A program made the translations under genes and the position numbers. Below the pieces are notes generated by a model. It saw only the letters and a list, made by a program, of their open reading frames with translations, did no database searches and was not told where the DNA came from. From Hyphomicrobiales bacterium (GTDB lineage: Bacteria > Pseudomonadota > Alphaproteobacteria > Rhizobiales > Rhizobiaceae), in assembly GCA_900473745.1 (NCBI GenBank), contig UCMW01000004.1:62001-126000 (forward strand): 64,000 nt of DNA, written 5' to 3'. This document shows positions 1 through 64,000 of the stretch, in pieces. Numbering within the stretch: the stretch's first letter is position 1; every line of letters begins with the position of its first letter.

Positions 1-61
1 TGTCGGCCTGGGAAAGTGGTTTTCCGGTTAAAGGTCCGCCAAAATCGTCAAAGTCCATCAT
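1..61 (-). CDS. fliG: Flagellar motor switch protein FliG (N-terminus only)
   Basis: The minus strand opens with two adjacent ATG codons (61-59 and 58-56) and reads MMDFDDFGG...LSQAD before leaving the window. This resembles the N-terminus of rhizobial FliG, the C-ring protein that couples the MS ring to the stator and generates torque. An AGAGGAC ribosome-binding site lies just upstream. The gene follows fliN by 28 bases, the motA-fliM-fliN-fliG order known from rhizobia. Only about 20 residues are visible, so the call rests on context plus this short match; which ATG is used is undecided. Confidence 0.75.
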   Translation of the reverse strand, partial: MMDFDDFGGPLTGKPLSQAD

Positions 62-89
62 GGTCTTGTCCTCTCTGGCCCATCATGGG

Positions 90-719
90 TCAGGATGTCT
101 TGGTCGCCATCACTTCAATCAGTTTGACACCAAATCGCGTATCGTCGTTCTCGAGAACCGTGATCTCGCCGCGCGCGATGCGGCGGCCGTTCACCATGAT
201 CTCGACGGGCTCGCCGATCTTCTTGTCGAGCGCGATGATGGCGCCCTCCTCGAGGTTCATAAGCCCGGAAACCTGCATGCGGCTCGATCCCAGCACGATC
301 TGGACTTCGATCGGAATGTCCATGATCAGGTCGAGATTGGCGCTCAGGCCACTGCCCGGTTCCTGCTGGCTGCCGCTCGACCCGCCGAACGCGCTGTCGC
401 CGCCGAAATCGCTGGAACCGCCAAAGTCGCTCGAGCCACCGAATTCAATGCCGCCGCCCAGATCGCTGGAGCCGCCGAAATCACCGAGGCCGAAGTCATC
501 GCTGGGCGCAGCTGCTGTGCCGCCGCCGAAATCGGATTCGAATGCTGCCAGCGGGTCGTCCTTAAGGCCGAGATCCGAACCGAAATCGCCCAACCCGCCT
601 TCGGCATCGGCCTTCAGCACGCCGCGAAGATCATCGACCGCCTGGTCGAAATCGCTGTCGCTCGCGCCTGGCATCGCCAGCGCGTCGTCATCCTTCGGTG
701 GTGTCTTCTTCGTTGCCAT
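90..719 (-). CDS. fliN: Flagellar motor switch protein FliN
   Basis: 209 residues. The last ~80 residues form a SpoA (FliN/FliM C-terminal) domain, with LDLIMDIPIEVQIVLG, a central LEEGAIIALDK and a terminal RFGVKLIEV. FliN forms the bottom of the cytoplasmic C-ring and helps dock the export ATPase complex. The first ~125 residues are low complexity, acidic and Gly/Ser-rich, with several copies of an SSDFGG-type hexapeptide at about residues 80-115; E. coli FliN has only a short N-terminal region (137 aa in total). It lies between fliM and fliG in the leftward motor operon. Family assignment is secure; the role of the repeat linker is unknown. Confidence 0.95.
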   Translation of the reverse strand: MATKKTPPKDDDALAMPGASDSDFDQAVDDLRGVLKADAEGGLGDFGSDLGLKDDPLAAFESDFGGGTAAAPSDDFGLGDFGGSSDLGGGIEFGGSSDFGGSSDFGGDSAFGGSSGSQQEPGSGLSANLDLIMDIPIEVQIVLGSSRMQVSGLMNLEEGAIIALDKKIGEPVEIMVNGRRIARGEITVLENDDTRFGVKLIEVMATKTS

Positions 720-780
720 GGATTCATTATTCCTCTTGAAACTTGCCTCAAGCTGCCGTGGGGCGAGCTGCGGTAAATGC

Positions 781-1728
781 CTAGCTCATCAAATGTTTTA
801 GAATTTCATCTTCGCTGCTCACATTATCCTTCACCCGCACCGTGTAGCGGTCGCCCGCCCGGCCGAATTCACAACGATAGAGGTTCTTGCCGTTGGCGCT
901 GACGTCGACCGTGACATCGCCCTTTTCGCGGAAGGGAATGACGTCGCCGGCGATCAGGCGGGAGACGGTGGCAAGCGTGAGCGACTCCAGCCTGATCCGC
1001 GCTTCCAGGGTGACCTGGGAGCGGCGCACTTGCTCAGAGATCTGCTCCTGCCATTCCTTCTTCGATTTGCTGGTCTGGCTCTTCGACTTCGGCATGGTCA
1101 CGATGGTCTTCAGCAGGGCCTTCTGCGGGATGACCAGATAGAACTCCGATTCAACCGGGCCGAGCGTAATGCCGAGTTTTACGGTCACAGCATACTCGTC
1201 GACATGGTCCTCTTCGGGCTTCGGGCGGTCTTCTGCGTTGTGCGCCTTTTCAAGAAGCGGTTCGAAGCCCCCGGGAGCATTGACGCCCGATCTGAGCACG
1301 TTGGCGATCTTGTCATAGACCATCACGGCCAGGTCGAGCTCGATCTGCGAGAGCGGCCGTTCGATGGGCTCCTGGATCGTCTCTGGCAGGGCTCCGAGCA
1401 GGTTTTCCATCAGGGTGATGACGAAGCTGTTGCCGCAGGCGAGCACGAAGTTCGGCGACCAGTTGCGCAGTTGCCCGTCCGCCAGGGAGACATTGTCGCC
1501 GAGATCGGCGATCATATCCGTCATCAGGCCGCTCTCGTGGCCGTTGTAATGGACCTGCATGGTGAGCCCCGTCTCGCTGTGGAAGACGTCCGGCAGGAAC
1601 TCGACATAGAGCTGGCCGAAATCTGAGCACAGCTTCTGCAATGTCTGGGAGTCACCGAGCCCGCCTGTCAGCTTCGCGAGAAGGGCTCGGTCCATGCGTG
1701 GTGCTGTTTCGGTGTGTGGTTCCGACAT
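781..1728 (-). CDS. fliM: Flagellar motor switch protein FliM
   Basis: 315 residues, usual length for FliM. The central CheC-like domain begins near LCSDFGQLYVEFLPDVF and the C-terminal SpoA domain includes LTLATVSRLIAGDVIPF and the final YTVRVKD. FliM is the C-ring subunit that receives the CheY signal and sets rotation speed or direction. The extreme N-terminus (MSEPHTETAPRMDRALLAKL) lacks the recognisable LSQ-E-IDALL CheY-binding peptide of enteric FliM. Its start lies 2 bases after the motA stop, so the two are probably translationally coupled. Confidence 0.93.
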   Translation of the reverse strand: MSEPHTETAPRMDRALLAKLTGGLGDSQTLQKLCSDFGQLYVEFLPDVFHSETGLTMQVHYNGHESGLMTDMIADLGDNVSLADGQLRNWSPNFVLACGNSFVITLMENLLGALPETIQEPIERPLSQIELDLAVMVYDKIANVLRSGVNAPGGFEPLLEKAHNAEDRPKPEEDHVDEYAVTVKLGITLGPVESEFYLVIPQKALLKTIVTMPKSKSQTSKSKKEWQEQISEQVRRSQVTLEARIRLESLTLATVSRLIAGDVIPFREKGDVTVDVSANGKNLYRCEFGRAGDRYTVRVKDNVSSEDEILKHLMS

Positions 1729-1730
1729 GA

Positions 1731-2609
1731 TCAGGCCGCCTTGCTTTCACCGCCGCCGCCGGGGTTCATCATTTCCTGCTCGACGGCGTCGATCGACGGA
1801 CGCTCGTAGGAGGAAATGGTCTTGCGGCCGTATTCGAGTGCCACCTGCGGAACCGATCCGTTCATGTAGGCGAGCAGCGTCTGCTTCACGATGATGTAGA
1901 GGCGATGCTGCTTGGTACGAACCATCTTGATCTGGGCAATGATCGGGTTGCAGAGGCAGTAGGACAGGAAGATGCCGAGCATGGTGCCGACGAGTGCGGC
2001 GCCGATCAGTCCGCCGAGAACTTCCGGCGATTCGTTGATCTTGCTCATCGCCTTGATGACGCCGAGAACCGCCGCGACGATACCGATCGCCGGGAAGCTG
2101 TCGCCCATGGCGGTCATGGCATGGTAGGGCTTCATCTTGTCGTAGTGGATGGTCTCGATTTCCTCGTCCATCAGGGCCTCGATCTCATGGCTACGGGCAT
2201 TGCCGATGATGATCAGGCGGACATAGTCACAGATGAACGCGGTCAGTTCCTTGTTCTTCAGGAGGTTGGGAGCCGCCGTGAAGATCGAGGATTCGTCCGG
2301 ATTGTCGATATGCGCTTCGATCTCGTTGCGCGACTTGGTGCGGAGGTCGCGCATGAGGGAGTAGAGAACCCCGAGCACGTCGAGATAGTCACGCTCCTTC
2401 GGAACCGTCTGCTTGAAGGCCTCGCCCATCGCCTTGCCGGTGTCCTTGATGACCTTCATCGGGTTGGCCATGATGAAGCCACCGACGCCGGCACCGCCGA
2501 TAATGACGAGCTCGAACGGCTGGATGAGAACATCCAGGTGGCCGCCCATGGCCATGAAGCCGCCGAGAACGCAGCCCAGTGTGATGATGAAACCGACGAT
2601 TAAGTTCAT
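1731..2609 (-). CDS. motA: Flagellar motor stator protein MotA
   Basis: 292 residues with four hydrophobic segments (about 2-22, 30-50, 170-190 and 200-220) and a large cytoplasmic loop. The segment [20 protein letters not shown] carries the conserved proline next to the proton path, and the loop contains the charged stretch [15 protein letters not shown] expected of the FliG-contact region. MotA pairs with MotB to form the proton-driven stator. It is the first gene of the leftward motA-fliM-fliN-fliG operon. The ATG is preceded by only a weak ribosome site, but the start matches the family ([12 protein letters not shown]). Confidence 0.96.
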
Positions 2610-2646
2610 TTTGCCCGCACCCGAACGTTACTTTTCACCGTAAGCG

Positions 2647-2667
2647 ATAGAGCTCCTGCCTTGCGTG
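2647..2667 (-). promoter_or_regulatory. Candidate flagellar (Rem-type) promoter motif for motA operon
   Basis: On the minus strand CACGCAAG (2667-2660) is followed after exactly nine bases by CTATC (2650-2646), 37 bases before the motA ATG. The same C[AG]CGCAAG-N9-CTA arrangement precedes flgB, the fliH-like gene and flhA. That Rem or a dedicated sigma factor reads it is inference. Confidence 0.6.
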
Positions 2668-2833
2668 AGGCTGAACCTCGGAGCCAAAACTGGGCTGCGC
2701 CTGCGCCGGAAACTCGGGCTTTTCCCCGACAGTTTCGCGCAAGCCTTTTGCCGCAAGAAGAGTGGGATGAAGCGTAGGCCATCCTGCGTTAAATAATGAT
2801 TTACTGATATTCTTCACCCGCGGAGGTAAAACG

Positions 2834-3568
2834 GTGCAATCCGGTATTTACGTGTCCCTGTCGTCGCAGATGGCCCTCGAGCGCCGTCTGACCACGGTTG
2901 CCGACAACATGGCCAATGTGAACACGGTTGGTTTCCGCTCGACGGACGTGAAGTTCGACGAGATGTTGAGTCGAACCGGAAATGACATCAATGCCAAGGT
3001 GGCCTTCGTCAGCCAGGGCAACGACTATCTGTCCACCAAGACCGGCGAACTGCACGAAACCGGCAACGTGCTCGACTTCGCGATCAAGGGCGACGCCTGG
3101 TTTGCGATCGATACCCCGGTCGGCCAGGTCCTGACGCGCGACGGTCGCTTCACAATGACCGACACCGGGGAGCTCGTCTCGACCAAGGGATATCCGGTTC
3201 TCGACGCCGGTGGCGCGCCGATCCAGTTGAACCGTGCCGGCGGCCCGCCGGAAGTTGGCGCGAGTGGCCAGATCATGCAGGACGGTCGTGTGGTCGCGAC
3301 GCTCGGCGTGTTCACCGCCGACGTCCGCAACGGCTTCCTTCGTTTCGAGAACAGCGGCGTGACCACGACTGACGACCCGCAGCCCGTCGTCGACAATCCG
3401 GAAATCTCGATCCTGCAGGGTTATGTCGAGAACTCGAATGTCAATGGCATCGGCGAGATGACCCAGCTCATCCAGATCAATCGCGCCTTCGAGGCGATCA
3501 GCGCACTGATCAGCTCGAGCGAGAACACCATGAGCGAGGCAATCAAGGTCCTCGGCGGCAGCAACTGA
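2834..3568 (+). CDS. flgF: Flagellar basal-body rod protein FlgF
   Basis: 244 residues. The N-terminus (MQSGIYVSLSSQMALERRL, then VADNMANVNTVGFRS) is the flagellar rod/hook signature, and the C-terminus (GYVENSNVNGIGEMTQLIQINRAFE) is the matching Flg_bbr_C coiled-coil domain. FlgF is a proximal rod subunit. The start is GTG with a strong GGAGGT site at 2822-2827. The gene diverges from motA across 224 bases and is followed by fliI after an 18-base gap. FlgF rather than FlgG is chosen from length, the N-terminal sequence and the separate FlgG at 6797. Confidence 0.93.
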   Translation: MQSGIYVSLSSQMALERRLTTVADNMANVNTVGFRSTDVKFDEMLSRTGNDINAKVAFVSQGNDYLSTKTGELHETGNVLDFAIKGDAWFAIDTPVGQVLTRDGRFTMTDTGELVSTKGYPVLDAGGAPIQLNRAGGPPEVGASGQIMQDGRVVATLGVFTADVRNGFLRFENSGVTTTDDPQPVVDNPEISILQGYVENSNVNGIGEMTQLIQINRAFEAISALISSSENTMSEAIKVLGGSN

Positions 3569-3586
3569 CCTTGAGATCGGAACATC

Positions 3587-4978
3587 ATGACTGCGCCGAC
3601 ATCAGACGAATTCCCCCTGTCCCAGAAGCTCGGACAACTGGCGGCCTTGGCGCAGCGCTACTCCCGACCGAGCAATTCGGTCACTCAGGGCGGTCATGTG
3701 CGTACCATCGCGGCCGGACATTACACGGTCACGGGTCTGTCCCGGCATGTGCGTCTCGGTGAGTTCGTCGCCCATAGGTCTTCGACCGGCGTTCATCTGG
3801 GTGAGGTCGTCCGCGTCGAACCTGACGTCTGTTATGTCTGCCCCATCGAACCCGGCGAGCCGATCGGCATCCACGATGTCGTGATCCGCAAGGGCGCCTT
3901 CCGCGTGGCGCCTGATGACAGCTGGTGTGGCCGGACCATCAATGCGCTCGGTGACCCGATCGACAACGGCCCGGCGCTGGCACCTGGACCGCAACGGCGG
4001 CCGATTTCAACGACAGCGCCGCCATCCATGACCCGCAGCCGCGTCGAGACCGGCTTCAAGACCGGCGTTCGGGCGATCGACATCTTCTCGCCGCTCTGCC
4101 TTGGCCAGCGTCTCGGTATCTTCGCCGGCTCGGGCGTCGGCAAGTCAACGCTGCTCTCAATGCTCGCCCGTGCCGATGCCTTCGACAAGGTTGTCATCGC
4201 GCTGGTCGGCGAACGTGGCCGCGAAGTGCGCGAATTCATCGAGGATACGCTCGGCGACAACATGGCGAAATCGATTGCCGTGGTCGCAACCAGCGACGAA
4301 AGCCCGATGCTGCGCAAGATGGCGCCGCTGACCGCGATCACCATTGCCGAGCATTTCCGCGACAAAGGCGAGAACGTTCTTTTCATTGTCGATAGCGTGA
4401 CGCGCTTTGCCCATGCGATCCGCGAGGTGGCGACCGCCGCCGGCGAGCCGCCGATTGCCCGTGGATATCCGGCCTCCGTCTTCACCGAGCTGCCGCGCCT
4501 GCTCGAACGCGCTGGCCCAGGTGCCGAAGGGGCAGGAACCATCACCGCCATCATTTCCATCCTCGTCGATGGCGACAATCACAACGACCCGATCGCAGAT
4601 TCGACACGCGGCATTCTCGACGGCCATATCGTGCTCGATCGCGCGCTTGCCGACGAAGGGCGCTATCCGCCCATCAATCCGCTCACCTCGATCTCGCGTC
4701 TTGCCCGCAAGGCCTGGACGTCGGAGCAGGAAAAGCTGGTGTCGCGTCTCAAGGCGCTGATTCATCGCTTCGAGGAAACCCGCGATCTTCGCCTGATCGG
4801 CGGTTACCGCAACGGTTCCGATCCCGATCTCGACATGGCGATCAAGCAGGTACCAGTCATCTACGACATTCTGAAGCAGACACCCGGCGAAAAGCCGACG
4901 CTCGATGCCTATGCCGATCTGGCCAATGCCTTGAAGGCGGCCGCAAGCGGAGGGCAGGGCATGAGACAAAGGGGCTGA
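3587..4978 (+). CDS. fliI: Flagellum-specific export ATPase FliI
   Basis: 463 residues, normal for FliI. It has an N-terminal beta-barrel, a Walker A loop (GSGVGKST at about 181-188), a Walker B region ending in VLFIVDSVTRFAHA, and the type III/F1-family block ARGYPASVFTELPRLLERAG. FliI energises unfolding and delivery of rod, hook and filament subunits to the FlhA-containing gate. It sits between flgF and a small membrane-protein gene. Its usual partners FliH and FliJ have only weakly recognisable candidates elsewhere in the window (17030 and 31657). Confidence 0.97.
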   Translation: MTAPTSDEFPLSQKLGQLAALAQRYSRPSNSVTQGGHVRTIAAGHYTVTGLSRHVRLGEFVAHRSSTGVHLGEVVRVEPDVCYVCPIEPGEPIGIHDVVIRKGAFRVAPDDSWCGRTINALGDPIDNGPALAPGPQRRPISTTAPPSMTRSRVETGFKTGVRAIDIFSPLCLGQRLGIFAGSGVGKSTLLSMLARADAFDKVVIALVGERGREVREFIEDTLGDNMAKSIAVVATSDESPMLRKMAPLTAITIAEHFRDKGENVLFIVDSVTRFAHAIREVATAAGEPPIARGYPASVFTELPRLLERAGPGAEGAGTITAIISILVDGDNHNDPIADSTRGILDGHIVLDRALADEGRYPPINPLTSISRLARKAWTSEQEKLVSRLKALIHRFEETRDLRLIGGYRNGSDPDLDMAIKQVPVIYDILKQTPGEKPTLDAYADLANALKAAASGGQGMRQRG

Positions 4979-4980
4979 CC

Positions 4981-5553
4981 ATGACCGATTTCGATGCTGA
5001 CGAGCCCGTGGCTCCGCTCCGGCCGGTCTTTACCCGTCGGCGAATTCCCACGGTCGACCGCGTGTTGGCTGTGACCGGGATTGCGCTCGCCTGTGGTGCT
5101 GCCTTCTTTCCTTGGTATGTCTTCTTCAATGAAGAAAAATTCGGGATTCGGGTTGCCGACTGGGAGCGCACCCGCGACCTGCCGGAAGGCCCCGGCCGTG
5201 ACGTGTTCAGCGTCTCGCCCCTCGCTCTCGTCGACCGCGACGACGAAGGTGGAGACGGCAATTCCGAGGTCGAGGCTCAGGTAGACCAGATCGTCACGGC
5301 CACGGTCCCGACACTCGGTCGCGAAGAGCCGGAAGGTCTCGAAACCGGTCCATCGCAGCCCTTTCCCGGCAAGAGCGGGTTCCGCCTGCTGCATGTTGCC
5401 AATGGTCGCGCACTGATCGAGGACAAGGCCGGCATGTATCTCGTCCGCGTGGGCTCCATCCTGCCGGACAACAGCCGGGTGGCGACGCTCGAACAGCGCG
5501 AAGGCAAGTGGGTCATCGTCACCTCCGCCGGCGAGGTCGTCCAAAACAATTGA
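4981..5553 (+). CDS. Conserved hypothetical flagellar-operon membrane protein
   Basis: 190 residues, function not recognised. A basic cytoplasmic N-terminus (about 1-30) is followed by one hydrophobic segment (about 36-52, LAVTGIALACGAAFFPWYV), an acidic periplasmic linker rich in E/D, and a compact beta-rich C-terminal part (about 125-188) with YLVRVGSILPDNSRVATLEQ. That last part looks like the small beta domains of PilP/GspC-type scaffold proteins, but the similarity is only by eye. Its start is 2 bases after the fliI stop, so it is almost certainly co-translated with fliI. A role in export or basal-body assembly is inferred from position. Confidence 0.75.
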   Translation: MTDFDADEPVAPLRPVFTRRRIPTVDRVLAVTGIALACGAAFFPWYVFFNEEKFGIRVADWERTRDLPEGPGRDVFSVSPLALVDRDDEGGDGNSEVEAQVDQIVTATVPTLGREEPEGLETGPSQPFPGKSGFRLLHVANGRALIEDKAGMYLVRVGSILPDNSRVATLEQREGKWVIVTSAGEVVQNN

Positions 5554-5576
5554 CGAAGTATCGGCTGGGCAAGTCC

Positions 5577-5597
5577 CACGCAAGATTACTGGCCTAG
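5577..5597 (+). promoter_or_regulatory. Candidate flagellar promoter motif for flgB operon
   Basis: CACGCAAG (5577-5584), nine bases, then CTAG (5594-5597), about 31 bases before the flgB ATG. It matches the motif upstream of motA, flhA and the fliH-like gene in sequence, spacing and orientation, and marks a probable new transcription start within the cluster. Confidence 0.55.
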
Positions 5598-5628
5598 GCT
5601 CCGATCAATAATAGACGGAGTGATGTGA

Positions 5629-6024
5629 ATGAATCCCATCCAGTTGTTCGAGCTGGCCTCCCGACAGGCGGAATGGCTTTCGGTGCGCCAGCAGGTCGTG
5701 GCGACCAATATCGCCAACGTCAACACGCCGAAATTCGCGGCCAAGGACATCACGCCCTTCAGCGCGGTGCTGGACAAGACCGGCATGGTGCAGGGCATGG
5801 CCATGACCCAGCCTGGTCACATGGCATCCAATGATTTCACCGACAGCAACATCGCCGTCGAGGAAGAAGATCTGAACAACGAGATCGGCATCCAGGAATC
5901 CGGCAATACCGTCGCCTTGTCGGACGAGTTGCGGAAAACGGGTGAAATCAAGCGGAACCACGAGCTCAATACCTCGCTGATGTCCTCCTTCCATCGCATG
6001 ATGCTAATGACGGTGAAACGCTGA
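5629..6024 (+). CDS. flgB: Flagellar basal-body rod protein FlgB
   Basis: 131 residues, typical length. The N-terminal rod signature is present ([29 protein letters not shown]) and the C-terminus ends in a helical segment with a terminal MMLMTVKR. FlgB is the most proximal rod subunit, contacting FliE and the MS ring. It is first in the flgB-flgC-fliE-flgG-flgA-flgI-motE-flgH-fliL-fliP run and overlaps flgC at TGATG. Confidence 0.95.
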
Positions 6025-6446
6025 TGACTGATCCATTGCTGGCAAGCCTGAAGGTTGCGGGAAGCGGGCTCGAGGCCCAATCGACGCGCCTTCGTATCGT
6101 CTCCGAAAACATCGCGAACGCCCGTACGACCGGCGACACGCCCGGTGCGGATCCCTATCGCCGCAAGACGATCACCTTTGGCGCAGAACTCGACCGAGCT
6201 AGCGGCGCCCAGACCGTCGAGGTGAAGAAGCTCGGCGTCGATTTTGCCGAGTTCATCGAGGAATACGACCCGGGCAACCCGGCCGCGGACGAGAACGGCG
6301 TCGTCAAGATGCCGAACGTCAACATCCTGATTGAGATGGCGGACATGCGCGAATCCAACCGCTCCTATGAAGCGAATCTGCAGACGATCAAGCAGACACG
6401 CGACATGATTTCCCAGACCATAGCGCTGCTGAAGGCCTCACAATGA
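6024..6446 (+). CDS. flgC: Flagellar basal-body rod protein FlgC
   Basis: 140 residues. It carries the rod signature [22 protein letters not shown], the FlgC-type block [14 protein letters not shown], and the C-terminal [23 protein letters not shown]. FlgC is a proximal rod subunit. The start overlaps the flgB stop by one base and its stop overlaps fliE in ATGA, indicating coupled translation that would help keep rod subunit ratios. Confidence 0.95.
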
Positions 6447-6781
6447 TCGAATCCATCACCAAGACCAGCGCTCTTTCCGGCATGAACGGCCTGGATTCGC
6501 TTTCGAGCTCCTTCTCGACCAAGGGCCTGACCGCCGAAGGCACATCGCCGGGAACCGCAACCGGGGAAACCTTCATGGCGGCGCTCAACAATATGGCGTC
6601 GCAGGCAGCCGGCGATCTGAAGCAGGCGGAACAGACCTCGTTCGACGGCCTGATGGGCAAGGCGAACACCCGCGAAGTGGTGGATGCCGTCATGCAGGCC
6701 GAACAGTCACTCCAGACGGCGATCGCGTTCCGCGACAAGATCGTCAACGCCTATCTCGAAATCACGAAAATGCAGATTTAG
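6443..6781 (+). CDS. fliE: Flagellar hook-basal body protein FliE
   Basis: 112 residues. The C-terminal half has the FliE pattern [26 protein letters not shown], then [29 protein letters not shown]. FliE links the MS ring and export gate to the proximal rod and is among the first substrates exported. It overlaps flgC by four bases and is followed after 15 bases by flgG. Confidence 0.95.
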
Positions 6782-6796
6782 CAGGGGTACCGAACT

Positions 6797-7585
6797 ATGA
6801 GAGCGCTCGCCATCGCAGCCACGGGTATGGACGCCCAGCAGACCAACCTTGAAGTCATCGCGAACAACATCGCCAACATCAATACGACCGGCTTCAAGCG
6901 GGCGCGTGCTGAGTTCTCCGACCTTCTCTACCAGACGGAGCGCGCCCAGGGCGTGCCGAACCGTGCCAACCAGGCCATCGTGCCGGAAGGTGCCAATATC
7001 GGTCTCGGCGTTCAGACAGCCGCCGTCCGCAACATCCATACCCAGGGCCAGCTGACCCAGACCGGCAACGAGCTCGACCTCTCGCTCATCGGTCGCGGTT
7101 GGTTCCAGATCGAAAGCCCGGATGGTGCCACGCTCTACAGCCGCTCAGGTGCCTTCAACATGAATGCCGAGGGCCAGCTCGTCACCATCGACGGCTACCT
7201 CGTGACCCCGCAGATCACCATTCCGCAGGATGCAAGCGAAGTCGTCATCAGCCGGACCGGCCAGGTCCAGGCGCGCATAGGCAACGACGCCGACTACACC
7301 GATCTTGGACAGCTGACGATCGCCAACTTCGTCAACGAAGCAGGCCTGAAACCCCTCGGGGACAACCTGTTCGCCGAGACGGCCGCCTCCGGTGCCGCCA
7401 TCGTTGGTGCACCGGAAGATCCGGGCTTCGGTTACATCAAGCAGTCCTACCTGGAAGCCTCGAACGTGGATTCTGTGAAGGAGATCACGGACATGATCTC
7501 TGCGCAGCGCGCCTACGAGATGAATTCCAAGGTCATCACCACTGCCGACGAGATGGCTCAGATCGTCAGCAAGAACCTCAAGTAA
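6797..7585 (+). CDS. flgG: Flagellar distal rod protein FlgG
   Basis: 262 residues, the standard FlgG length. The N-terminus [35 protein letters not shown] is close to canonical FlgG (quoted motif split: [15 protein letters not shown], then [13 protein letters not shown]), and the C-terminus has [25 protein letters not shown]. FlgG builds the distal rod through the P and L rings. A ribosome site (AGGGG) lies just upstream of the ATG. It is followed by flgA after 17 bases. Confidence 0.97.
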
Positions 7586-7602
7586 GACAACTGGAGGCAA
7601 AC

Positions 7603-8079
7603 ATGAGGTTTCGCCGGATATTTGGACATGCCCTGCGGGCGGCGGCAATCGCCGCCGCAGCGTTTGGCTTCGGCGCCGGCACGGCGTTGGCGCAGAACAC
7701 GGCCGTGATCCCCAAGCAGATCATCTATCCGGGCGAAACCATTTCCTCCGAGCAACTCGACGTCGTCGCCGTGACCAACCCCAACCTCGCAGGCGGCTAT
7801 GCCCGGACCCGCGAGGAAGTGGTCGGCATGGTGGCCAAGCGCACCCTGCTGCCGGGCCGTACGATCCCGGTCCACGGTCTGAGGGAAGCATTCGCCGTCA
7901 AGCGGGGAACGGGTGTCCGTTTGACCTTTGCGATCGGCAACATGTTGATCAGCGCAAGCGGGACCCCACTGACCGACGCCTCGGTGGGCGAAGTCGTCAA
8001 GGTCCGCAACATCGATTCAGGCTCGATCGTCTCCGGTACGGTCATGGCTGATGGTACGGTACAGGTGATGGCAAAATGA
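7603..8079 (+). CDS. flgA: Flagellar P-ring assembly chaperone FlgA
   Basis: 158 residues from the ATG at 7603, which follows a GGAGG site; longer versions of this frame would run antisense-like through flgG and lack support. It has an N-terminal signal peptide ending near GTALAQN, then the SAF/FlgA fold with VAKRTLLPGRTIP and the closing VVKVRNIDSGSIVSGTVMADG. FlgA is a periplasmic chaperone required for polymerising FlgI into the P ring. The stop overlaps the flgI start (ATGA), fitting paired use. Confidence 0.93.
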   Translation: MRFRRIFGHALRAAAIAAAAFGFGAGTALAQNTAVIPKQIIYPGETISSEQLDVVAVTNPNLAGGYARTREEVVGMVAKRTLLPGRTIPVHGLREAFAVKRGTGVRLTFAIGNMLISASGTPLTDASVGEVVKVRNIDSGSIVSGTVMADGTVQVMAK

Positions 8080-9197
8080 GACTGATTGCACCTATGCGGT
8101 TCGCATTCTGTGCGCTGGCGCTGGTCCTGGCTCCCCTTGAGCCTGCACTGAGCGCCAATTCGCGCATCAAGGACATCGCGTCGCTCCAGTCCGGCCGCGA
8201 CAACCAGCTGATCGGCTACGGTCTGGTGGTCGGCCTGCAGGGCAGCGGCGACAGCTTGCGCTCCTCACCTTTCACCGACCAGTCCATGCGCGCCATGTTG
8301 CAGAACCTCGGCATTTCGACCCAGGGTGGTCAGTCCAATGCCAAGAACGTCGCTGCGGTCATGGTAACCGCCAATCTGCCGCCCTTCGCGAGCCCTGGCA
8401 GCCGCATCGATGTGACCGTCAGCTCGCTGGGCGACTCGACGTCCTTACGCGGCGGGACTTTGGTGATGACCTCCCTTACCGGTGCCGATGGTCAGATCTA
8501 TGCCGTCGCCCAGGGTTCGGTGGTCGTATCTGGATTTAATGCCCAGGGTGATGCCGCATCTGTGCAGGAGGGCATCACGACTTCCGGCCGCGTGCCGACG
8601 GGTGCCATTATCGAACGCGAACTGCCGTCCAAGTTCAAGGACAGCGTCAACCTCGTTCTGCAGCTCCGCAACGCCGACTTCACCACCTCGCTGCGCGTGG
8701 CAGACACCATCAACGCCTACGCTGCCGCCAATTACGGCGCTCCGATCGCCGAGGCACGCGACAGCCAGGAGATCGTGGTTCAGAAGCCCCGCACGGCCGA
8801 CCTTGCGCGCCTCATGGCGGACATCGAAAACCTTGTCGTCGCAACCGATACGCCTGCGCGTGTCGTGATCAACGAGCGCACCGGTACCATCGTCATCGGC
8901 GCCGACGTTCGTGTATCGCGCGTTGCCGTGAGCTATGGCACGTTGACGGTCCAGGTGCAGGAGACCCCACAGGTCATCCAGCCGGAGCCCTTCTCGCGCG
9001 GCGAGACGGCGATCCAGCCGCAGACGGATATTTCGATCCAGAAGGAAGGCGACAAGATCGCCATCGTCGATGGCCCTGACCTCAGGACACTCGTCAGCGG
9101 TCTGAACAGCATCGGCGTCAAGCCGGACGGCATCATTGCCATCCTCCAGGGCATCAAGTCTGCCGGTGCCCTTCAAGCGGAGCTCGTGCTGCAATGA
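8076..9197 (+). CDS. flgI: Flagellar P-ring protein FlgI
   Basis: 373 residues, typical of FlgI. A signal peptide (about 1-26, ending LEPALSANS) precedes RIKDIASLQSGRDNQLIGYG and LVVGLQGSGDSLRSSPFT, which are FlgI hallmarks; the C-terminal GIKSAGALQAELVLQ is also diagnostic. FlgI polymerises in the periplasm into the ring that surrounds the rod at the peptidoglycan. Overlaps flgA and motE by four bases each. Confidence 0.97.
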   Translation: MRLIAPMRFAFCALALVLAPLEPALSANSRIKDIASLQSGRDNQLIGYGLVVGLQGSGDSLRSSPFTDQSMRAMLQNLGISTQGGQSNAKNVAAVMVTANLPPFASPGSRIDVTVSSLGDSTSLRGGTLVMTSLTGADGQIYAVAQGSVVVSGFNAQGDAASVQEGITTSGRVPTGAIIERELPSKFKDSVNLVLQLRNADFTTSLRVADTINAYAAANYGAPIAEARDSQEIVVQKPRTADLARLMADIENLVVATDTPARVVINERTGTIVIGADVRVSRVAVSYGTLTVQVQETPQVIQPEPFSRGETAIQPQTDISIQKEGDKIAIVDGPDLRTLVSGLNSIGVKPDGIIAILQGIKSAGALQAELVLQ

Positions 9198-9730
9198 TGA
9201 AGCCCAATCAAACAAATTTCGCCCGCGCTGCCTTGCGCAATGTTGCAGCCGTTCTCGCCATCGCCACGCTGCCCGCGTTCGCACAGACGGCCGTCGGCCA
9301 GCAGCAGCCGCTGGAAAGTGCCACGGAGGCTGAAATTCGCCAGTTCTGTACCGGCATCGCCGATGCCGCCCGCGACCAGCGCTATCTCCTGCAGAAGCAG
9401 GAACTGGAAAAGCTGCAGGCAGATGTCGACAGTCGCATCGCAATCCTCGAACAGCGCCGCGAGGAATACGAGGACTGGCTGGGCCGCAGAAACGAATTCA
9501 TGAAGCAGGCCGAGGGCCAGCTTGTCGAAATCTACAAGAAGATGGCGCCGGATGCGGCCGCCCCGCAGCTGGAAGAGACAAACGTCATCCTCGCCGCCGC
9601 CATCATCATGAAGCTGCCGCCGCGTCAGTCCAGCCTCATCCTGACAGAGATGAGTCCGGACAAGGCGGCACAAGTCGCCTCGATCATGTCGAGCGCCGGC
9701 GACCCCAATACATCGAAGGACCCATCATGA
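9194..9730 (+). CDS. motE: Periplasmic motility chaperone MotE
   Basis: 178 residues. A signal peptide (about 1-32) is followed by a long charged coiled coil (about 60-115, KQELEKLQADVDSRIAILEQ) and a C-terminal MgtE-N-like helical segment (LPPRQSSLILTEMSPDKAAQV). This matches MotE, described in Sinorhizobium meliloti as a periplasmic chaperone for MotC. It sits between flgI and flgH as in that species, with ATGA overlaps on both sides. The MotC gene lies at 19024 in the same window. Confidence 0.88.
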   Translation: MMKPNQTNFARAALRNVAAVLAIATLPAFAQTAVGQQQPLESATEAEIRQFCTGIADAARDQRYLLQKQELEKLQADVDSRIAILEQRREEYEDWLGRRNEFMKQAEGQLVEIYKKMAPDAAAPQLEETNVILAAAIIMKLPPRQSSLILTEMSPDKAAQVASIMSSAGDPNTSKDPS

Positions 9731-10446
9731 TGAAGCGTTTCCCGGCTCTGCTGGCCGTTCTCCTCCTCGCTGGCTGCCAGAGCCAGACCGTCAAGGAAAT
9801 CGGCAATGCGCCCTCCATGAGCCCGATCGGGTCCGGTCTGCGCTACAGCCAGACGCCCCAGATGGCCATGTATCCGAAGCAGCAGGCCCAGACCGCGAGC
9901 GGCTATTCCCTCTGGAGCGACAGCCAATCAGCGCTGTTCAAGGATGCCCGCGCACTGAATGTCGGTGACATCCTGACGGTCAATATCGAGATCAATGACC
10001 GGGCCTCCTTCAACAACGAGACGGATCGCAGCCGCGACAACAATACCGGCCTGTCCTGGGGTGCCGAGATCTCGAACTTCCTCGGCTTCTCGACGGATAC
10101 GGGCACGACGGGCGATCTTTCGACGGACTCGACCACCAGTTCATCCGGCAAGGGTTCGACCGAGCGTTCGGAACGCCTGAACCTTCTTGTTGCCGCCGTC
10201 GTGACCGGTGTGCTCGAAAACGGCAACCTGCTGATCAGCGGCTCCCAGGAAGTGCGCGTCAATCACGAGCTGCGCATCCTGAATGTTGCCGGTATCGTCC
10301 GTCCGCAGGATGTCGATGCCGACAATGAGATCTCCTACGATCGCATCGCCGAAGCCCGCATCTCCTATGGTGGCCGTGGCCGTCTGACCGAGGTGCAGCA
10401 GCCGCCGATCGGCCAGCAGGTCGTCGACATCTACTCGCCCTTCTGA
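9727..10446 (+). CDS. flgH: Flagellar L-ring lipoprotein FlgH
   Basis: 239 residues. The lipobox LLAGC places the lipidated cysteine at residue 17. FlgH features include SLWSDSQSALFKDARALNVGDILTV (split: SLWSDSQSALFKD, then VGDILTVNIEIND) and the C-terminal tract INHELRIL-type VNHELRILNVAGIVRP with ending QQVVDIYSPF. FlgH assembles in the outer membrane as the L ring, completing the bushing with FlgI. ATGA overlap with motE. Confidence 0.96.
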   Translation: MMKRFPALLAVLLLAGCQSQTVKEIGNAPSMSPIGSGLRYSQTPQMAMYPKQQAQTASGYSLWSDSQSALFKDARALNVGDILTVNIEINDRASFNNETDRSRDNNTGLSWGAEISNFLGFSTDTGTTGDLSTDSTTSSSGKGSTERSERLNLLVAAVVTGVLENGNLLISGSQEVRVNHELRILNVAGIVRPQDVDADNEISYDRIAEARISYGGRGRLTEVQQPPIGQQVVDIYSPF

Positions 10447-10466
10447 CCGGACTCGGGGACAGCGAC

Positions 10467-10988
10467 ATGGACGAAGCACAGGAAGGCGAAGGCAAGAAGA
10501 AGTCGGGCATGATGGCGCTCGTCATCCCGCTCGTCGTGCTGACCGCCGTTGGCGGCGGCGGTGGCTGGGTCATCGGCAACATGCTCGCCCCGCAGGTCAA
10601 GCAGGCCGAGGATGCCGCCAAGGCAGCGGAAGCTGCTGCCGCCGGCGAGCATGGCGGCGAGGCCAAGACAGAGGAGGAGGGACTGCCTCCGATCTCCACG
10701 GAGGCGAACGGCGTGGTCGCTCTCGAGCCGATCACCACGAACCTTGCCTACCCCTCGGAGAACTGGATTCGGCTCGAAGTCGCGTTGATGTTCAACGGCC
10801 CTCCGGACGTCAAGATTGCCGAGGATGTCCACCAGGACATCATGGCTTACCTGCGTACGGTGTCACTGCAACAGGTCGAGGGCCCCAGGGGCTTCCAATA
10901 TCTCAAGGATGACCTACAGGAGCGAGTTGACCTGCGCTCGGAAGGCCGCGTATCCAAGGTGATGTTCAGAACGCTCGTGATCGAATGA
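10467..10988 (+). CDS. fliL: Flagellar basal-body-associated protein FliL
   Basis: 173 residues. A short cytoplasmic start (MDEAQEGEGKKKSG) is followed by one membrane segment (about 13-35), an Ala/Glu-rich linker and a C-terminal periplasmic FliL domain with LEPITTNLAYPSENWIRLEV and the final VSKVMFRTLVIE. FliL surrounds or stabilises the stator near MotB. It overlaps fliP by four bases. A second FliL-like protein is encoded at 33050. Confidence 0.93.
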   Translation: MDEAQEGEGKKKSGMMALVIPLVVLTAVGGGGGWVIGNMLAPQVKQAEDAAKAAEAAAAGEHGGEAKTEEEGLPPISTEANGVVALEPITTNLAYPSENWIRLEVALMFNGPPDVKIAEDVHQDIMAYLRTVSLQQVEGPRGFQYLKDDLQERVDLRSEGRVSKVMFRTLVIE

Positions 10989-11722
10989 TTCGGTTTCTCA
11001 TCTTCGTCGCCGTCATGATGATGGCGCCGGAACTGGCTGTGGCCCAGCAGTTCCCGACGGATATCTTCAACACCCCGATCGATGGATCGGTGGCGGCGTG
11101 GATCATTCGTACCTTCGGTCTGCTCACGGTGCTGTCGGTGGCGCCGGGCATCCTGATCATGGTCACGAGCTTCCCGCGTTTCCTGATCGCCTTTTCGATC
11201 CTTCGTTCCGGCATGGGGCTCGCAACGACCCCCTCCAACATGATCCTGACCAGCATGGCGCTCTTCATGACCTTCTATGTCATGGCGCCCACGATGGACC
11301 GCTCCTGGCGCGAGGGCGTCCAGCCGCTTCTCGACAACCAGATCACGGAAGCCCAGGCCGTCGCCCTGATCGCCGAGCCTTTTCGCACCTTCATGACGGC
11401 GAACACGCGTGACAAGGATCTGGCGCTCTTCGTCGACATTGCCAACGAGCGTGGTCAGGCGACGGTCGTCGATGACAAAGTCGATTACCGCGTGCTCATC
11501 CCGGCCTTCATGCTGTCTGAGATCCGTCGTGGTTTCGAGATCGGCTTCCTGATCATTCTGCCCTTTCTCGTCATCGATATGGTGGTCGCCACGATCACCA
11601 TGGCCATGGGCATGATGATGCTCCCGCCCACTTCGATCTCTCTGCCGTTCAAGATCCTGTTCTTCGTGCTGATCGACGGCTGGAACCTGCTCGTCGGCAG
11701 CCTTGTACGGTCGTTTGCTTAA
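10985..11722 (+). CDS. fliP: Flagellar export gate protein FliP
   Basis: 245 residues. A cleavable-type signal (MIRFLIFVAVMMMAPELAVA) is followed by four hydrophobic segments and the FliP signatures TSFPRFLIAFSILRSGMG and FEIGFLIILPFLVIDMVVA. FliP forms the core of the type III export gate with FliQ and FliR, both encoded further right (28439 and 30897). It is the last gene of the flgB-fliP operon; the next gene is the first flagellin 236 bases on. Confidence 0.97.
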   Translation: MIRFLIFVAVMMMAPELAVAQQFPTDIFNTPIDGSVAAWIIRTFGLLTVLSVAPGILIMVTSFPRFLIAFSILRSGMGLATTPSNMILTSMALFMTFYVMAPTMDRSWREGVQPLLDNQITEAQAVALIAEPFRTFMTANTRDKDLALFVDIANERGQATVVDDKVDYRVLIPAFMLSEIRRGFEIGFLIILPFLVIDMVVATITMAMGMMMLPPTSISLPFKILFFVLIDGWNLLVGSLVRSFA

Positions 11723-11897
11723 CGGCAGAGACGATTCCGTCGCAACCATTATCCCCCTGTTTACCATGGGTTTGTTGAACCTCGAACCCGACCCTTTCGG
11801 TTAAGGTGTTGGCAATGAATGACTGCGAGTTTGGAGCTCGCACGACGGGTCTGGTAGCAACGAAAAATACCAAATGGCATGATGCCGAACGTTCGTG

Positions 11898-11951
11898 ACC
11901 GGTAAGCTTTTTAGTCCGGTATGTCCCCTCCAGTATCTCGTTTAAGGGACA
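11898..11951 (+). promoter_or_regulatory. Flagellin leader tandem stem-loop (copy 1)
   Basis: Stem 1 is ACCGG (11898-11902) with CCGGT (11916-11920). Stem 2 is TGTCCC (11922-11927) with GGGACA (11946-11951), separated by 18 bases. The ribosome site AAGGGA (11944-11949) lies largely inside the 3' arm of stem 2 and the flagellin ATG is at 11959. Related structures with compensatory changes precede two other flagellins. Probable post-transcriptional control element; the trans-acting factor is inferred (FlbT). Confidence 0.6.
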
Positions 11952-11958
11952 AATTGAC

Positions 11959-12876
11959 ATGGCCAGCATTCTGACCAACTCCAGCGCGATGTCCGCGCTC
12001 TCTACCCTGCGCTCGATCGCTTCCAGCCTGGAATCGACGCAGAACTCCATCTCGACCGGCATGAAGGTTTCCAAGGCTTCCGATAACGCTGCTTACTGGT
12101 CTATCTCGACCGGCATGCGCTCGGACAACATGGCACTGTCCGCTGTTTCCGACGCTCTCGGCGTTGGCGCTGCCAAGGTCGATACGGCTTATGCCGGTAT
12201 GGATTCCGCAATCGAAGTCGTGAAGGAAATCAAGGCCAAGATCGTTGCCGCTAAGGAAGAAGGCGTCGACAAGGCCAAGATCCAGGAAGAAATCACGCAG
12301 CTTCAGGAACAGCTCGTTTCGATCGCGAAGAGCTCTTCCTTCAACGGTGAGAACTGGATCGCCGGCACAGCAGCCACCAAGACGGTCGTCAGCGGTTTCG
12401 TTCGCGGCTCTGACGGCAATGTCAGCGTCAAGACGACCGAATACACCATGGATGACGACTCCATGCTGTACACCTTCGACGCCGACGGCGAAGTCGAAGA
12501 CGACAACGGCATCCTGGGCGCCAACGGTGACACCATCACTGTCGACGGCACGGACTACACGACGATCGCCGTCAAGGACATAGACGTCGAAAGCGACGAC
12601 ATCGACGCCGCTCTGGTTTCGGTTGACGCAGCCCTTGAGAAGATGACGAGCGCCGGCGCAGCGCTGGGTTCGATCTCTTCCCGCATCGAGCTGCAGGCCG
12701 ACTTCTCCGAGAAGCTGTCTGACGCCATCGAAAAGGGCGTTGGTCGTCTCGTTGACGCCGACATGAACGAAGAGTCGACCCGCCTCAAGGCCCTGCAGAC
12801 CCAGCAGCAGCTGGCAATCCAGGCGCTCTCGATCGCCAACAGCGACTCGCAGAACATCCTGTCGCTCTTCCGTTGA
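11959..12876 (+). CDS. flaA: Flagellin (first of four)
   Basis: 305 residues, the shortest of four paralogues and of the short type typical of rhizobial complex flagella. The N-terminus MASILTNSSAMSALSTLRSI and the C-terminus with VDADMNEESTRLKALQTQQQ and ending ILSLFR are the conserved D0/D1 coiled-coil segments; the centre (about 145-215) is the variable surface domain, here acidic. Exported through the FlhA/FliPQR gate and polymerised into the filament. It has its own 5' leader structure and a terminator about 130 bases after the stop. The symbol is positional. Confidence 0.95.
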   Translation: MASILTNSSAMSALSTLRSIASSLESTQNSISTGMKVSKASDNAAYWSISTGMRSDNMALSAVSDALGVGAAKVDTAYAGMDSAIEVVKEIKAKIVAAKEEGVDKAKIQEEITQLQEQLVSIAKSSSFNGENWIAGTAATKTVVSGFVRGSDGNVSVKTTEYTMDDDSMLYTFDADGEVEDDNGILGANGDTITVDGTDYTTIAVKDIDVESDDIDAALVSVDAALEKMTSAGAALGSISSRIELQADFSEKLSDAIEKGVGRLVDADMNEESTRLKALQTQQQLAIQALSIANSDSQNILSLFR

Positions 12877-13223
12877 TCGAAGGAACAAGTCGGCCCGTAA
12901 GGGCCGGCTAGACTATCCCGACGCCAATATGCCTTGGTGGCTGACCAGAGGCGCGCGAAGGGAAGGCTTCAACATCCGGAGGCTGATCCGGACACGAGGC
13001 AAGGCAAAGGCCGCATTCGGAAACGAATGCGGCCTTTCCGTTTTATTAATCATGATCTGCTACGCGCACGCACGCGCGAGAGTTGCAAAAATTTTCGCCA
13101 AATGACATTTTCCGTTTTCGTTTAGGTCTTCATTAACCTTGATAGTTTTATCTAGGCCTATCGAAGCGGCGAGCTAACTCTTAATTTTCAGCCAGTTAGC
13201 AGGCATGATGCTGTGCGCCGTTA
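12877..13223 (+). other. Long 3' region of first flagellin and promoter region of second
   Basis: No credible gene here. It holds a short GC hairpin at about 12894-12908 (GGCCC/GGGCC), an unexplained ~95-base stretch, the strong terminator at 13006-13044, then an AT-rich stretch (13045-13200, with TTAACC and TTTAGG-like runs) suited to the promoter of the next flagellin. The 160 bases between stop and terminator are long enough to yield a 3'UTR-derived small RNA, but nothing proves one. Confidence 0.4.
13006..13044 (+). terminator. Rho-independent terminator after first flagellin
   Basis: A perfect 14-bp stem, AAAGGCCGCATTCG (13006-13019) with its complement at 13024-13037, closed by a GAAA tetraloop and followed by CCGTTTT. 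It is about 130 bases downstream of the flagellin stop. Confidence 0.85.
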
Positions 13224-13269
13224 CCGGTGAGACCGGAATGTCCCTTCTTAGTCAGCCATTCAAGGGGCA
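13224..13269 (+). promoter_or_regulatory. Flagellin leader tandem stem-loop (copy 2)
   Basis: Stem 1 is CCGG (13224-13227)/CCGG (13233-13236) with loop TGAGA. Stem 2 is TGTCCCTT (13239-13246) with AAGGGGCA (13262-13269), eight pairs including one G-U wobble. The AAGGGG ribosome site is in the 3' arm, and the ATG follows at 13278. The change from A-U to G-U keeps the stem, consistent with selection on structure. Confidence 0.6.
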
Positions 13270-13277
13270 CTACTACC

Positions 13278-14279
13278 ATGACGAGCATTCTTACCAATAT
13301 CGCCGCCATGTCGGCACTCCAGACGTTGCGCACGATCGGCAGCAACATGGAAGACACTCAGGCCCGCGTCTCCTCCGGTCAGCGCGTCGGTGAAGCCTCC
13401 GACAACGCTGCCTATTGGTCGATCGCCACCACGATGAAGTCCGACAACATGGCGCTGTCCGCCGTGTCCGACGCTCTCGGCCTCGGCGCCTCCAAGATCG
13501 ATACCGCCTATGCCGGTATGGAATCTGCTATCGACGTCGTTAAGGAAATAAAGGCCAAGCTGGTCACCGCCACCGAAGAAGGTGTCGACAAGGCCAAGGT
13601 TCAGGAAGAAATCACCCAGCTGCAGCAACAGCTGTTGTCGATCGCACAATCCGCTTCCTTCAGCGGTGAAAACTGGATCGCCGGCGGTACCGACACGATG
13701 ACCGCGGGCACCACGGAAGACGTAACTGTCGTCTCTGGTTTCGTCCGTGACGCCAACAATAACGTTGCAGTCAAGACGACGACCTACACGCTTGACGCCA
13801 CGACCGCTGGCAGCATGACCCTTCTGTTCGGCGGCGACGCCGACGGTGCTATCGACACCGCTTCCGGTATCCTCGGCCTGACCGCTGCAGACTTCACGAC
13901 GACCGACTTCGACTCGACCGTTGCCGGTACAGACGGCGCCGCGACTGCCGTCGCAGGCTTCTCCGTCTACACGCTGGACATCAACGGTTTCGACGGTGCG
14001 GCCATGGCCGAAGCCCTGACGCTGGTTGATGCTGCCCTGGCCTTCATGACCAGCGCCGGTGCAGACCTTGGCTCGATCTCGATGCGTATCGAACTCCAGG
14101 AAGGCTTCGTCAACAAGCTGTCCGACTCGCTCGACTCCGGTATCGGCCGCCTCGTCGACGCAGACATGAACGAAGAGTCCACCCGCCTCAAGGCACTGCA
14201 GACCCAGCAGCAGCTGGCCGTCCAGTCGCTCTCTATCGCCAACTCTTCCACGGAAGTCATCCTCTCGCTCTTCCGTTAA
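13278..14279 (+). CDS. flaB: Flagellin (second of four)
   Basis: 333 residues from the ATG at 13278 (MTSILTNIAAMSALQTLRTI), chosen over an upstream in-frame ATG because it aligns with the other three flagellins and follows the AAGGGG site. Conserved N- and C-terminal helices flank a variable Thr/Asp/Gly-rich centre (about 140-245). The C-terminus repeats VDADMNEESTRLKALQTQQQ and ends ILSLFR. Filament subunit, exported without a cleaved signal. It has its own leader stem-loops and terminator, so it can be expressed independently of its neighbours. Confidence 0.95.
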   Translation: MTSILTNIAAMSALQTLRTIGSNMEDTQARVSSGQRVGEASDNAAYWSIATTMKSDNMALSAVSDALGLGASKIDTAYAGMESAIDVVKEIKAKLVTATEEGVDKAKVQEEITQLQQQLLSIAQSASFSGENWIAGGTDTMTAGTTEDVTVVSGFVRDANNNVAVKTTTYTLDATTAGSMTLLFGGDADGAIDTASGILGLTAADFTTTDFDSTVAGTDGAATAVAGFSVYTLDINGFDGAAMAEALTLVDAALAFMTSAGADLGSISMRIELQEGFVNKLSDSLDSGIGRLVDADMNEESTRLKALQTQQQLAVQSLSIANSSTEVILSLFR

Positions 14280-14300
14280 GACTGAAGAGATCCAGCATCG

Positions 14301-14325
14301 AAGCCGCCCTCCGGGGCGGCTTTTT
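14301..14325 (+). terminator. Rho-independent terminator after second flagellin
   Basis: AAGCCGCCC (14301-14309) pairs with GGGCGGCTT (14314-14322) around a TCCG loop and runs into TTTTT, 21 bases after the flagellin stop. Confidence 0.9.
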
Positions 14326-14377
14326 GCGTCTTAACGAATTTTACATGTCTGCTTAACCATCCGTTAACCATAAGCCC

Positions 14378-14397
14378 GTTACATGGGGTCATGTAAC
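14378..14397 (+). promoter_or_regulatory. Inverted repeat upstream of third flagellin
   Basis: GTTACATG (14378-14385) and CATGTAAC (14390-14397) form a perfect 8-base inverted repeat around GGGT, about 105 bases before the third flagellin start. It lies in an AT-rich stretch with several GTTAAC/TTAACC words. It may be a protein-binding site; no equivalent is obvious in front of the other flagellins. Confidence 0.35.
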
Positions 14398-14450
14398 GAT
14401 GAGTTAACCAAGACGAAGAACTGGTTAAGGGCATTAAGCCGCGTCATCGT

Positions 14451-14496
14451 TCCCGGAAAGACCGGGATGTCCCCAGATCTAGCCATTTAAGGGACA
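14451..14496 (+). promoter_or_regulatory. Flagellin leader tandem stem-loop (copy 3)
   Basis: Stem 1 is TCCCGG (14451-14456)/CCGGGA (14462-14467) with loop AAAGA. Stem 2 is TGTCCC (14468-14473)/GGGACA (14491-14496) with a 17-base loop. AAGGGA, the ribosome site, is in the 3' arm and the GTG start is at 14502. Stem 1 differs in sequence from copy 1 (ACCGG/CCGGT) but still pairs, which is covariation support. Confidence 0.62.
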
Positions 14497-14501
14497 CGAC
14501 C

Positions 14502-15500
14502 GTGACCAGCATTTTGACAAACAACGCAGCGATGGCTGCACTCCAGACCCTCCGCTCCATCGACTCGAAGATGCAGGATACCCAGGCGCGCGTATCGTCC
14601 GGTCTCCGTGTCGGGGGTGCCTCTGACAACGCCGCATACTGGTCGATCGCGACCACAATGCGCTCCGACAATATGGCACTGTCCGCCGTACAGGACGCGC
14701 TCGGTCTCGGCGCAGCCAAGATCGACACCGCTTATGCCGCGATGGAAAGCTCCATCGAGGTGATGAAGGAAATCAAGGCAAAGGTTGTTGCCGCCACGGA
14801 AGAAGGCGTCGACAAGAACAAGATCCAGGAAGAAATCGACCAGCTGCAGGAACAGCTGCGATCGATCTCGGAATCGGCAAGCTTCAGCGGCCAGAACTGG
14901 GTCGCAACCGGCGCCGATACTGTGACTGCACCCGTGGAAGTGACGGTTGTTTCAGGTTTCATCCGCGACTCGAACGGCAATGTTTCCGTTTCGACGACAC
15001 TCTATTCCCTCGACGCCACGACCCCGGACGGCATGACCGTATTGTTCGGTGGCGATGCCACAGGCCTGATCGACTACAATTCCGGCATCATCGGTAGTAT
15101 CTCCGATACTTTCGACGCCTTCGTCGACTGGGACAATGACGGCGCGACGGGTGCTGCAGCCGCAGAAATCGCGGGTGTTTCCATCGACCAGCTCGATATC
15201 ACCACCTTGACGACCGCCGGCATGCAGGAAGCTCTGTCTCTCGTTGAATATGGCCTGCAGCAGATGACCAGCGCAGCGGCCGCTCTTGGCTCCATCTCCA
15301 TGCGCATCGGCATGCAGGAAGACTTTGTCGCCGCACTTACCGACTCGATCGACAGTGGTGTCGGTCGCCTCGTCGATGCCGACATGAACGAAGAATCGAC
15401 CCGCCTCAAGGCCCTGCAGACCCAGCAGCAGCTGGCCATCCAGTCGCTCTCGATCGCCAACACCTCTTCCGAAAGCATTCTGACACTCTTCCGTCAGTAA
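14502..15500 (+). CDS. flaC: Flagellin (third of four)
   Basis: 332 residues, starting at GTG (14502) right after the AAGGGAC site; the start is fixed by alignment (MTSILTNNAAMAALQTLRSI). Conserved helical ends flank a divergent centre (about 140-245). The C-terminus has VDADMNEESTRLKALQTQQQ and ends ILTLFRQ. Filament subunit of a complex flagellum. The GTG start combined with a structured ribosome site suggests lower or more tightly controlled translation than for the ATG-starting paralogues; that is inference. Confidence 0.95.
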   Translation: MTSILTNNAAMAALQTLRSIDSKMQDTQARVSSGLRVGGASDNAAYWSIATTMRSDNMALSAVQDALGLGAAKIDTAYAAMESSIEVMKEIKAKVVAATEEGVDKNKIQEEIDQLQEQLRSISESASFSGQNWVATGADTVTAPVEVTVVSGFIRDSNGNVSVSTTLYSLDATTPDGMTVLFGGDATGLIDYNSGIIGSISDTFDAFVDWDNDGATGAAAAEIAGVSIDQLDITTLTTAGMQEALSLVEYGLQQMTSAAAALGSISMRIGMQEDFVAALTDSIDSGVGRLVDADMNEESTRLKALQTQQQLAIQSLSIANTSSESILTLFRQ

Positions 15501-15757
15501 GCGGCGCTCTGGCTAGGGGCGACTTCGTCCCGCCCTGACAGTGTCGGATGTTCTCGGTGTGAATCCGCGCCTCGCAAGAGGCGCGGATTTTCGTTTCAGC
15601 CTTGCGCGAAGCTTTTGCTGATTTTCTTTTGGCTACAAAAGCACGTTGAATATGTTGCCAGATCGGCTTCCCCTCTGTTAACTGCGCACGTTAACGTTTT
15701 GTTAACGGTGACGGGGACCCGCGCAATGCGCGGTCTGCATGATGCCCTCCCGTCTTG
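15501..15757 (+). other. Intergenic region between third and fourth flagellins
   Basis: Besides the terminator at 15562-15597, this stretch contains CTTGCGCGAAGCTT (15601-15614), similar to a sequence upstream of rem (22340-22353), and three GTTAAC-type words around 15675-15710 that probably belong to the promoter of the fourth flagellin. No ORF is supported. Confidence 0.4.
15562..15597 (+). terminator. Rho-independent terminator after third flagellin
   Basis: A perfect 12-bp stem, AATCCGCGCCTC (15562-15573) with GAGGCGCGGATT (15578-15589), closed by a GCAA tetraloop and followed by TTCGTTT. Confidence 0.85.
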
Positions 15758-15798
15758 CCGGCCAGCGCCGGATGCGCAGTCCTGAACGCTTAGGGGCA
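15758..15798 (+). promoter_or_regulatory. Flagellin leader stem-loop (copy 4, degenerate)
   Basis: Stem 1 is kept: CCGGC (15758-15762)/GCCGG (15767-15771) with loop CAGC. Stem 2 is reduced to TGC (15773-15775)/GCA (15796-15798) plus a bulge. The ribosome site TAGGGG lies in the same position before the ATG at 15805. The weaker second stem may make this flagellin escape the control acting on the other three. Confidence 0.42.
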
Positions 15799-15804
15799 CC
15801 AAGC

Positions 15805-16764
15805 ATGACCAGTATTATGACCAATGCGGCCGCCATGGCGGCGCTGCAGACGCTTCGTTCGATCGACACCAATCTCGAGACGACCCAGCGGCGCGTTTCC
15901 TCGGGCTACCGGGTGGAGACCGCAGCAGACAATGCCGGCTATTGGTCGATCGCCACCACGATGCGCTCCGACAATGCAGCGCTCTCGACCGTTTCCGACG
16001 CGCTCGGCCTCGGCGCCGCCACGGTTGATACCGCTTACACGGCCCTCGACAACGTCGTCGACGTGATGTCCACGATCAAGGCGAAGCTGGTTGCGGCAAG
16101 CGAGCCCGGCGTCGACAAGAACAAGATCAACGAGGAAATGACCCAGCTGAAGAATCAGCTGATCTCGGCCGCGCAGTCAGCATCCTTCTCCGGCGAAAAC
16201 TGGCTCTACAACACGAATGCCGCCCCACTCGGCACGAAACAGGTCGTCTCATCCTTCGTCCGTGGAGCGGATGGCAGCGTGCAGGTCACCACGCTCGACT
16301 TCGACACGGCAGAATCCGTCCTCATCGACATCCAGGATGCCTCGCAGGGTTTTCTGACCAAGTCGATCGACGCCGATGCGTTGCGCAACACTGGTCTGGG
16401 TGTCCGCGAATACTACCTTCTCGACATGGGCGCACCGACCGGCGGCGACGAGATCGCCATCGACACGAACACCACCAAGGAAGCGCTCGACGACATGATT
16501 GCCGTCGTCGACAACGTCATCCAGCAGTTGACCGATGCCGCCGCCACCCTTGGCGCGATCACGTCGCGCATCGAAATGCAGGACAACTTCGTCTCGAACC
16601 TCATGGACGTGATCGACAAGGGCATCGGCCGTTTGGTCGACGCCGACATGAACGAGGAGTCGACCCGTCTGAAGGCACTGCAGACCCAGCAGCAGCTCGG
16701 CATCCAGGCTCTCTCGATCGCCAACAGCAGCGCTGAAAAGCTCCTGACGCTCTTCCAGCGATAA
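15805..16764 (+). CDS. flaD: Flagellin (fourth of four)
   Basis: 319 residues from the ATG at 15805 (MTSIMTNAAAMAALQTLRSI), which aligns with the paralogues; the in-frame ATG at 15739 would add 22 unsupported residues. It is the most divergent of the four, with RRVSSGYRVETAADN in D1 and a shorter centre. The C-terminus keeps VDADMNEESTRLKALQTQQQ and ends LLTLFQR. Its leader has a degenerate second stem. Minor or specialised filament subunit is possible but not shown. Confidence 0.94.
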   Translation: MTSIMTNAAAMAALQTLRSIDTNLETTQRRVSSGYRVETAADNAGYWSIATTMRSDNAALSTVSDALGLGAATVDTAYTALDNVVDVMSTIKAKLVAASEPGVDKNKINEEMTQLKNQLISAAQSASFSGENWLYNTNAAPLGTKQVVSSFVRGADGSVQVTTLDFDTAESVLIDIQDASQGFLTKSIDADALRNTGLGVREYYLLDMGAPTGGDEIAIDTNTTKEALDDMIAVVDNVIQQLTDAAATLGAITSRIEMQDNFVSNLMDVIDKGIGRLVDADMNEESTRLKALQTQQQLGIQALSIANSSAEKLLTLFQR

Positions 16765-16771
16765 GGATTGA

Positions 16772-16799
16772 GACGCCGGATGTCAGGCCATCCGGCGTC
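16772..16799 (+). terminator. Hairpin terminator after fourth flagellin
   Basis: A perfect 11-bp stem GACGCCGGATG/CATCCGGCGTC (16772-16782 with 16789-16799) around TCAGGC, 8 bases after the flagellin stop. The T-run is poor (CGTTTT about 8 bases on), so efficiency is uncertain. Confidence 0.7.
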
Positions 16800-16843
16800 C
16801 TCGTGCCGTTTTAGGCCAGGTCGGCGCACACCACATTCATCTT

Positions 16844-16864
16844 CGCGCAAGTTTGAACCCCTAG
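16844..16864 (+). promoter_or_regulatory. Candidate flagellar promoter motif for fliH-like/mot operon
   Basis: CGCGCAAG (16844-16851), nine bases, then CTAG (16861-16864). Same layout as the motifs before motA, flgB and flhA, here about 166 bases upstream of the first gene, which implies a long leader if this is the start site. Confidence 0.5.
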
Positions 16865-17029
16865 CTTCATCGAGAGCACGTGGCACGACTGCGCCGATCC
16901 GTGCCGAATGAGCTTCGACCGATCCTGGAAGATGAAAGAACGCGTACGGGACATGCTGATGTTTGATCTTCTTCTCGTGCAAGGCCGCATCTGCCGGTCC
17001 CAATTTGTCGCCGATGGAGGCGATTGCTG

Positions 17030-17677
17030 ATGAGCATGCGACTGGCCAGCTATCTCAAGGACTTCTCCTCCGCAGCCGCGCCTCCGGCGCCGCCGGCACC
17101 GAGTTTCGACATGCCGTCGGTGGATGCCTTCGACATGGATTTCCCGGCTCTTCCCGAACCCGAGCCAGTCGATCTCGAAGCAGTCAGGCGCGAAGCTTAT
17201 GCCGAAGGGCATGAGGCGGGCGAAAAGGCGGCGATGGAGCGTTTCGACGTGGACCGGCAGGCGATGGAGATCGCCCATGCCCAGGCCCTTGCCGAACGGG
17301 ACCAGAAGCTTCGCGACGAGTTTGCCGCCTTGCTGGCGACGAAACTGCCCGAGGTGATCCAGAAACTGTCGCTTGCCGTGAGCGAACAGACCGCTGTGGC
17401 GCTTGCGCCTGTTGTCGGCGAAGCGCTTGCGGAAAAGGCCGTCCAGGACCTGGCCACGCTTCTGCAGGCGGCCATTGCATCCGGCGAGGCCGGAACGATC
17501 GATGTCAAGGGTCCGCGGCTTCTGTTCCAGAAGCTCCAGGCGGAAATGCCCGAGCATACGGGTTTCCTTCGCCACGTGGAGGACGACGATCTCGACCTGA
17601 CGGCCGAATTCGGTGACGCCGCCCTCGTGACGCGCATTTCAGCCTTTACAGCGAGCCTGAAGAAAGTTCTGGCATGA
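17030..17677 (+). CDS. FliH-like flagellar export protein (tentative)
   Basis: 215 residues from the ATG at 17030, nine bases after a GGAGG site. A Pro/Ala-rich N-terminus (about 10-50) is followed by a charged helical part starting [22 protein letters not shown], whose AxxxGxxxG pattern resembles the Gly-zipper-like repeats of FliH, and a C-terminal globular part (about 110-215). FliH regulates the FliI ATPase and no other FliH candidate is in the window. The gene overlaps motB by four bases. The assignment is from layout and the short motif, not from a firm match. Confidence 0.6.
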
Positions 17678-19020
17678 GTGACGAAAACCACCACCACGGC
17701 AAGAACGAAATCATCATCGTCAAACGCCACAAGGGTGACCACGACGGCGCCCATGGTGGTGCCTGGAAGATCGCCTATGCCGACTTCATGACCGCGATGA
17801 TGGCCTTCTTCCTCGTCATGTGGCTGGTCAATGCTGCCAACGAGGAAACCAAGGCCTCAGTCGCCAGCTACTTCAACCCCATCAAGCTCTCGGATGAAAA
17901 GCCCACGGAAAAGGGGCTGGAGAAGCCGGTCGAGACCAGTGAGGGCGAAGAGAAGAAGGAGCGGTCACAGGTAGACGAGGACGAGGACAAGGTCGGCTCG
18001 GCCGCCGCGACCGGTGACGACCAGACCGCGTCTTCGGGCGACGAGGCCAATTATTCCGAGGCGGACTTCTTCGAAAACCCCTATTCGGTTTTGGCAGAAA
18101 TTGCCCAGGAAGTGGGCCAGCAGGCCAATGTCAGCGCCAAGGGGGAGGGCGGCGCAGCCGATTCCGGCCCTTCGACCGGCGCTCAGGGCGGTGAAGCCTA
18201 TCGGGATCCATTCGATCCGGATTTCTGGACCCAGCAGGTGCAGACCGCCAATGGTCCGCCGGGCGAGCCGACCGATGCCCAGACACCGGCGGAACAGGCC
18301 CAAACTGCTACACCTCCGATGACAGACCCCGCCGAACCGTCCACGGAGCCGGATCAGCAGATAGCGCTGGTCGTACCGGGTCAGAAGCCGCAGATCGAGG
18401 CAACGCCGTCAGAAGCCATGATCGAGGAAAAGCCCGCAGATGGCGAGGCTGAGAAGCCCGATGCCGGCGCCACCGACCAGACGGGTCAGGAAACACAGGA
18501 CAAGCCCGAAATCGTCGACGTGGATCCGACGGCCGACGAGCAGCTCAAGGCACAGCTCGCCGCTGCCGACAAGCTCAAGGCAGAGATCGAACAGGCGATC
18601 GGCGGCGCCGCCGGCAAGCTCGCCGAAGGTCTCCTGGTCACGCCGACCGAGGGCGGGCTTCTGGTCACGATCAGCGACCAGAGCGACGCCGCCATGTTCA
18701 ATGTCGGCTCTGCCATTCCGCGCCGCGAGCTCGTGCTTGCCATGGAGCGGCTCGGTCAGATCCTCGAGGAAAAACCCGGCCAGATCATCATTCGCGGGCA
18801 TACCGACGGTCGCCAGTTCAAGGGGACCGAAAACGACAATTGGCGCCTCTCGATGGCACGAGCCCACAGCGCCTATTACATGTTGGTACGGGGCGGCCTG
18901 AGCGAGGGTCGCGTCGAGCAGGTCTCCGGTTTTGCCGATCGTCGCCTGCAGGTGCAGGACGATCCGCTCGCCGATTCCAACCGTCGCATCGAGATCCTGA
19001 TCGAAGCGGAGCAGGGATAA
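17674..19020 (+). CDS. motB: Flagellar motor stator protein MotB
   Basis: 448 residues, considerably longer than enteric MotB (308). One membrane segment (about 34-55) follows the MotB signature [19 protein letters not shown]; Asp37 in that stretch is the expected proton carrier. A long acidic Pro/Glu/Gln-rich periplasmic linker (about 70-295) leads to the OmpA-like peptidoglycan-binding domain ([38 protein letters not shown]). The linker may be where MotC docks, as known for S. meliloti. Four-base overlap with the preceding gene, three-base gap to motC. Confidence 0.96.
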
Positions 19021-19023
19021 GCC

Positions 19024-20340
19024 ATGACGATCCGGCGTCTCTCCCTCCGTCTGCTGCTATCCGGTCTGGCCGCCCTTGCGGTCGGATCGCTTGGCCATGC
19101 GCAGACGGTGGATGACACGCTCGAGCCTTACCGCATGTTGCGCTCGCTGCAGTTCGTCCAGGACACGGTCATTCGCGGAGATCATTCCGCGGCCGAGATG
19201 CAGCGCTTCATGCTCGGTACGATCGACGAGCGGCTGCGCACGGCAGATCCGAAGCTGTACCAGGATCCCCGCAATGTCGATGCCGCCTTGATCTATGCCA
19301 TGAGTGGCGGCAATCCGGCGACGCTCGAATATCTCGTCGCGCGCGACATCGACGGCAATTTCGACAATCGGGTGAGTGACGCGCTTCGCAAATATCTGAG
19401 CGGCAAGGGCACCCTCATCGCCAAGAGCCTCGGAGATATCGCGAACGAGTACAAGAACGCCAAGATCGGTCCCTATCTCGCGCTCGTTGCCGGCAATGTC
19501 ACGCTGACCAAGGATCCTGTCGCGGCCTTGAAGTTTTACGATTGGGCACGATTGACTGCGCCGGGCACCATTGTCGAGGAGGCGGCGATGCGCCGTTCGC
19601 TCGCCATCGCCGTCGACGCCAAGATCGTCGAGAAGGCGTCGCTCTATGCCAACGGCTACGCGCGCCGGTTCCTTTATTCACCCTATGCCAGCCAGTTCGC
19701 CGATCTGTTCGTGCGCTTTGTCGTCGAGCACTATGACGTCCTGCAGCCGCAGGACATCGAGGCAACGCTCGGCTACATGGATGTCGACCGCCGACGCGAA
19801 ATCTATCTCCGCGTCGCCCGCGAAGCCGCGATTGCCGGTCGCAAGGATCTGGCGACAATGGCTGCGGACCAGGCAAGGCTGCTTTCGGGCAGCGAGCAAG
19901 GGGCTGACGCTCTCGCCAACCTTTACGGCAGCCTGGTCGGTGTGCCGACCGAAAACGTCGACGACGCCATGGCTGTCCTGATGCAAATCCCGGAAGCGGC
20001 GCTCTCGCCACGTGACAGGGCCCTGCGTCAGGCGGCCGAGACCGTGGCAAAGGAAGTTCTGCGCAAGCCGCAACCGAGCCAGCCTGCGTCGACGCCGCCC
20101 CGGGAAGCTGAAGGCGAAATGGAAGCCGCGGCTGCCGACGCGGATCTTCAGGATCCCTTTGCCCAGCCGTCAGAGACGGCGCCGGTGCCGGTATCGGCGG
20201 AAGTTCAACCCGCCGCGGCGGAGGCGGCTGTGCCGACGGCAGAGCAGGCGGATATCGATCCTGAACTGCGAACCTTTGTCGATACCGGGCGATCCAAGCT
20301 CGACGCCATTGACGATCTTCTCGAGAAAGAAGGCCCATGA
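19024..20340 (+). CDS. motC: Periplasmic motor protein MotC
   Basis: 438 residues. A signal peptide (about 1-27, ending GHAQT) precedes a helical body with FVQDTVIRGDHSAAEMQRFM and a Pro/Ala-rich C-terminus. This composition and its place between motB and fliK match MotC of S. meliloti, a periplasmic protein that works with MotB on motor speed. Its chaperone MotE is encoded at 9194. The stop overlaps fliK in ATGA. Confidence 0.92.
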   Translation: MTIRRLSLRLLLSGLAALAVGSLGHAQTVDDTLEPYRMLRSLQFVQDTVIRGDHSAAEMQRFMLGTIDERLRTADPKLYQDPRNVDAALIYAMSGGNPATLEYLVARDIDGNFDNRVSDALRKYLSGKGTLIAKSLGDIANEYKNAKIGPYLALVAGNVTLTKDPVAALKFYDWARLTAPGTIVEEAAMRRSLAIAVDAKIVEKASLYANGYARRFLYSPYASQFADLFVRFVVEHYDVLQPQDIEATLGYMDVDRRREIYLRVAREAAIAGRKDLATMAADQARLLSGSEQGADALANLYGSLVGVPTENVDDAMAVLMQIPEAALSPRDRALRQAAETVAKEVLRKPQPSQPASTPPREAEGEMEAAAADADLQDPFAQPSETAPVPVSAEVQPAAAEAAVPTAEQADIDPELRTFVDTGRSKLDAIDDLLEKEGP

Positions 20341-21752
20341 CCATGATGGACGCACTCTCAGCCCCCCGACTGCCGGACAGCGCGGCGTCGACCAATCATG
20401 GCCGTAGTGACCGAGCCGAAGATGGCGGCAGTTTTTCGAAAGTTTTGTCCAACTCGGGCGAGAAAGATCGTGGTACGCGCGAGAATGACGCCGCAGCGGA
20501 CGACAACGCGGAAGGCGATACTGTCGATACAACCGCCATTGCCAAGTCGACTTCGACAAAGAGCAAGCCTCTGATTGATATCGGCAATACGCTCGCCGGA
20601 GACTTTGACGGTTTGCCGGCGGACATGTCGGTCGACGAACTCGCCCGGCTCCTCGCGGCGGTTCGAGCCCAGGCGCAGGGCAAAACCGGGGACAAGGACG
20701 GCGATGCACCCGGGATTGAAATCAAGGGGCTCGACCCGAAACTGAAAGCAGAGCTTGCCAAGGCATTGGCAACCGTCCGCGACAGGAAGACGGCGGAAGA
20801 GAGCGACCAGACGACGGTGGAGCCCGGTTCTGCGGAAGAGGCCGAGACCGACACGCAGGCAGGCGACCTCATCGACCTACTCAAGTTGCTGGCCGGCGGT
20901 GATGCTCTGAATGCGGGTCCGGAAGACGTCAAGGTAAAGACCGATAAGACTGACAAGGACGACCTGAAGCTGAAAATGGCGGATGTCGCGTCCCCCCTGG
21001 CGACCGCAGGCGACCAGCCGGATGCGTCCAGTTCGGAAGGCGGACAGTCTGAGGGCGAGCGGGATTTCCGTTTCGTCAGGGCGGACGGCAAGGGGCAGCC
21101 GCTCCTGCTGCGCAGTGATGGGCCTGGCGGACCCGAACAGTCCGAGCAGAAGACCATCGAGACGGTCACCGTCGTCGACAGCCGCCGTTACCTCGCGCCC
21201 GTTTCCAGCACCAATGCTGCCTCGATCACGGCGGCCATGGTCGGTGATGGTGAATGGGTATCGGCCATGTCGCCGGGCTCGGAGCTTGCCAATGCCGCAG
21301 CCCAGTCCAGCCAGGGCAAGGTCGTGCACACGCTGAAACTTCAGATGACACCGATCGAGCTTGGCAGCGTTACGGCGACCTTGCGGCTCTCGGGCGAAGA
21401 GCTCAGCGTTCAGCTGACCGTCGACAACCCAGCGGCCTTGCGGCAGCTGACCAACGACCAGAGCGACATCCTCAAGGCGCTCCGGGCACAAGGGCTCGTG
21501 GTGGACCAGGTTCAGGTGAACATGCAGGTGGCTTCGACCGATCGCAGCGCCGATACCGGCCAAAACGCTTCCCAGGGCCAGCAATCCGGCCAGCAAGCCT
21601 CCCAATCAGGAAGCCAGGGTGGAAGTGAACGTCAGCAAAGTGGTGGGACGACAGGAAGTGGAGCGAGAGCAGCAGATGAGCGTGTGGTTCAAGCGACGGA
21701 CACTGCAGCTGCCGACGCTAGCGGCTCTCGCCCTGATCAGCTGTACCTCTGA
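20337..21752 (+). CDS. fliK: Hook-length control protein FliK (MotD type)
   Basis: 471 residues. The N-terminal two thirds are low complexity and charged, as in FliK rulers; the C-terminal Flg_hook domain (about 320-405) is clear: LKLQMTPIELGSVTATLRL, then VDNPAALRQLTNDQSDILKA and VDQVQVNMQV. The final ~60 residues are Gln/Ser/Gly-rich. FliK is exported, measures the hook and triggers the switch to filament export; in S. meliloti this gene was first called motD. Its 3' end overlaps the next gene by 77 bases in another frame. Confidence 0.9.
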   Translation: MTMMDALSAPRLPDSAASTNHGRSDRAEDGGSFSKVLSNSGEKDRGTRENDAAADDNAEGDTVDTTAIAKSTSTKSKPLIDIGNTLAGDFDGLPADMSVDELARLLAAVRAQAQGKTGDKDGDAPGIEIKGLDPKLKAELAKALATVRDRKTAEESDQTTVEPGSAEEAETDTQAGDLIDLLKLLAGGDALNAGPEDVKVKTDKTDKDDLKLKMADVASPLATAGDQPDASSSEGGQSEGERDFRFVRADGKGQPLLLRSDGPGGPEQSEQKTIETVTVVDSRRYLAPVSSTNAASITAAMVGDGEWVSAMSPGSELANAAAQSSQGKVVHTLKLQMTPIELGSVTATLRLSGEELSVQLTVDNPAALRQLTNDQSDILKALRAQGLVVDQVQVNMQVASTDRSADTGQNASQGQQSGQQASQSGSQGGSERQQSGGTTGSGARAADERVVQATDTAAADASGSRPDQLYL

Positions 21753-22257
21753 AGCAGCTGCCAATCGCGGAGCCTGTGAAGGCGCCATCAGTGCCGCATC
21801 TGCCAAATATGGTATCCCGGAAGGCATCCTCTACTCGGTCGGCCTGACGGAGACCGGACGAAAGGGAAGCCTGCAACCCTTCGCCATGAACGTCGAGGGC
21901 AAGGCGCATTATTTCGACGGGCTGGAGGACGCCTTGCAAGCTTTCCAGAACGCCCGAGAAAACGGCGCGGTTCTGATCGATGTGGGCTGCATGCAGATCA
22001 ATCAGCATTTCCATGGGGAGCATTTTACGAGTGTCGAAGCCATGTTCGACCCGAGGCGCAACGTGGAATATGCCGCACGTTTCCTCAGTGACCTGCACAA
22101 TCGCCACGAAACCTGGACGATGGCCGTCGCCAGATATCACGCAGGCCCGAACAATGACCCGGCTCAGAAGCGGTATGTCTGCCGCGTGATTGCCAATCTG
22201 GTGGCCACTGGCTACGGAAACTGGACTCCTAATGCGCGACAATTTTGCGGTGAATAG
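21676..22257 (+). CDS. Lytic transglycosylase (SLT-like), probably flagellar
   Basis: 193 residues from the ATG at 21676; an upstream in-frame ATG at 21619 would place the hydrophobic signal too far in. The N-terminus is a secretion signal with a possible lipobox (ALISC). The SLT fold is visible from YGIPEGILYSVGLTETG (likely catalytic Glu in TETG), through GCMQINQHF (the GLMQI-like motif) to ARYHAGPNN. It would cut peptidoglycan for rod passage or stator placement. It overlaps the end of fliK by 77 bases, an unusually long overlap that ties it to the flagellar operon. Comparable to SltF-type enzymes; this assignment is inference. Confidence 0.85.
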   Translation: MSVWFKRRTLQLPTLAALALISCTSEAAANRGACEGAISAASAKYGIPEGILYSVGLTETGRKGSLQPFAMNVEGKAHYFDGLEDALQAFQNARENGAVLIDVGCMQINQHFHGEHFTSVEAMFDPRRNVEYAARFLSDLHNRHETWTMAVARYHAGPNNDPAQKRYVCRVIANLVATGYGNWTPNARQFCGE

Positions 22258-22537
22258 CAACCCTTGATTGTTTGACAGCCTTGATTGTGCCGATTTGCAA
22301 ATTGTGGCGAGACTGCGATCAAGAAGGCATTAGCAAGACCTTGTGCGAAGCTTGCGTTAACTTTTCCACTAAAAATTTGTGCCATGGAATGCGTTGAGCC
22401 ACTATATCTAGTTCAAATCGGCACCAAAAGGTTAATCAATCGTTAATAACTATGGTTAAGATCTCCTAGTTGTTCATGAATCCCCCGATTCGTACCCATG
22501 GTGCATCGAAACACCACACTGATTCGGAGGCGGCTGA

Positions 22538-23209
22538 ATGATCGTCGTGGTAGATGAGCGCGAGCTCGTGAAAGACGGATACACTTCACTATTTGGGCGC
22601 GAGGGGATTCCCTCGACCGGATTCGACCCTCGCGAGTTCGGCGAATGGGTCAATACGGCGGCAGACAGCGACATCGCTGCCGTCGAAGCATTCCTGATTG
22701 GTCAGGGCGAGGAAACCCTGGAATTGCCACGTGCAATCCGTGACAGGACCCAGGCCCCGGTCATCGCGGTCAGCGATCACCCTTCACTCGAAGCCACTCT
22801 CGCACTGTTCGACTGCGGCGTCGACGACGTTGTTCGCAAGCCCGTGCATCCACGGGAGATCCTGGCGCGTGCTGCGGCGATCCGCCGACGGCTGCGGGCG
22901 ATCACCAACTTCACCGAGATCGGGCCGATCAAGGTCTTCTCCGACGGTCGCGATCCCGAGATCGCCGGCGACGTCTTCCCATTGCCGCGCCGTGAGCGCC
23001 GCATCCTGGAATATTTGGTCTCCAACCGCGGTCGTCGCGTTTCCAAGACCCAGATCTTCAACGCGATCTACGGTATCTTCGATGAGGAAGTCGAAGAAAA
23101 CGTCGTCGAAAGCCACATCTCCAAGCTTCGCAAGAAGCTTCGCAAGAAGCTCGGTTTCGACCCCGTCGATTCCAAACGCTTCCTCGGCTACTGCATCGAC
23201 TGGAGCTGA
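22538..23209 (+). CDS. rem: Orphan OmpR-type motility regulator Rem
   Basis: 223 residues. The N-terminal receiver-like domain (about 1-115) starts [15 protein letters not shown], but where the phospho-acceptor Asp should be the sequence reads [11 protein letters not shown], so it probably acts without phosphorylation. The C-terminal winged helix (about 125-222) has [20 protein letters not shown] and [15 protein letters not shown]. This matches Rem of S. meliloti, which activates class II flagellar genes below VisNR. CGGAGG precedes the ATG. It has its own promoter region (280 bases upstream) and a strong terminator. Confidence 0.92.
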
Positions 23210-23216
23210 TTTCTAC

Positions 23217-23249
23217 ACTGCGGCCGCCCTTGTGCGGCCGCAGTTTTTT
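23217..23249 (+). terminator. Rho-independent terminator after rem
   Basis: ACTGCGGCCGC (23217-23227) pairs with GCGGCCGCAGT (23234-23244) around CCTTGT and continues as a run of T to 23249. It separates rem from the flgE operon. Confidence 0.92.
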
Positions 23250-23297
23250 CGTCGCGGCGAGACGGAAAAACAGCGGGCCCCTCCAACCAGACAGCTT

Positions 23298-23320
23298 CAC
23301 GCAAGGCCCACCTCATACTC
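23298..23320 (+). promoter_or_regulatory. Candidate flagellar promoter motif for flgE operon (degenerate)
   Basis: CACGCAAG (23298-23305), nine bases, then ATACTC in place of CTA. The upstream half matches the other copies exactly and the position, 46 bases before the flgE ATG and after the rem terminator, is right for a promoter. Confidence 0.45.
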
Positions 23321-23351
23321 TCCCAATCGACTACAAAACGAGGATTTTGAC

Positions 23352-24557
23352 ATGAGCCTTTACGGAACCATGCGAACGGGTGTCTCCGGCATGAATGCCC
23401 AGTCGAACCGGCTGAGCACTGTCGCAGACAACATCGCCAATTCCAGCACCGTCGGCTATAAAAAGGCCTCGGTTCAATTTTCATCCATGATTTTGCCGGC
23501 CACCAACGGCGCCTACAATTCCGGTGGCGTCGAGACCGACGTGCGCTATTCGATTTCGAGCCAGGGCACCTTCAGCTACACGACCTCCGAGACGGACCTC
23601 GCCATCAATGGCGACGGCTTCTTCATCGTGAAGGGTGATGACGGCACTCCCTATATGACCAGAGCAGGCTCTTTCGTTTTGCAGGAAGACGGCACGCTCA
23701 AGAACACGGCCGGATACACGCTCCAGGGTTATGAATACGATTCCACCGCTGATCCGACGATCGTCGTTAACGGATTTGACGGTCTCGAGCCGGTCGATCT
23801 CTCCGGATCCGGCATCTCGGCCGTGCCTTCGACAACGGGCGTTTTGAACGTCAACCTGCCGAACTCCGTAGCCGTTGGTGGGACCCAGACGACCTCACTC
23901 AAGGTCTACGACAGTCAGGGCACCAGCCGTCTGATCACCTTCACCTATGAGAAGCTGGCCGACAACCAGTGGGAAGTGTCAGCCGTGGAGGCTGACGGCG
24001 GCACCACTGTCGTCACACCGACCCTGCTTGAGTTTGACACGAATGGTAATTTGATTGCTCCGGTTCCGCCGCAGCTTGACATCCTGACCTACGCCGTCGG
24101 TGGTGCTACGGTCGAGAACATCGCTGTCGATATCGGCAACACCACGCAGCTCGCCTCCGACTTCTCGGTCGAAGAGGGTGATGCAAACGGCAATGCCGCC
24201 TCGAAGGTCAAGGGCTACGAGATCGACGACAAGGGTGTCGTATCCATCGCCTACGAAAACGGCGACCTGGTTCCGAAGTTCCGCGTCGCTCTCGCAAGCG
24301 TCCAGAGCCCGGACAATCTCAATCCCGTTGCCGGCAACATGTACACCCAGTCGAACGATTCGGGTGTCGTCATCCTCGGCTACGCCGGCTCCAGCGGCTT
24401 TGGCACGATCCTCTCCGGCGCACTTGAAGACTCCAATGTGGACGTCGCAGAAGAACTGACGGCCATGATCGAGTCACAGCGGAATTACACCGCAAACTCC
24501 AAGGTTTTCCAGACCGGCTCCGAGTTGATGGAAGTCCTGGTCAACCTGAAGAGATAA
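23352..24557 (+). CDS. flgE: Flagellar hook protein FlgE
   Basis: 401 residues from the ATG at 23352, preceded by GAGG; the frame is open much further upstream but crosses rem and its terminator. The hook signature MSLYGTMRTGVSGMNAQSNR and DNIANSSTVGYKK starts the protein, and LEDSNVDVAEELTAMIESQR ends it. FlgE polymerises into the hook, the universal joint, under FliK length control. First gene of the flgE-flgK-flgL-flaF-flbT-flgD-fliQ series. Confidence 0.96.
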   Translation: MSLYGTMRTGVSGMNAQSNRLSTVADNIANSSTVGYKKASVQFSSMILPATNGAYNSGGVETDVRYSISSQGTFSYTTSETDLAINGDGFFIVKGDDGTPYMTRAGSFVLQEDGTLKNTAGYTLQGYEYDSTADPTIVVNGFDGLEPVDLSGSGISAVPSTTGVLNVNLPNSVAVGGTQTTSLKVYDSQGTSRLITFTYEKLADNQWEVSAVEADGGTTVVTPTLLEFDTNGNLIAPVPPQLDILTYAVGGATVENIAVDIGNTTQLASDFSVEEGDANGNAASKVKGYEIDDKGVVSIAYENGDLVPKFRVALASVQSPDNLNPVAGNMYTQSNDSGVVILGYAGSSGFGTILSGALEDSNVDVAEELTAMIESQRNYTANSKVFQTGSELMEVLVNLKR

Positions 24558-24578
24558 TCGAAAGAGTAGGTTAGTCCT

Positions 24579-26033
24579 ATGTCGCTTGCATCGTCGCTCA
24601 ATACGGCCAATTCGATTTTCCGGAATACGTCCCAGCAGACGTCCGTAATCTCGACGAACATCGCCAACACCGGCAACGAAAACTACGTTCGCCGTGATGC
24701 GGTGGTTACGCAGACCGTATACGGCTTTTCATCGGTGCAGAACGAGCGGTCGCAGCAGATGGCTCTGCTGCGGCAGATGTCATCCTCGACGGCGCAGCAG
24801 AGCGCGCAGTCCACCCTGCTCGACGGACTGACCACACTTTCCGATGCGCTCGGCGGCAACGACTACGAACTGTCGCCCTCCGCCTATCTTGCGAACCTGC
24901 AGAGCAGTCTGCAATCCTTCGCGGCGTCTCCAGGCGAGTATGCGCTTGCCTCCACGGTCGTGACGGATGCGATCGACGTGGTCAACTCGCTCAACAATGC
25001 GACTGCCACCACGCAGGAACTGCGCGAAGACACCGACGCTCAGATGTTCGAGCAGGTGGACAAGCTGAACAAGCTGCTCGCCGAGTTCAAGATCGTCAAC
25101 GACACCGTGGTCCGACAGACGGCGACCGGCGGCAATGCCGACGACTATCTCGATCGGCGTGACACGCTCCTCAAGGAGATCTCCGCGATCGTCGGTGTCT
25201 CCGTGAACATGCGCGACAACAGCGACATGGTCCTCTACACCTATGATGGCACGACGCTGTTCGAAACCGATCCGCGCGAAGTCAGCTTCGTGCGCACCTA
25301 TACCTACGACTCTACCGTCTCCGGCAATGCGATTTACATCGATGGCACGGCGGTCCGGGCGGGTGTCGGTGGAAACACGGATGGCCAGGGTTCGCTTGCC
25401 TCGCTGGTCCAGATCCGCGACGTCATTGCCCCCACCTTCCAGACCCAGCTCGATGAAATTGCTCGTGGCCTGATCGAAGCCTTCCAGGAAGTCGATACGG
25501 GTGGCGGCGGCGAGCTGCCCGGACTGTTCACCTGGCCCACTGGCACGGTTCCGGCAACGGGAACCGTCGAGCCCGGTCTCGCAGCGCTGATCCAGGTCAA
25601 TCCGGCTGTTCGTTCCGATGCCGGTGGCGACCCGATGCTGATCCGCGACGGCGGCATCAACGGCGCCGCCTATGTCCAGAACGTGGATGGTTCGTCGGGT
25701 TTCACCGACCTCATCAACTCGTATGTGGATGAACTCGCTGCCAATCGCAGCTTCTCCGCAGATGCCGACTTGAAGACAGATGCCAGCGTTCTGTCTTTCG
25801 CCAGCAACTCGATCGGCTGGCTCGAAGAGCTTCGGTCGAATGCGACGACGGCCAACGAAAACAAGCAGGCGCTCTACGAGCGTACCTTCCAGACTTACTC
25901 TTCCAAGACGGCCGTCAGCCTCGACGAAGAGCTCTCACTCCTGCTCGATGTAGAGCAGTCCTACAAGGCCGCGGCCAAGCTCGTTTCCACTGTTGACGAG
26001 ATGCTGAAGGCCGTTCTCGAAATGGCGGGGTAA
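24579..26033 (+). CDS. flgK: Hook-filament junction protein FlgK
   Basis: 484 residues. The N-terminus MSLASSLNTANSIFRNTSQQ and ISTNIANTGNENYVRRDAVV is FlgK-like, the C-terminus has SLDEELSLLLDVEQSYKAAAKL and VDEMLKAVLEM. FlgK (HAP1) caps the hook and joins it to the filament with FlgL. It lies 21 bases after flgE and six before flgL. Confidence 0.95.
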   Translation: MSLASSLNTANSIFRNTSQQTSVISTNIANTGNENYVRRDAVVTQTVYGFSSVQNERSQQMALLRQMSSSTAQQSAQSTLLDGLTTLSDALGGNDYELSPSAYLANLQSSLQSFAASPGEYALASTVVTDAIDVVNSLNNATATTQELREDTDAQMFEQVDKLNKLLAEFKIVNDTVVRQTATGGNADDYLDRRDTLLKEISAIVGVSVNMRDNSDMVLYTYDGTTLFETDPREVSFVRTYTYDSTVSGNAIYIDGTAVRAGVGGNTDGQGSLASLVQIRDVIAPTFQTQLDEIARGLIEAFQEVDTGGGGELPGLFTWPTGTVPATGTVEPGLAALIQVNPAVRSDAGGDPMLIRDGGINGAAYVQNVDGSSGFTDLINSYVDELAANRSFSADADLKTDASVLSFASNSIGWLEELRSNATTANENKQALYERTFQTYSSKTAVSLDEELSLLLDVEQSYKAAAKLVSTVDEMLKAVLEMAG

Positions 26034-26039
26034 TCCCTG

Positions 26040-27104
26040 ATGTCGACAGCCAGCGTTTCCAACCTCTCGACCCAGACGTCCATGCGCCTGACGATCCGGC
26101 AGGCGCAGAACGAACTTCTGAAGGCGCAGCAGGAGGTCAGCACCGGGTTTTACGCTGATATCGGCGCGGAACTCGGCAGCAAGACATCGACGGTTGTCGA
26201 CCTCAATCGCGAGAGCCTCCGGCTGACCTCGATGATCAACAACAATTCCATCGCAACCCAGCGGCTTTCCGCCTCTCAGGAGGCGCTGAAGCAGATTGCC
26301 ACCGCTGCGGAAGAGATGAACAACGCGCTGATCACGATCTCCGGTTCGTCCAACAGCGACACGATCAATACGACGATCATGACCGTCAGCAATTCCCTGT
26401 CGACCATGACCAGCATGGCCAATCAGGCGGCCAACGGCGAATTCCTGTTCGCCGGCATCAACACCGACGTCAAGCCGATCGAAGAATACACCGAGACGTC
26501 TGCAGCAAAGACCGCTTTCGACAATGCCTTCACGGCCTATTTCGGCTTCCCGCCGACCGATACGGCCGGCACGGCGACCATCGCGCCGGATGGCGGCGCC
26601 CCGAGCATGGAAGACTTCATCACGTCCGTGCTCGAGCCGATGTACACCGGGGCTGATTGGAACACCGATTGGTCGAGCGCCACGGACCAGGCGATGACGA
26701 GCCGGATCACCCAGTCGGAAACGGTCCAGACGTCGACGTCTGCCAACGAAAACGGCTTCCGCTACTTTGCGCTCGCGGCCATCGTGACCAAGGAACTGAT
26801 GACGATCGGTACTCCCGCCAACGCGGTCACCGTCGCGATCAACAGGGCCATCGATTACACCGGCCGCGCCATCACCGGCATCAACTCTACCCGCTCGGAA
26901 CTCGGTCTTTCGGAAAACCGCGTCGAGAAGGCGGATGCCTCGCTCAGGATCCAGGTCGACATCATCGAGACCAGCCTGTCGAGCAAGATTGAAGTAGATG
27001 CGTACGAAGCGTCGACTCGCGTTAACTCTCTGCTTTCCATGGTGGAAGCATCCTACACGCTGACATCGAAGATCCAGGCGTTGAGTCTTGTAAACTACCT
27101 TTGA
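26040..27104 (+). CDS. flgL: Hook-filament junction protein FlgL
   Basis: 354 residues with flagellin-like ends: MSTASVSNLSTQTSMRLTIR with a following helix, and a C-terminal SSKIEVDAYEASTRVNSLL stretch. FlgL (HAP3) sits between FlgK and the first flagellin subunits. Direct position after flgK supports the call over a fifth flagellin, as does the absence of the MTSI start and of the NEESTRLKALQTQQQ block seen in all four filament flagellins. Confidence 0.93.
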   Translation: MSTASVSNLSTQTSMRLTIRQAQNELLKAQQEVSTGFYADIGAELGSKTSTVVDLNRESLRLTSMINNNSIATQRLSASQEALKQIATAAEEMNNALITISGSSNSDTINTTIMTVSNSLSTMTSMANQAANGEFLFAGINTDVKPIEEYTETSAAKTAFDNAFTAYFGFPPTDTAGTATIAPDGGAPSMEDFITSVLEPMYTGADWNTDWSSATDQAMTSRITQSETVQTSTSANENGFRYFALAAIVTKELMTIGTPANAVTVAINRAIDYTGRAITGINSTRSELGLSENRVEKADASLRIQVDIIETSLSSKIEVDAYEASTRVNSLLSMVEASYTLTSKIQALSLVNYL

Positions 27105-27140
27105 TGAGCAAAGGGTGAAATGAAACTGAAGGGCAACTGA

Positions 27141-27488
27141 ATGTACCAGTTCTCATATGCCGAAATCATGGAAGATGGCGTCGCTGACGCCAAGGAGCGC
27201 GAACGGCAGGCCCTTGACCGTTGCATCCAGCTTCTGAGCGCGGCCCGGGAGAAGAAGGGCTACTCCCGCGAAGCGATCGAAGCTCTGTTTTACACTCGCC
27301 GTGTTTGGGTCCGGCTGATCGAAGATCTGCAAAACCCCGAGAACCAGCTGGGCGCCGAAATACGCGCCAATCTGATTTCCATCGCCATCTGGATTTTGAA
27401 AGAGTGTGACCGGATCCGTAAGCGTGAGTCCGAGAACTTCCAGGGCATAATCGACGTGACAACCATCATCAGGGATGGACTTAAATGA
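27141..27488 (+). CDS. flaF: Flagellin synthesis regulator FlaF
   Basis: 115 residues, [20 protein letters not shown] onwards, all-helical, with [18 protein letters not shown] and [11 protein letters not shown], the FlaF family pattern. In alphaproteobacteria FlaF promotes flagellin production or export and acts in opposition to FlbT. It overlaps flbT by four bases (ATGA), so the pair is coupled. Confidence 0.93.
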
Positions 27489-27934
27489 AGAGCACTTTGC
27501 GCATCTCGCTCAAGTCGGGCGAACGTATTTTTATCAACGGAGCGGTTCTGCGCGTCGACCGCAAGGTTGCCCTCGAGTTCCTGAACGATGTGACCTTCCT
27601 GCTTGAGAACCACGTTCTGCAGCCGGAACAGGCCACCACGCCCCTGCGTCAGCTCTATTTCATCGCCCAGATGATGTTGATCAATCCGGAAGGCAAGGAC
27701 CAGTCGCTCGCGATGTTCCGCAAGTCGGTCATCATGCTGCTGTCCTGCTTCGAAAACGAGGAAATCCTCGCCGAACTGAAGCGCATTGACGGCATGGTAT
27801 CCTCGGGACGCGCCTTTGATGCCCTGAAGGCCATCCGCCAGCTCTACCCGATCGAGGACCGGATCCTGAACAATCAGGAAATGGCGCCGGCGACGATCGA
27901 ACAGATCCGTAAGGAAATAGCACCATGGCGATAG
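27485..27934 (+). CDS. flbT: Flagellin mRNA regulator FlbT
   Basis: 149 residues, beginning [20 protein letters not shown] with [20 protein letters not shown] and [20 protein letters not shown], all characteristic of FlbT. In Caulobacter FlbT associates with the 5' leader of flagellin mRNA and limits translation before the hook is complete. The conserved stem-loops in front of the flagellin genes here are natural candidates for its target. Overlaps flaF by four bases and flgD by ten. Confidence 0.94.
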
Positions 27935-28380
27935 ATCCGGTAACCGGCGCCACGAGCACGACCACCACGTCGTCGACCTCGAACAGCACGGCCGGTCAGG
28001 CCGCTGAGAAGGCGTCGATCGATTATGACAGCTTCCTGAAGCTTCTCATCGCCCAGATGAAGAACCAGGATCCGACCGATCCGATGGACGCCAGCGAACA
28101 GATTTCCCAGCTGGCGACCTTCTCGCAGGTCGAACAGTCGATCCAGATGAACTCGAACCTCGAGACGCTGATCACCGGCAATGCCTTGACGAACGCGTCT
28201 TCCTACATCGGCAAGACGATCACCAGCGCCGATGAAAAGACCAGCGGTATCGTGGCCTCGGTCCGGGTTTACAGTGATACGATGATTGCCACCACGACGG
28301 ATGGCAAGGAAATCCCGATCATTGTCGGCGTGCGCGTCGGCACCAAGCCGGATGTCACGACCCAGACAGCCGGCACCTGA
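27925..28380 (+). CDS. flgD: Hook assembly cap protein FlgD
   Basis: 151 residues, shorter than enteric FlgD (about 230). The conserved N-terminal block is clear: [20 protein letters not shown], then [20 protein letters not shown]. FlgD forms the scaffold cap on which FlgE assembles. The usual C-terminal Ig-like domain is missing or much reduced, as is common in rhizobia. Overlaps flbT by ten bases; fliQ follows after 58 bases. Confidence 0.93.
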
Positions 28381-28438
28381 TATGCTAGGCCTTTCGGAGT
28401 GGAGGGCATGATTCGCCGCTCCGAAAGGATATCGTCTC

Positions 28439-28705
28439 ATGAATGAGGCAGACGCTCTCGACATCTTGCAGGCCGCGATCTGGACGATCATCATCGCCTC
28501 GGGCCCGGCAGTGGCCGCCGGCATGATCGTGGGTGTCGTCATCGCCCTGATCCAGGCGCTGACCCAGGTCCAGGAAATGACGCTGACCTTCGTGCCGAAG
28601 ATCCTGGCGATCATGATCACCATCGGCATTTCCGCTCCCTTCGTCGGTGCGCAGATCAATCTCTTCACGACCCTCGTCTTTTCGCGAATACAGTCCGGCT
28701 TCTAG
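28439..28705 (+). CDS. fliQ: Flagellar export gate protein FliQ
   Basis: 88 residues with two hydrophobic helices (about 14-38 and 54-74) and the FliQ patterns VIALIQALTQVQEMTLTFVP and PKILAIMI. FliQ is part of the FliPQR export gate. It lies at the end of the flgE-fliQ series, followed by 101 bases that contain a new promoter motif for flhA. Confidence 0.95.
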   Translation: MNEADALDILQAAIWTIIIASGPAVAAGMIVGVVIALIQALTQVQEMTLTFVPKILAIMITIGISAPFVGAQINLFTTLVFSRIQSGF

Positions 28706-28725
28706 CGCCGCCGGTCTGACACCCT

Positions 28726-28746
28726 CGCGCAAGCTTCGACCACTAT
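28726..28746 (+). promoter_or_regulatory. Candidate flagellar promoter motif for flhA operon
   Basis: CGCGCAAG (28726-28733), nine bases, then CTAT (28743-28746), 60 bases before the flhA start. One of the best matches to the arrangement found before motA, flgB and the fliH-like gene. Confidence 0.58.
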
Positions 28747-28806
28747 CTCTGGGAAGCAGACTGCCGGAAGCATGACCTTCCGGATGACTTCTCATGAAGA
28801 GATGGA

Positions 28807-30900
28807 ATGGACATGGCGCAACCACCTGCACTCGTAATCCCGAAGGTAAGCCCGAGCGGGCGTGACATCGGATTCGCGTTCGGGATCGTGATGATCCTGT
28901 GCATCCTCTTCCTGCCGATCCCGCCATTTCTGATCGATGTCGGCCTCGCATTCTCGATTGCGCTGTCGGTCCTCATCCTGATGGTGTCCCTCTGGATCCA
29001 GCGCCCACTCGATTTCTCGTCCTTCCCGACCATCCTGCTGATCGCCACCATGATCCGTCTGTCGCTCAACATCGCGACGACGCGTGTGATCCTGTCGCAT
29101 GGCCATGAAGGGCACGGGGCGGCCGGCGGTGTCATCGAAGGCTTTTCCACCCTTGTCATGGGGGGGGACTTCGTCATCGGTCTGATCGTCTTCATGATCC
29201 TGATCACGGTCAACTTCATCGTCATCACCAAGGGCGCCACCCGTATCGCGGAAGTCGGCGCCCGCTTCACCCTCGATGCCATCCCAGGCAAGCAGATGTC
29301 GATCGACGCCGACCTGTCCGCCGGCATCATCGACGAGAAGGAAGCCCAGCACAGGCGCCGTGAACTGGAGCAGGAAAGTTCCTTCTTCGGTGCCATGGAC
29401 GGTGCGTCGAAATTCGTGCGTGGCGATGCGATTGCGGGCCTCATCATCACCGCGATCAATGTCGTCGGCGGCATCATCATCGGCTACTTCCGCCACGGCA
29501 TGGAGCTGGGTGAAGCGGCGGACGTCTTCGTCAAGCTATCCGTCGGCGACGGTATCGTCTCGCAGGTTCCGGCTCTGATCGTTTCGCTCGCGGCCGGCCT
29601 TCTGGTCTCTCGCGGTGGCACGCCCGGTTCGACCGACCAGGCCGTCGTCAACCAGCTGAGCGGCTATCCGCGCGCCCTTTTCGTCGCTGCAGCCCTGATG
29701 GGCGCGCTTGCCCTGGTGCCGGGTCTGCCCCTCATTCCCTTCGCCGCCCTCGGTGGCCTCATGGCCTTCGGCGCCTGGTTCATTCCGCGCCAGCTTGAAG
29801 CCGAGAGCAAGCTGAAGCGTGAGACCGAGGAAAAGAAGGTCATCCAGAACAAGGAAGCCGAGAAGGATTCGGTCAAGTCTGTCCTCAAGACCTCGGAAAT
29901 CGAACTGGCCCTCGGCAAGCTCGTCTCGACACGCCTGCTCGGCGCTCACCAGGAACTCGCCTTCCGCGTCGGCAAGATGCGCAAGAAGTTTGCCAGCCAA
30001 TACGGTTTCGTGGTTCCCGAAATCAAGGTGACCGACGATATCGCGATCCCGGAAAAGGCCTACCAGATCCGCATTCACGGCACGACGGTAGCATCGAACA
30101 ACCTGCGTGTCGGCGAAGTTCTCGTCGTCACGGGGTCCGGCCGCAAGCCGAACGTGCCCGGCGACGAGATCCGCGAACCCGCCTTCGGCATGCCGGCGGT
30201 TTCTGTCCTCGAAACCTTCACCGAGGAATTGAAGCGCGAGGGCTTCCACCCGATCGACAACGTCTCGGTCGTTCTGACGCATGTCTCGGAAGTCATTCGA
30301 AACAACCTGCCGCAGCTCCTGTCCTACAAGGACGTCAAGGTGCTCATCGATCGCCTCGATCCGGAATACAAGAAGCTTGCCGACGAGATCTGCTCGTCGC
30401 ACATGTCCTATTCGGGTCTGCAGGCGGTGCTGAAACTGTTGCTCGCCGAGCGGGTCTCGATCCGCAACCTGCATCTCATCCTAGAAGCCGTCGCAGAACT
30501 CGCGCCGCATGTCCGCAAGACCGAACAGATCGTCGAACATGTCCGCGTGCGCATGGCCCAGCAGCTCTGCGGCGACCTGACCGACAACGGCGTGCTGCGC
30601 GTTCTGCGACTCGGCTCCAAGTGGGACCTCGTCTTCCACCAGGCACTGAAGCGCGACGCCAAGGGCGAAATCGTCGAATTCGACATCGATCCGCGCAGCC
30701 TGGAAGAGTTTTCCGAGCAGGCCAGCCAGGTTATCCGTGAATTCATGGATCGTGGCCTGCCCTTCGTTCTTGTCACGTCGCCCGAAACGCGGTCCTATGT
30801 GCGCATGATCATCGAACGACTCTTTGCCACCCTGCCGGTTCTCTCCCATGTGGAACTCGCCAAGGGCATCGAGATCAAGATTTTGGGCTCCATTTCATGA
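28807..30900 (+). CDS. flhA: Flagellar export gate protein FlhA
   Basis: 697 residues, full family length. Eight hydrophobic segments lie in the first ~330 residues, with the FHIPEP-type signature region [19 protein letters not shown] and [20 protein letters not shown]. The cytoplasmic C-terminal half (about 350-695) docks FliI/FliJ and chaperone-substrate complexes. Start could be the ATG at 28807 or 28813; neither has a clearly better ribosome site. The stop overlaps fliR in ATGA. Confidence 0.97.
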
Positions 30901-31646
30901 TTTCTGACCCGCAGGGGACTGTGCTGGTGCTGTTTGCGATCTTCTGTCGCATTGGCGCCTGCATCATGACCCTGCCGGGCTTCTCCTCTGCCCGCATCTC
31001 GGTGACGGTGCGGTTCTTCCTGGCCTTCGCCGTCTCCATGGCCATGACGCCGCTTCTTTTCGACTCGCTCTACCCGAGCGTTTCCGTCGGCGGTGCAACG
31101 CTCGTCGGCGTCATCGTCGCCGAAATCCTGATCGGCATGATGTATGGTCTGGTGCCGCGCCTCTACGTGCTGGGGCTGCAGTTTACCGGCTCGATCGTTT
31201 CCATGGCGATCGGCCTCAACACGCCGGGCGCGACGGATATCATGGAGGACACGTCCGAAAACCAGATGACCAACCTGATTTCCTTCGGCGGTCTTCTTCT
31301 GCTGTTCATGATGGATTTCCATCACGTCGTGTTTCGCGCGCTGGTCGATTCCTACACTGTCATGCCCCTGGGCGGCATGCCGGACAGCCAGAAGATGCTG
31401 ATCACGCTGACCGACACCCTGTCGCAGACCTTCATGCTGATGCTGCGTCTGGCGAGCCCCTTCATGATCTTCGGGTTGATGTTCAACGTCGCCGTCGGTC
31501 TCGTGAACAAGCTCGCGCCGCAGGTTCCGGTCTTCTACATCTCGACGCCATACCTGCTCCTGGGCGGCCTCGTGCTGGTCTATTTCACCATCGCGGCCAT
31601 GGTCATGCAGTTTGCCCAGTATTTCCCGATGATCTTCAACTTCTGA
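30897..31646 (+). CDS. fliR: Flagellar export gate protein FliR
   Basis: 249 residues, strongly hydrophobic with about six membrane segments and FliR-type stretches [20 protein letters not shown] and [11 protein letters not shown]-like [20 protein letters not shown]. With FliP and FliQ it forms the export gate. It overlaps flhA by four bases and is followed by four small accessory genes. No flhB is seen in this window; in related genomes it lies beyond fliG to the left. Confidence 0.96.
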
Positions 31647-31656
31647 CGAGGACGCA

Positions 31657-32067
31657 GTGGGACCGCACAAGAAATCCGACAAGCTGAAGCGCCTCGTGGC
31701 CGTGCAGCGCCATATGGAGCGCATGGCGGAAAGCGATCTCGGCATCACAGCCCAGCGCATCGAGGAAAATGCCCGCTCGATGGATACCGTGATGGACGCC
31801 ATCGGCTCCCTCGACCCGCTGCACCGTCTCTTCGCGCAGAATTATGCCGATCGTTTCGATCGCCTGTCGAATACGGACAAGCAGTTGCATGGTCTCCAGC
31901 AGGTTCAGGAAATGAAGCTCATGCGCGAGCGCGCCAAGGGCGATCGCCTGGAAGAGAACATGAAGGATGCGCGCGACCACGAAGAGCGCCAGCGCGACGA
32001 CGATGCCATCTACGACCTCATCGACATCAAGTTTGCCACACCAGCCTCCAGCAAGCTTCACGAGTGA
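31657..32067 (+). CDS. FliJ-like coiled-coil protein (tentative)
   Basis: 136 residues, GTG start at 31657 with GAGGAC upstream. Almost entirely charged helix: KLKRLVAVQRHMERMAES at the start and QQVQEMKLMRERAKGDRLEE in the middle, compatible with an antiparallel coiled coil of FliJ size. FliJ links FliI with FlhA and escorts chaperones. Position right after fliR supports an export function, but coiled-coil proteins are easily confused, so the name is provisional. Confidence 0.6.
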   Translation: MGPHKKSDKLKRLVAVQRHMERMAESDLGITAQRIEENARSMDTVMDAIGSLDPLHRLFAQNYADRFDRLSNTDKQLHGLQQVQEMKLMRERAKGDRLEENMKDARDHEERQRDDDAIYDLIDIKFATPASSKLHE

Positions 32068-32100
32068 TAGTCGCCTCGAACCGAAATCGAGGATGTCACC

Positions 32101-32655
32101 GTGGCCATTTCTCCTCCGAGCGATCTGGTGCTGGACGTAGTCCGCGCCGCTGATCCTGCACAAGTTGCCGCCGCCCAGGAACAGTTGAAGACCAACCGCG
32201 CGAACTTCATGGCGACCAGTCTCGCCGAAAAGGGCGCTGGCTTTGGCGCAACCGTGGACATCCTGAACCGGACCACGAATGCCGCGCGCACCGAAGCGAT
32301 GGCGGAGAAGACCGAAGACGTCGGCAAGCCGCCGAAGATCTATCGCGATTTCGAAGCCGTCTATCTCACCAATTTCGTCCAGAGCATGCTGCCGGACGAG
32401 AGTGAGGAAGTCTACGGCAAGGGCAATTCCGGTGAGATGTGGAAGAGCATGATGGCCGAGCAACTTGGCTCGACCATAGCCGATTCCGGTGGCGTCGGCA
32501 TCGCCCAGCAAATGTATGAAGAGGCGCTCCAGCGTGTGCGCGGACAAGATAGCGTCAACGCCGCAACCGACGAGACCGACCGCGGACTGGCGATGAGCTG
32601 GGTAACGGATCTCGAGCGCCGCACCCTGGGTGCCGGCGCTGACACCAAGAACTGA
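32101..32655 (+). CDS. cheL: FlgJ/CheL-type rod-binding protein
   Basis: 184 residues, GTG start at 32101 after GAGGAT. Residues about 78-145 carry the rod-binding domain found at the N-terminus of FlgJ: DFEAVYLTNFVQSMLPDE, YGKGNSGEMWKSMMAEQLG and SGGVGIAQQMY. There is no muramidase domain, as in alphaproteobacterial CheL. It probably scaffolds rod assembly in the periplasm, with peptidoglycan cutting supplied by a separate enzyme (candidate at 21676). Confidence 0.85.
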   Translation: MAISPPSDLVLDVVRAADPAQVAAAQEQLKTNRANFMATSLAEKGAGFGATVDILNRTTNAARTEAMAEKTEDVGKPPKIYRDFEAVYLTNFVQSMLPDESEEVYGKGNSGEMWKSMMAEQLGSTIADSGGVGIAQQMYEEALQRVRGQDSVNAATDETDRGLAMSWVTDLERRTLGAGADTKN

Positions 32656-32684
32656 TCAATTTTCGAAAGACAGGGCAGAATTTC

Positions 32685-33050
32685 ATGGAAGTTGTTTCGA
32701 GCGAATACCGCGTGAAGACGGTGCTGAGCCGTCTGGAGCGCATCATCGACAATGAGAACGAACGGATCGGCAAGGATCCCGAGTTCGACTTCAAGGTCTC
32801 CAACGCGCACAAGAGCCGGTGCCTCTATGAGCTCACCATGCTCTTCCGGGACACGGATCCGCGCGAATTCGCCGTGAATTATGTCGAGCAACTCCATGTT
32901 CTCAAGGAGAAGCTCGCGCTCAACGCTCGTCGTGTCGAAGCACATCTCTCCGCCGTGCGTGCGGTCGCCGATCTCCTGAAGAACGCGGTTCGCGATGCCG
33001 ATGGTGACGGCACCTATTCTCAGGAACAGTTCCAGTTCAGCGAATTCTGA
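32685..33050 (+). CDS. FlgN-like small flagellar protein (tentative)
   Basis: 121 residues, mainly helical, with KTVLSRLERIIDNENERIGK at the start and LHVLKEKLALNARRVEAHL later. Size and helix layout resemble FlgN, the export chaperone of FlgK and FlgL, and it sits in the accessory block after fliR. The C-terminal DADGDGTYSQEQF even resembles an EF-hand loop, which may be chance. The stop overlaps the next start by one base. Name provisional. Confidence 0.6.
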   Translation: MEVVSSEYRVKTVLSRLERIIDNENERIGKDPEFDFKVSNAHKSRCLYELTMLFRDTDPREFAVNYVEQLHVLKEKLALNARRVEAHLSAVRAVADLLKNAVRDADGDGTYSQEQFQFSEF

Positions 33051-33589
33051 TGGGCAAGTTACTCGGAATCGGCCTTTGGGTCTGTATTGTGACGCTGGGA
33101 GCCGTCTACGGCTCGATCTATCTGGCGACAGCCCCGGCCGGCCCGAGTGAGGAAGACGTCAAGAAGGCGGCCCTGGAGTTGATCCGGGGCGAGCCTATTA
33201 CGATACCCGTAATCGGTGGCGGCGATGTCACCGGATACTTCCTCGCCCGCATTTCCTTCATGATGGACAAGGAAAAGGTCAAGGGACAGGTCTTGCCCAC
33301 GACCGAGCTGATGACTGACCAGCTCTTCACGCTGCTTGTCGGCAACAAGATGGTCGACATCGGCAATGTCGCGAGCTTCGACGTCAACAATTTCCGCGAG
33401 AAGATCAAGACGGAGATGAATGCTCGCCTCGGCGAAGGCATGGTGGATCAGGTCCTCATCGAGCAGCTCGACTACGTTTCCAAGGAAGCGGCCCGCAAGT
33501 CGGCGGATGGCGGCTCCAGGCCGATGGAGATGACGACCGTGGTGGAGGGTGAGAAGGTCGAGGAACAGCCGGCTTCCTCCGGTCACTGA
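33050..33589 (+). CDS. FliL-like membrane protein, last gene of flagellar region
   Basis: 179 residues. One N-terminal membrane segment (about 4-27) is followed by a periplasmic domain whose end resembles FliL: VGNKMVDIGNVASFDVNNFR, then EKIKTEMNARLGEGMVDQVL and IEQLDYVSKE. Compare the end of FliL at 10467 (ERVDLRSEGRVSKVMFRTL). It may be a second FliL-family stator-associated protein; the similarity was judged by eye only. Overlaps the FlgN-like gene by one base. A 138-base non-coding gap follows. Confidence 0.65.
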   Translation: MGKLLGIGLWVCIVTLGAVYGSIYLATAPAGPSEEDVKKAALELIRGEPITIPVIGGGDVTGYFLARISFMMDKEKVKGQVLPTTELMTDQLFTLLVGNKMVDIGNVASFDVNNFREKIKTEMNARLGEGMVDQVLIEQLDYVSKEAARKSADGGSRPMEMTTVVEGEKVEEQPASSGH

Positions 33590-33727
33590 CGTCGACAATC
33601 GAGGTGTTTCCACCCGCCGCCGTGGTTAATCTGTAGTTGACAGCAAGCCGACAATTTCCGTTTCGGTTTTCACGCGAATTTCAGTTCCCCCTGATAGGGT
33701 CCGCCGGATCGATCCTCGGGACCCGCC

Positions 33728-34552
33728 ATGTCAGCTTCATCGTCGTCAGCATTGAAACACCCGGCCGAGCCCCCGCTGGCCGGGCCTGATCCGAAGGCCA
33801 TTCCCGTCCTGCCGGTCCTTGGCATGCCGGTCCATGATCTCGGCTGGAACCAAGCGCTGGCGCTTCTCGAGCAGAAGCTCACTGCGCGGAACGGCTTCAC
33901 GCATATCGCTTTCCTCAACGCCAACAATGCGAATGTCATGGTGCGCGATCTAGAATATCGCGACGTGCTGGGGCGTTGCCTCGTTTTGCCGGATGGTATC
34001 GGCGTCGATATCGCCGCGCATTTCCTGCATGGCGGCCGGTTTACGGCCAATCTCAACGGCACTGATTTTGTACCCGCATCGTTGACCTTCATCGCCAAAC
34101 CGCTGCGTATCGGTCTTCTGGGCGCGACGTCGGAAGTGCTGCAAGCCGCAGCGGTGAACTTCCGCAAGCACACGCCGTGGCACGAGTTCATCGAGATTTC
34201 GGATGGTTACTTCGATCGCGCCGATCCGGTCCTGATCCTGAAGCGCATCGAGATGGCCCGCATCGACCTGCTTCTGGTCGCTATGGGTACGCCGCTGCAG
34301 GAGAAGTGGGTCGACAGACACCTTTCCGCCGATCATGCGCGTGTTGTGATCAGCGTCGGCGCCTTGCTCGATTTCGTGTCCGGTCGGGTTGCGCGGGCAC
34401 CCCGCTGGGTTCGCCGGCTTCGCGCCGAATGGCTTTTCCGCCTGTGGCTCGAACCCTCACGCCTTTGGCGGCGCTACATCCTCGGCATTCCTGTCTTCCT
34501 GGGCCATGTCGTAAGCCACCGGCTCCGCCAGTCGCCGGCGCCGCGCGCCTGA
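33728..34552 (+). CDS. WecG/TagA/CpsF family glycosyltransferase
   Basis: 274 residues. Features of GT26 enzymes: HIAFLNANNANVMVRDLEY, the likely catalytic/acceptor segment LVLPDGIGVDIAAHFL, then RIGLLGATSEVLQAAAVNFR and VGALLDFVSGRVARAPRWVR. Such enzymes transfer a sugar (ManNAcA, ManNAc or glucose-type) from a nucleotide donor to a lipid-linked acceptor in exopolysaccharide or wall-polymer synthesis at the inner face of the membrane. It stands alone between the flagellar genes and folD, so the substrate cannot be inferred. Confidence 0.88.
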   Translation: MSASSSSALKHPAEPPLAGPDPKAIPVLPVLGMPVHDLGWNQALALLEQKLTARNGFTHIAFLNANNANVMVRDLEYRDVLGRCLVLPDGIGVDIAAHFLHGGRFTANLNGTDFVPASLTFIAKPLRIGLLGATSEVLQAAAVNFRKHTPWHEFIEISDGYFDRADPVLILKRIEMARIDLLLVAMGTPLQEKWVDRHLSADHARVVISVGALLDFVSGRVARAPRWVRRLRAEWLFRLWLEPSRLWRRYILGIPVFLGHVVSHRLRQSPAPRA

Positions 34553-34674
34553 GCAAACAGGCAGCTCCCACCTTGCAATATGCCGCATTTTGACAGCATA
34601 GGACGGTGACAGGCAATCGGTGCCCCTGCGTTGGCGCTAGCTTGCTCGGAGTTTGAGACGGGGATGAGAGCACA

Positions 34675-35574
34675 GTGACCACGGTAATCGATGGAAAGGC
34701 CGCCGCCGCTTCGGTGATCGATGCGGTAACCGCAGCGGCAACCGGGCTGGAGACATCCGGCCACCGCAAGCCGGGTCTCGCGGTCGTCATTGTCGGCAAT
34801 GATCCGGCAAGCCACGCCTATGTCGGCGCAAAAAGCCGCATGGCCAAGCAGTGCGGCTTCAACTCCATCCAGCACACGCTTCCCGAGGATACCGCTCAAG
34901 CTGACCTGATGGCGCTGGTCGCCTCTCTGAATGCCGACCCAGATGTCGACGGCATTCTCGTTCAACTTCCGCTGCCGAAACATCTCGACAGCGAGACGGT
35001 CATACAGTCGATCCTGCCTGAAAAGGACGTCGACGGTCTGCACATCGTCAATGCCGGCAAGCTCGCGACCGGCGACTTGAAAACCGGGCTTCTTTCCTGC
35101 ACGCCGGCCGGCGCAATGATTCTGGTGCGCCAGATCCACGGCAAGGACCTGTCCGGCCTGAATGCCCTTGTCATAGGCCGCTCCAACTTGTTCGGCAAGC
35201 CGATGGCGCAGCTGCTGCTCAATGCAAACGCCACAGTCACGATCGGCCATTCGAGAAGCCGTGATCTGCCGGAACTTGCGCGCCAGGCGGATATCCTCGT
35301 CGCCGCCGTCGGACGCGCCGAAATGGTCAAGGCCGACTGGCTGAAGCCGGGAGCCACCGTCATCGATGTCGGCATCAACCGCGTTGCGGCGCCTGAGAAG
35401 GGCGAGGGGAAGTTCAAGTTGGTAGGTGACGTCGCCTTTGCCGAATGCCAACCCGTCGCCAAGGCCATCTCGCCGGTTCCGGGCGGTGTCGGCCCCATGA
35501 CCATCGCCATGCTGATGGCAAACACCGTGATTGCCGCTCATCGCCGGGCGGGGATGGCCGCGCCTAGCTTCTGA
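34675..35574 (+). CDS. folD: Methylenetetrahydrofolate dehydrogenase/cyclohydrolase FolD
   Basis: 299 residues, GTG start at 34675 behind GGGGATGAG. FolD motifs: [14 protein letters not shown] with the cyclohydrolase Lys, [28 protein letters not shown] for NADP binding, and the closing [14 protein letters not shown]. It interconverts 5,10-methylene-, methenyl- and 10-formyl-tetrahydrofolate in the cytoplasm. It converges on aglR with a 22-base gap. Function is unrelated to its neighbours. Confidence 0.97.
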
Positions 35575-35596
35575 CGGATTATGCCGGTCGCCGTGC

Positions 35597-36622
35597 TCAG
35601 GCCGGCGCCGGCCCGGTCGAGGCCCGTACCACCAGTTCCACCTTCCACAACTCCTGTTCCGGCAATGCCGGCTCGCTCTGGCTGATCATCGCGATCAGGC
35701 GTTCGCCGACCCGCTTTCCCGCCGCGCGCAGCGATGAACGCGTGGTGGTGAGCGGCGTCGAGAAATTCTCTGGCTTCAGCAGCGGCAACTCGTCGTCATG
35801 CGCAATCAACGAAATATCGGTGCCGAGTTTCAGCCCATACTCGTTCATCGCCCTGACTGCGCCGAGCGCCAGAACGGTACTGGCACACAGAACAGCGGTC
35901 GGCCGGTCCGGACAAGCCAGGATTTCCTTCATCCCGCGATAGCCCTGTTCGTCCCCCATGAAGCTATGTCGCACGTGGCGCGGGTCGAGGAGGAATCCCT
36001 TCTCGGCCAGTGCCCTTTCGGTCCCGAGCCGGCGCCGGTGGGCGAAATCCAGCTCGGCCGGCCCATTCAGGAGCGCCATTCGCTTGTGGCCGAGCTGCAG
36101 CAGAAAGCGGGTGGCGTCGTAGAAGGCGCCTTCATTGTCGACGTCGAGGAAGGGATAGTCGAGGCTTCGCCCGAAGGAGCGGCCATGCACGATGAAGGGC
36201 AGGGAGAGCGACTGAGCCATCGCGATCCGCGGGTCGTTCTCGCGGATATAGGCGAGGTAATAGCCGTCGACACTCCCGCTCGCCACCAGCCAGCGGATCG
36301 CCTGCGCCTCGTCTTCGGCCCGGGACGGCATGATGACGAAATGGAAATCCTGGACGATCGATGCCTCGGCGAGACCACTCTGGAATTCGGCGAAATGCAT
36401 GTCCGAACTGTGGTCTGGAGAAATGGGCATGATCAGACCGATCGAGCCAGCCTTGCCTGTCGCAAGCCTCTGGGCAGCGCGGTTCGGGCGATATCCGGTT
36501 TCCTTCGCGGCCTTCAAGACCCGTTGGCGCGTATCCTCGTTGACCTCGGGATAGCCGTTGAGTGCGCGGCTGATCGTCGTCTGCGACAGCCCGAGCATCT
36601 GGGACAGTTCTTTCAGGTTCAC
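35597..36622 (-). CDS. aglR: LacI-family repressor AglR of alpha-glucoside genes
   Basis: 341 residues from the GTG at 36622, preceded by GAGGAGAGGA; the longer ORF from 36712 adds 30 unlike residues and would place the HTH internally. The HTH is at the N-terminus (MNLKELSQMLGLSQTTISRA), with hinge RPNRAAQRLATGKAGSIGLI and a sugar-binding periplasmic-type core. It diverges from aglE across 279 bases that contain two CAAAGCGCTT-type operators. By analogy with S. meliloti it represses aglEFGAK in the absence of alpha-glucosides. Confidence 0.9.
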   Translation of the reverse strand: MNLKELSQMLGLSQTTISRALNGYPEVNEDTRQRVLKAAKETGYRPNRAAQRLATGKAGSIGLIMPISPDHSSDMHFAEFQSGLAEASIVQDFHFVIMPSRAEDEAQAIRWLVASGSVDGYYLAYIRENDPRIAMAQSLSLPFIVHGRSFGRSLDYPFLDVDNEGAFYDATRFLLQLGHKRMALLNGPAELDFAHRRRLGTERALAEKGFLLDPRHVRHSFMGDEQGYRGMKEILACPDRPTAVLCASTVLALGAVRAMNEYGLKLGTDISLIAHDDELPLLKPENFSTPLTTTRSSLRAAGKRVGERLIAMISQSEPALPEQELWKVELVVRASTGPAPA

Positions 36623-36670
36623 TGCGGATTTCCTCTCCTCACCTGGCCGCAAACCTCCTCCGCTTACGGC

Positions 36671-36682
36671 CAAAGCGCTTCG
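36671..36682. promoter_or_regulatory. LacI-type operator, aglR-proximal
   Basis: CAAAGCGCTTCG, one base short of a perfect 12-base palindrome, 49 bases upstream of the aglR start. It matches the perfect copy at 36833-36844 and suggests autoregulation of aglR. Confidence 0.6.
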
Positions 36683-36794
36683 AATATGGCGCACAGGCTG
36701 GCCTTGCGACAAGAGAAATCTGAGTGCCGATAAGGCATTTGCATCAGGATGATTAGCCTCGTGCGTCTATTTGCGGCAACTGCGGAAAATATCC

Positions 36795-36844
36795 TTGACT
36801 CGCGATGGAACCCAATGTGATGAAATAGGGGCCAAAGCGCTTTG
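36795..36844 (+). promoter_or_regulatory. aglE promoter with LacI-type operator
   Basis: TTGACT (36795-36800) could be a -35 box, with a weak -10 around TGATGA/GAAATA (36818-36827). The perfect palindrome CAAAGCGCTTTG (36833-36844), typical of LacI-family operators with a central CG, lies just downstream where bound AglR would block initiation. Distance to the second operator is 162 bases centre to centre, allowing looping. Confidence 0.6.
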
Positions 36845-36901
36845 AGGAAAATGCGCTGACCAAGGACGTTTGGCCGTCCGATGTGATGGGAGGTATATCA
36901 C

Positions 36902-38263
36902 ATGAAGAAAACGTTTTTGATGACCGTGGCGGCTGCCGCGCTCTTGGCCGGCACCGTTGCCGCGCAGGAACTCAAATTTGCTCCGGGTGAAGATGCCAAG
37001 TTTAACTGGGCCAGCTTCGAGGAATTCAAGGCCGCGAACAGCAGCCTGAACGGTCAGTCGATGACCATCTTCGGCCCCTGGCGCGGCGAAGACCAGATTC
37101 TCTTCGAAAGCATTCTCGCCTATTTCGAAAACGCAACCGGCGTCGACGTCCAGTATTCGTCCTCTGAAAACTACGAACAGCAGATCGTCATCGACACGCA
37201 GGCGGGCAGCCCGCCGAACGTCGCGATTCTGCCGCAGCCTGGCCTGATCGCCGACCTCGCCTCCAAGGGGCAGCTCACGCCGCTGGGTGACGAAACAAAG
37301 TCCTGGCTGCTCGAGAACTACTCGGCTGGCCAGTCCTGGGTGGACCTGTCCACCTACAAGGGTCAGGACGGCAACGCCGCCCTCTACGCTTTCCCCTACA
37401 AGATCGACGTGAAGTCGCTGGTCTGGTACGTGCCCGAGAACTTCGAGGACGCCGGCTACGAAGTCCCGAAGACCATGGAAGAGCTGAAGGCTCTGACCGA
37501 AAAGATCGTCGCCGACGGCGGCACGCCCTGGTGCATCGGCCTCGGCTCCGGCGGTGCGACCGGCTGGCCGGCGACCGACTGGGTAGAAGACATGATGCTG
37601 CGCACACAGCCGGCCGATGTCTACGACAAGTGGGTCACCAACGAAGTCAAGTTCAACGATCCGGCCGTCGTCGCCGCGATCGATGAGTTCGGTTTCTTCG
37701 CCCGCAATGACAAGTTCGTGGATGGCGGCTCCAAGGCCGTTGCTTCCACCGACTTCCGCGACAGCCCGAAGGGTCTCTTCGGCGCGCCGCCGAAGTGCTA
37801 CCTGCATCACCAGGCTTCGTTCATCCCGTCCTTCTTCCCGGAAGGCACCGTGGTCGGTGAAGACGCAGACTTCTTCTACATGCCGCCTTATGCCTCCAAG
37901 GCCGACCTCGGCAACCCGGTTCTCGGTGCCGGCACGCTCGCCATGATCGCCAAGGACAGCCCGGCTGCCCGCGCGTTCATCGAGTTCCTGAAGACCCCGA
38001 TCGCGCACGAACTCTGGATGGCGCAGTCGAGCTTCCTGACGCCGTTCAAGGGCGCCAACAAGGAAACCTATGCCAACGCCCCGATGGCAAAGCAGGGTGA
38101 CATTCTGCTGAATGCGACCACCTTCCGCTTTGACGGTTCCGACCTGATGCCGGGCAAGATCGGCGCTGGCGCATTCTGGACCGGTATGGTTGATTACTCC
38201 GGTGGTAAGGCCGCAGCAGATGTCGCAGCCGACATCCAGAAGGCGTGGGACGGGCTGAAGTAA
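36902..38263 (+). CDS. aglE: Alpha-glucoside ABC transporter, binding protein AglE
   Basis: 453 residues. Signal peptide about 1-21 (AALLAGTVAAQE). The mature protein is a family-1-type sugar-binding protein: GPWRGEDQILFESILAYFEN, NVAILPQPGLIADLASKG, and AFPYKIDVKSLVWY. AGGAGG-like GGGAGG precedes the ATG. With AglF, AglG and AglK it imports sucrose, maltose, trehalose and similar alpha-glucosides in S. meliloti; the same specificity here is inferred from the full operon match. Confidence 0.93.
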   Translation: MKKTFLMTVAAAALLAGTVAAQELKFAPGEDAKFNWASFEEFKAANSSLNGQSMTIFGPWRGEDQILFESILAYFENATGVDVQYSSSENYEQQIVIDTQAGSPPNVAILPQPGLIADLASKGQLTPLGDETKSWLLENYSAGQSWVDLSTYKGQDGNAALYAFPYKIDVKSLVWYVPENFEDAGYEVPKTMEELKALTEKIVADGGTPWCIGLGSGGATGWPATDWVEDMMLRTQPADVYDKWVTNEVKFNDPAVVAAIDEFGFFARNDKFVDGGSKAVASTDFRDSPKGLFGAPPKCYLHHQASFIPSFFPEGTVVGEDADFFYMPPYASKADLGNPVLGAGTLAMIAKDSPAARAFIEFLKTPIAHELWMAQSSFLTPFKGANKETYANAPMAKQGDILLNATTFRFDGSDLMPGKIGAGAFWTGMVDYSGGKAAADVAADIQKAWDGLK

Positions 38264-38386
38264 GCCCGCAACCGACCGCAATTCGCCGGGCCGCGTCTTT
38301 GAGATGTGGCCCGGTCGTCGATACACAAGAACAAATGCCCCGGGCGCCTTTGGGCGACGCGGAGTGATCGACAGGGAGGGGACATC

Positions 38387-39397
38387 TTGGAACAGTTACT
38401 CTTTGCACTGCTGACGATCGTCGTCGGCGTCGCGGCAGCCATCGGCTATTTCTACGGCTCGAACCTGCTGCTGGACCGCATCTTTCCATCGCGCATCGCT
38501 GATACGACCAAGGCTTCGGCCAACTTGCGCCGCGCGGCTCTCATACGCCCTTGGCTGTTTCTCGGGCCGGCGCTCGTCTCGCTGACGATCTATCTGGTCT
38601 ATCCGCTCTTCTCGTCGATCGCCTATTCCTTCATGGATCGCGCGGGTGAGAATTACGTCGGGCTCGCGAATTATCGCTGGATGCTGAACGACGCGGAATT
38701 CCGCCAGTCGATCTCCAACAACGTGCTCTGGCTGATCGTGGTGCCCGCCGGCTCCACATTCTTCGGCCTAATCATCGCGGCCCTCACCGATCGCATCTGG
38801 TGGGGCAATATCGCGAAATCCTTGATCTTCATGCCGATGGCGATCTCCTTCGTCGGCGCCTCCGTCATCTGGAAATTCGTCTATGACTACCGTGATGCCG
38901 GCTCCGAGCAGATCGGCATCCTGAACGCAATCGTCATGGCCTTCGGTGGTGAGCCGCAGATCTGGATCTCTCTGCCCTTCTGGAACAACATCTTCCTGAT
39001 GGTAATCCTGATCTGGATCCAGACCGGTTTCGCCATGGTCCTGCTCTCGGCAGCCCTGCGCGGCATCCCGGAGGAGACCATCGAGGCCGCCGTCATTGAC
39101 GGTGCCAATCCCTGGCAGATCTTCATCAAGATCAAGGTGCCGCAGATCTGGACGACGATTGCCGTCGTTTGGACCACCATCACCATCCTCGTCCTCAAGG
39201 TGTTCGACATCGTTCTCGCCATGACCAATGGTCAGTGGCAGAGCCAGGTTCTGGCGAATCTGATGTTCGATTGGATGTTCCGCGGCGGTGGCGACTTCGG
39301 CAAGGGTGCCGCGATCGCCGTCGTCATCATGGTCATGGTCATACCGATCATGATCTGGAACATCCGCAATGCCCGCCGGGAAATGGAAGGACACTGA
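38387..39397 (+). CDS. aglF: Alpha-glucoside ABC transporter permease AglF
   Basis: 336 residues starting at TTG (38387), directly after GGGAGGGG; the ATG at 38306 in the same frame is not supported by a ribosome site or by the expected N-terminal membrane helix. Six to seven membrane segments, with the ABC permease EAA loop GIPEETIEAAVIDGANPWQI. Forms the membrane channel with AglG. Two bases separate its stop from aglG. Confidence 0.92.
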   Translation: MEQLLFALLTIVVGVAAAIGYFYGSNLLLDRIFPSRIADTTKASANLRRAALIRPWLFLGPALVSLTIYLVYPLFSSIAYSFMDRAGENYVGLANYRWMLNDAEFRQSISNNVLWLIVVPAGSTFFGLIIAALTDRIWWGNIAKSLIFMPMAISFVGASVIWKFVYDYRDAGSEQIGILNAIVMAFGGEPQIWISLPFWNNIFLMVILIWIQTGFAMVLLSAALRGIPEETIEAAVIDGANPWQIFIKIKVPQIWTTIAVVWTTITILVLKVFDIVLAMTNGQWQSQVLANLMFDWMFRGGGDFGKGAAIAVVIMVMVIPIMIWNIRNARREMEGH

Positions 39398-39398
39398 G

Positions 39399-40544
39399 AT
39401 GGTCACGAGAAAACTCTCTCCGCTGACGATCGTCGTCAACCTGACGGTCCTCTTCCTCGTTGTCCTCTGGACGCTGCCCACGGCCGGCCTTTTGATCTCG
39501 TCCCTGCGCGACAAGGACCAGATCGTCGCCTCCGGCTGGTGGACGGCACTCGCGACGTCCAGCCAAAACGCCATCTACCGCGCACCGCCCCCGAGCGAGC
39601 AGGTTCAGGTAAATGGCGTCTACGTGATCTCCGGAAACGTCTTCGAGGGAGATCCGGGCAACGTCTCGGCCTTCGGCACGAATATCAACAGCCCTGCCGA
39701 ATACGAGCCGGGCGAGACCATCGAGCGCAACGACGGCAGCAAGCTGACGATCCAGGAAAACGGTGACTTCCGCCTGGAATCCGCGACCGCCTTCGAAGGC
39801 ACGCGCGGCGATCGCATCTTCTTCACCGCCTCGGTTCCGCCGCGCTTTACGTTGGAAAACTACGAGACCGTTCTGACCGCCGAAGGTCTGGGCAAGTCCT
39901 TCCTCAATTCCCTGACCGTTGCCATTCCCTCGACCATCATCCCGATCCTGGTGGCGGCCTTCGCCGCCTATGCGCTCGCCTGGATGAAATTCCCGGGCAA
40001 GGCGCTGCTGCTCGCCGTCATCGTCGGCCTGCTCGTGGTGCCGCTGCAGATGTCGCTGATCCCGCTGTTGAAGATGTACAACGGCGTCGGCGCCTTTTTC
40101 GGCGTGCCGGCCAAGGGCTATGTCGGCATCTGGCTCGCGCATGTGGGCTTCGGTCTGCCGCTCGCGATCTACCTGCTGCGCAACTACATTGCCGGCCTGC
40201 CGCGCGAGATCATGGAATCGGCGCGCGTCGATGGCGCCTCCGATTTCGAGATTTTCACCAAGATCGTTCTGCCGCTCTCCTATCCGGCGCTCGCGTCCTT
40301 CGCGATCTTTCAGTTCCTCTGGACCTGGAACGACCTGCTGGTTGCCATGGTCTTCCTTGGCACGGGCGACAACGAGCTCGTGCTGACCGGACGCCTCGTG
40401 AATCTGCTCGGCTCGCGTGGCGGCAATTGGGAAATCCTGACGGCATCCGCCTTCATCACTATCATCGTCCCGCTTCTCGTCTTCTTCGGGCTGCAGCGCT
40501 ACCTCGTCCGAGGTCTGCTGGCAGGTTCGGTCAAGGGCGGTTGA
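39399..40544 (+). CDS. aglG: Alpha-glucoside ABC transporter permease AglG
   Basis: 381 residues from the ATG at 39399. The first membrane helix (about 12-34) is followed by an unusual ~115-residue hydrophilic periplasmic insert (about 40-150, containing EYEPGETIERNDGSKLTIQE), then five helices and the EAA loop GLPREIMESARVDGASDFEI. The insert is longer than in MalG-type permeases and could contact AglE. The start is fixed by the family beginning MVTRKLSPLTIVV. Confidence 0.92.
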   Translation: MVTRKLSPLTIVVNLTVLFLVVLWTLPTAGLLISSLRDKDQIVASGWWTALATSSQNAIYRAPPPSEQVQVNGVYVISGNVFEGDPGNVSAFGTNINSPAEYEPGETIERNDGSKLTIQENGDFRLESATAFEGTRGDRIFFTASVPPRFTLENYETVLTAEGLGKSFLNSLTVAIPSTIIPILVAAFAAYALAWMKFPGKALLLAVIVGLLVVPLQMSLIPLLKMYNGVGAFFGVPAKGYVGIWLAHVGFGLPLAIYLLRNYIAGLPREIMESARVDGASDFEIFTKIVLPLSYPALASFAIFQFLWTWNDLLVAMVFLGTGDNELVLTGRLVNLLGSRGGNWEILTASAFITIIVPLLVFFGLQRYLVRGLLAGSVKGG

Positions 40545-40582
40545 GCGGCGACTTCGACAACTGACATGCATGAGGATTGAGA

Positions 40583-42238
40583 ATGAGTTCCACGACGCAA
40601 TCGACGCTGGTGGCCGACAAGGACTGGTGGCGCGGCGCGGTGATCTATCAGATCTACCCGCGCTCCTACCAGGACTCCAACGCCGACGGCATCGGTGACC
40701 TGAAAGGCATCACGGCTCGTCTCGGCCACATCGCCGACCTCGGCGCAGATGCGATCTGGATCTCGCCCTTCTTCACTTCGCCGATGAAGGACTTCGGTTA
40801 CGACGTCTCGAACTATGTCGATGTCGACCCGATGTTCGGCTCGCTGACGGATTTCGATGGCCTGATCGCCGAGGCGCATCGCCTCGGTATTCGCGTCATG
40901 ATCGACCTCGTCATGTCGCACTCGTCGGACCAGCATCCCTGGTTCGTCGAGAGCCGGTCGAGCCGCGTCAACGAGAAGGCGGACTGGTATGTCTGGGCCG
41001 ATTCCAAGCCTGATGGCACGCCGCCGAACAACTGGCTGTCGATCTTCGGTGGTTCCGCCTGGCAGTGGGATCCGACCCGCATGCAGTACTACATGCACAA
41101 CTTCCTGACCTCGCAGCCGGACATGAACCTGCACAATCCGGAAGTTCAGGACGCGCTGCTCGCCGCCACCCGTTTCTGGCTCGACCGTGGCGTCGATGGT
41201 TTCCGCCTCGACACCATCAATTTCTATTTCCATGACAAGGAACTCAGGGACAATCCGGCGCTTGCCCCGGAGCGCCGCAATGCCTCGACGGCGCCAGCGG
41301 TCAATCCTTACAATTTCCAGGAACACATCTACGACAAGAACCGGCCGGAAAACATCGCCTTCCTCAAGCGCTTCCGCGCGCTTCTGGACGAGTATCCGGC
41401 GATTGCGGCCGTCGGGGAAGTCGGTGACAGCCAGCGCGGTCTCGAGATTGTTGGCGAATACACATCCGGCAACGACAAGATGCAGATGTGCTACGCCTTC
41501 GAATTCCTTGCGCCGGAACCGCTGACGCCTGAGATCGTCCGCAACACCCAGAACGCCTTTGCAGCTGCCGCGCCGGAAGGCTGGGCCTGCTGGGCCTTTT
41601 CCAACCACGACGTGGTTCGCCATGTGACCCGCTGGGGCGCGAACGTGCTCGACCGCGAAGCCTATGCCAAGATGACATCCGCCCTGCTGCTCACCCAGCG
41701 CGGCTCGGTCTGCATCTATCAGGGCGAGGAACTGGGCCTGACCGAAGCCGAGATCGCCTTCGAGGACCTGCAGGATCCCTACGGCATCCAGTTCTGGCCG
41801 GAGTTCAAAGGCCGCGACGGTTGCCGCACGCCGATGGTCTGGGATGACCATGCGGCCCAGGCAGGCTTCTCGACGGCAGCCAAGACCTGGCTACCCATCC
41901 CGGTGGAACATGTCCTGCGCTCAGTGAACACGCAGGCGGGCAAGCCGGACTCGGTGCTCGAGCACTATCGCCGATTCCTGACCTTCCGCCGCCAGCATCC
42001 GGCTTTCGCCAAGGGCGACATAACATTCCACGAGGCTGGCGACGACCAGCTGGTCTATACCCGCGCCTTCGGCAACGAGAAACTGCTCTGCATCTTCAAC
42101 ATGCGAGCAGACGAAGGCACGATCGCCTTGCCGACAGGCGAGTGGATCGTGCTCGAAGGCCATGGGTTCACCGGTGCAGTCAACGAAAACAAGGTAGAGT
42201 TGCCGGCTTGGGGCGCCTATTTCGCGCGTCACGCCTGA
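40583..42238 (+). CDS. aglA: Alpha-glucosidase AglA (GH13)
   Basis: 551 residues from the ATG at 40583, six bases after GAGGA. GH13 regions are all present: DLVMSHSSDQHPWF, GVDGFRLDTINFYFHD with the nucleophile Asp in FRLD, GEVGDSQRG with the acid/base Glu, and FSNHDVVR. The beginning WWRGAVIYQIYPRSYQDSN is typical of oligo-1,6-glucosidase/alpha-glucosidase enzymes. No signal peptide, so it hydrolyses imported alpha-glucosides in the cytoplasm. Between the permease and ATPase genes of the same operon. Confidence 0.94.
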   Translation: MSSTTQSTLVADKDWWRGAVIYQIYPRSYQDSNADGIGDLKGITARLGHIADLGADAIWISPFFTSPMKDFGYDVSNYVDVDPMFGSLTDFDGLIAEAHRLGIRVMIDLVMSHSSDQHPWFVESRSSRVNEKADWYVWADSKPDGTPPNNWLSIFGGSAWQWDPTRMQYYMHNFLTSQPDMNLHNPEVQDALLAATRFWLDRGVDGFRLDTINFYFHDKELRDNPALAPERRNASTAPAVNPYNFQEHIYDKNRPENIAFLKRFRALLDEYPAIAAVGEVGDSQRGLEIVGEYTSGNDKMQMCYAFEFLAPEPLTPEIVRNTQNAFAAAAPEGWACWAFSNHDVVRHVTRWGANVLDREAYAKMTSALLLTQRGSVCIYQGEELGLTEAEIAFEDLQDPYGIQFWPEFKGRDGCRTPMVWDDHAAQAGFSTAAKTWLPIPVEHVLRSVNTQAGKPDSVLEHYRRFLTFRRQHPAFAKGDITFHEAGDDQLVYTRAFGNEKLLCIFNMRADEGTIALPTGEWIVLEGHGFTGAVNENKVELPAWGAYFARHA

Positions 42239-42252
42239 CAGGGGAGGAAAGC

Positions 42253-43341
42253 ATGACGGGTCTGGTTCTGAAAGACATCCGCAAGGCCTACGGGCAGGTC
42301 AAAGTCCTGCACGGCATCGATCTGGAGATCAAGGAAGGCGAGTTCGTGGTCTTCGTCGGCCCGTCTGGCTGCGGTAAGTCCACGCTGCTGCGCATGATCG
42401 CCGGCCTCGAAGATATCACCAGCGGAGAGATGTATATCGATGGCCAGCTCGTCAACGACGTGCCGCCGTCGAAGCGCGGCATCGCCATGGTCTTCCAGTC
42501 CTACGCGCTCTACCCGCACATGACGGTCTATGACAACATGGCCTTCGGCATGCGCATCGCCGGCGAAAGCAAGGAAGAGATTGATCGCCGTGTCCGCTCG
42601 GCGGCCAGCATCCTGCAGCTCGACACCTATCTGGATCGCCTCCCGAAGGCGCTCTCCGGTGGCCAGCGCCAGCGTGTTGCCATCGGTCGCGCCATCTGCC
42701 GTGACCCCAAGGTCTTCCTTTTCGACGAGCCCTTGTCCAACCTCGATGCGGCCCTGCGCGTCGCGACCCGCATCGAGATCGCCAAGCTCAACGAGCAGAT
42801 GGCCGATACGACGATGATCTACGTCACGCATGATCAGGTCGAGGCGATGACGCTGGCAGACCGCATCGTCGTGCTCTCGGCAGGCCGTATCGAACAGGTC
42901 GGCCCTCCGCTGGAACTCTACGAGCGTCCGGCCAATCTTTTCGTCGCCCAGTTCATCGGTTCGCCCGCCATGAACATTATGCCTGTGGTCCTCACGGGAA
43001 CGGGCGAAGCGACGAAGATCAAGCTCAAGGACGGTTCGGAAGTTACCGTCGATGTTGCGACTGCTGCCTCTGAGCAGGGCAAGACCGCGAGCTTCGGCGT
43101 TCGTCCGGAAGATCTGTCCATCGCGACTGGAGACAGCTTCCTCTTCGAAGGCACCGTCGAGATCGTCGAGGCGCTGGGTGAGGTTACGCTTCTCTATGTC
43201 ACGGGGCCCGTGGAGGAAGTGCCGATCGTGGTCAAGCTTCCCGGAATTGTCGACGTGAAGAAGGGGGCGGTTCTGCGCTTCTCCGCAGACAAGACCAAGC
43301 TGCACCTTTTCGACGCAGCGGGACAGACCTATCGCCGTTGA
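42253..43341 (+). CDS. aglK: Alpha-glucoside ABC transporter ATPase AglK
   Basis: 362 residues from the ATG at 42253 after GGGGAGG. Walker A GPSGCGKST, Q-loop FQSYALYPHM, signature LSGGQRQR, Walker B VFLFDEPLSNLDA and H-loop YVTHDQ are intact. The C-terminal OB-type region (about 245-360) is that of MalK/UgpC-family ATPases (FGVRPEDLSI). It drives AglEFG uptake. Last gene of the agl operon, followed by a strong terminator. Confidence 0.95.
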   Translation: MTGLVLKDIRKAYGQVKVLHGIDLEIKEGEFVVFVGPSGCGKSTLLRMIAGLEDITSGEMYIDGQLVNDVPPSKRGIAMVFQSYALYPHMTVYDNMAFGMRIAGESKEEIDRRVRSAASILQLDTYLDRLPKALSGGQRQRVAIGRAICRDPKVFLFDEPLSNLDAALRVATRIEIAKLNEQMADTTMIYVTHDQVEAMTLADRIVVLSAGRIEQVGPPLELYERPANLFVAQFIGSPAMNIMPVVLTGTGEATKIKLKDGSEVTVDVATAASEQGKTASFGVRPEDLSIATGDSFLFEGTVEIVEALGEVTLLYVTGPVEEVPIVVKLPGIVDVKKGAVLRFSADKTKLHLFDAAGQTYRR

Positions 43342-43365
43342 GCGCAGTCCAGCAAACAGACACTT

Positions 43366-43402
43366 AAGGCCCTGTTATCCTTACTGATAACAGGGCTTTT
43401 TT
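43366..43402 (+). terminator. Rho-independent terminator of agl operon
   Basis: GCCCTGTTATC (43369-43379) pairs with GATAACAGGGC (43386-43396) around CTTACT and runs into TTTTTT; three upstream bases (AAG) extend the stem into the T-run. Confidence 0.93.
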
Positions 43403-43547
43403 GCGGCCAGGAATGACCCTTCCGCCAATACCGACTGTTAAGTTGTGGCTGCTAGCTTTTCTCCATAACAACGGACAAAAGACGAGGGCAGAAACGATGA
43501 GGACGGCTGGTGGCGGGTCTCATTTCCTGAAAAAGGAGGAATCCTTC

Positions 43548-43904
43548 ATGTATGACCGGGAAAACCGGTATCGCATGGAGGACACGATGAATGCCGGGCG
43601 GCTCGAATATACCGAGAACGGCATGTCGCACATGGCGGCACGACGCTGCGACGTCATCCGTATTTCGCTGAGCGGGGCGGTGGTCGCGCTGGTCACTCAG
43701 GTCAACCTGCCCAAGCAATTCTACCTCGACATCCCGGACGCCCGAATCTCCAAGGTCGGCGCGGTGCTGATGAAGACCTTCGCCAACAATACGGCCGAGA
43801 TCCGCTTCCTGCGTCTGCTGACGCAGAAGGAGCTGGACCGCATCTTCGTCTTCTCGACCCATCCGGCACACAAGGATCGCGTGCTCGACGTTCGCAGCTG
43901 GTAA
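43548..43904 (+). CDS. Small PilZ-like protein (tentative)
   Basis: 118 residues from the ATG at 43548, behind a near-perfect AAAGGAGG site. The middle has a beta-rich part RRCDVIRISLSGAVVALVTQ and NLPKQFYLDIP followed by AEIRFLRLLTQKELDRIFVF, reminiscent of the PilZ beta-barrel common in rhizobial small proteins. The classical RxxxR/DxSxxG c-di-GMP motif is not clean (ARR...RISLSG), so binding is doubtful. Monocistronic between the agl terminator and an SDR gene. Confidence 0.65.
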   Translation: MYDRENRYRMEDTMNAGRLEYTENGMSHMAARRCDVIRISLSGAVVALVTQVNLPKQFYLDIPDARISKVGAVLMKTFANNTAEIRFLRLLTQKELDRIFVFSTHPAHKDRVLDVRSW

Positions 43905-44023
43905 TCGTCGCTTGTAAAGTTTCGGAAGGCCGGTGGCGAAAGCTGCACCGGCCTTCAGCATTTCTGACTGGACATCGGTATCAGGACCTTCGATCTTCCC
44001 GACACATCAGAGGGAGAACGACT

Positions 44024-44728
44024 ATGTCCAGTGAAAAGGTTGCCATCGTCACGGCAGGAGGAAGCGGCATGGGCGCTGCGGCAGCGCGGCGCTTGGCGGC
44101 AGACGGCTTCAGGGTCGCCATCCTGTCGTCTTCCGGCAAGGGGGAAGCGCTCGCGGCCGAACTCGGCGGCTATGGCATGACTGGTTCGAACCAGTCGCCG
44201 GAAGACCTCGCACGCCTCGTCGATGGCACGATGAAACGCTATGGCCGCGTCGACGTGCTGGTCAATAGTGCCGGCCATGGCCCGCGTGCGCAGATCCTCG
44301 AGATCACCGACGAGCAATGGGCGACGGGCATGGATGTCTACCTGCTCAACGTCATTCGCCCGACCCGCCTCGTCACCCCGATCATGCAGCGCCAAAAGTC
44401 CGGCGCGATCATCAACATCTCCACGGCCTGGGCCTTCGAGCCGTCGTCGATGTTCCCGACTTCCGCCGTCTTCCGCGCAGGGCTCGCCTCCTTCACCAAG
44501 ATCTTCGCTGACACCTATGCGGCCGAGAACATCCGCATGAACAATGTCCTGCCCGGCTGGATCGACAGCCTACCCGCAACCGAGGAGCGGCGCGACGGCG
44601 TGCCGATGAAGCGCTACGGCACCAGCGAGGAAATCGCCGCCACCATCGCTTTCCTAGCATCGGAGGGGGCGGCCTATATCACGGGCCAGAACCTGAAGGT
44701 CGACGGCGGGTTAACCCGTCACGTCTGA
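44024..44728 (+). CDS. Short-chain dehydrogenase/reductase-family protein
   Basis: 234 residues, Rossmann fold of the SDR family: VTAGGSGMGAAAARRLAADG for cofactor binding, VLVNSAGHGPRA for the NAG motif, INISTAW with the catalytic Ser, and the end AAYITGQNLKVDGG. The expected YxxxK active site is replaced: the stretch reads PTSAVFRAGLASF, giving Ser and Arg at the Tyr and Lys positions. It may be a non-classical or inactive reductase. GGGAG precedes the ATG. Substrate unknown. Confidence 0.85.
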   Translation: MSSEKVAIVTAGGSGMGAAAARRLAADGFRVAILSSSGKGEALAAELGGYGMTGSNQSPEDLARLVDGTMKRYGRVDVLVNSAGHGPRAQILEITDEQWATGMDVYLLNVIRPTRLVTPIMQRQKSGAIINISTAWAFEPSSMFPTSAVFRAGLASFTKIFADTYAAENIRMNNVLPGWIDSLPATEERRDGVPMKRYGTSEEIAATIAFLASEGAAYITGQNLKVDGGLTRHV

Positions 44729-44912
44729 AACTATTTCACACCGGGCGTTCGGAATGTGACAGAATCCGCCCGGCGTAAACCTCTTGGTTACCAAACTTCT
44801 TCATTCTTTAGGGCAGTCGACAGGACGGCATCGCCGCACCCTGTCCCAGTAAAGTCGGTTTTCACTGCTAGGCGGCCGGCTCCCAGAGTTCTTGGTAAGC
44901 GAGTTCAGTAAC

Positions 44913-46253
44913 ATGGCGTCCTCGACCCGTAAGGTCACCGGCGGCAATGGCGTCGCCGTACAAACGATGAAGTCGCGCAAGAAAAAGCGCGGCTCCAGTC
45001 TGCCGACGGTCTTGGGCATCGGTTTGGCCTGCCTCTTCTGGGGCACGGCGAGCCTTGCCGTTTTCAAGGGCCTCTCGTCTTCCACCATCGAGGTTCCGAC
45101 CATGGCCGGCCACAGCCTGCCGAAGCCGGATCTCGCCCTGGTCAAGCCGCTCGTTACGCAGCCGATGCAGGCGAAGAGCTCGAACCTCGCCGCACTCGAG
45201 GCAATGCACAACCGCTTCGCCGAGGCGATTGCAGCATCCGACCATCTCGGTCTTTTGATGCTGCCGGCCGCCATGCGGCTGGCGGAGATAGACAAGTCGG
45301 ATCGTCTGCTTCTCGCCCGCGTGGAAAGCGTGACAGGGCCGCAGGCCCTCGCCGTTCTGCGCGATGCTCTCCTGCAGGCCGAAGCTGGCCGGCAGCAGGC
45401 GGCCCTCGCGACCGCAGCCCACGAGCGCCGCAGCGGCATCGACGATGTCGATCCTGTCATGACCGCCTCGATTTCTCCTGAAGCCACGGCCGCGACGCCT
45501 GCCGCACTCGGCTATGCCGCCGTTCCGTCGGCACCCGAGATGATGGCGGCGGCCGATCCGCGCGAAGAGCCCTTCGAGGAACTTCTCTCCGAACCTGCGG
45601 GGGAGGACCACGGCGGGCTTCCTGACGACGGTCCGGTTCCGAGCGCCAAGCCCCAGGTGAAATCGGTGGAGAAGCCGCGCGTGGAGCGCGTGCCGGCTCC
45701 CGAGGCCCCGGCCACCACACGCGCGCCGGAAAAGCCGAAGAAGACGCTGCTAAACATGCTGGCCTATGCCAAGCCCGACAATCCGGTGACCACGGATGAC
45801 GGGGCAGGGGGGATCTTCAGCCGCAAGAAAGGCCTGCCCGGTCCGGGAAGCCGCATCGCGGTTTACGTAATCGAGGATTCCGTCGTGCATATGCCGAACG
45901 GCGAAAAGCTGAAAGCCCATTCCGGCCGCGGCCATATGCGCGACAATCCGAAGTTCGTGCATGTGAAGAATTATGGGCCGACCCCGCCCAACGTCTACAA
46001 GCTACGCATGCGCGAAGCCCGGTTCCATGGCATCGAGGCGATCCGCATGAACCCGGTCGGCGATGCGAAAATGTACAATCGCGATGGCTTCCTCACCCAT
46101 ACCTATCTGCTCCGCCGTCGCGGCGACAGTTCTGGCTGCGTGGTGTTCGAAGACTACAATCGCTTCCTGAACGCCTTCAAGCGCGGGAATGTGCACACAT
46201 TGATCGTCGTGCCGAGCATGCGGGAACTGCCGAAATACATGGCCATGCTCTGA
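44913..46253 (+). CDS. Membrane-anchored DUF2778 (Tlde1-like) protein
   Basis: 446 residues from the ATG at 44913; a TTG at 44892 is possible but less likely. A basic N-terminus (about 1-35) and one membrane helix (about 36-57) are followed by an Ala/Pro/Glu-rich linker (about 90-300) and a C-terminal domain (about 310-446) with HSGRGHMRDNPKFV, HTYLLRRRGDSSGCVVFEDY and FLNAFKRGNVHTLIVV. That is the DUF2778/Tlde1-like pattern with candidate catalytic His and Cys (SSGC), related in layout to L,D-transpeptidases. Periplasmic peptidoglycan modification is the likely role; no T6SS genes are near. Confidence 0.8.
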   Translation: MASSTRKVTGGNGVAVQTMKSRKKKRGSSLPTVLGIGLACLFWGTASLAVFKGLSSSTIEVPTMAGHSLPKPDLALVKPLVTQPMQAKSSNLAALEAMHNRFAEAIAASDHLGLLMLPAAMRLAEIDKSDRLLLARVESVTGPQALAVLRDALLQAEAGRQQAALATAAHERRSGIDDVDPVMTASISPEATAATPAALGYAAVPSAPEMMAAADPREEPFEELLSEPAGEDHGGLPDDGPVPSAKPQVKSVEKPRVERVPAPEAPATTRAPEKPKKTLLNMLAYAKPDNPVTTDDGAGGIFSRKKGLPGPGSRIAVYVIEDSVVHMPNGEKLKAHSGRGHMRDNPKFVHVKNYGPTPPNVYKLRMREARFHGIEAIRMNPVGDAKMYNRDGFLTHTYLLRRRGDSSGCVVFEDYNRFLNAFKRGNVHTLIVVPSMRELPKYMAML

Positions 46254-46281
46254 AGCAGCCACAAATCTCGCTCACCCACTG

Positions 46282-46315
46282 AATCCCCGCTCCCTTGGCG
46301 GGGGTTTTCTTTTTG
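46282..46315 (+). terminator. Rho-independent terminator after DUF2778 gene
   Basis: AATCCCCGC (46282-46290) pairs with GCGGGGGTT (46298-46306, one G-U) around TCCCTTG and is followed by TTCTTTTT. Confidence 0.85.
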
Positions 46316-46330
46316 CTTGAGAATTCGAGC

Positions 46331-46425
46331 GTTCACGGGAACGTGAACCCAATATAGATTGCGCACAATTGATTATTTGCCCAGTCCCTGCGATAAAGAT
46401 TGCGCACAAGCAAATTGTGCACAAT
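46331..46425 (+). promoter_or_regulatory. Cluster of palindromes upstream of alpha/beta hydrolase
   Basis: Four candidate sites lie in 95 bases: GTTCACG-GGAA-CGTGAAC (46331-46348), ATTGCGCACAAT (46358-46369), ATTGCGCACAAG (46399-46410) and ATTGTGCACAAT (46414-46425, perfect palindrome). The last three share TTGyGCACAA and resemble operators of MarR/OhrR-type redox sensors. No such regulator gene is adjacent, so it must act in trans. Confidence 0.5.
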
Positions 46426-46484
46426 AAAAATTCAGACGGGATAGCGACCGCAGCACCCCGCATGCGGCAGATGGAGAGACGATC

Positions 46485-47312
46485 ATGAGCACATTCAAGA
46501 CGACGGACGGTACCGCACTTTTCTACAAGGATTGGGGAAACCCGGAAGGGCAACCGATCCTCTTCTCCCACGGCTGGCCTCTGTCCTCGGACGCCTGGGA
46601 CGCCCAGATGCTGCATTTCGGCCAGCAGGGTTTCCGCGTCATCGCCCATGATCGCCGTGGCCATGGTCGTTCCGACCAGCCCTGGGATGGGAACAACATG
46701 GATCGCTATGCGGATGATCTGGCGGAACTGATCGAGCATCTCGATCTCAACAACCTGATCATGATCGGCCATTCCACGGGCGGTGGCGAAGTCGCCCACT
46801 ACATCGGCCGCCACGGCACTGCCCGGGTCGCCAAGGTCGTGCTCGTCGGCGCTGTTCCGCCCTTGATGCTGCAGACCGCAGACAATCCGGAAGGCGTGCC
46901 GATGTCGGTCTTCGACGGCATTCGTGCGGGAACGGCTGGGAACCGTTCGCAGTTCTTCTATGACCTGACGATCCCCTTCTACGGCTTCAATCGCGACGGC
47001 GTCCAAGAGAACCAGGGCTTCCGCGAGAGCTTCCGTCTTCAGGGCCTGGCAGGCGGCATCAAGGGTCAGTTTGATTGCATCCGGGAATTTTCGGAAGTTG
47101 ACTACACCGCCGACCTGAAGGCGATCGACAGGCCGACGCTGATCATCCATGGCGACGACGACCAGATCGTGCCGATCGCTGCCACCGCTGAAAAGGCTGC
47201 GCGATTGGTCGAGGGATCTGTCCTGAAGGTTTATGCTGGCGGATCGCATGGTCTGGCCCAGACCGAGGCGGACAAGTTCAACGCCGACGTCCTCGCCTTC
47301 ATCCGCGCCTGA
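46485..47312 (+). CDS. Alpha/beta hydrolase (cofactor-free haloperoxidase-like)
   Basis: 275 residues. The fold is clear: oxyanion region [16 protein letters not shown], nucleophile elbow [14 protein letters not shown], acid HGDDDQIVP, and catalytic His in [10 protein letters not shown]. The family includes non-haem chloroperoxidases and esterases, frequently induced by oxidants. The palindrome cluster upstream suggests inducible control. Converges on the DUF4394 gene. The actual substrate is unknown. Confidence 0.9.
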
Positions 47313-47323
47313 CACGGCGAAAT

Positions 47324-47352
47324 GCCCTCTCCCCCGATAGGAGGGAGAGGGC
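47324..47352. terminator. Convergent intergenic hairpin
   Basis: GCCCTCTCCC (47324-47333) pairs with GGGAGAGGGC (47343-47352) around nine bases, between two converging genes. There is no T-run on either side. Such CCCTCTCCC/GGGAGAGGG hairpins recur between genes in rhizobial genomes; it may end both transcripts or be an intergenic repeat copy. Confidence 0.5.
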
Positions 47353-47387
47353 CGATGCCAGTGACCTTTCGGTCACGGGCAATGGAC

Positions 47388-48173
47388 TTACATGGCCGGG
47401 ACCACCGTGATCGACTTGATTGCGGCAGGCGCACCCGAGATGTCGCCGGCCTTGGTCGCAGCGCCCGTTTCCAGATTGACCGTGTAAAGCGCGCTGTCCG
47501 CCACCAGCCACGCCGTATTGGCACCGTCAGCGCCAGCTTCGATGTCGAAGGCGTAAGTCGTCGGGCTGCCTTCGATGCCGAGCTTGCCGATCGCCTTCAG
47601 CGTGCCGTCATTTGGCTTGGTCTGCTGGATCAGCGCGCCGATCGTGGCATCGATATTGTACATCGCTGTCTTTTCAGGCTTGCCGACGGAGTTGGTGTAG
47701 GCAGCCGCGACAGTGTTCGGGGTTTCGCCCTTGTGCATGTCGCCCTCTTCGAAGGCAAGGCTGCCATCGACGGTGACTTCACCGGTATCCGGGTTGACGC
47801 GGTGGTTGGTCGTGCCGGTCATGTAGCGCAGGCGGTCGGCTGCCGGGTTGAAGTTCACGACGACGGGCGCATCGCCGATCGTCAGCGGCTTGTCCATCTT
47901 GGCGAGTTCAGTGGCGGCACCCGTTTCCGGATCGATCGTCACGATGGCATTGTCTGCAGTCACGCCGACGATGGTCTTGTTGCCCGGGCGATAGTCGATG
48001 CCCACGAGCCGGTCGACACCGGTCACGTCCATGCTCTTGGAAACGGCCGGATTGCCCGTGTCGAACATAACGAGCGTCTTGTCGCCTGCAAGGCCGACGA
48101 CCTGGGCGGCCTGTGCGCCGAAGGCTGTGAGTGCGGTTGCGGCAGCAAGGCTGAGGATACGGATGCTGGTCAT
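47388..48173 (-). CDS. Secreted DUF4394 protein
   Basis: 261 residues from the ATG at 48173, after GGGAGAAG; the frame is open much further right but only through unrelated sequence. Signal peptide about 1-22 (ALTAFGAQA). The body is repetitive beta structure: VVGLAGDKTLVMFDTGNPA, DRLVGIDYRPGNKTIVGVTA, NAIVTIDPETGAA, and NPAADRLRYMTGTTNHRVNP, the DUF4394 pattern, likely a beta-propeller. It faces an ECF sigma operon and shares its promoter type, so it is probably a target of that sigma factor. Function not known. Confidence 0.85.
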   Translation of the reverse strand: MTSIRILSLAAATALTAFGAQAAQVVGLAGDKTLVMFDTGNPAVSKSMDVTGVDRLVGIDYRPGNKTIVGVTADNAIVTIDPETGAATELAKMDKPLTIGDAPVVVNFNPAADRLRYMTGTTNHRVNPDTGEVTVDGSLAFEEGDMHKGETPNTVAAAYTNSVGKPEKTAMYNIDATIGALIQQTKPNDGTLKAIGKLGIEGSPTTYAFDIEAGADGANTAWLVADSALYTVNLETGAATKAGDISGAPAAIKSITVVPAM

Positions 48174-48231
48174 GAAAACTTCTCCCGTCTGAATGGTGCG
48201 GCGACACCCGTCTGGTGCCTCCTGAACCCAA

Positions 48232-48311
48232 GACACGTGGCGACGGCCGATTGGATGCAGCCTGCAAAGAATTTTTTTCATGCTGCATCCGATGCCGCGG
48301 TCTCGCGTGTC
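48232..48311. promoter_or_regulatory. Divergent pair of ECF-type promoters
   Basis: Rightward: TGCATCC (48284-48290), 15 bases, CGTGTC (48306-48311). Leftward (minus strand): TGCATCC (48259-48253), 15 bases, CGTGTC (48237-48232). The two -35 boxes form a GGATGCAGC/GCTGCATCC inverted repeat spaced by 20 bases with a T-rich centre. Identical elements and spacing pointing to the sigma gene and to DUF4394 indicate autoregulation and a shared regulon. Confidence 0.72.
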
Positions 48312-48440
48312 ACGGATATGAAGGAGACAGTGATGGATATGGTGATGACGAGAAGCGTCCAATCCGCCGGAACGCCTGTGCCCGGTTGCCAAATCTTCAG
48401 CAATGCCTACTTTCCGCAGAGCACATTGGAAGGACGCGGG

Positions 48441-48992
48441 ATGGGGAATGACGAAGACGAGCTCGGTGCGGCGCTGAGAGCCTGTGCTGCGGGAGATCGC
48501 GCCGGCCTCGCCACGATTTATCGCAGCGAAGCGGTTCGCATGGTTACCGTGGCCGAGAGGATCCTGCGGCGCCACGATCTGGCGGAAGAAATCGTCCAGG
48601 AAGCCTTCCTGCAGATCTGGAACAAGGCGTGGCAATACGATCCCTCCCGGGGTTCGGCGCGCGGATGGATCTTCTCTGTTGTCCGCTCGCGCTCGCTGAA
48701 TGCGCTGCGCAACGGCGGGCGAGAGGATCTCGCAGACGCAGAGAGCATTGAGCGACTGCAGGATGAGGGCGCCGATGCGCTCTATCATGACCTCTTCGAC
48801 CAGCTCGACACGGCAAGCCGCCTTCGCACCTGTCTGGCACGGCTGGACGGCCTGCGCCGCAAGACGGTGCTCATGGCCTATGTCTCCGGCTACAGCCATG
48901 GCGAAATCGCCGGGCGCCTTAAGCTGCCGCTCGGCACGGCCAAGGCCTGGATCCGCCGCTCTCTCTCGGCCCTCAGGGAGTGCATGGCATGA
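48441..48992 (+). CDS. ECF RNA polymerase sigma factor
   Basis: 183 residues from the ATG at 48441 (GGAAGGAC upstream), giving normal ECF length. Region 2 is at about 15-85 (RRHDLAEEIVQEAFLQIWN, then SARGWIFSVVRSRSLNALR) and region 4 at about 125-180 (LDGLRRKTVLMAYVSGYSHG, then AKAWIRRSLSALREC). An in-frame ATG at 48333 with a better AAGGAG site, only about 20 bases after the predicted -10 box, would add 36 residues and cannot be excluded. It overlaps its anti-sigma gene by four bases. The trigger is unknown. Confidence 0.92.
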   Translation: MGNDEDELGAALRACAAGDRAGLATIYRSEAVRMVTVAERILRRHDLAEEIVQEAFLQIWNKAWQYDPSRGSARGWIFSVVRSRSLNALRNGGREDLADAESIERLQDEGADALYHDLFDQLDTASRLRTCLARLDGLRRKTVLMAYVSGYSHGEIAGRLKLPLGTAKAWIRRSLSALRECMA

Positions 48993-49696
48993 GCACTTGG
49001 CAGAACACAGCCGAACGCGCCGATGCCTATGTCCTCGGATTGATGGACGAGGATGATCGGCGCGTCATGGAAGCGGAGATGGAGACCGATCAGGCTCTTG
49101 CGAGAGCCGTCGGCGAAGCGCGCGACCGGTTTATCGAGCTCGACCTCGTCGGGCCGACTGTCACCGTCTCGGCAGATCTCTGGTCGCGCATCGAGGCCAG
49201 CCTCGGGGCCCAGGAGAAACCGGTAGACGCAAAGCCCAAGCCTGCCGCTGCAAACGACAACAGGCTGGCGCGCTGGCGCGGCATCGCCGTCTCCGCCGTG
49301 GCCGCTTCGGCCCTGCTCGTGGCGGCCCTTGCTTACACCGCCATGACGAGGCTGGAACCACAGGTCGTGGCGATCCTGATGAATTCAGAAGGAGAGCCGG
49401 TGGTGATGATCGAGGACTTCGGCAACGACACGGCCAAGGTCGTTCCGCTCATCGATCTGGCGGTGGCGGAAGATCGCTCGCTGCAGCTCTGGACGCTGCC
49501 GTCGGCCGACACCGGCCCGGTTTCGCTCGGCGTTCTCGATGGCTGGGAAACGGCGACCGTGTCAGGCCCGGATCTGCCGGGACCGGCGGAAGAGCAGCTT
49601 TATGAGATTACCGTGGAGCCGCTCGGCGGTTCGCCCACGGGCAAGCCGACCGGACCGATCATTGGCAAGGGTTTTGCCAAGGCACCGCGTCCCTGA
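48989..49696 (+). CDS. RskA-type anti-sigma factor
   Basis: 235 residues from the ATG at 48989, in the ATGA overlap with the sigma gene and nine bases after AGGGAG. The N-terminal cytoplasmic part (about 1-90) has the zinc-free anti-sigma pattern ERADAYVLGLMDEDDRRVME; a membrane helix follows at about 93-115 (GIAVSAVAASALLVAALAY), then a periplasmic RskA domain with LQLWTLPSADTGPVSLGVL and the end EQLYEITVEPLGGSPTGKPT. It should hold the sigma factor at the membrane until a periplasmic signal releases it. Confidence 0.9.
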   Translation: MSTWQNTAERADAYVLGLMDEDDRRVMEAEMETDQALARAVGEARDRFIELDLVGPTVTVSADLWSRIEASLGAQEKPVDAKPKPAAANDNRLARWRGIAVSAVAASALLVAALAYTAMTRLEPQVVAILMNSEGEPVVMIEDFGNDTAKVVPLIDLAVAEDRSLQLWTLPSADTGPVSLGVLDGWETATVSGPDLPGPAEEQLYEITVEPLGGSPTGKPTGPIIGKGFAKAPRP

Positions 49697-49700
49697 CAGC

Positions 49701-49724
49701 AAAAGGCCCGGCTTGCGCCGGGCC
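49701..49724 (-). terminator. Terminator of PAS-chemoreceptor gene
   Basis: GGCCCGGC (49705-49712) pairs with GCCGGGCC (49717-49724) around TTGC. On the minus strand it is followed by TTTT (49704-49701), so it serves the leftward chemoreceptor; the hairpin also lies just past the anti-sigma stop and may stop rightward transcripts weakly. Confidence 0.75.
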
Positions 49725-49746
49725 GATGCCGGGGGCTGGGCAGGGC

Positions 49747-51522
49747 TCAGAATTCCTGCCAGTCCTCCTTGAGCGCCGTATTGCCATGAACGGCCACCGG
49801 ACGTGCGGGTGATCGCCTCTGACCGGATACCTGAGTCGGCGCGGTAACGCTGCGCGGTGCGGCCCCGCCCTGGCCGGTGTAGTGTCGGCCGAGGGTGAAC
49901 CGGGAGATGAACTGGCGCAGACGCTGCGTTTCGGTTGCAAGCGTCGCACTTGCGGCGTTCGATTCCTCCACCATGGCCGCGTTCTGCTGGGTCACCTGGT
50001 CCATCTGGTTGACGGCCGAGTTGACCTCGGACAGACCCGTCGCCTGCTCGCGTGCGGAGCTCGCAATCGCCTGCATGTGGTCGTTCACGAGAACGATATT
50101 GTCCTGAATGGTCTTAAGCGCTTCACCGGTCTCGCTGACCAGCTTGACGCCGTTCTTGACCTCCTCTGACGAGTTGCGGATCAGTTCCTTGATCTCCTTC
50201 GCGGCCTGGGCCGAACGCTGCGCCAGTTCGCGCACCTCCTGGGCCACAACTGCGAAACCCTTGCCCGCTTCACCGGCGCGTGCCGCTTCGACACCGGCGT
50301 TGAGCGCCAGCAGGTTCGTCTGGAACGCGATTTCGTCGATCACGCCGATGATGTTGGAGATCTGGTTCGACGACTGCTCGATACGCGCCATGGCACCGAC
50401 CGCCTCGGCCACGATCTGGCCGGAGCGGGTCGCACTCGTATCGGCGGCTTGCGTTGCGTGGCGGGCCTCCTCGGCGCGCTTGGATGCGTTGTTGACGTTG
50501 ACGGTGATCTGGTCGAGTGCAGCCGCTGTTTCTTCGAGCGATGCTGCCTGCTGTTCGGTACGTTTCGACAGATCCTCGGCACTCGAGCTGATCTCGCGGC
50601 TGCCGCTGTCAATCTGATCCGTCGACGTTGCAACGGCACCGAGCGTGGTGGCGAGCTGCGTCACGGCTTCGTTCATATTGGTCCGCAGCGCCTCGAAATC
50701 CGGGGCGAATGGCCTGTCGAGGGTGAAGCTGACATCGCCATGGGCCATGCGTCCCAATGCGTCGCCAATGGTATCCACCGCATGCACGCGCTCAGTCACG
50801 TCGGTCGCGAACTTGACCACTTTGGTGACACGGCCACGATCATCGAGGATCGGGTTGTAGGAGGCATTGATGACGATCTTCCTGCCGCCCTTGCCGTAGC
50901 GGGTGAATTCGGACACCTGATACTTTCCGGCGCGCAGGTTCTTCCAGAATTCGACATAGTCGGGTGACCGTGCATAGTCGGGATCGACCAGCAGACTATG
51001 GTTCTTGCCCTTGATCTCATCCATCCGGTACCCGAGAGTGTCGAGGAAGTTCTGGTTCGCAGTGACGATCTCACCCTCGGGCGTGAACTCGATGATCCCC
51101 TGCACGCGGCTGATGGCTTCCATCTGGTACTGGAAATCGAGATTTTGCAGCCGGGCCTTTGCATTGGCCCATTCGACGACGAAGCCCGTCGTCTTGGCTC
51201 CGTTCTTCAGCGGCGTCACGATCAGGTCAAAGGCACGGTGCCCGACCCAGATGGTCGCCTTGTGCTGGTTCTTCAGGCTGGCCAGCATGTTGCGCTGGTG
51301 GCTGGGATTCTTGTGAAAGATGTCGATATTGCTGCCGATCAGTTTGTCGAGCTCGAAGCGGGGGAGTTCCTTCTTGAGGTCACTCTCCGCTTCCTTCAGC
51401 AATTCCTTCGTGGCGGTGTTCATGTAGCGGATGTTGAGTTTGTCGTCCGCGATCATGATGTTGGCAGTGATGACTTCGAGCGATTCAAGCTGTGCGCGAT
51501 CTTTGCTGTTAAATCCAAACAT
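49747..51522 (-). CDS. Soluble PAS-PAS methyl-accepting chemotaxis protein
   Basis: 591 residues from the ATG at 51522 ([20 protein letters not shown]); an 18-residue upstream extension is less likely. No membrane segment is visible. Two PAS domains lie at about 10-125 and 130-245 ([20 protein letters not shown], then [20 protein letters not shown]), then a HAMP-like linker and an MCP signalling domain with the hairpin tip [20 protein letters not shown]. The C-terminus ends EDWQEF, resembling the NWETF tether for CheR/CheB. It probably senses a cytoplasmic or redox cue. No che genes are adjacent. Confidence 0.93.
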
Positions 51523-51741
51523 TGTGCCTTGGTCCTTTGGCCAAATCCTGTTCCAGAACCGGGTTGCGCATCCCAAAAGTAGACAAAGGGCGATAAAGCG
51601 TGTGCAGGATCGGCGATTTGTATAACTTGTTGATATCGCGTACGTTTCTGTATCAAGGTATACAAAATTAGCAGTTTCGAATTCGTTAAAGTGTGCAGTC
51701 AGCGGGAGAGCGCGACGAAAGTCGTATGACCTTCAAACGCA

Positions 51742-51771
51742 GAAAGGGCCGCGTGTGACCGCGGCCCTTTC
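51742..51771 (-). terminator. Terminator of zwf-pgl-edd operon
   Basis: A perfect 12-bp stem, GAAAGGGCCGCG (51742-51753) with CGCGGCCCTTTC (51760-51771), loop TGTGAC, lying 20 bases beyond the edd stop on the minus strand. The T-run is short (CCCTTTC). Confidence 0.8.
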
Positions 51772-51791
51772 ATCGGTGTGTGATTGGAAAC

Positions 51792-53609
51792 TCAGAAAAG
51801 GACGCTGGCGCCTTGGTCTGCCGGCCCGGCGATACGGCGGAAGCTGGCGAACAGTTCACGCCCCATGCCGAACTCGTTGTCGTCGAGATTGGCCGTGGCA
51901 AGCGGTCGTGCGCCGAACTCTGCCGCATCGACCAGTACTTCGAGCGTGCCGGCAATCGCATCGAGCCGCACCATGTCACCGTTCTTGATCTTTGCGATCG
52001 CGCCGCCGTCGACGGCCTCCGGTGTCAGGTGGATCGCCGCCGGGATCTTGCCCGATGCGCCCGACATGCGCCCGTCGGTGACGAGAGCCACCTTGAAGCC
52101 GCGGTCCTGCAGAACGCCGAGCGGCGGCGTCAGCCGATGCAGTTCCGGCATGCCGTTGGCCTTCGGGCCCTGGAAACGGACGACGGCGATGAAGTCCTTC
52201 TCCAGCTTGCCGGCCTTGAAGGCGTCCTGCAGTTCCTGCTGGTCGTTGAAGACGATCGCCGGCGCCTCGACGACATGACGTTCTGGCTTGACGGCGGAGA
52301 TCTTGATGACCGCCTTGCCAAGATTGCCGGTCAGCATCTTCAGGCCGCCATTGGCCTGGAACGGCTTGTCGATCGTGGTCAGCACCTTCGGATCTGCGCT
52401 CACCTCCGATGCCGGCTCGCGATGCACGGTGCCGTCATCGGCGAGCTTCGGATCGATCGTGTAGGCGGCAAGCCCCTGGCCATAGACGGTACGCACGTCG
52501 TCATGCACGTAACCGGCCTTGAGCAGCTGCTTGATCAGGAAGCCCATGCCGCCGGCCGCGTGGAAGTGGTTCACGTCGGCAAGCCCGTTCGGATAGACGC
52601 GGGCAAGCAGCGGCACGATGTCGGAGAGTTCCGAAATGTCCTGCCAGGTGAGCTGGATGCCACCGGCGCGCGCCATGGCAATCAGGTGGATCGTGTGGTT
52701 GGTCGAGCCGCCGGTTGCGTGCAGGCCGACCACGCCGTTGACGATCGAGCGTTCGTCGATCATCTCGCCGGCGGGCGTGAATTCGTTGCCGAGTGCGGTG
52801 ATCGCGAGTGCCCGCTTGGTCGCTTCCTTGGTCAGCGCGTCACGCAACGGCGTGCCGGGATTGATGAAGGATGCGCCGGGCAGATGGAAGCCCATGATCT
52901 CCATGAGCATCTGGTTGGAATTGGCCGTGCCGTAGAAGGTGCAGGTGCCCGGGCCGTGATAGGACTTCGATTCGGCTTCCAGCAGTTCGGCGCGGCCGAC
53001 CTTGCCTTCGGCATAAAGCTGACGAATGCGCGACTTCTCGTCGTTCGGCAGCCCTGTGGTCATCGGCCCGGCCGGAACGAAGACGGCGGGTAAGTGGCCG
53101 AAGGTGAGGGCAGCGATCATCAGCCCCGGCACGATCTTGTCGCAGACGCCGAGATAGACGGAGCTGTCGAACATGTTGTGCGACAGGCCGATCGCCGCCG
53201 ACATGGCGATCGCATCGCGCGAGAAAAGTGAAAGCTCCATGCCCGGCTGTCCCTGGGTCACGCCGTCACACATGGCCGGGACCCCGCCTGCGACCTGCGC
53301 TACGCCGCCCACTTCGGAAGCCGCCTGCCGGATCAGCGCCGGATAGGTCTCGAAGGGCTGGTGGGCCGAGAGCATGTCGTTATAGGCGGTGATGATGCCG
53401 AGGTTCGGCACCACGTCGCCGGCAAGCGCATCCTTGTCCTTGGGCGAACAGACGGCAAAGCCATGGGCGAGGTTGCCGCAAGACAGTGTTGACCGGTGCA
53501 CGCCCTTTGTAATCGCCCGCCGGGTGCGGTCGAGATAGACCTCGCGGGTCGGCTTCGATCGCTCGACGATCCGCTTTGTGATGGCTTCGATACGGCTGTC
53601 TGCACTCAT
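51792..53609 (-). CDS. edd: 6-Phosphogluconate dehydratase Edd
   Basis: 605 residues, full length. IlvD/Edd family motifs with iron-sulphur cysteines: [40 protein letters not shown] and [20 protein letters not shown]; also [20 protein letters not shown] and the end [20 protein letters not shown]. It dehydrates 6-phosphogluconate to KDPG in the Entner-Doudoroff pathway, the main glucose route in rhizobia. Third gene after zwf and pgl; the gap from pgl is 117 bases. The aldolase Eda is not in the window. Confidence 0.97.
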
Positions 53610-53726
53610 CGGAATGGCTCCTCATCTGGCGCGGGCGCTGAGGCGCAGATCGCGCAAAGGCCTCCTCGGCCATGAAACTCGTCCTATGCGCACTGCCGAA
53701 AGACTCCGGCAGGCGGGGGCTTTCCC

Positions 53727-54425
53727 TCAGGGCGCCCAGTAGATCTCAGGCGTGGTCTGAGCCCGTTCGAGAACGGCCCGGATCGGCATGTCCTGCTCGT
53801 CGGTGCCGGCAAGTGCCTTCTCCAGCACGGCTTTCTTTTCGGCACCCTCGATGTGAACCACGAGAAGGCCGGCATCGTGAAGCGCCGAGAAGGAGAGGGT
53901 GAGGCGTGCCTCGCCCGCTCCCGGTGCTTCCATTGTCATGACGCGGCGTGGCAGCGAAAGATCGAGCGCTGCAGCGAGGTGATCGCCGCCGGGGAAAAAG
54001 GAGGCGGTATGCCCGTCCGTTCCCATGCCGAGGATCGCCACGTCGAAGGGTTTGCTCATCCCCGGCACGATCCCGGACGCGGTCTTCGCCGCATCCTCGA
54101 TCGTCGCTTCCGGGCGATACAGCGGCACGAACTTCGCTACCGCCGCCTCATTCTTCAGGAGATGCGTCTTCACCAGCAAATGGTTCGAGCGCGGATTGTC
54201 TTCCGGCACGAAGCGCTCGTCGACTAGGGTGACCTTTACATTGGCCCAATCGAGCGCCCGCGTCGACAGGGCCTCGAAAAACGCTTTCGGCGTCGAGCCG
54301 CCGGATACGGCGAGTGTTGCCTCACCGTTCTTTGCAATCGCCGCGGAGAGCGCCGAAGCCACGGCATCGGCGAGACCGGCCGCAAGAGCAGTCCCGTTCT
54401 CGAATGTCTTCATCTGATGCGCCAT
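53727..54425 (-). CDS. pgl: 6-Phosphogluconolactonase Pgl
   Basis: 232 residues. DevB-type motifs: LAVSGGSTPKAFFEALSTRA for phosphate binding, VTLVDERFVPEDNPRSNHLL and FDVAILGMGTDGHTASFFPG with the catalytic His. It hydrolyses 6-phosphogluconolactone from Zwf to 6-phosphogluconate for Edd. Its start lies 11 bases beyond the zwf stop, so the two are cotranscribed. Confidence 0.95.
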   Translation of the reverse strand: MAHQMKTFENGTALAAGLADAVASALSAAIAKNGEATLAVSGGSTPKAFFEALSTRALDWANVKVTLVDERFVPEDNPRSNHLLVKTHLLKNEAAVAKFVPLYRPEATIEDAAKTASGIVPGMSKPFDVAILGMGTDGHTASFFPGGDHLAAALDLSLPRRVMTMEAPGAGEARLTLSFSALHDAGLLVVHIEGAEKKAVLEKALAGTDEQDMPIRAVLERAQTTPEIYWAP

Positions 54426-54436
54426 AGATCCCGGCC

Positions 54437-55909
54437 TCAGTCGATTTCGTGCCAGGTGCGGCCGTCACGCTCGATCAGCGCGATGGCCTGGCTCGGACCC
54501 CAGGTGCCGGACGTATAGCCTTGTGCCTTTTGGCCGATTTCTTCCCAGGATTTCAGGATCGGATCGCACCATTTCCACGCTGCCTCGACTTCGTCGCGGC
54601 GCATGAACAGCGTCTGGTTCGAGCGGATGACGTCCATCAGCAGGCGTTCGTAAGCGTCCGGATTGCGCACATCGAAGGCCTGGGCAAAACTCATGTCGAG
54701 CGAGACATGACGCAGGCGCATGCCGCCCGGACCTGGATCCTTGATCATCAGCCATTGCTTCACACCCTCGTCCGGCTGCAGACGGATGACCAGCTTGTTC
54801 GCCTCGATGCGTCCTGCATTTTCGCCGAAGATGGAGTGCGGAATCGGCTTGAAGGTGATGACGATCTCGGACATGCGGGTCGCGAGACGCTTGCCGGTCC
54901 GCAGATAGAACGGCACGCCCGCCCAGCGCCAGTTGTTGATCTCCGCCTTGATCGCCACGAAAGTTTCCGTGTCGGAAACAGCACCGAGTTCTTCTTGATA
55001 GCCGTTGACCGCGCCGCCGGCAGAGGCGCCGGCGCGGTACTGGCCGCGAACCGTCTGCTTCTCGACATTGGCAGGCGTGATCGGCTTCAGCGAACGAAGC
55101 ACCTTGAGCTTTTCGTCACGCACGGCCTCTGCGTCCAGCGACGAGGGAGCTTCCATGGCCACGAGGCAGAGCAACTGCAGGATATGGTTCTGCACCATGT
55201 CGCGCAGCGCGCCGGCCTTGTCGTAATAGGTGACGCGACCTTCGAGACCGACCGACTCGGCGACCGTGATCTGCACGTGATCGATATGGGCGGAGTTCCA
55301 TAGCGGCTCGTAGAGCGCGTTGGCAAAGCGCAGCGCCATCAGGTTCTGCACCGTCTCCTTGCCGAGATAGTGATCGATGCGGAAGATCTGCTCTTCCTTG
55401 AACACCTTGCCGATCGTGTCGTTGAGCGCTTGTGCGGAAGCGAGGTCTCGGCCGATGGGCTTTTCGACGACGATACGGGTCGACTTGGTAATTAGCTTGT
55501 GGTCGCGGATCTTGTCGGCGATATCGCCGAAAATCGACGGCGAGACGGCCAGATAGAAGGCCCGCACGATGTCCTTCCCCTGGTCGAGAAGCTTCTTCAG
55601 ATCTTCCCAGCCCTGGTCGGACTTGGCGTCGACGGAAATGTAGTAGATGCGCTCCAGGAACTTCGCGACTTCGGTCTCATCCAGCTCCTCGGCCTTCAGG
55701 TGCTCGTGCAGGGCATCGAGCGTGAACTTGCGGTATTCCTCATGTGTCATCGCCGTGCGCGAGGCACCAATGATACGGGTCGGTTCCGTCAACTGACCCG
55801 CGAGCTGGCGATGGAACAGGGCCGGCAGAAGCTTCCGCTCGGCCAGGTCGCCGGTGCCGCCGAAGACGACATAGTCAAAGGGTTCAACGGGGATGATCTG
55901 GCTGCTCAT
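54437..55909 (-). CDS. zwf: Glucose-6-phosphate dehydrogenase Zwf
   Basis: 490 residues from the ATG at 55909 (MSSQIIPVEPFDYVVFGGTG), preferred over an ATG seven codons upstream. NADP fold GGTGDLAERKLLPALF, active site RIDHYLGKETVQNLMALRFA, and WRWAGVPFYLRTGKRL are all present. It oxidises glucose 6-phosphate, feeding the Entner-Doudoroff and pentose-phosphate routes. First gene of zwf-pgl-edd; the promoter must lie in the ~53 AT-rich bases between its start and the terminator at 55963. Confidence 0.97.
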   Translation of the reverse strand: MSSQIIPVEPFDYVVFGGTGDLAERKLLPALFHRQLAGQLTEPTRIIGASRTAMTHEEYRKFTLDALHEHLKAEELDETEVAKFLERIYYISVDAKSDQGWEDLKKLLDQGKDIVRAFYLAVSPSIFGDIADKIRDHKLITKSTRIVVEKPIGRDLASAQALNDTIGKVFKEEQIFRIDHYLGKETVQNLMALRFANALYEPLWNSAHIDHVQITVAESVGLEGRVTYYDKAGALRDMVQNHILQLLCLVAMEAPSSLDAEAVRDEKLKVLRSLKPITPANVEKQTVRGQYRAGASAGGAVNGYQEELGAVSDTETFVAIKAEINNWRWAGVPFYLRTGKRLATRMSEIVITFKPIPHSIFGENAGRIEANKLVIRLQPDEGVKQWLMIKDPGPGGMRLRHVSLDMSFAQAFDVRNPDAYERLLMDVIRSNQTLFMRRDEVEAAWKWCDPILKSWEEIGQKAQGYTSGTWGPSQAIALIERDGRTWHEID

Positions 55910-55962
55910 GCGGCATCTCTCGTTCGGCAAATTCGTTGGACAGGTTCTAATCTAATCGATTT

Positions 55963-55986
55963 AAAAAAGCCACCCCGACGGGGCGG
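55963..55986 (-). terminator. Rho-independent terminator of oxidoreductase/ligase operon
   Basis: On the minus strand CCGCCCC (55986-55980) pairs with GGGGTGG (55976-55970, one G-U) around GTC and is followed by CTTTTTT (to 55963). It separates the FAD oxidoreductase gene from zwf. Confidence 0.82.
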
Positions 55987-56100
55987 ATTTTGTCTTTCCA
56001 TGTCGCGGCAAGGATGAACAAAGCGTGTCCTGCGACAATGGAACACACCGAGCAGCGAAGAGGCAAGGGCCTCTCATCCCTTTCGAATGAGGTGCGGTTT

Positions 56101-57387
56101 TCAGAAGCGGTCGCGCAGCGCATACCAGGTCAGGGCCAGGAACAGCAAGGGTTTGCGCAGCCTTGCCCCACCGGGGAAGGGCGGGATCTTCAACTCCTTG
56201 AGCAGGTCGAGTTCCCGGGCATTGCCGGCCACCATGTCTGCATACATTTTGCCGGAATAGTTGGAGAGCATCACGCCATGCCCGGAATAGCCGGCAAGCG
56301 AGGTGACACCCGGCAAGACATCCCTTGCAAAGGGTTTGCGCGGCAGCGTGATCCCGACCGATCCACCCCATCCGTGGGTAATCTCGATGTTTTTCAGATC
56401 CGGGTAGATTTCTGCAATCTGCCGACGGATATGGCTGGAAATATCGCGCGGGCTGTCGGCCGTATAGGCTTCGCGCCCGCCGAACAGCAGTCTGCCGTCG
56501 CGGCTCTTGCGGAAGTAGCGCACCACGAAACGGCTGTCCGCCACGGCTTCGGATCCGCGGAGCACCTGCGGAAAGCGGTCCAGCGGCGCGGTTGCCCCGA
56601 TGAAAGACCGGATCGGCATCACATGTGCCGCCGTCACCGGCTCCAGATTGCCGATATAGGCATTGGTCCCGATCAGTACGCGATCGGCGGTGATCGTTCC
56701 CTTCGGTGTGTCGATGACAGTCTTGCCACCCGCCTGGCGAATGGCGCTTGCCGGCGTCATCTCGTGGATCCTGGCGCCGGACGCCGCTGCGACCCGTGCA
56801 AGACCAACCAGCAGCTTCAGCGGGTGGATGTGTCCGGTGCCGGTGTCGCGGACACCGAAGTGATAACGCGTCGACCCCACACGGTCATGCGTTTCCTCCC
56901 GGTCCATGAAGGACACATGCGGATAGCCGTAGCGCACCGCCATGATCTCGGCCTCGTGCCGATATTCCTCTTCCCCACCACGCTTGTGGGAGACATTCAT
57001 CTGACCCGGAAGATAGTCGATGTCGATGCCGTGCTGTTCGGCGAAGTCCAGAAGGTAACGCTTGGCATTCTCCGCCATCTCGAACAGCGCCTTCGATCGC
57101 TCGAAGCCGAGCTCCGTCTCCAGTTCCGCCGGAGATGCGCGCTGGCCGGTGCCGAGCTGACCGCCATTGCGCCCCGAGGCGCCGTCACCGAAGCGGCCGC
57201 CCTCGATCAGCACCACCGACACGCCGAGGCGAGCGAGGTTGAAGGCGGCCTGCAGGCCGGTAAAGCCGCCGCCAATGATGGCGACGTCTGCCGAGGTGGA
57301 GCCGTCGAGGGCCGGATATTCCGGCCGCTCGCCGACACTTGCCTGATACCAGGAAATTCCCGGCGCGATTGGGCTCTGCCATGTCAT
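56101..57387 (-). CDS. FAD-dependent oxidoreductase, PuuB-like
   Basis: 428 residues, DAO family. The dinucleotide-binding motif is VAIIGGGFTGLQAAFNLARL, followed by GRFGDGASGRNGGQLGTGQR, a segment typical of gamma-glutamylputrescine oxidases (PuuB/OrdL). C-terminal THGWGGSVGITLPRKP and GYSGHGVMLSNYSGKMYADM fit FAD binding. Directly behind a glutamine-synthetase-like gene (13-base gap), so the pair probably degrades a gamma-glutamylated amine such as putrescine. The exact amine cannot be read from sequence. Confidence 0.88.
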   Translation of the reverse strand: MTWQSPIAPGISWYQASVGERPEYPALDGSTSADVAIIGGGFTGLQAAFNLARLGVSVVLIEGGRFGDGASGRNGGQLGTGQRASPAELETELGFERSKALFEMAENAKRYLLDFAEQHGIDIDYLPGQMNVSHKRGGEEEYRHEAEIMAVRYGYPHVSFMDREETHDRVGSTRYHFGVRDTGTGHIHPLKLLVGLARVAAASGARIHEMTPASAIRQAGGKTVIDTPKGTITADRVLIGTNAYIGNLEPVTAAHVMPIRSFIGATAPLDRFPQVLRGSEAVADSRFVVRYFRKSRDGRLLFGGREAYTADSPRDISSHIRRQIAEIYPDLKNIEITHGWGGSVGITLPRKPFARDVLPGVTSLAGYSGHGVMLSNYSGKMYADMVAGNARELDLLKELKIPPFPGGARLRKPLLFLALTWYALRDRF

Positions 57388-57400
57388 GGGGTCGGCTCCC

Positions 57401-58837
57401 TCACACGTTGAGCAGGAGGAATTCGCGTTCCCACGGGCTGATCACCTGCATGAAGGTCTCGAACTCGCCCCGCTTCACGCCGGCATAGAGACCGACGAAT
57501 TCCGCACCGAACACCTCGTTGAAGTCGGCCTCACCCTCAAGCAGGGCGACCGCCTCAAGAAGGCCGCGTGGAAGATCCACGGACCCTTCGTTGGCAGATC
57601 CTTCGGCAGCAGCCGTCGGCTCGATTTCCTTCATGATGCCGAGATAACCGCAGGCGAGCGAAGCCGCAAGCGCGAGATAGGGATTGGCATCCGAGCTCGG
57701 CAGCCGGTTTTCGACGCGCCGTGCCGCGGCATCGGACACCGGCACGCGGAAGGCCGTCGTGCGGTTGTCGTATCCCCAGGCATTGTTGACGGGAGCCGCC
57801 ATGTCGGGTGTCAGGCGACGATAGGAATTGACGTAAGGCGCCAGCATCACCAGCGAACTCGGCACATATTTCTGCATGCCGCCGATGAAGTGGAAGAACT
57901 CGGGCGAGGCCGATCCGTCGGGATTGGAGAAGATGTTCTTGCCCGTCTTCGCGTCGACCACCGATTGGTGGATGTGCATTGCCGAGCCCGGCTGGCCCTG
58001 CATGGGCTTGGCCATGAAGGTCGCGTAGATCCCGTGCTTCAGCGCCGCCTCGCGGATCGTGCGCTTGAACATGAACACCTGGTCGGCAAGCTCGATCGGA
58101 TTGCCGTGGCGCAGGTTGATTTCGAGCTGGGCCGGACCTTCCTCGTGGATCAGGGTGTCGATCTCGAGACCCTGCTTTTCCGAGAAGTGGTAGATGTCGT
58201 CGATCAGTTCGTCGAACTCGTTGATAGCAGCGATCGAATAGCCCTGTCCGCCGAGAATAGAGCGGCCGGAGCGGCCCTTCGGCGGATGCAGCGGATAGTC
58301 CGGATCGTCGTTCATCGCGACGAGATAGAACTCGATTTCCGGCGCGACGACCGGCTTCCAGCCTTTCTCGTCATAAAGGCGCAGCACGTTTTTCAGAACG
58401 TTGCGCGGCGTATAGGAAACGTTCTCACCATCGACATCGACGATGTCACAGATCACCTGTGCCGTCGGGTCGGTTTCCCAGGGCACGACGGAGAGCGTCG
58501 AAAGATCTGGCAAGAGCTTCAGGTCGCTGTCGCGCGGCTCGTAGCGGAAATTCGCCGTTTCGTCTGGATATTCGCCCGAGATGGTGTGCCGATAGAGTGC
58601 CGAGGGAAGCGCCAGCGACGTGTTCGACGTGAACTTCGAAGACGGCATCATCTTGCCGCGCGCAACGCCGGCAAGGTCGGGCGTGATGCATTCGATGTCT
58701 TCGATGCCGCGGGCCCTGAGCCAGGTCGCGGCTTCCTTCCAGTTCGAGACGCCGCGCTTCGATCCGGGATCCGGCGGGATCACCGCCTTTTTGGAAGGAG
58801 CGTTCTGGGATCTCATCATGGATTTCTTCGCGGGCAT
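57401..58837 (-). CDS. Glutamine-synthetase-like gamma-glutamylamine ligase, PuuA-like
   Basis: 478 residues. GS catalytic-domain motifs include VVAPEIEFYLVAMNDDPDYP with metal-binding Glu, GPAQLEINLRHGNP, GSAMHIHQSVVDAK, and RRVENRLPSSDANPYLALAA. The N-terminal part, ARGIEDIECITPDLAGVARGK, is that of PuuA/GlnT-type ligases rather than GlnA. It would form gamma-glutamyl-putrescine or a similar amide, which the next gene's product oxidises. Start at the ATG 58837 has only a weak site; 58819 is an alternative. Confidence 0.88.
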   Translation of the reverse strand: MPAKKSMMRSQNAPSKKAVIPPDPGSKRGVSNWKEAATWLRARGIEDIECITPDLAGVARGKMMPSSKFTSNTSLALPSALYRHTISGEYPDETANFRYEPRDSDLKLLPDLSTLSVVPWETDPTAQVICDIVDVDGENVSYTPRNVLKNVLRLYDEKGWKPVVAPEIEFYLVAMNDDPDYPLHPPKGRSGRSILGGQGYSIAAINEFDELIDDIYHFSEKQGLEIDTLIHEEGPAQLEINLRHGNPIELADQVFMFKRTIREAALKHGIYATFMAKPMQGQPGSAMHIHQSVVDAKTGKNIFSNPDGSASPEFFHFIGGMQKYVPSSLVMLAPYVNSYRRLTPDMAAPVNNAWGYDNRTTAFRVPVSDAAARRVENRLPSSDANPYLALAASLACGYLGIMKEIEPTAAAEGSANEGSVDLPRGLLEAVALLEGEADFNEVFGAEFVGLYAGVKRGEFETFMQVISPWEREFLLLNV

Positions 58838-58959
58838 GTCTCACCGGTTGGTTGTTAATGAGGGCCATCATAGCCAGACTTTGGCCTTTGGCGAGGGGGA
58901 CGCGTTGACTTTGATCATAAGTTTGTCGAGACAGGCGGCAGATCCCCGGGAGCAGCATC

Positions 58960-60141
58960 ATGGCCAGGAAGTATGACGTCGCGATCATCGGAGCCGGTGC
59001 CGCCGGGATGATGGCGGCCTTCACGGCCGGTCGGCGCGGCCGGTCCGTCGTCGTGCTCGACCATGCCAAGGCCCCAGGTGAAAAGATCCGCATTTCCGGC
59101 GGCGGACGCTGCAACTTCACCAATATCCACGCCGGTCCGAAGAACTATCTCTCGCAGAACCCGCATTTCGCCAAGTCGGCGCTCGCCCGCTACACGCCTT
59201 CGGATTTCATCGCCATGGTCGACCGCCACAAGATCGCCTGGCACGAAAAGACCCTTGGCCAGCTGTTCTGCGACGACAGTGCCAAGGACATCATCCGCAT
59301 GCTGCTGGAGGAGATGCGCGCGGTCCATGTCGACCTGAAACTCTCCAGCGAGACCTCCGGAGTTGAGAAGGGTCCGGACGGTTTCCGCCTCTCCACGAGC
59401 GAAGGCCCTCTCCTCGCGACAAGCCTCGTGGTCGCCTGCGGCGGCAAGTCGATTCCCAAAATGGGGGCGACCGGCTTCGCCTATCGCATTGCCGAGCAGT
59501 TCGGCCTGCCTGTCACCGAGACCCGCCCGGCGCTCGTCCCGCTCACGCTCGATCCCAATCTCCTGGGCGAACTGTCGGAACTCTCTGGCGTCGCCGTCGA
59601 TGCCGATGTCAGCTGTGGCAAGACCCGCTTCCAGGAGGCGCTTCTCTTCACCCACCGAGGCTTATCCGGCCCCTCGATCCTGCAGATATCGAGTTATTGG
59701 CGCGAAGGCGACGAGATCTCGCTCTCGCTGGAGCCAGGGGTCGATTTCCTCGAGCACCTGAAGGCGGCGAAACGCGAAAACGGCCGCCAGCAGGTGCAGA
59801 CGGTGCTAGCCCAGCATATGCCCAAGCGCCTCGCCCAATATCTCGCTGAGACCGCCAAGCTGGAGCGGCCGCTCGCCGACATGCCCGACAAGGCGCTGGC
59901 GCAGCTTGCCGAGCGTATCCGCCGCTGGTCGATCAAGCCTGCGGGTTCGGAAGGATATCGCACGGCCGAAGTCACGCTCGGTGGCGTAGACACCGATGCT
60001 CTCGACAGCCGCAGCATGCAGGCCAAGACAGTGCCGGGGCTCTTCTTCATCGGCGAATGCGTCGATGTCACCGGTTGGCTCGGCGGCTACAATTTCCAGT
60101 GGGCTTGGGCCTCTGGACATGCCGCGGGCGAAAACCTCTGA
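58960..60141 (+). CDS. BaiN/HI0933-family flavoprotein
   Basis: 393 residues. FAD-binding N-terminus YDVAIIGAGAAGMMAAFTAG, then the family hallmark KIRISGGGRCNFTNI and ACGGKSIPKMGATGFAYRIA, and the end GECVDVTGWLGGYNFQWAWA. These are the BaiN/RdsA-like (YhiN, HI0933) proteins; most are uncharacterised reductases. Diverges from the PuuA-like gene with 122 bases between. AGCAGC rather than a clear ribosome site precedes the ATG. Single gene, no functional context. Confidence 0.93.
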   Translation: MARKYDVAIIGAGAAGMMAAFTAGRRGRSVVVLDHAKAPGEKIRISGGGRCNFTNIHAGPKNYLSQNPHFAKSALARYTPSDFIAMVDRHKIAWHEKTLGQLFCDDSAKDIIRMLLEEMRAVHVDLKLSSETSGVEKGPDGFRLSTSEGPLLATSLVVACGGKSIPKMGATGFAYRIAEQFGLPVTETRPALVPLTLDPNLLGELSELSGVAVDADVSCGKTRFQEALLFTHRGLSGPSILQISSYWREGDEISLSLEPGVDFLEHLKAAKRENGRQQVQTVLAQHMPKRLAQYLAETAKLERPLADMPDKALAQLAERIRRWSIKPAGSEGYRTAEVTLGGVDTDALDSRSMQAKTVPGLFFIGECVDVTGWLGGYNFQWAWASGHAAGENL

Positions 60142-60311
60142 AGAAGCGTCCGTTTCGGACAAGCTTTCACCTGTAATTCAGGACTTGTTAACATGCGTCG
60201 GTCATCCTGCCCGAATGCCGGTGCGACATTCCCAGATGTCGCGACATGAGGTCTGGCCGGCGCTGCCCGCAAGGGCATGACCTTCCCTGGCCGCATCAAG
60301 GACCACGCCCC

Positions 60312-60461
60312 ATGAACCGTGAGACCCGCAAGCCCCGTGCCATCGCCATTGCCGTCACTCGTGCCAGTGACGAAGAGCGCGCCCGCCTTCGCCATCTGAG
60401 CCTCGTCTGCCTCTATGCCGCCAGCGCGCTTGCCGCCCTTGCGATCGGTCTCCTCGGCTGA
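60312..60461 (+). CDS. Small hypothetical membrane protein
   Basis: 49 residues from the ATG at 60312, nine bases after AAGGA. A basic first half (MNRETRKPRAIAIAVTRASD) precedes a single hydrophobic helix near the C-terminus (LVCLYAASALAALAIGLLG). Composition and ribosome site make it credible, but there is no recognised family. It stands alone between the flavoprotein and a chemoreceptor gene. Confidence 0.5.
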   Translation: MNRETRKPRAIAIAVTRASDEERARLRHLSLVCLYAASALAALAIGLLG

Positions 60462-60744
60462 TCTCAGCCTGCCTATGCCCAAATTGATGGATGGCCCATA
60501 TCGGCCTGCCTCCCTCTGCTGCGCGGCTGCGCCGCATCATCTTCCGCGCTTGCGGCTCCCTTCTTCTTGAAAGATCGATACCCCTCAGCGTCCGCACACC
60601 CGTGGCGCCCTTTAACTCGGTCTTGAGACTTTTACTGCAACTCTTGTTCCCGGAGTGGAGTGCAGACGGCGAAGGCAATAGTCGCAGCCGTCGAGTTTTT
60701 TATGAGGCGGGAGCAGCAATGCCCTGCCTTCTTTTGGAGGGACA
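60462..60744 (+). other. Intergenic region upstream of membrane chemoreceptor
   Basis: I see no credible gene, RNA or repeat here. Several short frames overlap the region but lack ribosome sites and coding bias. The promoter of the chemoreceptor presumably lies in 60600-60730. No C[AG]CGCAAG motif is present. Confidence 0.3.
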
Positions 60745-63273
60745 ATGTTGATCGATCATATTCTGTCGCGGTTTTCGATTTCGACCAAGGTGATGGCCTT
60801 CGTGCTTCCATTCGTCCTGTCGATTACTGCGGTCGGTCTCATCGGCCTCTATGCCTCGGGCCTCCTCCAACAGCGCATGGAAATCTCCAATGGCACGATG
60901 CGGTCGCTGAACGGCTTTCGCAACGTCAACGCCGCCATGACCCGCTTCCTCGACGAAACATCGGAGGAGACACGCAGCGCGGTCGTCGGCGAATTGTCGA
61001 CGCAACAGGCGACGCTCAACCAGAACCTGTCCGAGATCGGCGCCGATGGCACGGGCCGCAACTTCCTCGACGAGGCGATTGCAGGCACAGGCGCGGTCAA
61101 TGAAAAGATCGATGTCCTCTGGCAGCTTTACCAATCGGAAGTCGCCCTGGACGCCTCCATCCAGGAACATCTGAAAGGCCTGATGGCGCAGCAGATCCGG
61201 GTCGCCGATGAAGCCCAGAAATTGCAGCGCGCCGTGCTTGGCGGCGAAAACGACGCCAAGGGCGTTTTGAAGGAGGCCGAGCGTCTCTCGGCCGGCGCCA
61301 AGCATCTGTCCGAAGTCATCAAGGGATATTTCGCGGCAGGGTTGCCGGAGGAGCAGTTCCCCTATCTGCAGAAACAGCTCCCGGAACTCGTGAAGACCCA
61401 GCGCAAGATCGCCAATGCCCTGCCGGTTGGTAACAAGGACATGGGCAAGACGTTCCTCGCATCGATCAACGAGCTGAAGAAACTGGTTGCAAGCGGGGAC
61501 TTGAGCCTTGAGAACGGACGCGCTGTGGGGTCGGTCGTCTCGCGCTTCCGGGGCTTCCAGGAAATCCTGGCTGCGGGCGCCGCCACCAAATACAGCGACT
61601 CCGTGCCGAAGTTCGCCGCCGTTGAGACCGGCGCGGTGCAGGCCGCCGACATCCTGGTCGGCAGCCGTACGCTGGTCGCCGACGTGTACGACCTGCGCAT
61701 CATGACGGCGACCTTCCTCAACGTGAAGGACGCCAAGACCCGCGAACCGATCCTGCGCCAGATCAAGCTGATCGGCGACAATCTCGCCGTGCTCGGCGGC
61801 AGCATTTCCGACAAGGCCTTCTACGATAGCCTGACAGGGGCCGTCACGCCGCTTCTGGCAGCCCTGACCGCTGACACCGAAGCACTGGTGAAGGCAAGCG
61901 CCGATCGCAGTACGAGCTTTGCCGAAGCCAGCCGCACCATGGATTCCATCTGGGCGTCGCTGACCTCCTTTGCAGACCTGCAGAAGGACGTTGCCGGCAC
62001 CGAACGTCAGGAGGCGAACCGCCTCTCGATCGGCACCACGATTGCCGGCGTGCTTCTGGCCGTCATCGGCGGCATCGCCCTTGTCGTCACCCTCCAGCGC
62101 CCGATCGCGCGCATCACCTCCTCGATGCAGCGCCTGGCCGAAGGGGATCTCGAAGCCGGCATCGTCGGCGACAAGCGCGGCGACGAAATCGGTGCCATGG
62201 CCCGTGCACTCGCCGTCTTCAAGACGAATGCCCGCAGCAAACTCGAAATCGAATCCGAGCGCCAGCGCGAGCAGTTGGACGCTGAGGCCGAACGTCGTCG
62301 CAACGACGAGGAAAAGCAGGCGCTGGACCAACAGATCGAACACGCCGTCGGCAAGCTCGCCCAGGCGCTGGAGCGTCTCGCCAATGGCGATATCTCCTTC
62401 GAGATCGAAGGCCGCTTCCACGGCCGTCTGGAACAGCTGCGCAACGACTTCAACCTGTCGCTGTCGCGCCTGCGCGACACGATGCATCAGATCTCGGGCA
62501 ACGTCGATCAGATCCAGAACAATGGCCGCCAGATGGCCCAGTCCGCGCTCGATCTCGCCCGACGCACCGAACAGCAGGCCGCCTCGCTCGAAGAGACGGC
62601 CGCTGCCGTCGACGAAATCACGGCAGCCGTCCGTTCGTCCTCGGAGCGCGCCGAAACGGTCAATGGCGTCGTCCGCGAAGCCAAGAAGAATGCCGACGAA
62701 TCCGCCGTCGTCGTCGGTAGTGCGATCTCGGCCATGGGCCGCATCGAGGATGCCTCGCGCCAGATCTCCAATATCATCGGCGTCATCGACGAGATCGCCT
62801 TCCAGACCAACCTCCTGGCACTCAATGCCGGGGTCGAGGCAGCCCGCGCCGGTGAAGCCGGCAAGGGTTTTGCCGTCGTCGCGCAGGAAGTGCGTGAACT
62901 CGCCCAGCGGTCTGCCAATGCTGCAAAGGAGATCAAGGCCCTCATCAACCGCTCTGCGGCAGAAGTGGCCAGCGGCTCCACCCATGTCCAGCAGACGGGC
63001 ACGGTGCTGTCGCGCATCGGCGGCCAGATCGCCACGATCAGCGAACATATCGAGATGATTGCCGAGACCAGTCGCGAGCAGTCGGGTGCCCTGCACGAGG
63101 TCAACGGCGCCGTCGGCCGCATGGACCAGATGACGCAGCAGAATGCCGCCATGGTGGAGGAGGCGACAGCCGCCACCCAGGATCTCTCGGCCCAGACGGA
63201 CCAGTTGCGGGATCTTCTGCAGCAGTTCAGGATCGAGGCGGATCGTGAGCGTCCCATGGGCCGCGCTGCCTGA
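60745..63273 (+). CDS. Membrane methyl-accepting chemotaxis protein
   Basis: 842 residues, ATG at 60745 after TTGGAGG. First membrane helix about 17-38, a large helical periplasmic domain (about 40-425), second helix about 430-450 ([17 protein letters not shown]), then HAMP segments (about 455-600) and the MCP signalling domain with the tip [20 protein letters not shown]. The C-terminus ([10 protein letters not shown]) lacks a CheR pentapeptide. Ligand unknown. Together with the soluble receptor at 49747 it would feed the motor encoded earlier in the window. Confidence 0.95.
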
Positions 63274-63295
63274 GCCCAATGACCTGCAAGATGAG

Positions 63296-63323
63296 AAGCC
63301 CGGCGCATAGCGCCGGGCTTTTT
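63296..63323 (+). terminator. Rho-independent terminator after membrane chemoreceptor
   Basis: AAGCCCGGCG (63296-63305) pairs with CGCCGGGCTT (63311-63320) around CATAG and leads into TTTTT, 22 bases after the stop. Confidence 0.92.
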
Positions 63324-63351
63324 CGTGTTACCCTTTTGCCAGGCGGCAATC

Positions 63352-63549
63352 TTAGTGATCGGCCGTCACGGTCGGTGCGATCGGCTTTCTCGACCCTGTC
63401 CGATCGAGAAGAGCACGGCTAAAACGCGCCAACCGCTGCCACGGCTCTTCGCTGAACTGGGCGTAGAACTCGTCCTCGGATAGCTGGTCAGGTTTCCCGA
63501 CCCTTTTGTGAAGCGCGATGATGGCAAGGGCAGCATAAGTTTCCTGCAT
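63352..63549 (-). CDS. Small hypothetical protein divergent from LysR gene
   Basis: 65 residues from the ATG at 63549, preceded by AGGAGATC; the longer frame from 63606 has no ribosome site. It starts MQETYAALAIIALHKRVGKP and has an acidic then basic soluble body with EDEFYAQFSEEPWQRLARFS. No family recognised. It diverges from a LysR-type regulator with 89 bases between, the usual layout of a LysR target. Confidence 0.6.
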   Translation of the reverse strand: MQETYAALAIIALHKRVGKPDQLSEDEFYAQFSEEPWQRLARFSRALLDRTGSRKPIAPTVTADH

Positions 63550-63638
63550 GACGGATCTCCTGTGATTGATGCCGTCTTCCCTTTTATCCTCCGAATCTGG
63601 ATGCACGAACAGCCAACAACGTGCTATATATTTCAGCT

Positions 63639-64000
63639 ATGAAAGACATAGCGTGGGACGCCTATCAGCTTTTTCTCGCGGTCGCCCGTCAGGGCGGCTT
63701 GACCGCAGCCGCCGAAATAACCGGCCTCAGTGCCGCGACGCTCGGGCGCCGCATGGTTGAACTTGAGCAGGCGCTTGGCCGCGAACTCTTCCTGCGCAGT
63801 CAGACCGGCTATCGTCTCACCGGCGACGGCAGCCAGTTGCTGGAGCACCTGATCGAACTGGAAGCCGGCAGCAAACGGGTGGAAGAATGGCGCCGCGGCA
63901 AGGCCGGACAATCCCTGGTGCGGATCAGTCTCGGGACGTGGATCGCCTGGCTGCTCTGCCAGAACATGGCACTGATCCGTACGCCGCGCGACGAGTTCCG
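63639..64000 (+). CDS. LysR-family transcriptional regulator (N-terminal part)
   Basis: ATG at 63639; the frame stays open to the window end (120 codons). The N-terminal helix-turn-helix is clear: YQLFLAVARQGGLTAAAEIT and LGRRMVELEQALGRELFLRS, followed by TGYRLTGDGSQLLEHLIELE. The window cuts it before the effector domain, so no ligand can be guessed. It faces the small ORF at 63352. Confidence 0.88.
   Translation, partial: MKDIAWDAYQLFLAVARQGGLTAAAEITGLSAATLGRRMVELEQALGRELFLRSQTGYRLTGDGSQLLEHLIELEAGSKRVEEWRRGKAGQSLVRISLGTWIAWLLCQNMALIRTPRDEF

Follow-up and report, generated by a model that had tools for sequence, protein, structure and literature searches.

The stretch of DNA analysed here (the window, 64,000 nucleotides of contig UCMW01000004.1 from a Hyphomicrobiales bacterium) carries four flagellin genes on its plus strand, at 11959..12876, 13278..14279, 14502..15500 and 15805..16764, the third starting with GTG at 14502 and the others with ATG at 11959, 13278 and 15805. 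On the same strand lie flaF (27141..27488, PF07309) and flbT, which an earlier note had placed at 27485 and which a Pfam match (PF07378) confirms at 27485..27934; its product belongs to clade A of the FlbT proteins, and the gene shares a genome and a flagellar system with the flagellin leaders. Upstream of each flagellin we find, also on the plus strand, a predicted promoter-like word (GGCATGATGCC at 11876..11886, GGCATGATGC at 13202..13211, GGCATTAAGCC at 14430..14440 and TGCATGATGCC at 15736..15746) and then a leader in which the same note had described tandem hairpins with the ribosome site inside the second stem. This description is correct and general: the four leaders have the arms claimed for them, CCGG...CCGG being followed in the first three by UGUCCC...GGGRCA over the Shine-Dalgarno (SD) sequence. 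Leader 1 forms its hairpin 1 (11898..11920) from ACCGG at 11898-11902 and CCGGT at 11916-11920, and its hairpin 2 (11922..11951) from TGTCCC at 11922-11927 and GGGACA at 11946-11951, with the SD, AAGGGA, within the 3' arm and a loop of type I (GTATCTCGT). The corresponding hairpins of leader 2 lie at 13223..13237 (CCGG 13224-13227, CCGG 13233-13236) and 13239..13269 (TGTCCCTT 13239-13246, AAGGGGCA 13262-13269), the latter with a loop of type II (CAGCCA), and those of leader 3 at 14451..14467 (TCCCGG 14451-14456, CCGGGA 14462-14467) and 14468..14496 (TGTCCC 14468-14473, GGGACA 14491-14496). Leader 4 is reduced to hairpin 1 (15758..15771; CCGGC 15758-15762, GCCGG 15767-15771), as had been noted: its sequence holds no hairpin 2 and gives no match to the covariance model.

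The structured leader recurs at orthologous positions beyond chance, as judged from both shuffles and covariance-model searches. Among 329 unique leaders of the window and its relatives, CCGG..CCGG is present in 312, against about 26 in shuffles, and the core, in which CCGG..CCGG is followed by TGNCC, in 253, against a mean of 0.85 in dinucleotide shuffles. Strong matches to the covariance model are found in the genome of the window at leaders 1-3 only, and 77 of the 78 strong matches in 61 genomes of the family adjoin a flagellin start. A weak match within the window, at 43552 (13.2 bits), was read and is probably due to chance. A search of 190 genomes drawn at class level, under stricter filters, matched at E<=1e-5 nothing but the genome of the window itself and two flagellin-free places; the model matches L296 and L297, outside the order, were dropped because neither place has a flagellin. 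A tree of 90 flagellins, which drew on 24 of the 78 sources (the window and 77 named loci), separates a main clade, in which 70/70 leaders match the model with at least 31 bits, from two other groups, in which at least 30 bits is reached by 1/7 and 0/13 leaders; this split was taken from the model scores because two leaders (window_15805 and L073_9972) proved, by eye, to have been wrongly credited with hairpin 2 by the pattern labels. Flagellin 4 of the window falls in a paralogue group whose leaders lack the full model match. Hairpin 1 is retained even where hairpin 2 is gone, and its arms remain constant while the length of its loop varies; hairpin 2 is absent, although FlbT is kept, in genomes G187, G151 and G218 and, by eye, in G077.

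The earlier note had also stated that the sequences of these hairpins differ while their pairs are kept. Within the window this is true of the closing pairs and of one A/G change and does not stand for the remainder, whole-arm compensatory change being clear only among more distant relatives. Covariation is present and modest near the window, where the cores barely vary, and it resides in the closing pair of hairpin 1 and in hairpins that have been re-sequenced in distant genomes. In 65 homologues picked by the CCGG pattern, the CCGG/CCGG core was invariant and showed no double change (RNAalifold, covariation term -0.34), while the closing pair was non-standard in 28/65; the invariance is partly an effect of selection, since these leaders were chosen by that very pattern, and unselected distant leaders were therefore tested too. 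The closing pair of hairpin 1 ranks second among 210 variable column pairs and at the top of the long-range pairs. A phylogeny-simulated null, covering nine column pairs of which three are candidates of the model (m1-p1, l1-l-1 and T3-r4), gave 0/400 for the closing pair (m1-p1), 1/400 for the first and last loop bases (l1-l-1) and 28/400 for T3-r4, and is a lenient test because column pairs that are no candidates also scored low, the non-pairing columns n7-r4 giving 0/400 as well; the further counts out of 400 were 10 for m2-p1, 50 for m1-p2, 64 for n7-a-1, 15 for m4-p1 and 5 for l1-p1.

In distant genomes, some pairings being assigned by eye, hairpin 1 reads GCCGA/UCGGC, GCUGG/CCAGC or UGCCU/AGGCA, and hairpin 2 GUCUUU/AAAGAC. 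Swapping arms among the 30 leaders that have no CCGG..CCGG directly before the anchor, a set which includes some anchor artefacts, lowered the mean for hairpin 1 from 4.53 pairs to 4.06 (0/500) and the number of stems with at least five pairs from 16 to 10.1 (2/500); for stems of at least four pairs, 23 vs 19.8, the difference was not significant (33/500). For hairpin 2, dropping repeats left 72 of the 79 leaders whose arm is not TGTCCC, many of the 72 being close relatives, and in these own arms made 4.75 pairs on average vs 4.42 when swapped (0/1000), stems with at least five pairs showing no significant excess (33 vs 27.5, 56/1000). Could the conserved words act instead at the level of DNA, as sites for the promoter or for transcription factors, the hairpins being incidental palindromes? 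CCGG is palindromic, the spacing from the promoter word is nearly fixed and the core is invariant in the CCGG-selected set; yet hairpin 1 keeps its arms despite a variable loop length, its closing pair covaries and both arms are replaced together in distant genomes, so that we consider this explanation very improbable.

Folded singly, leaders 1-4 are no stabler than most of their shuffles (z of -0.17, -0.48, -1.19 and +0.65, respectively), leader 4 adopting a different fold. The location of the SD inside the 3' arm of hairpin 2 is evident in the leaders, as the earlier note had it, and pairing of the SD is predicted across 269 leaders: its mean unpaired probability is 0.054 vs 0.156 when the stretch from hairpin 1 to the SD is shuffled, and lies below the shuffled control in 235/269, the SD of the control being mostly paired too in 90% of leaders. 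Both the promoter-like word and hairpin 1 were found in 354 of 415 leaders, and in 345 of these the word stands 11-13 nt 5' of the hairpin, a near-constant gap; transcription therefore probably begins before hairpin 1, and not downstream of it as would have spoken against the structure. The same features lend themselves to an explanation without any ligand, whereby hairpin 1 would stabilize the 5' end against RNases and hairpin 2 would tune the strength of the SD, giving a fixed rate of translation. Such a function would suit the near-constant distance of hairpin 1 from the promoter word and its retention where hairpin 2 has been lost, as well as the correlation of the residue 3' of UGUCCC with the A/G in GGGRCA, a base with which it does not pair, as if total stability were tuned. 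We nevertheless regard it as improbable, since AUGUCC, the SD arm and the loop words are conserved beyond what stability needs, and strong model matches are limited to flagellin leaders and to one clade of FlbT.

The FlbT tree, whose rows carry the FlbT reading, has two deep clades, A and B. Among 150 genomes of the order, FlbT is present in 100 overall and in 19/19 of those with model matches at E<=1e-6; the FlbT proteins of model-positive genomes that were placed in the tree belong to clade A in 18/18 cases and to clade B in none. This association may reflect plain co-inheritance of the flagellar system, and we infer a link between FlbT and the leaders from it together with published genetics. 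In Caulobacter, FlbT is described as a repressor (PMC3930126) and reported to contact flagellin 5' UTRs, FlbT-FljJ being repressive (PMC4347634, PMC7591256), and PMC4347634 calls it unresolved how FlbT and FlaF tie the synthesis of flagellin to flagellum assembly in Alphaproteobacteria. Brucella FliC is reviewed as requiring FlbT (PMC8781033), a motility screen in A. fabrum recovered both flbT and flaF (PMC9812332), and flbT insertions in Agrobacterium are reported to cause resistance to a phage that the authors hypothesise to need flagella (PMC10132094). The Agrobacterium genetics suggests a positive role for FlbT. This creates a puzzle: How can FlbT look like an activator in Rhizobiaceae and like a repressor in Caulobacter? 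The leaders offer a possible account.

On balance, we lean slightly towards the view that these leaders form a cis-acting element controlling flagellin translation by masking of the SD, read by clade A FlbT with FlaF. Hairpin 1, probably at the extreme 5' end of the mRNA, would be the more widely kept module of recognition or stabilization; in hairpin 2, the near-fixed anti-SD arm UGUCC[CU] would pair with the SD, and for this reason default translation is proposed to be low. Access to the SD would then be altered by a trans factor belonging to this flagellar system, most probably clade A FlbT plus FlaF, which here would more likely open than close the leader, because flbT insertions make Agrobacterium non-motile or phage-resistant. 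Paralogues with hairpin 1 only, such as flagellin 4 of the window, may escape the lock of hairpin 2. The opposite direction, with FlbT acting as in Caulobacter, appears rather unlikely to us: FlbT would bind hairpin 1 or the loop of hairpin 2, stabilize the closed form and promote decay, relief would come from FlaF or from the secretion of a regulatory flagellin, and the flagellin devoid of hairpin 2 would be a putative FljJ-like co-repressor that has to be synthesized first. The Caulobacter contacts and FlbT-FljJ repression cited above favour this alternative, as does the split of model matches between the main flagellin clade and the two other groups, whereas the Agrobacterium phenotypes weigh against it, even if a Phaeobacter flbT mutant is reported to retain motility.

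The two-hairpin leader resembles the fljK 5' UTR of Caulobacter crescentus in being a flagellin leader with FlbT and FlaF in the same system and with post-transcriptional control proposed, a likeness of gene and of proposed control. The serC RNA element of Alphaproteobacteria (RF00517) is described as similarly having a promoter directly 5', two short stems, a final hairpin within 11 nt of the start and a proposed sequestration of the ribosome site (PMC1273637), while differing in genes, sequence and loop; the Rfam matches listed for window and leaders do not include it, and no family of Rfam 15 reaches its gathering score in the window. The flg-Rhizobiales RNA (RF01736) is likewise a candidate RNA for the cis-regulation of flagellar genes, in Rhizobiales, but with 141 positions and three hairpins. 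Although it seemed the obvious family, it was rejected as the identity of the leaders, having no match at those of the window and none that reached the gathering score; the sole match examined scores below the cut-off and sits where flgF (TIGR02490) begins, not a flagellin. CsrA-FliW of Bacillus and Campylobacter is comparable as a protein-read flagellin leader tied to assembly, and an analogy with FlaF/FlbT has been proposed (PMC4894983). Hairpins with the CsrA-type AGRA loop and a stem of at least four pairs occur in 0/323 selected and 2/415 unselected leaders of the window type, about the shuffled rate.

The flagellins accompanying clade B FlbT have a different leader, with hairpins carrying C[AGRAN]G loops. 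We tentatively extend our preferred reading to a scheme in which FlbT is the leader reader of Hyphomicrobiales, clade A possibly reading the CCGG and UGUCCC/SD hairpins and clade B the C[AGRAN]G hairpins, whose loop is invariant and whose stems covary freely, a second hairpin often lying near the SD. Clade B could even represent a CsrA-like solution, an idea we put forward with reserve on account of the AGRA loop and of the small beta-rich N-terminal region of FlbT; the AGRA hairpins might also be read by CsrA itself. Profile comparison (hhalign) of clade B FlbT with 78 CsrA-like proteins of viral contigs gave a probability of 25% and a score of 23.65 over 14 columns, the maximum of 60 column-shuffled controls being 17.85 and clade A FlbT scoring 12.5. 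In the PDB, LSm4 was matched by a FlbT profile at E about 0.35, and one of six FlbT proteins matched Pfam Sm_like at E 0.043, under the cut-off; an AlphaFold single-sequence model of FlbT (mean pLDDT 70.6) matched no PDB entry at E<=0.001, and no FlbT was found in viral contigs. Homology of FlbT to CsrA or to Sm/LSm proteins is not claimed. The element, a paralogue group in which its SD-masking half is naturally lacking, and another class of leader for the other FlbT clade together offer compact tests, the clade-matched leader classes amounting to a testable lock-and-key for the timing of flagellin production. If each FlbT clade does have its own code, genomes with two flagella would keep both codes separate; the strong matches of genomes that combine one clade A flbT with one of clade B lie 12-14 kb from the clade A copy in 4/4 cases.

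Four consecutive flagellin genes lie 3' of fliP in the window (starts at 11959, 13278, 14502 and 15805, the fourth gene ending at 16764), and downstream of them follow flaF (start 27141) and flbT (27485-27934). The leaders of the first three carry a CCGG..CCGG hairpin (hairpin 1) and then UGUCCC, whose partner arm in hairpin 2 is GGGACA or AAGGGGCA; this 3' arm holds the Shine-Dalgarno (SD) site, and a gap of 5 to 8 bases separates it from the start codon. The fourth leader (15758-15805) has hairpin 1 only, and the coordinates that the earlier note had assigned to the four leaders proved correct. No such leader precedes a further flagellin-like match (C26:549527) on this contig. Folded singly, the window leaders are not more stable than their shuffles, so the case for a leader element rests on comparison.

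The window, 77 named Rhizobiaceae loci and 30 loci of family genomes yielded 351 flagellin leaders, 329 of them unique. CCGG-N2..25-CCGG occurs in 312 of these 329 (shuffled mean 25.75), the CCGG pair followed by TGNCC in 253 (shuffled 0.85), and both together with GGG near the start in 240 (shuffled 0.1). R1, a covariance model of the two-hairpin leader built from 65 leaders, finds three strong matches in the window's genome, namely the leaders of flagellins 1-3 (58.4, 51.3 and 44.6 bits), the next-best match having 17.7 bits. Across 61 family genomes, 78 matches are listed at E<=1.4e-6, spread over 40 genomes; 77 end at an independently found flagellin start, and the remaining one (G062) ends at a flagellin-like start, as seen in the fetched locus. 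An Rfam scan of the window gave no match at gathering score. A match to RF01736 (flg-Rhizobiales) lies over the flgF start of a relative (G035, L010:1501-1607), with 34.4 bits under a gathering score of 55, and a weak R1 match in the window (43552-43596, 13.2 bits), near ACCGG..CCGGT and away from the flagellin cluster, is probably due to chance.

In the near set of leaders, selected by CCGG, the core bases scarcely vary and therefore say little on structure. Three other signals are informative. In a non-redundant set of 102 leaders, the bases just outside the CCGG/CCGG core, one on either side, covary; this closing pair of hairpin 1 ranks second of 210 variable column pairs, first among the long-range ones, and is standard in 57 of the 102 leaders vs 34.3 expected. 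On a tree of 173 leaders its mutual information is reached by 0/400 simulated nulls, a lenient standard given that one non-base-pairing column pair also has 0/400 and several others 1 to 15, and its share of paired cells is unexceptional (49/400). In distant genomes, a hairpin 1 of different sequence still closes directly before AUGU, partly as judged by eye: G087 has UGCCU/AGGCA, GCUGG/CCAGC and GCCGAA/UUCGGC, G083 and G146 each have GCCGA/UCGGC, and G105 has CAUGUCGG/CCGACAUG. In G146 and G182, hairpin 2 likewise has new arms, GUCUUUC/GAAAGAC. Over 72 divergent leaders, not all independent, hairpin-2 arms pair better with their own partner than when swapped, by mean (0/1000), while by count of stems of at least 5 pairs the same test is not significant (56/1000). 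G083 (L191), a genome of 1.5 Mb, retains the leader, in which a UGUCCC..GGGACA hairpin 2 follows the re-sequenced hairpin 1. A correlation also links the base 3' of UGUCCC with the A/G of GGGRCA; the two do not pair, and it looks as though an additional U-A pair made up for a U.G wobble.

Of 415 leaders, 354 have a GCATGATGC-like word 5' of hairpin 1, and in 345 of these the distance is 11-13 bases. We infer that this word is the -10 side of the promoter, in which case the mRNA 5' end would fall just before hairpin 1. In the 269 leaders with both elements, the GGG of the SD has a mean unpaired probability of 0.054, vs 0.156 when the stretch between hairpin 1 and the SD is shuffled, and it lies below its own control in 235; in 90%, the shuffled control also has its SD mostly paired, so that this measure shows a moderate masking effect. 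Among the three two-hairpin leaders of the window, leader 2 is the most open (0.354).

When 90 flagellins from 24 sources are arranged in a tree, R1 reaches at least 31 bits in 70/70 leaders of the main clade, in 1/7 of a second group and in 0/13 of a third, which includes window flagellin 4; two of those 13 leaders have 22 and 25 bits. Most genes lacking hairpin 2 stand, by eye, at the end of their cluster, and by analogy could encode an early or regulatory flagellin of FljJ-like kind. Within the main clade, coding sequences from one genome often group together, as though they had been homogenised (window 11959-16764 and the 90-flagellin tree), while leader type tends to track gene position, type I (GTATYTCGT loop, GGGACA) at the first gene and type II (GCCA loop, GGGGCA) at the others; because of these different groupings, the leaders seem to be selected apart from the coding parts. 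A separate cluster-end flagellin group (window 15758-15805; last genes of L055-L117) keeps hairpin 1, hairpin 2 being mostly absent.

What, then, might act on such a leader? The best reading is that it masks the SD and that an RNA regulator belonging to the flagellar system itself, with FlbT as the candidate, would read it. FlbT is present in 100 of 150 genomes of the order. Counting as R1-positive only matches at E<=1e-6 (weaker ones, E up to 0.01 in 35 further genomes, were left out), 19 order genomes qualify and 19/19 have FlbT; in 18 of them a flbT shares the contig of the best R1 match, no more than 35 kb from it. A tree of 60 of the 107 FlbT matches, without the FlbT of the 19th R1-positive genome, shows a deep split, with support 100/100, between clade A and clade B. 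Clade A, that of the window, has 27 rows including 18/18 R1-positive ones entered, and clade B has 33 rows, none R1-positive. Four genomes enter the tree with both a clade-A and a clade-B flbT; the strong R1 matches adjoin the clade-A gene in all of them. Among the nine R1-negative clade-A rows, flagellins were inspectable in eight genomes, all with at least one leader that has a hairpin before an AUG-like word; a second hairpin, of other sequence, is clear in G146 and G182, there are weaker candidates, judged by eye, in G105, G118 and G186, and none was convincing in the flagellin leaders of G187, G151 and G218. FlbT is present in all 50 family genomes that have a flagellin match, so the family offers no natural knock-out for a test. 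The two clades differ in the N-terminal region of FlbT (window 27485-27934; L206-L265), with a stretch of 11 residues in clade A and EGNAPILREKDI in B. This region bears a weak, non-significant resemblance to CsrA or LSm proteins.

In published work, a motility screen in A. fabrum recovered flbT and flaF (PMC9812332), flbT insertions in Agrobacterium give resistance to phage OLIVR4, which the authors hypothesise to need flagella (PMC10132094), and Brucella FliC requires FlbT (reviewed in PMC8781033); FlbT represses in Caulobacter (PMC3930126, PMC7591256), and a Phaeobacter flbT mutant is still motile (PMC11974857). With the sign of the FlbT effect taken from these phenotypes, a leader that is closed by default is consistent with clade-A FlbT acting positively. 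No title or abstract opening among the literature matches listed, which largely exclude subscription journals, describes such a leader; the original Caulobacter FlbT work may possibly contain a similar fold.

On the clade-B side, stretches upstream of 40 flbT genes (L328-L367) were fetched, 19 being in clade B of the tree and the rest chosen by match length; 39/40 have a clade-B type FlbT by pattern, and 37 stretches yielded 79 flagellin leaders. Ten of the 40 stretches were scanned against Rfam, without a match at gathering score. Of the 79 leaders, 50 contain a hairpin of at least 4 pairs whose loop is of AGRA type, mostly C[AGRAN]G (shuffled 0.73, maximum 3), and 38 have one of at least 3 pairs no further than 32 bases from the start; with at least 5 pairs, the leaders contain 35 such hairpins and the remainder of the fetched DNA 6. 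In window-type leaders AGRA hairpins are at chance level (0/323 selected; 2/415). The own arms of 40 distal C[AGRAN]G hairpins pair over 4.4 bases vs 1.54 when swapped (0/2000), and among 43 distal hairpins the 5' arm takes 36 different sequences. These C[AGRAN]G hairpins, with their strongly covarying stems, are mostly found 35-55 nt upstream of the start, frequently joined by a second AGRA hairpin close to the SD.
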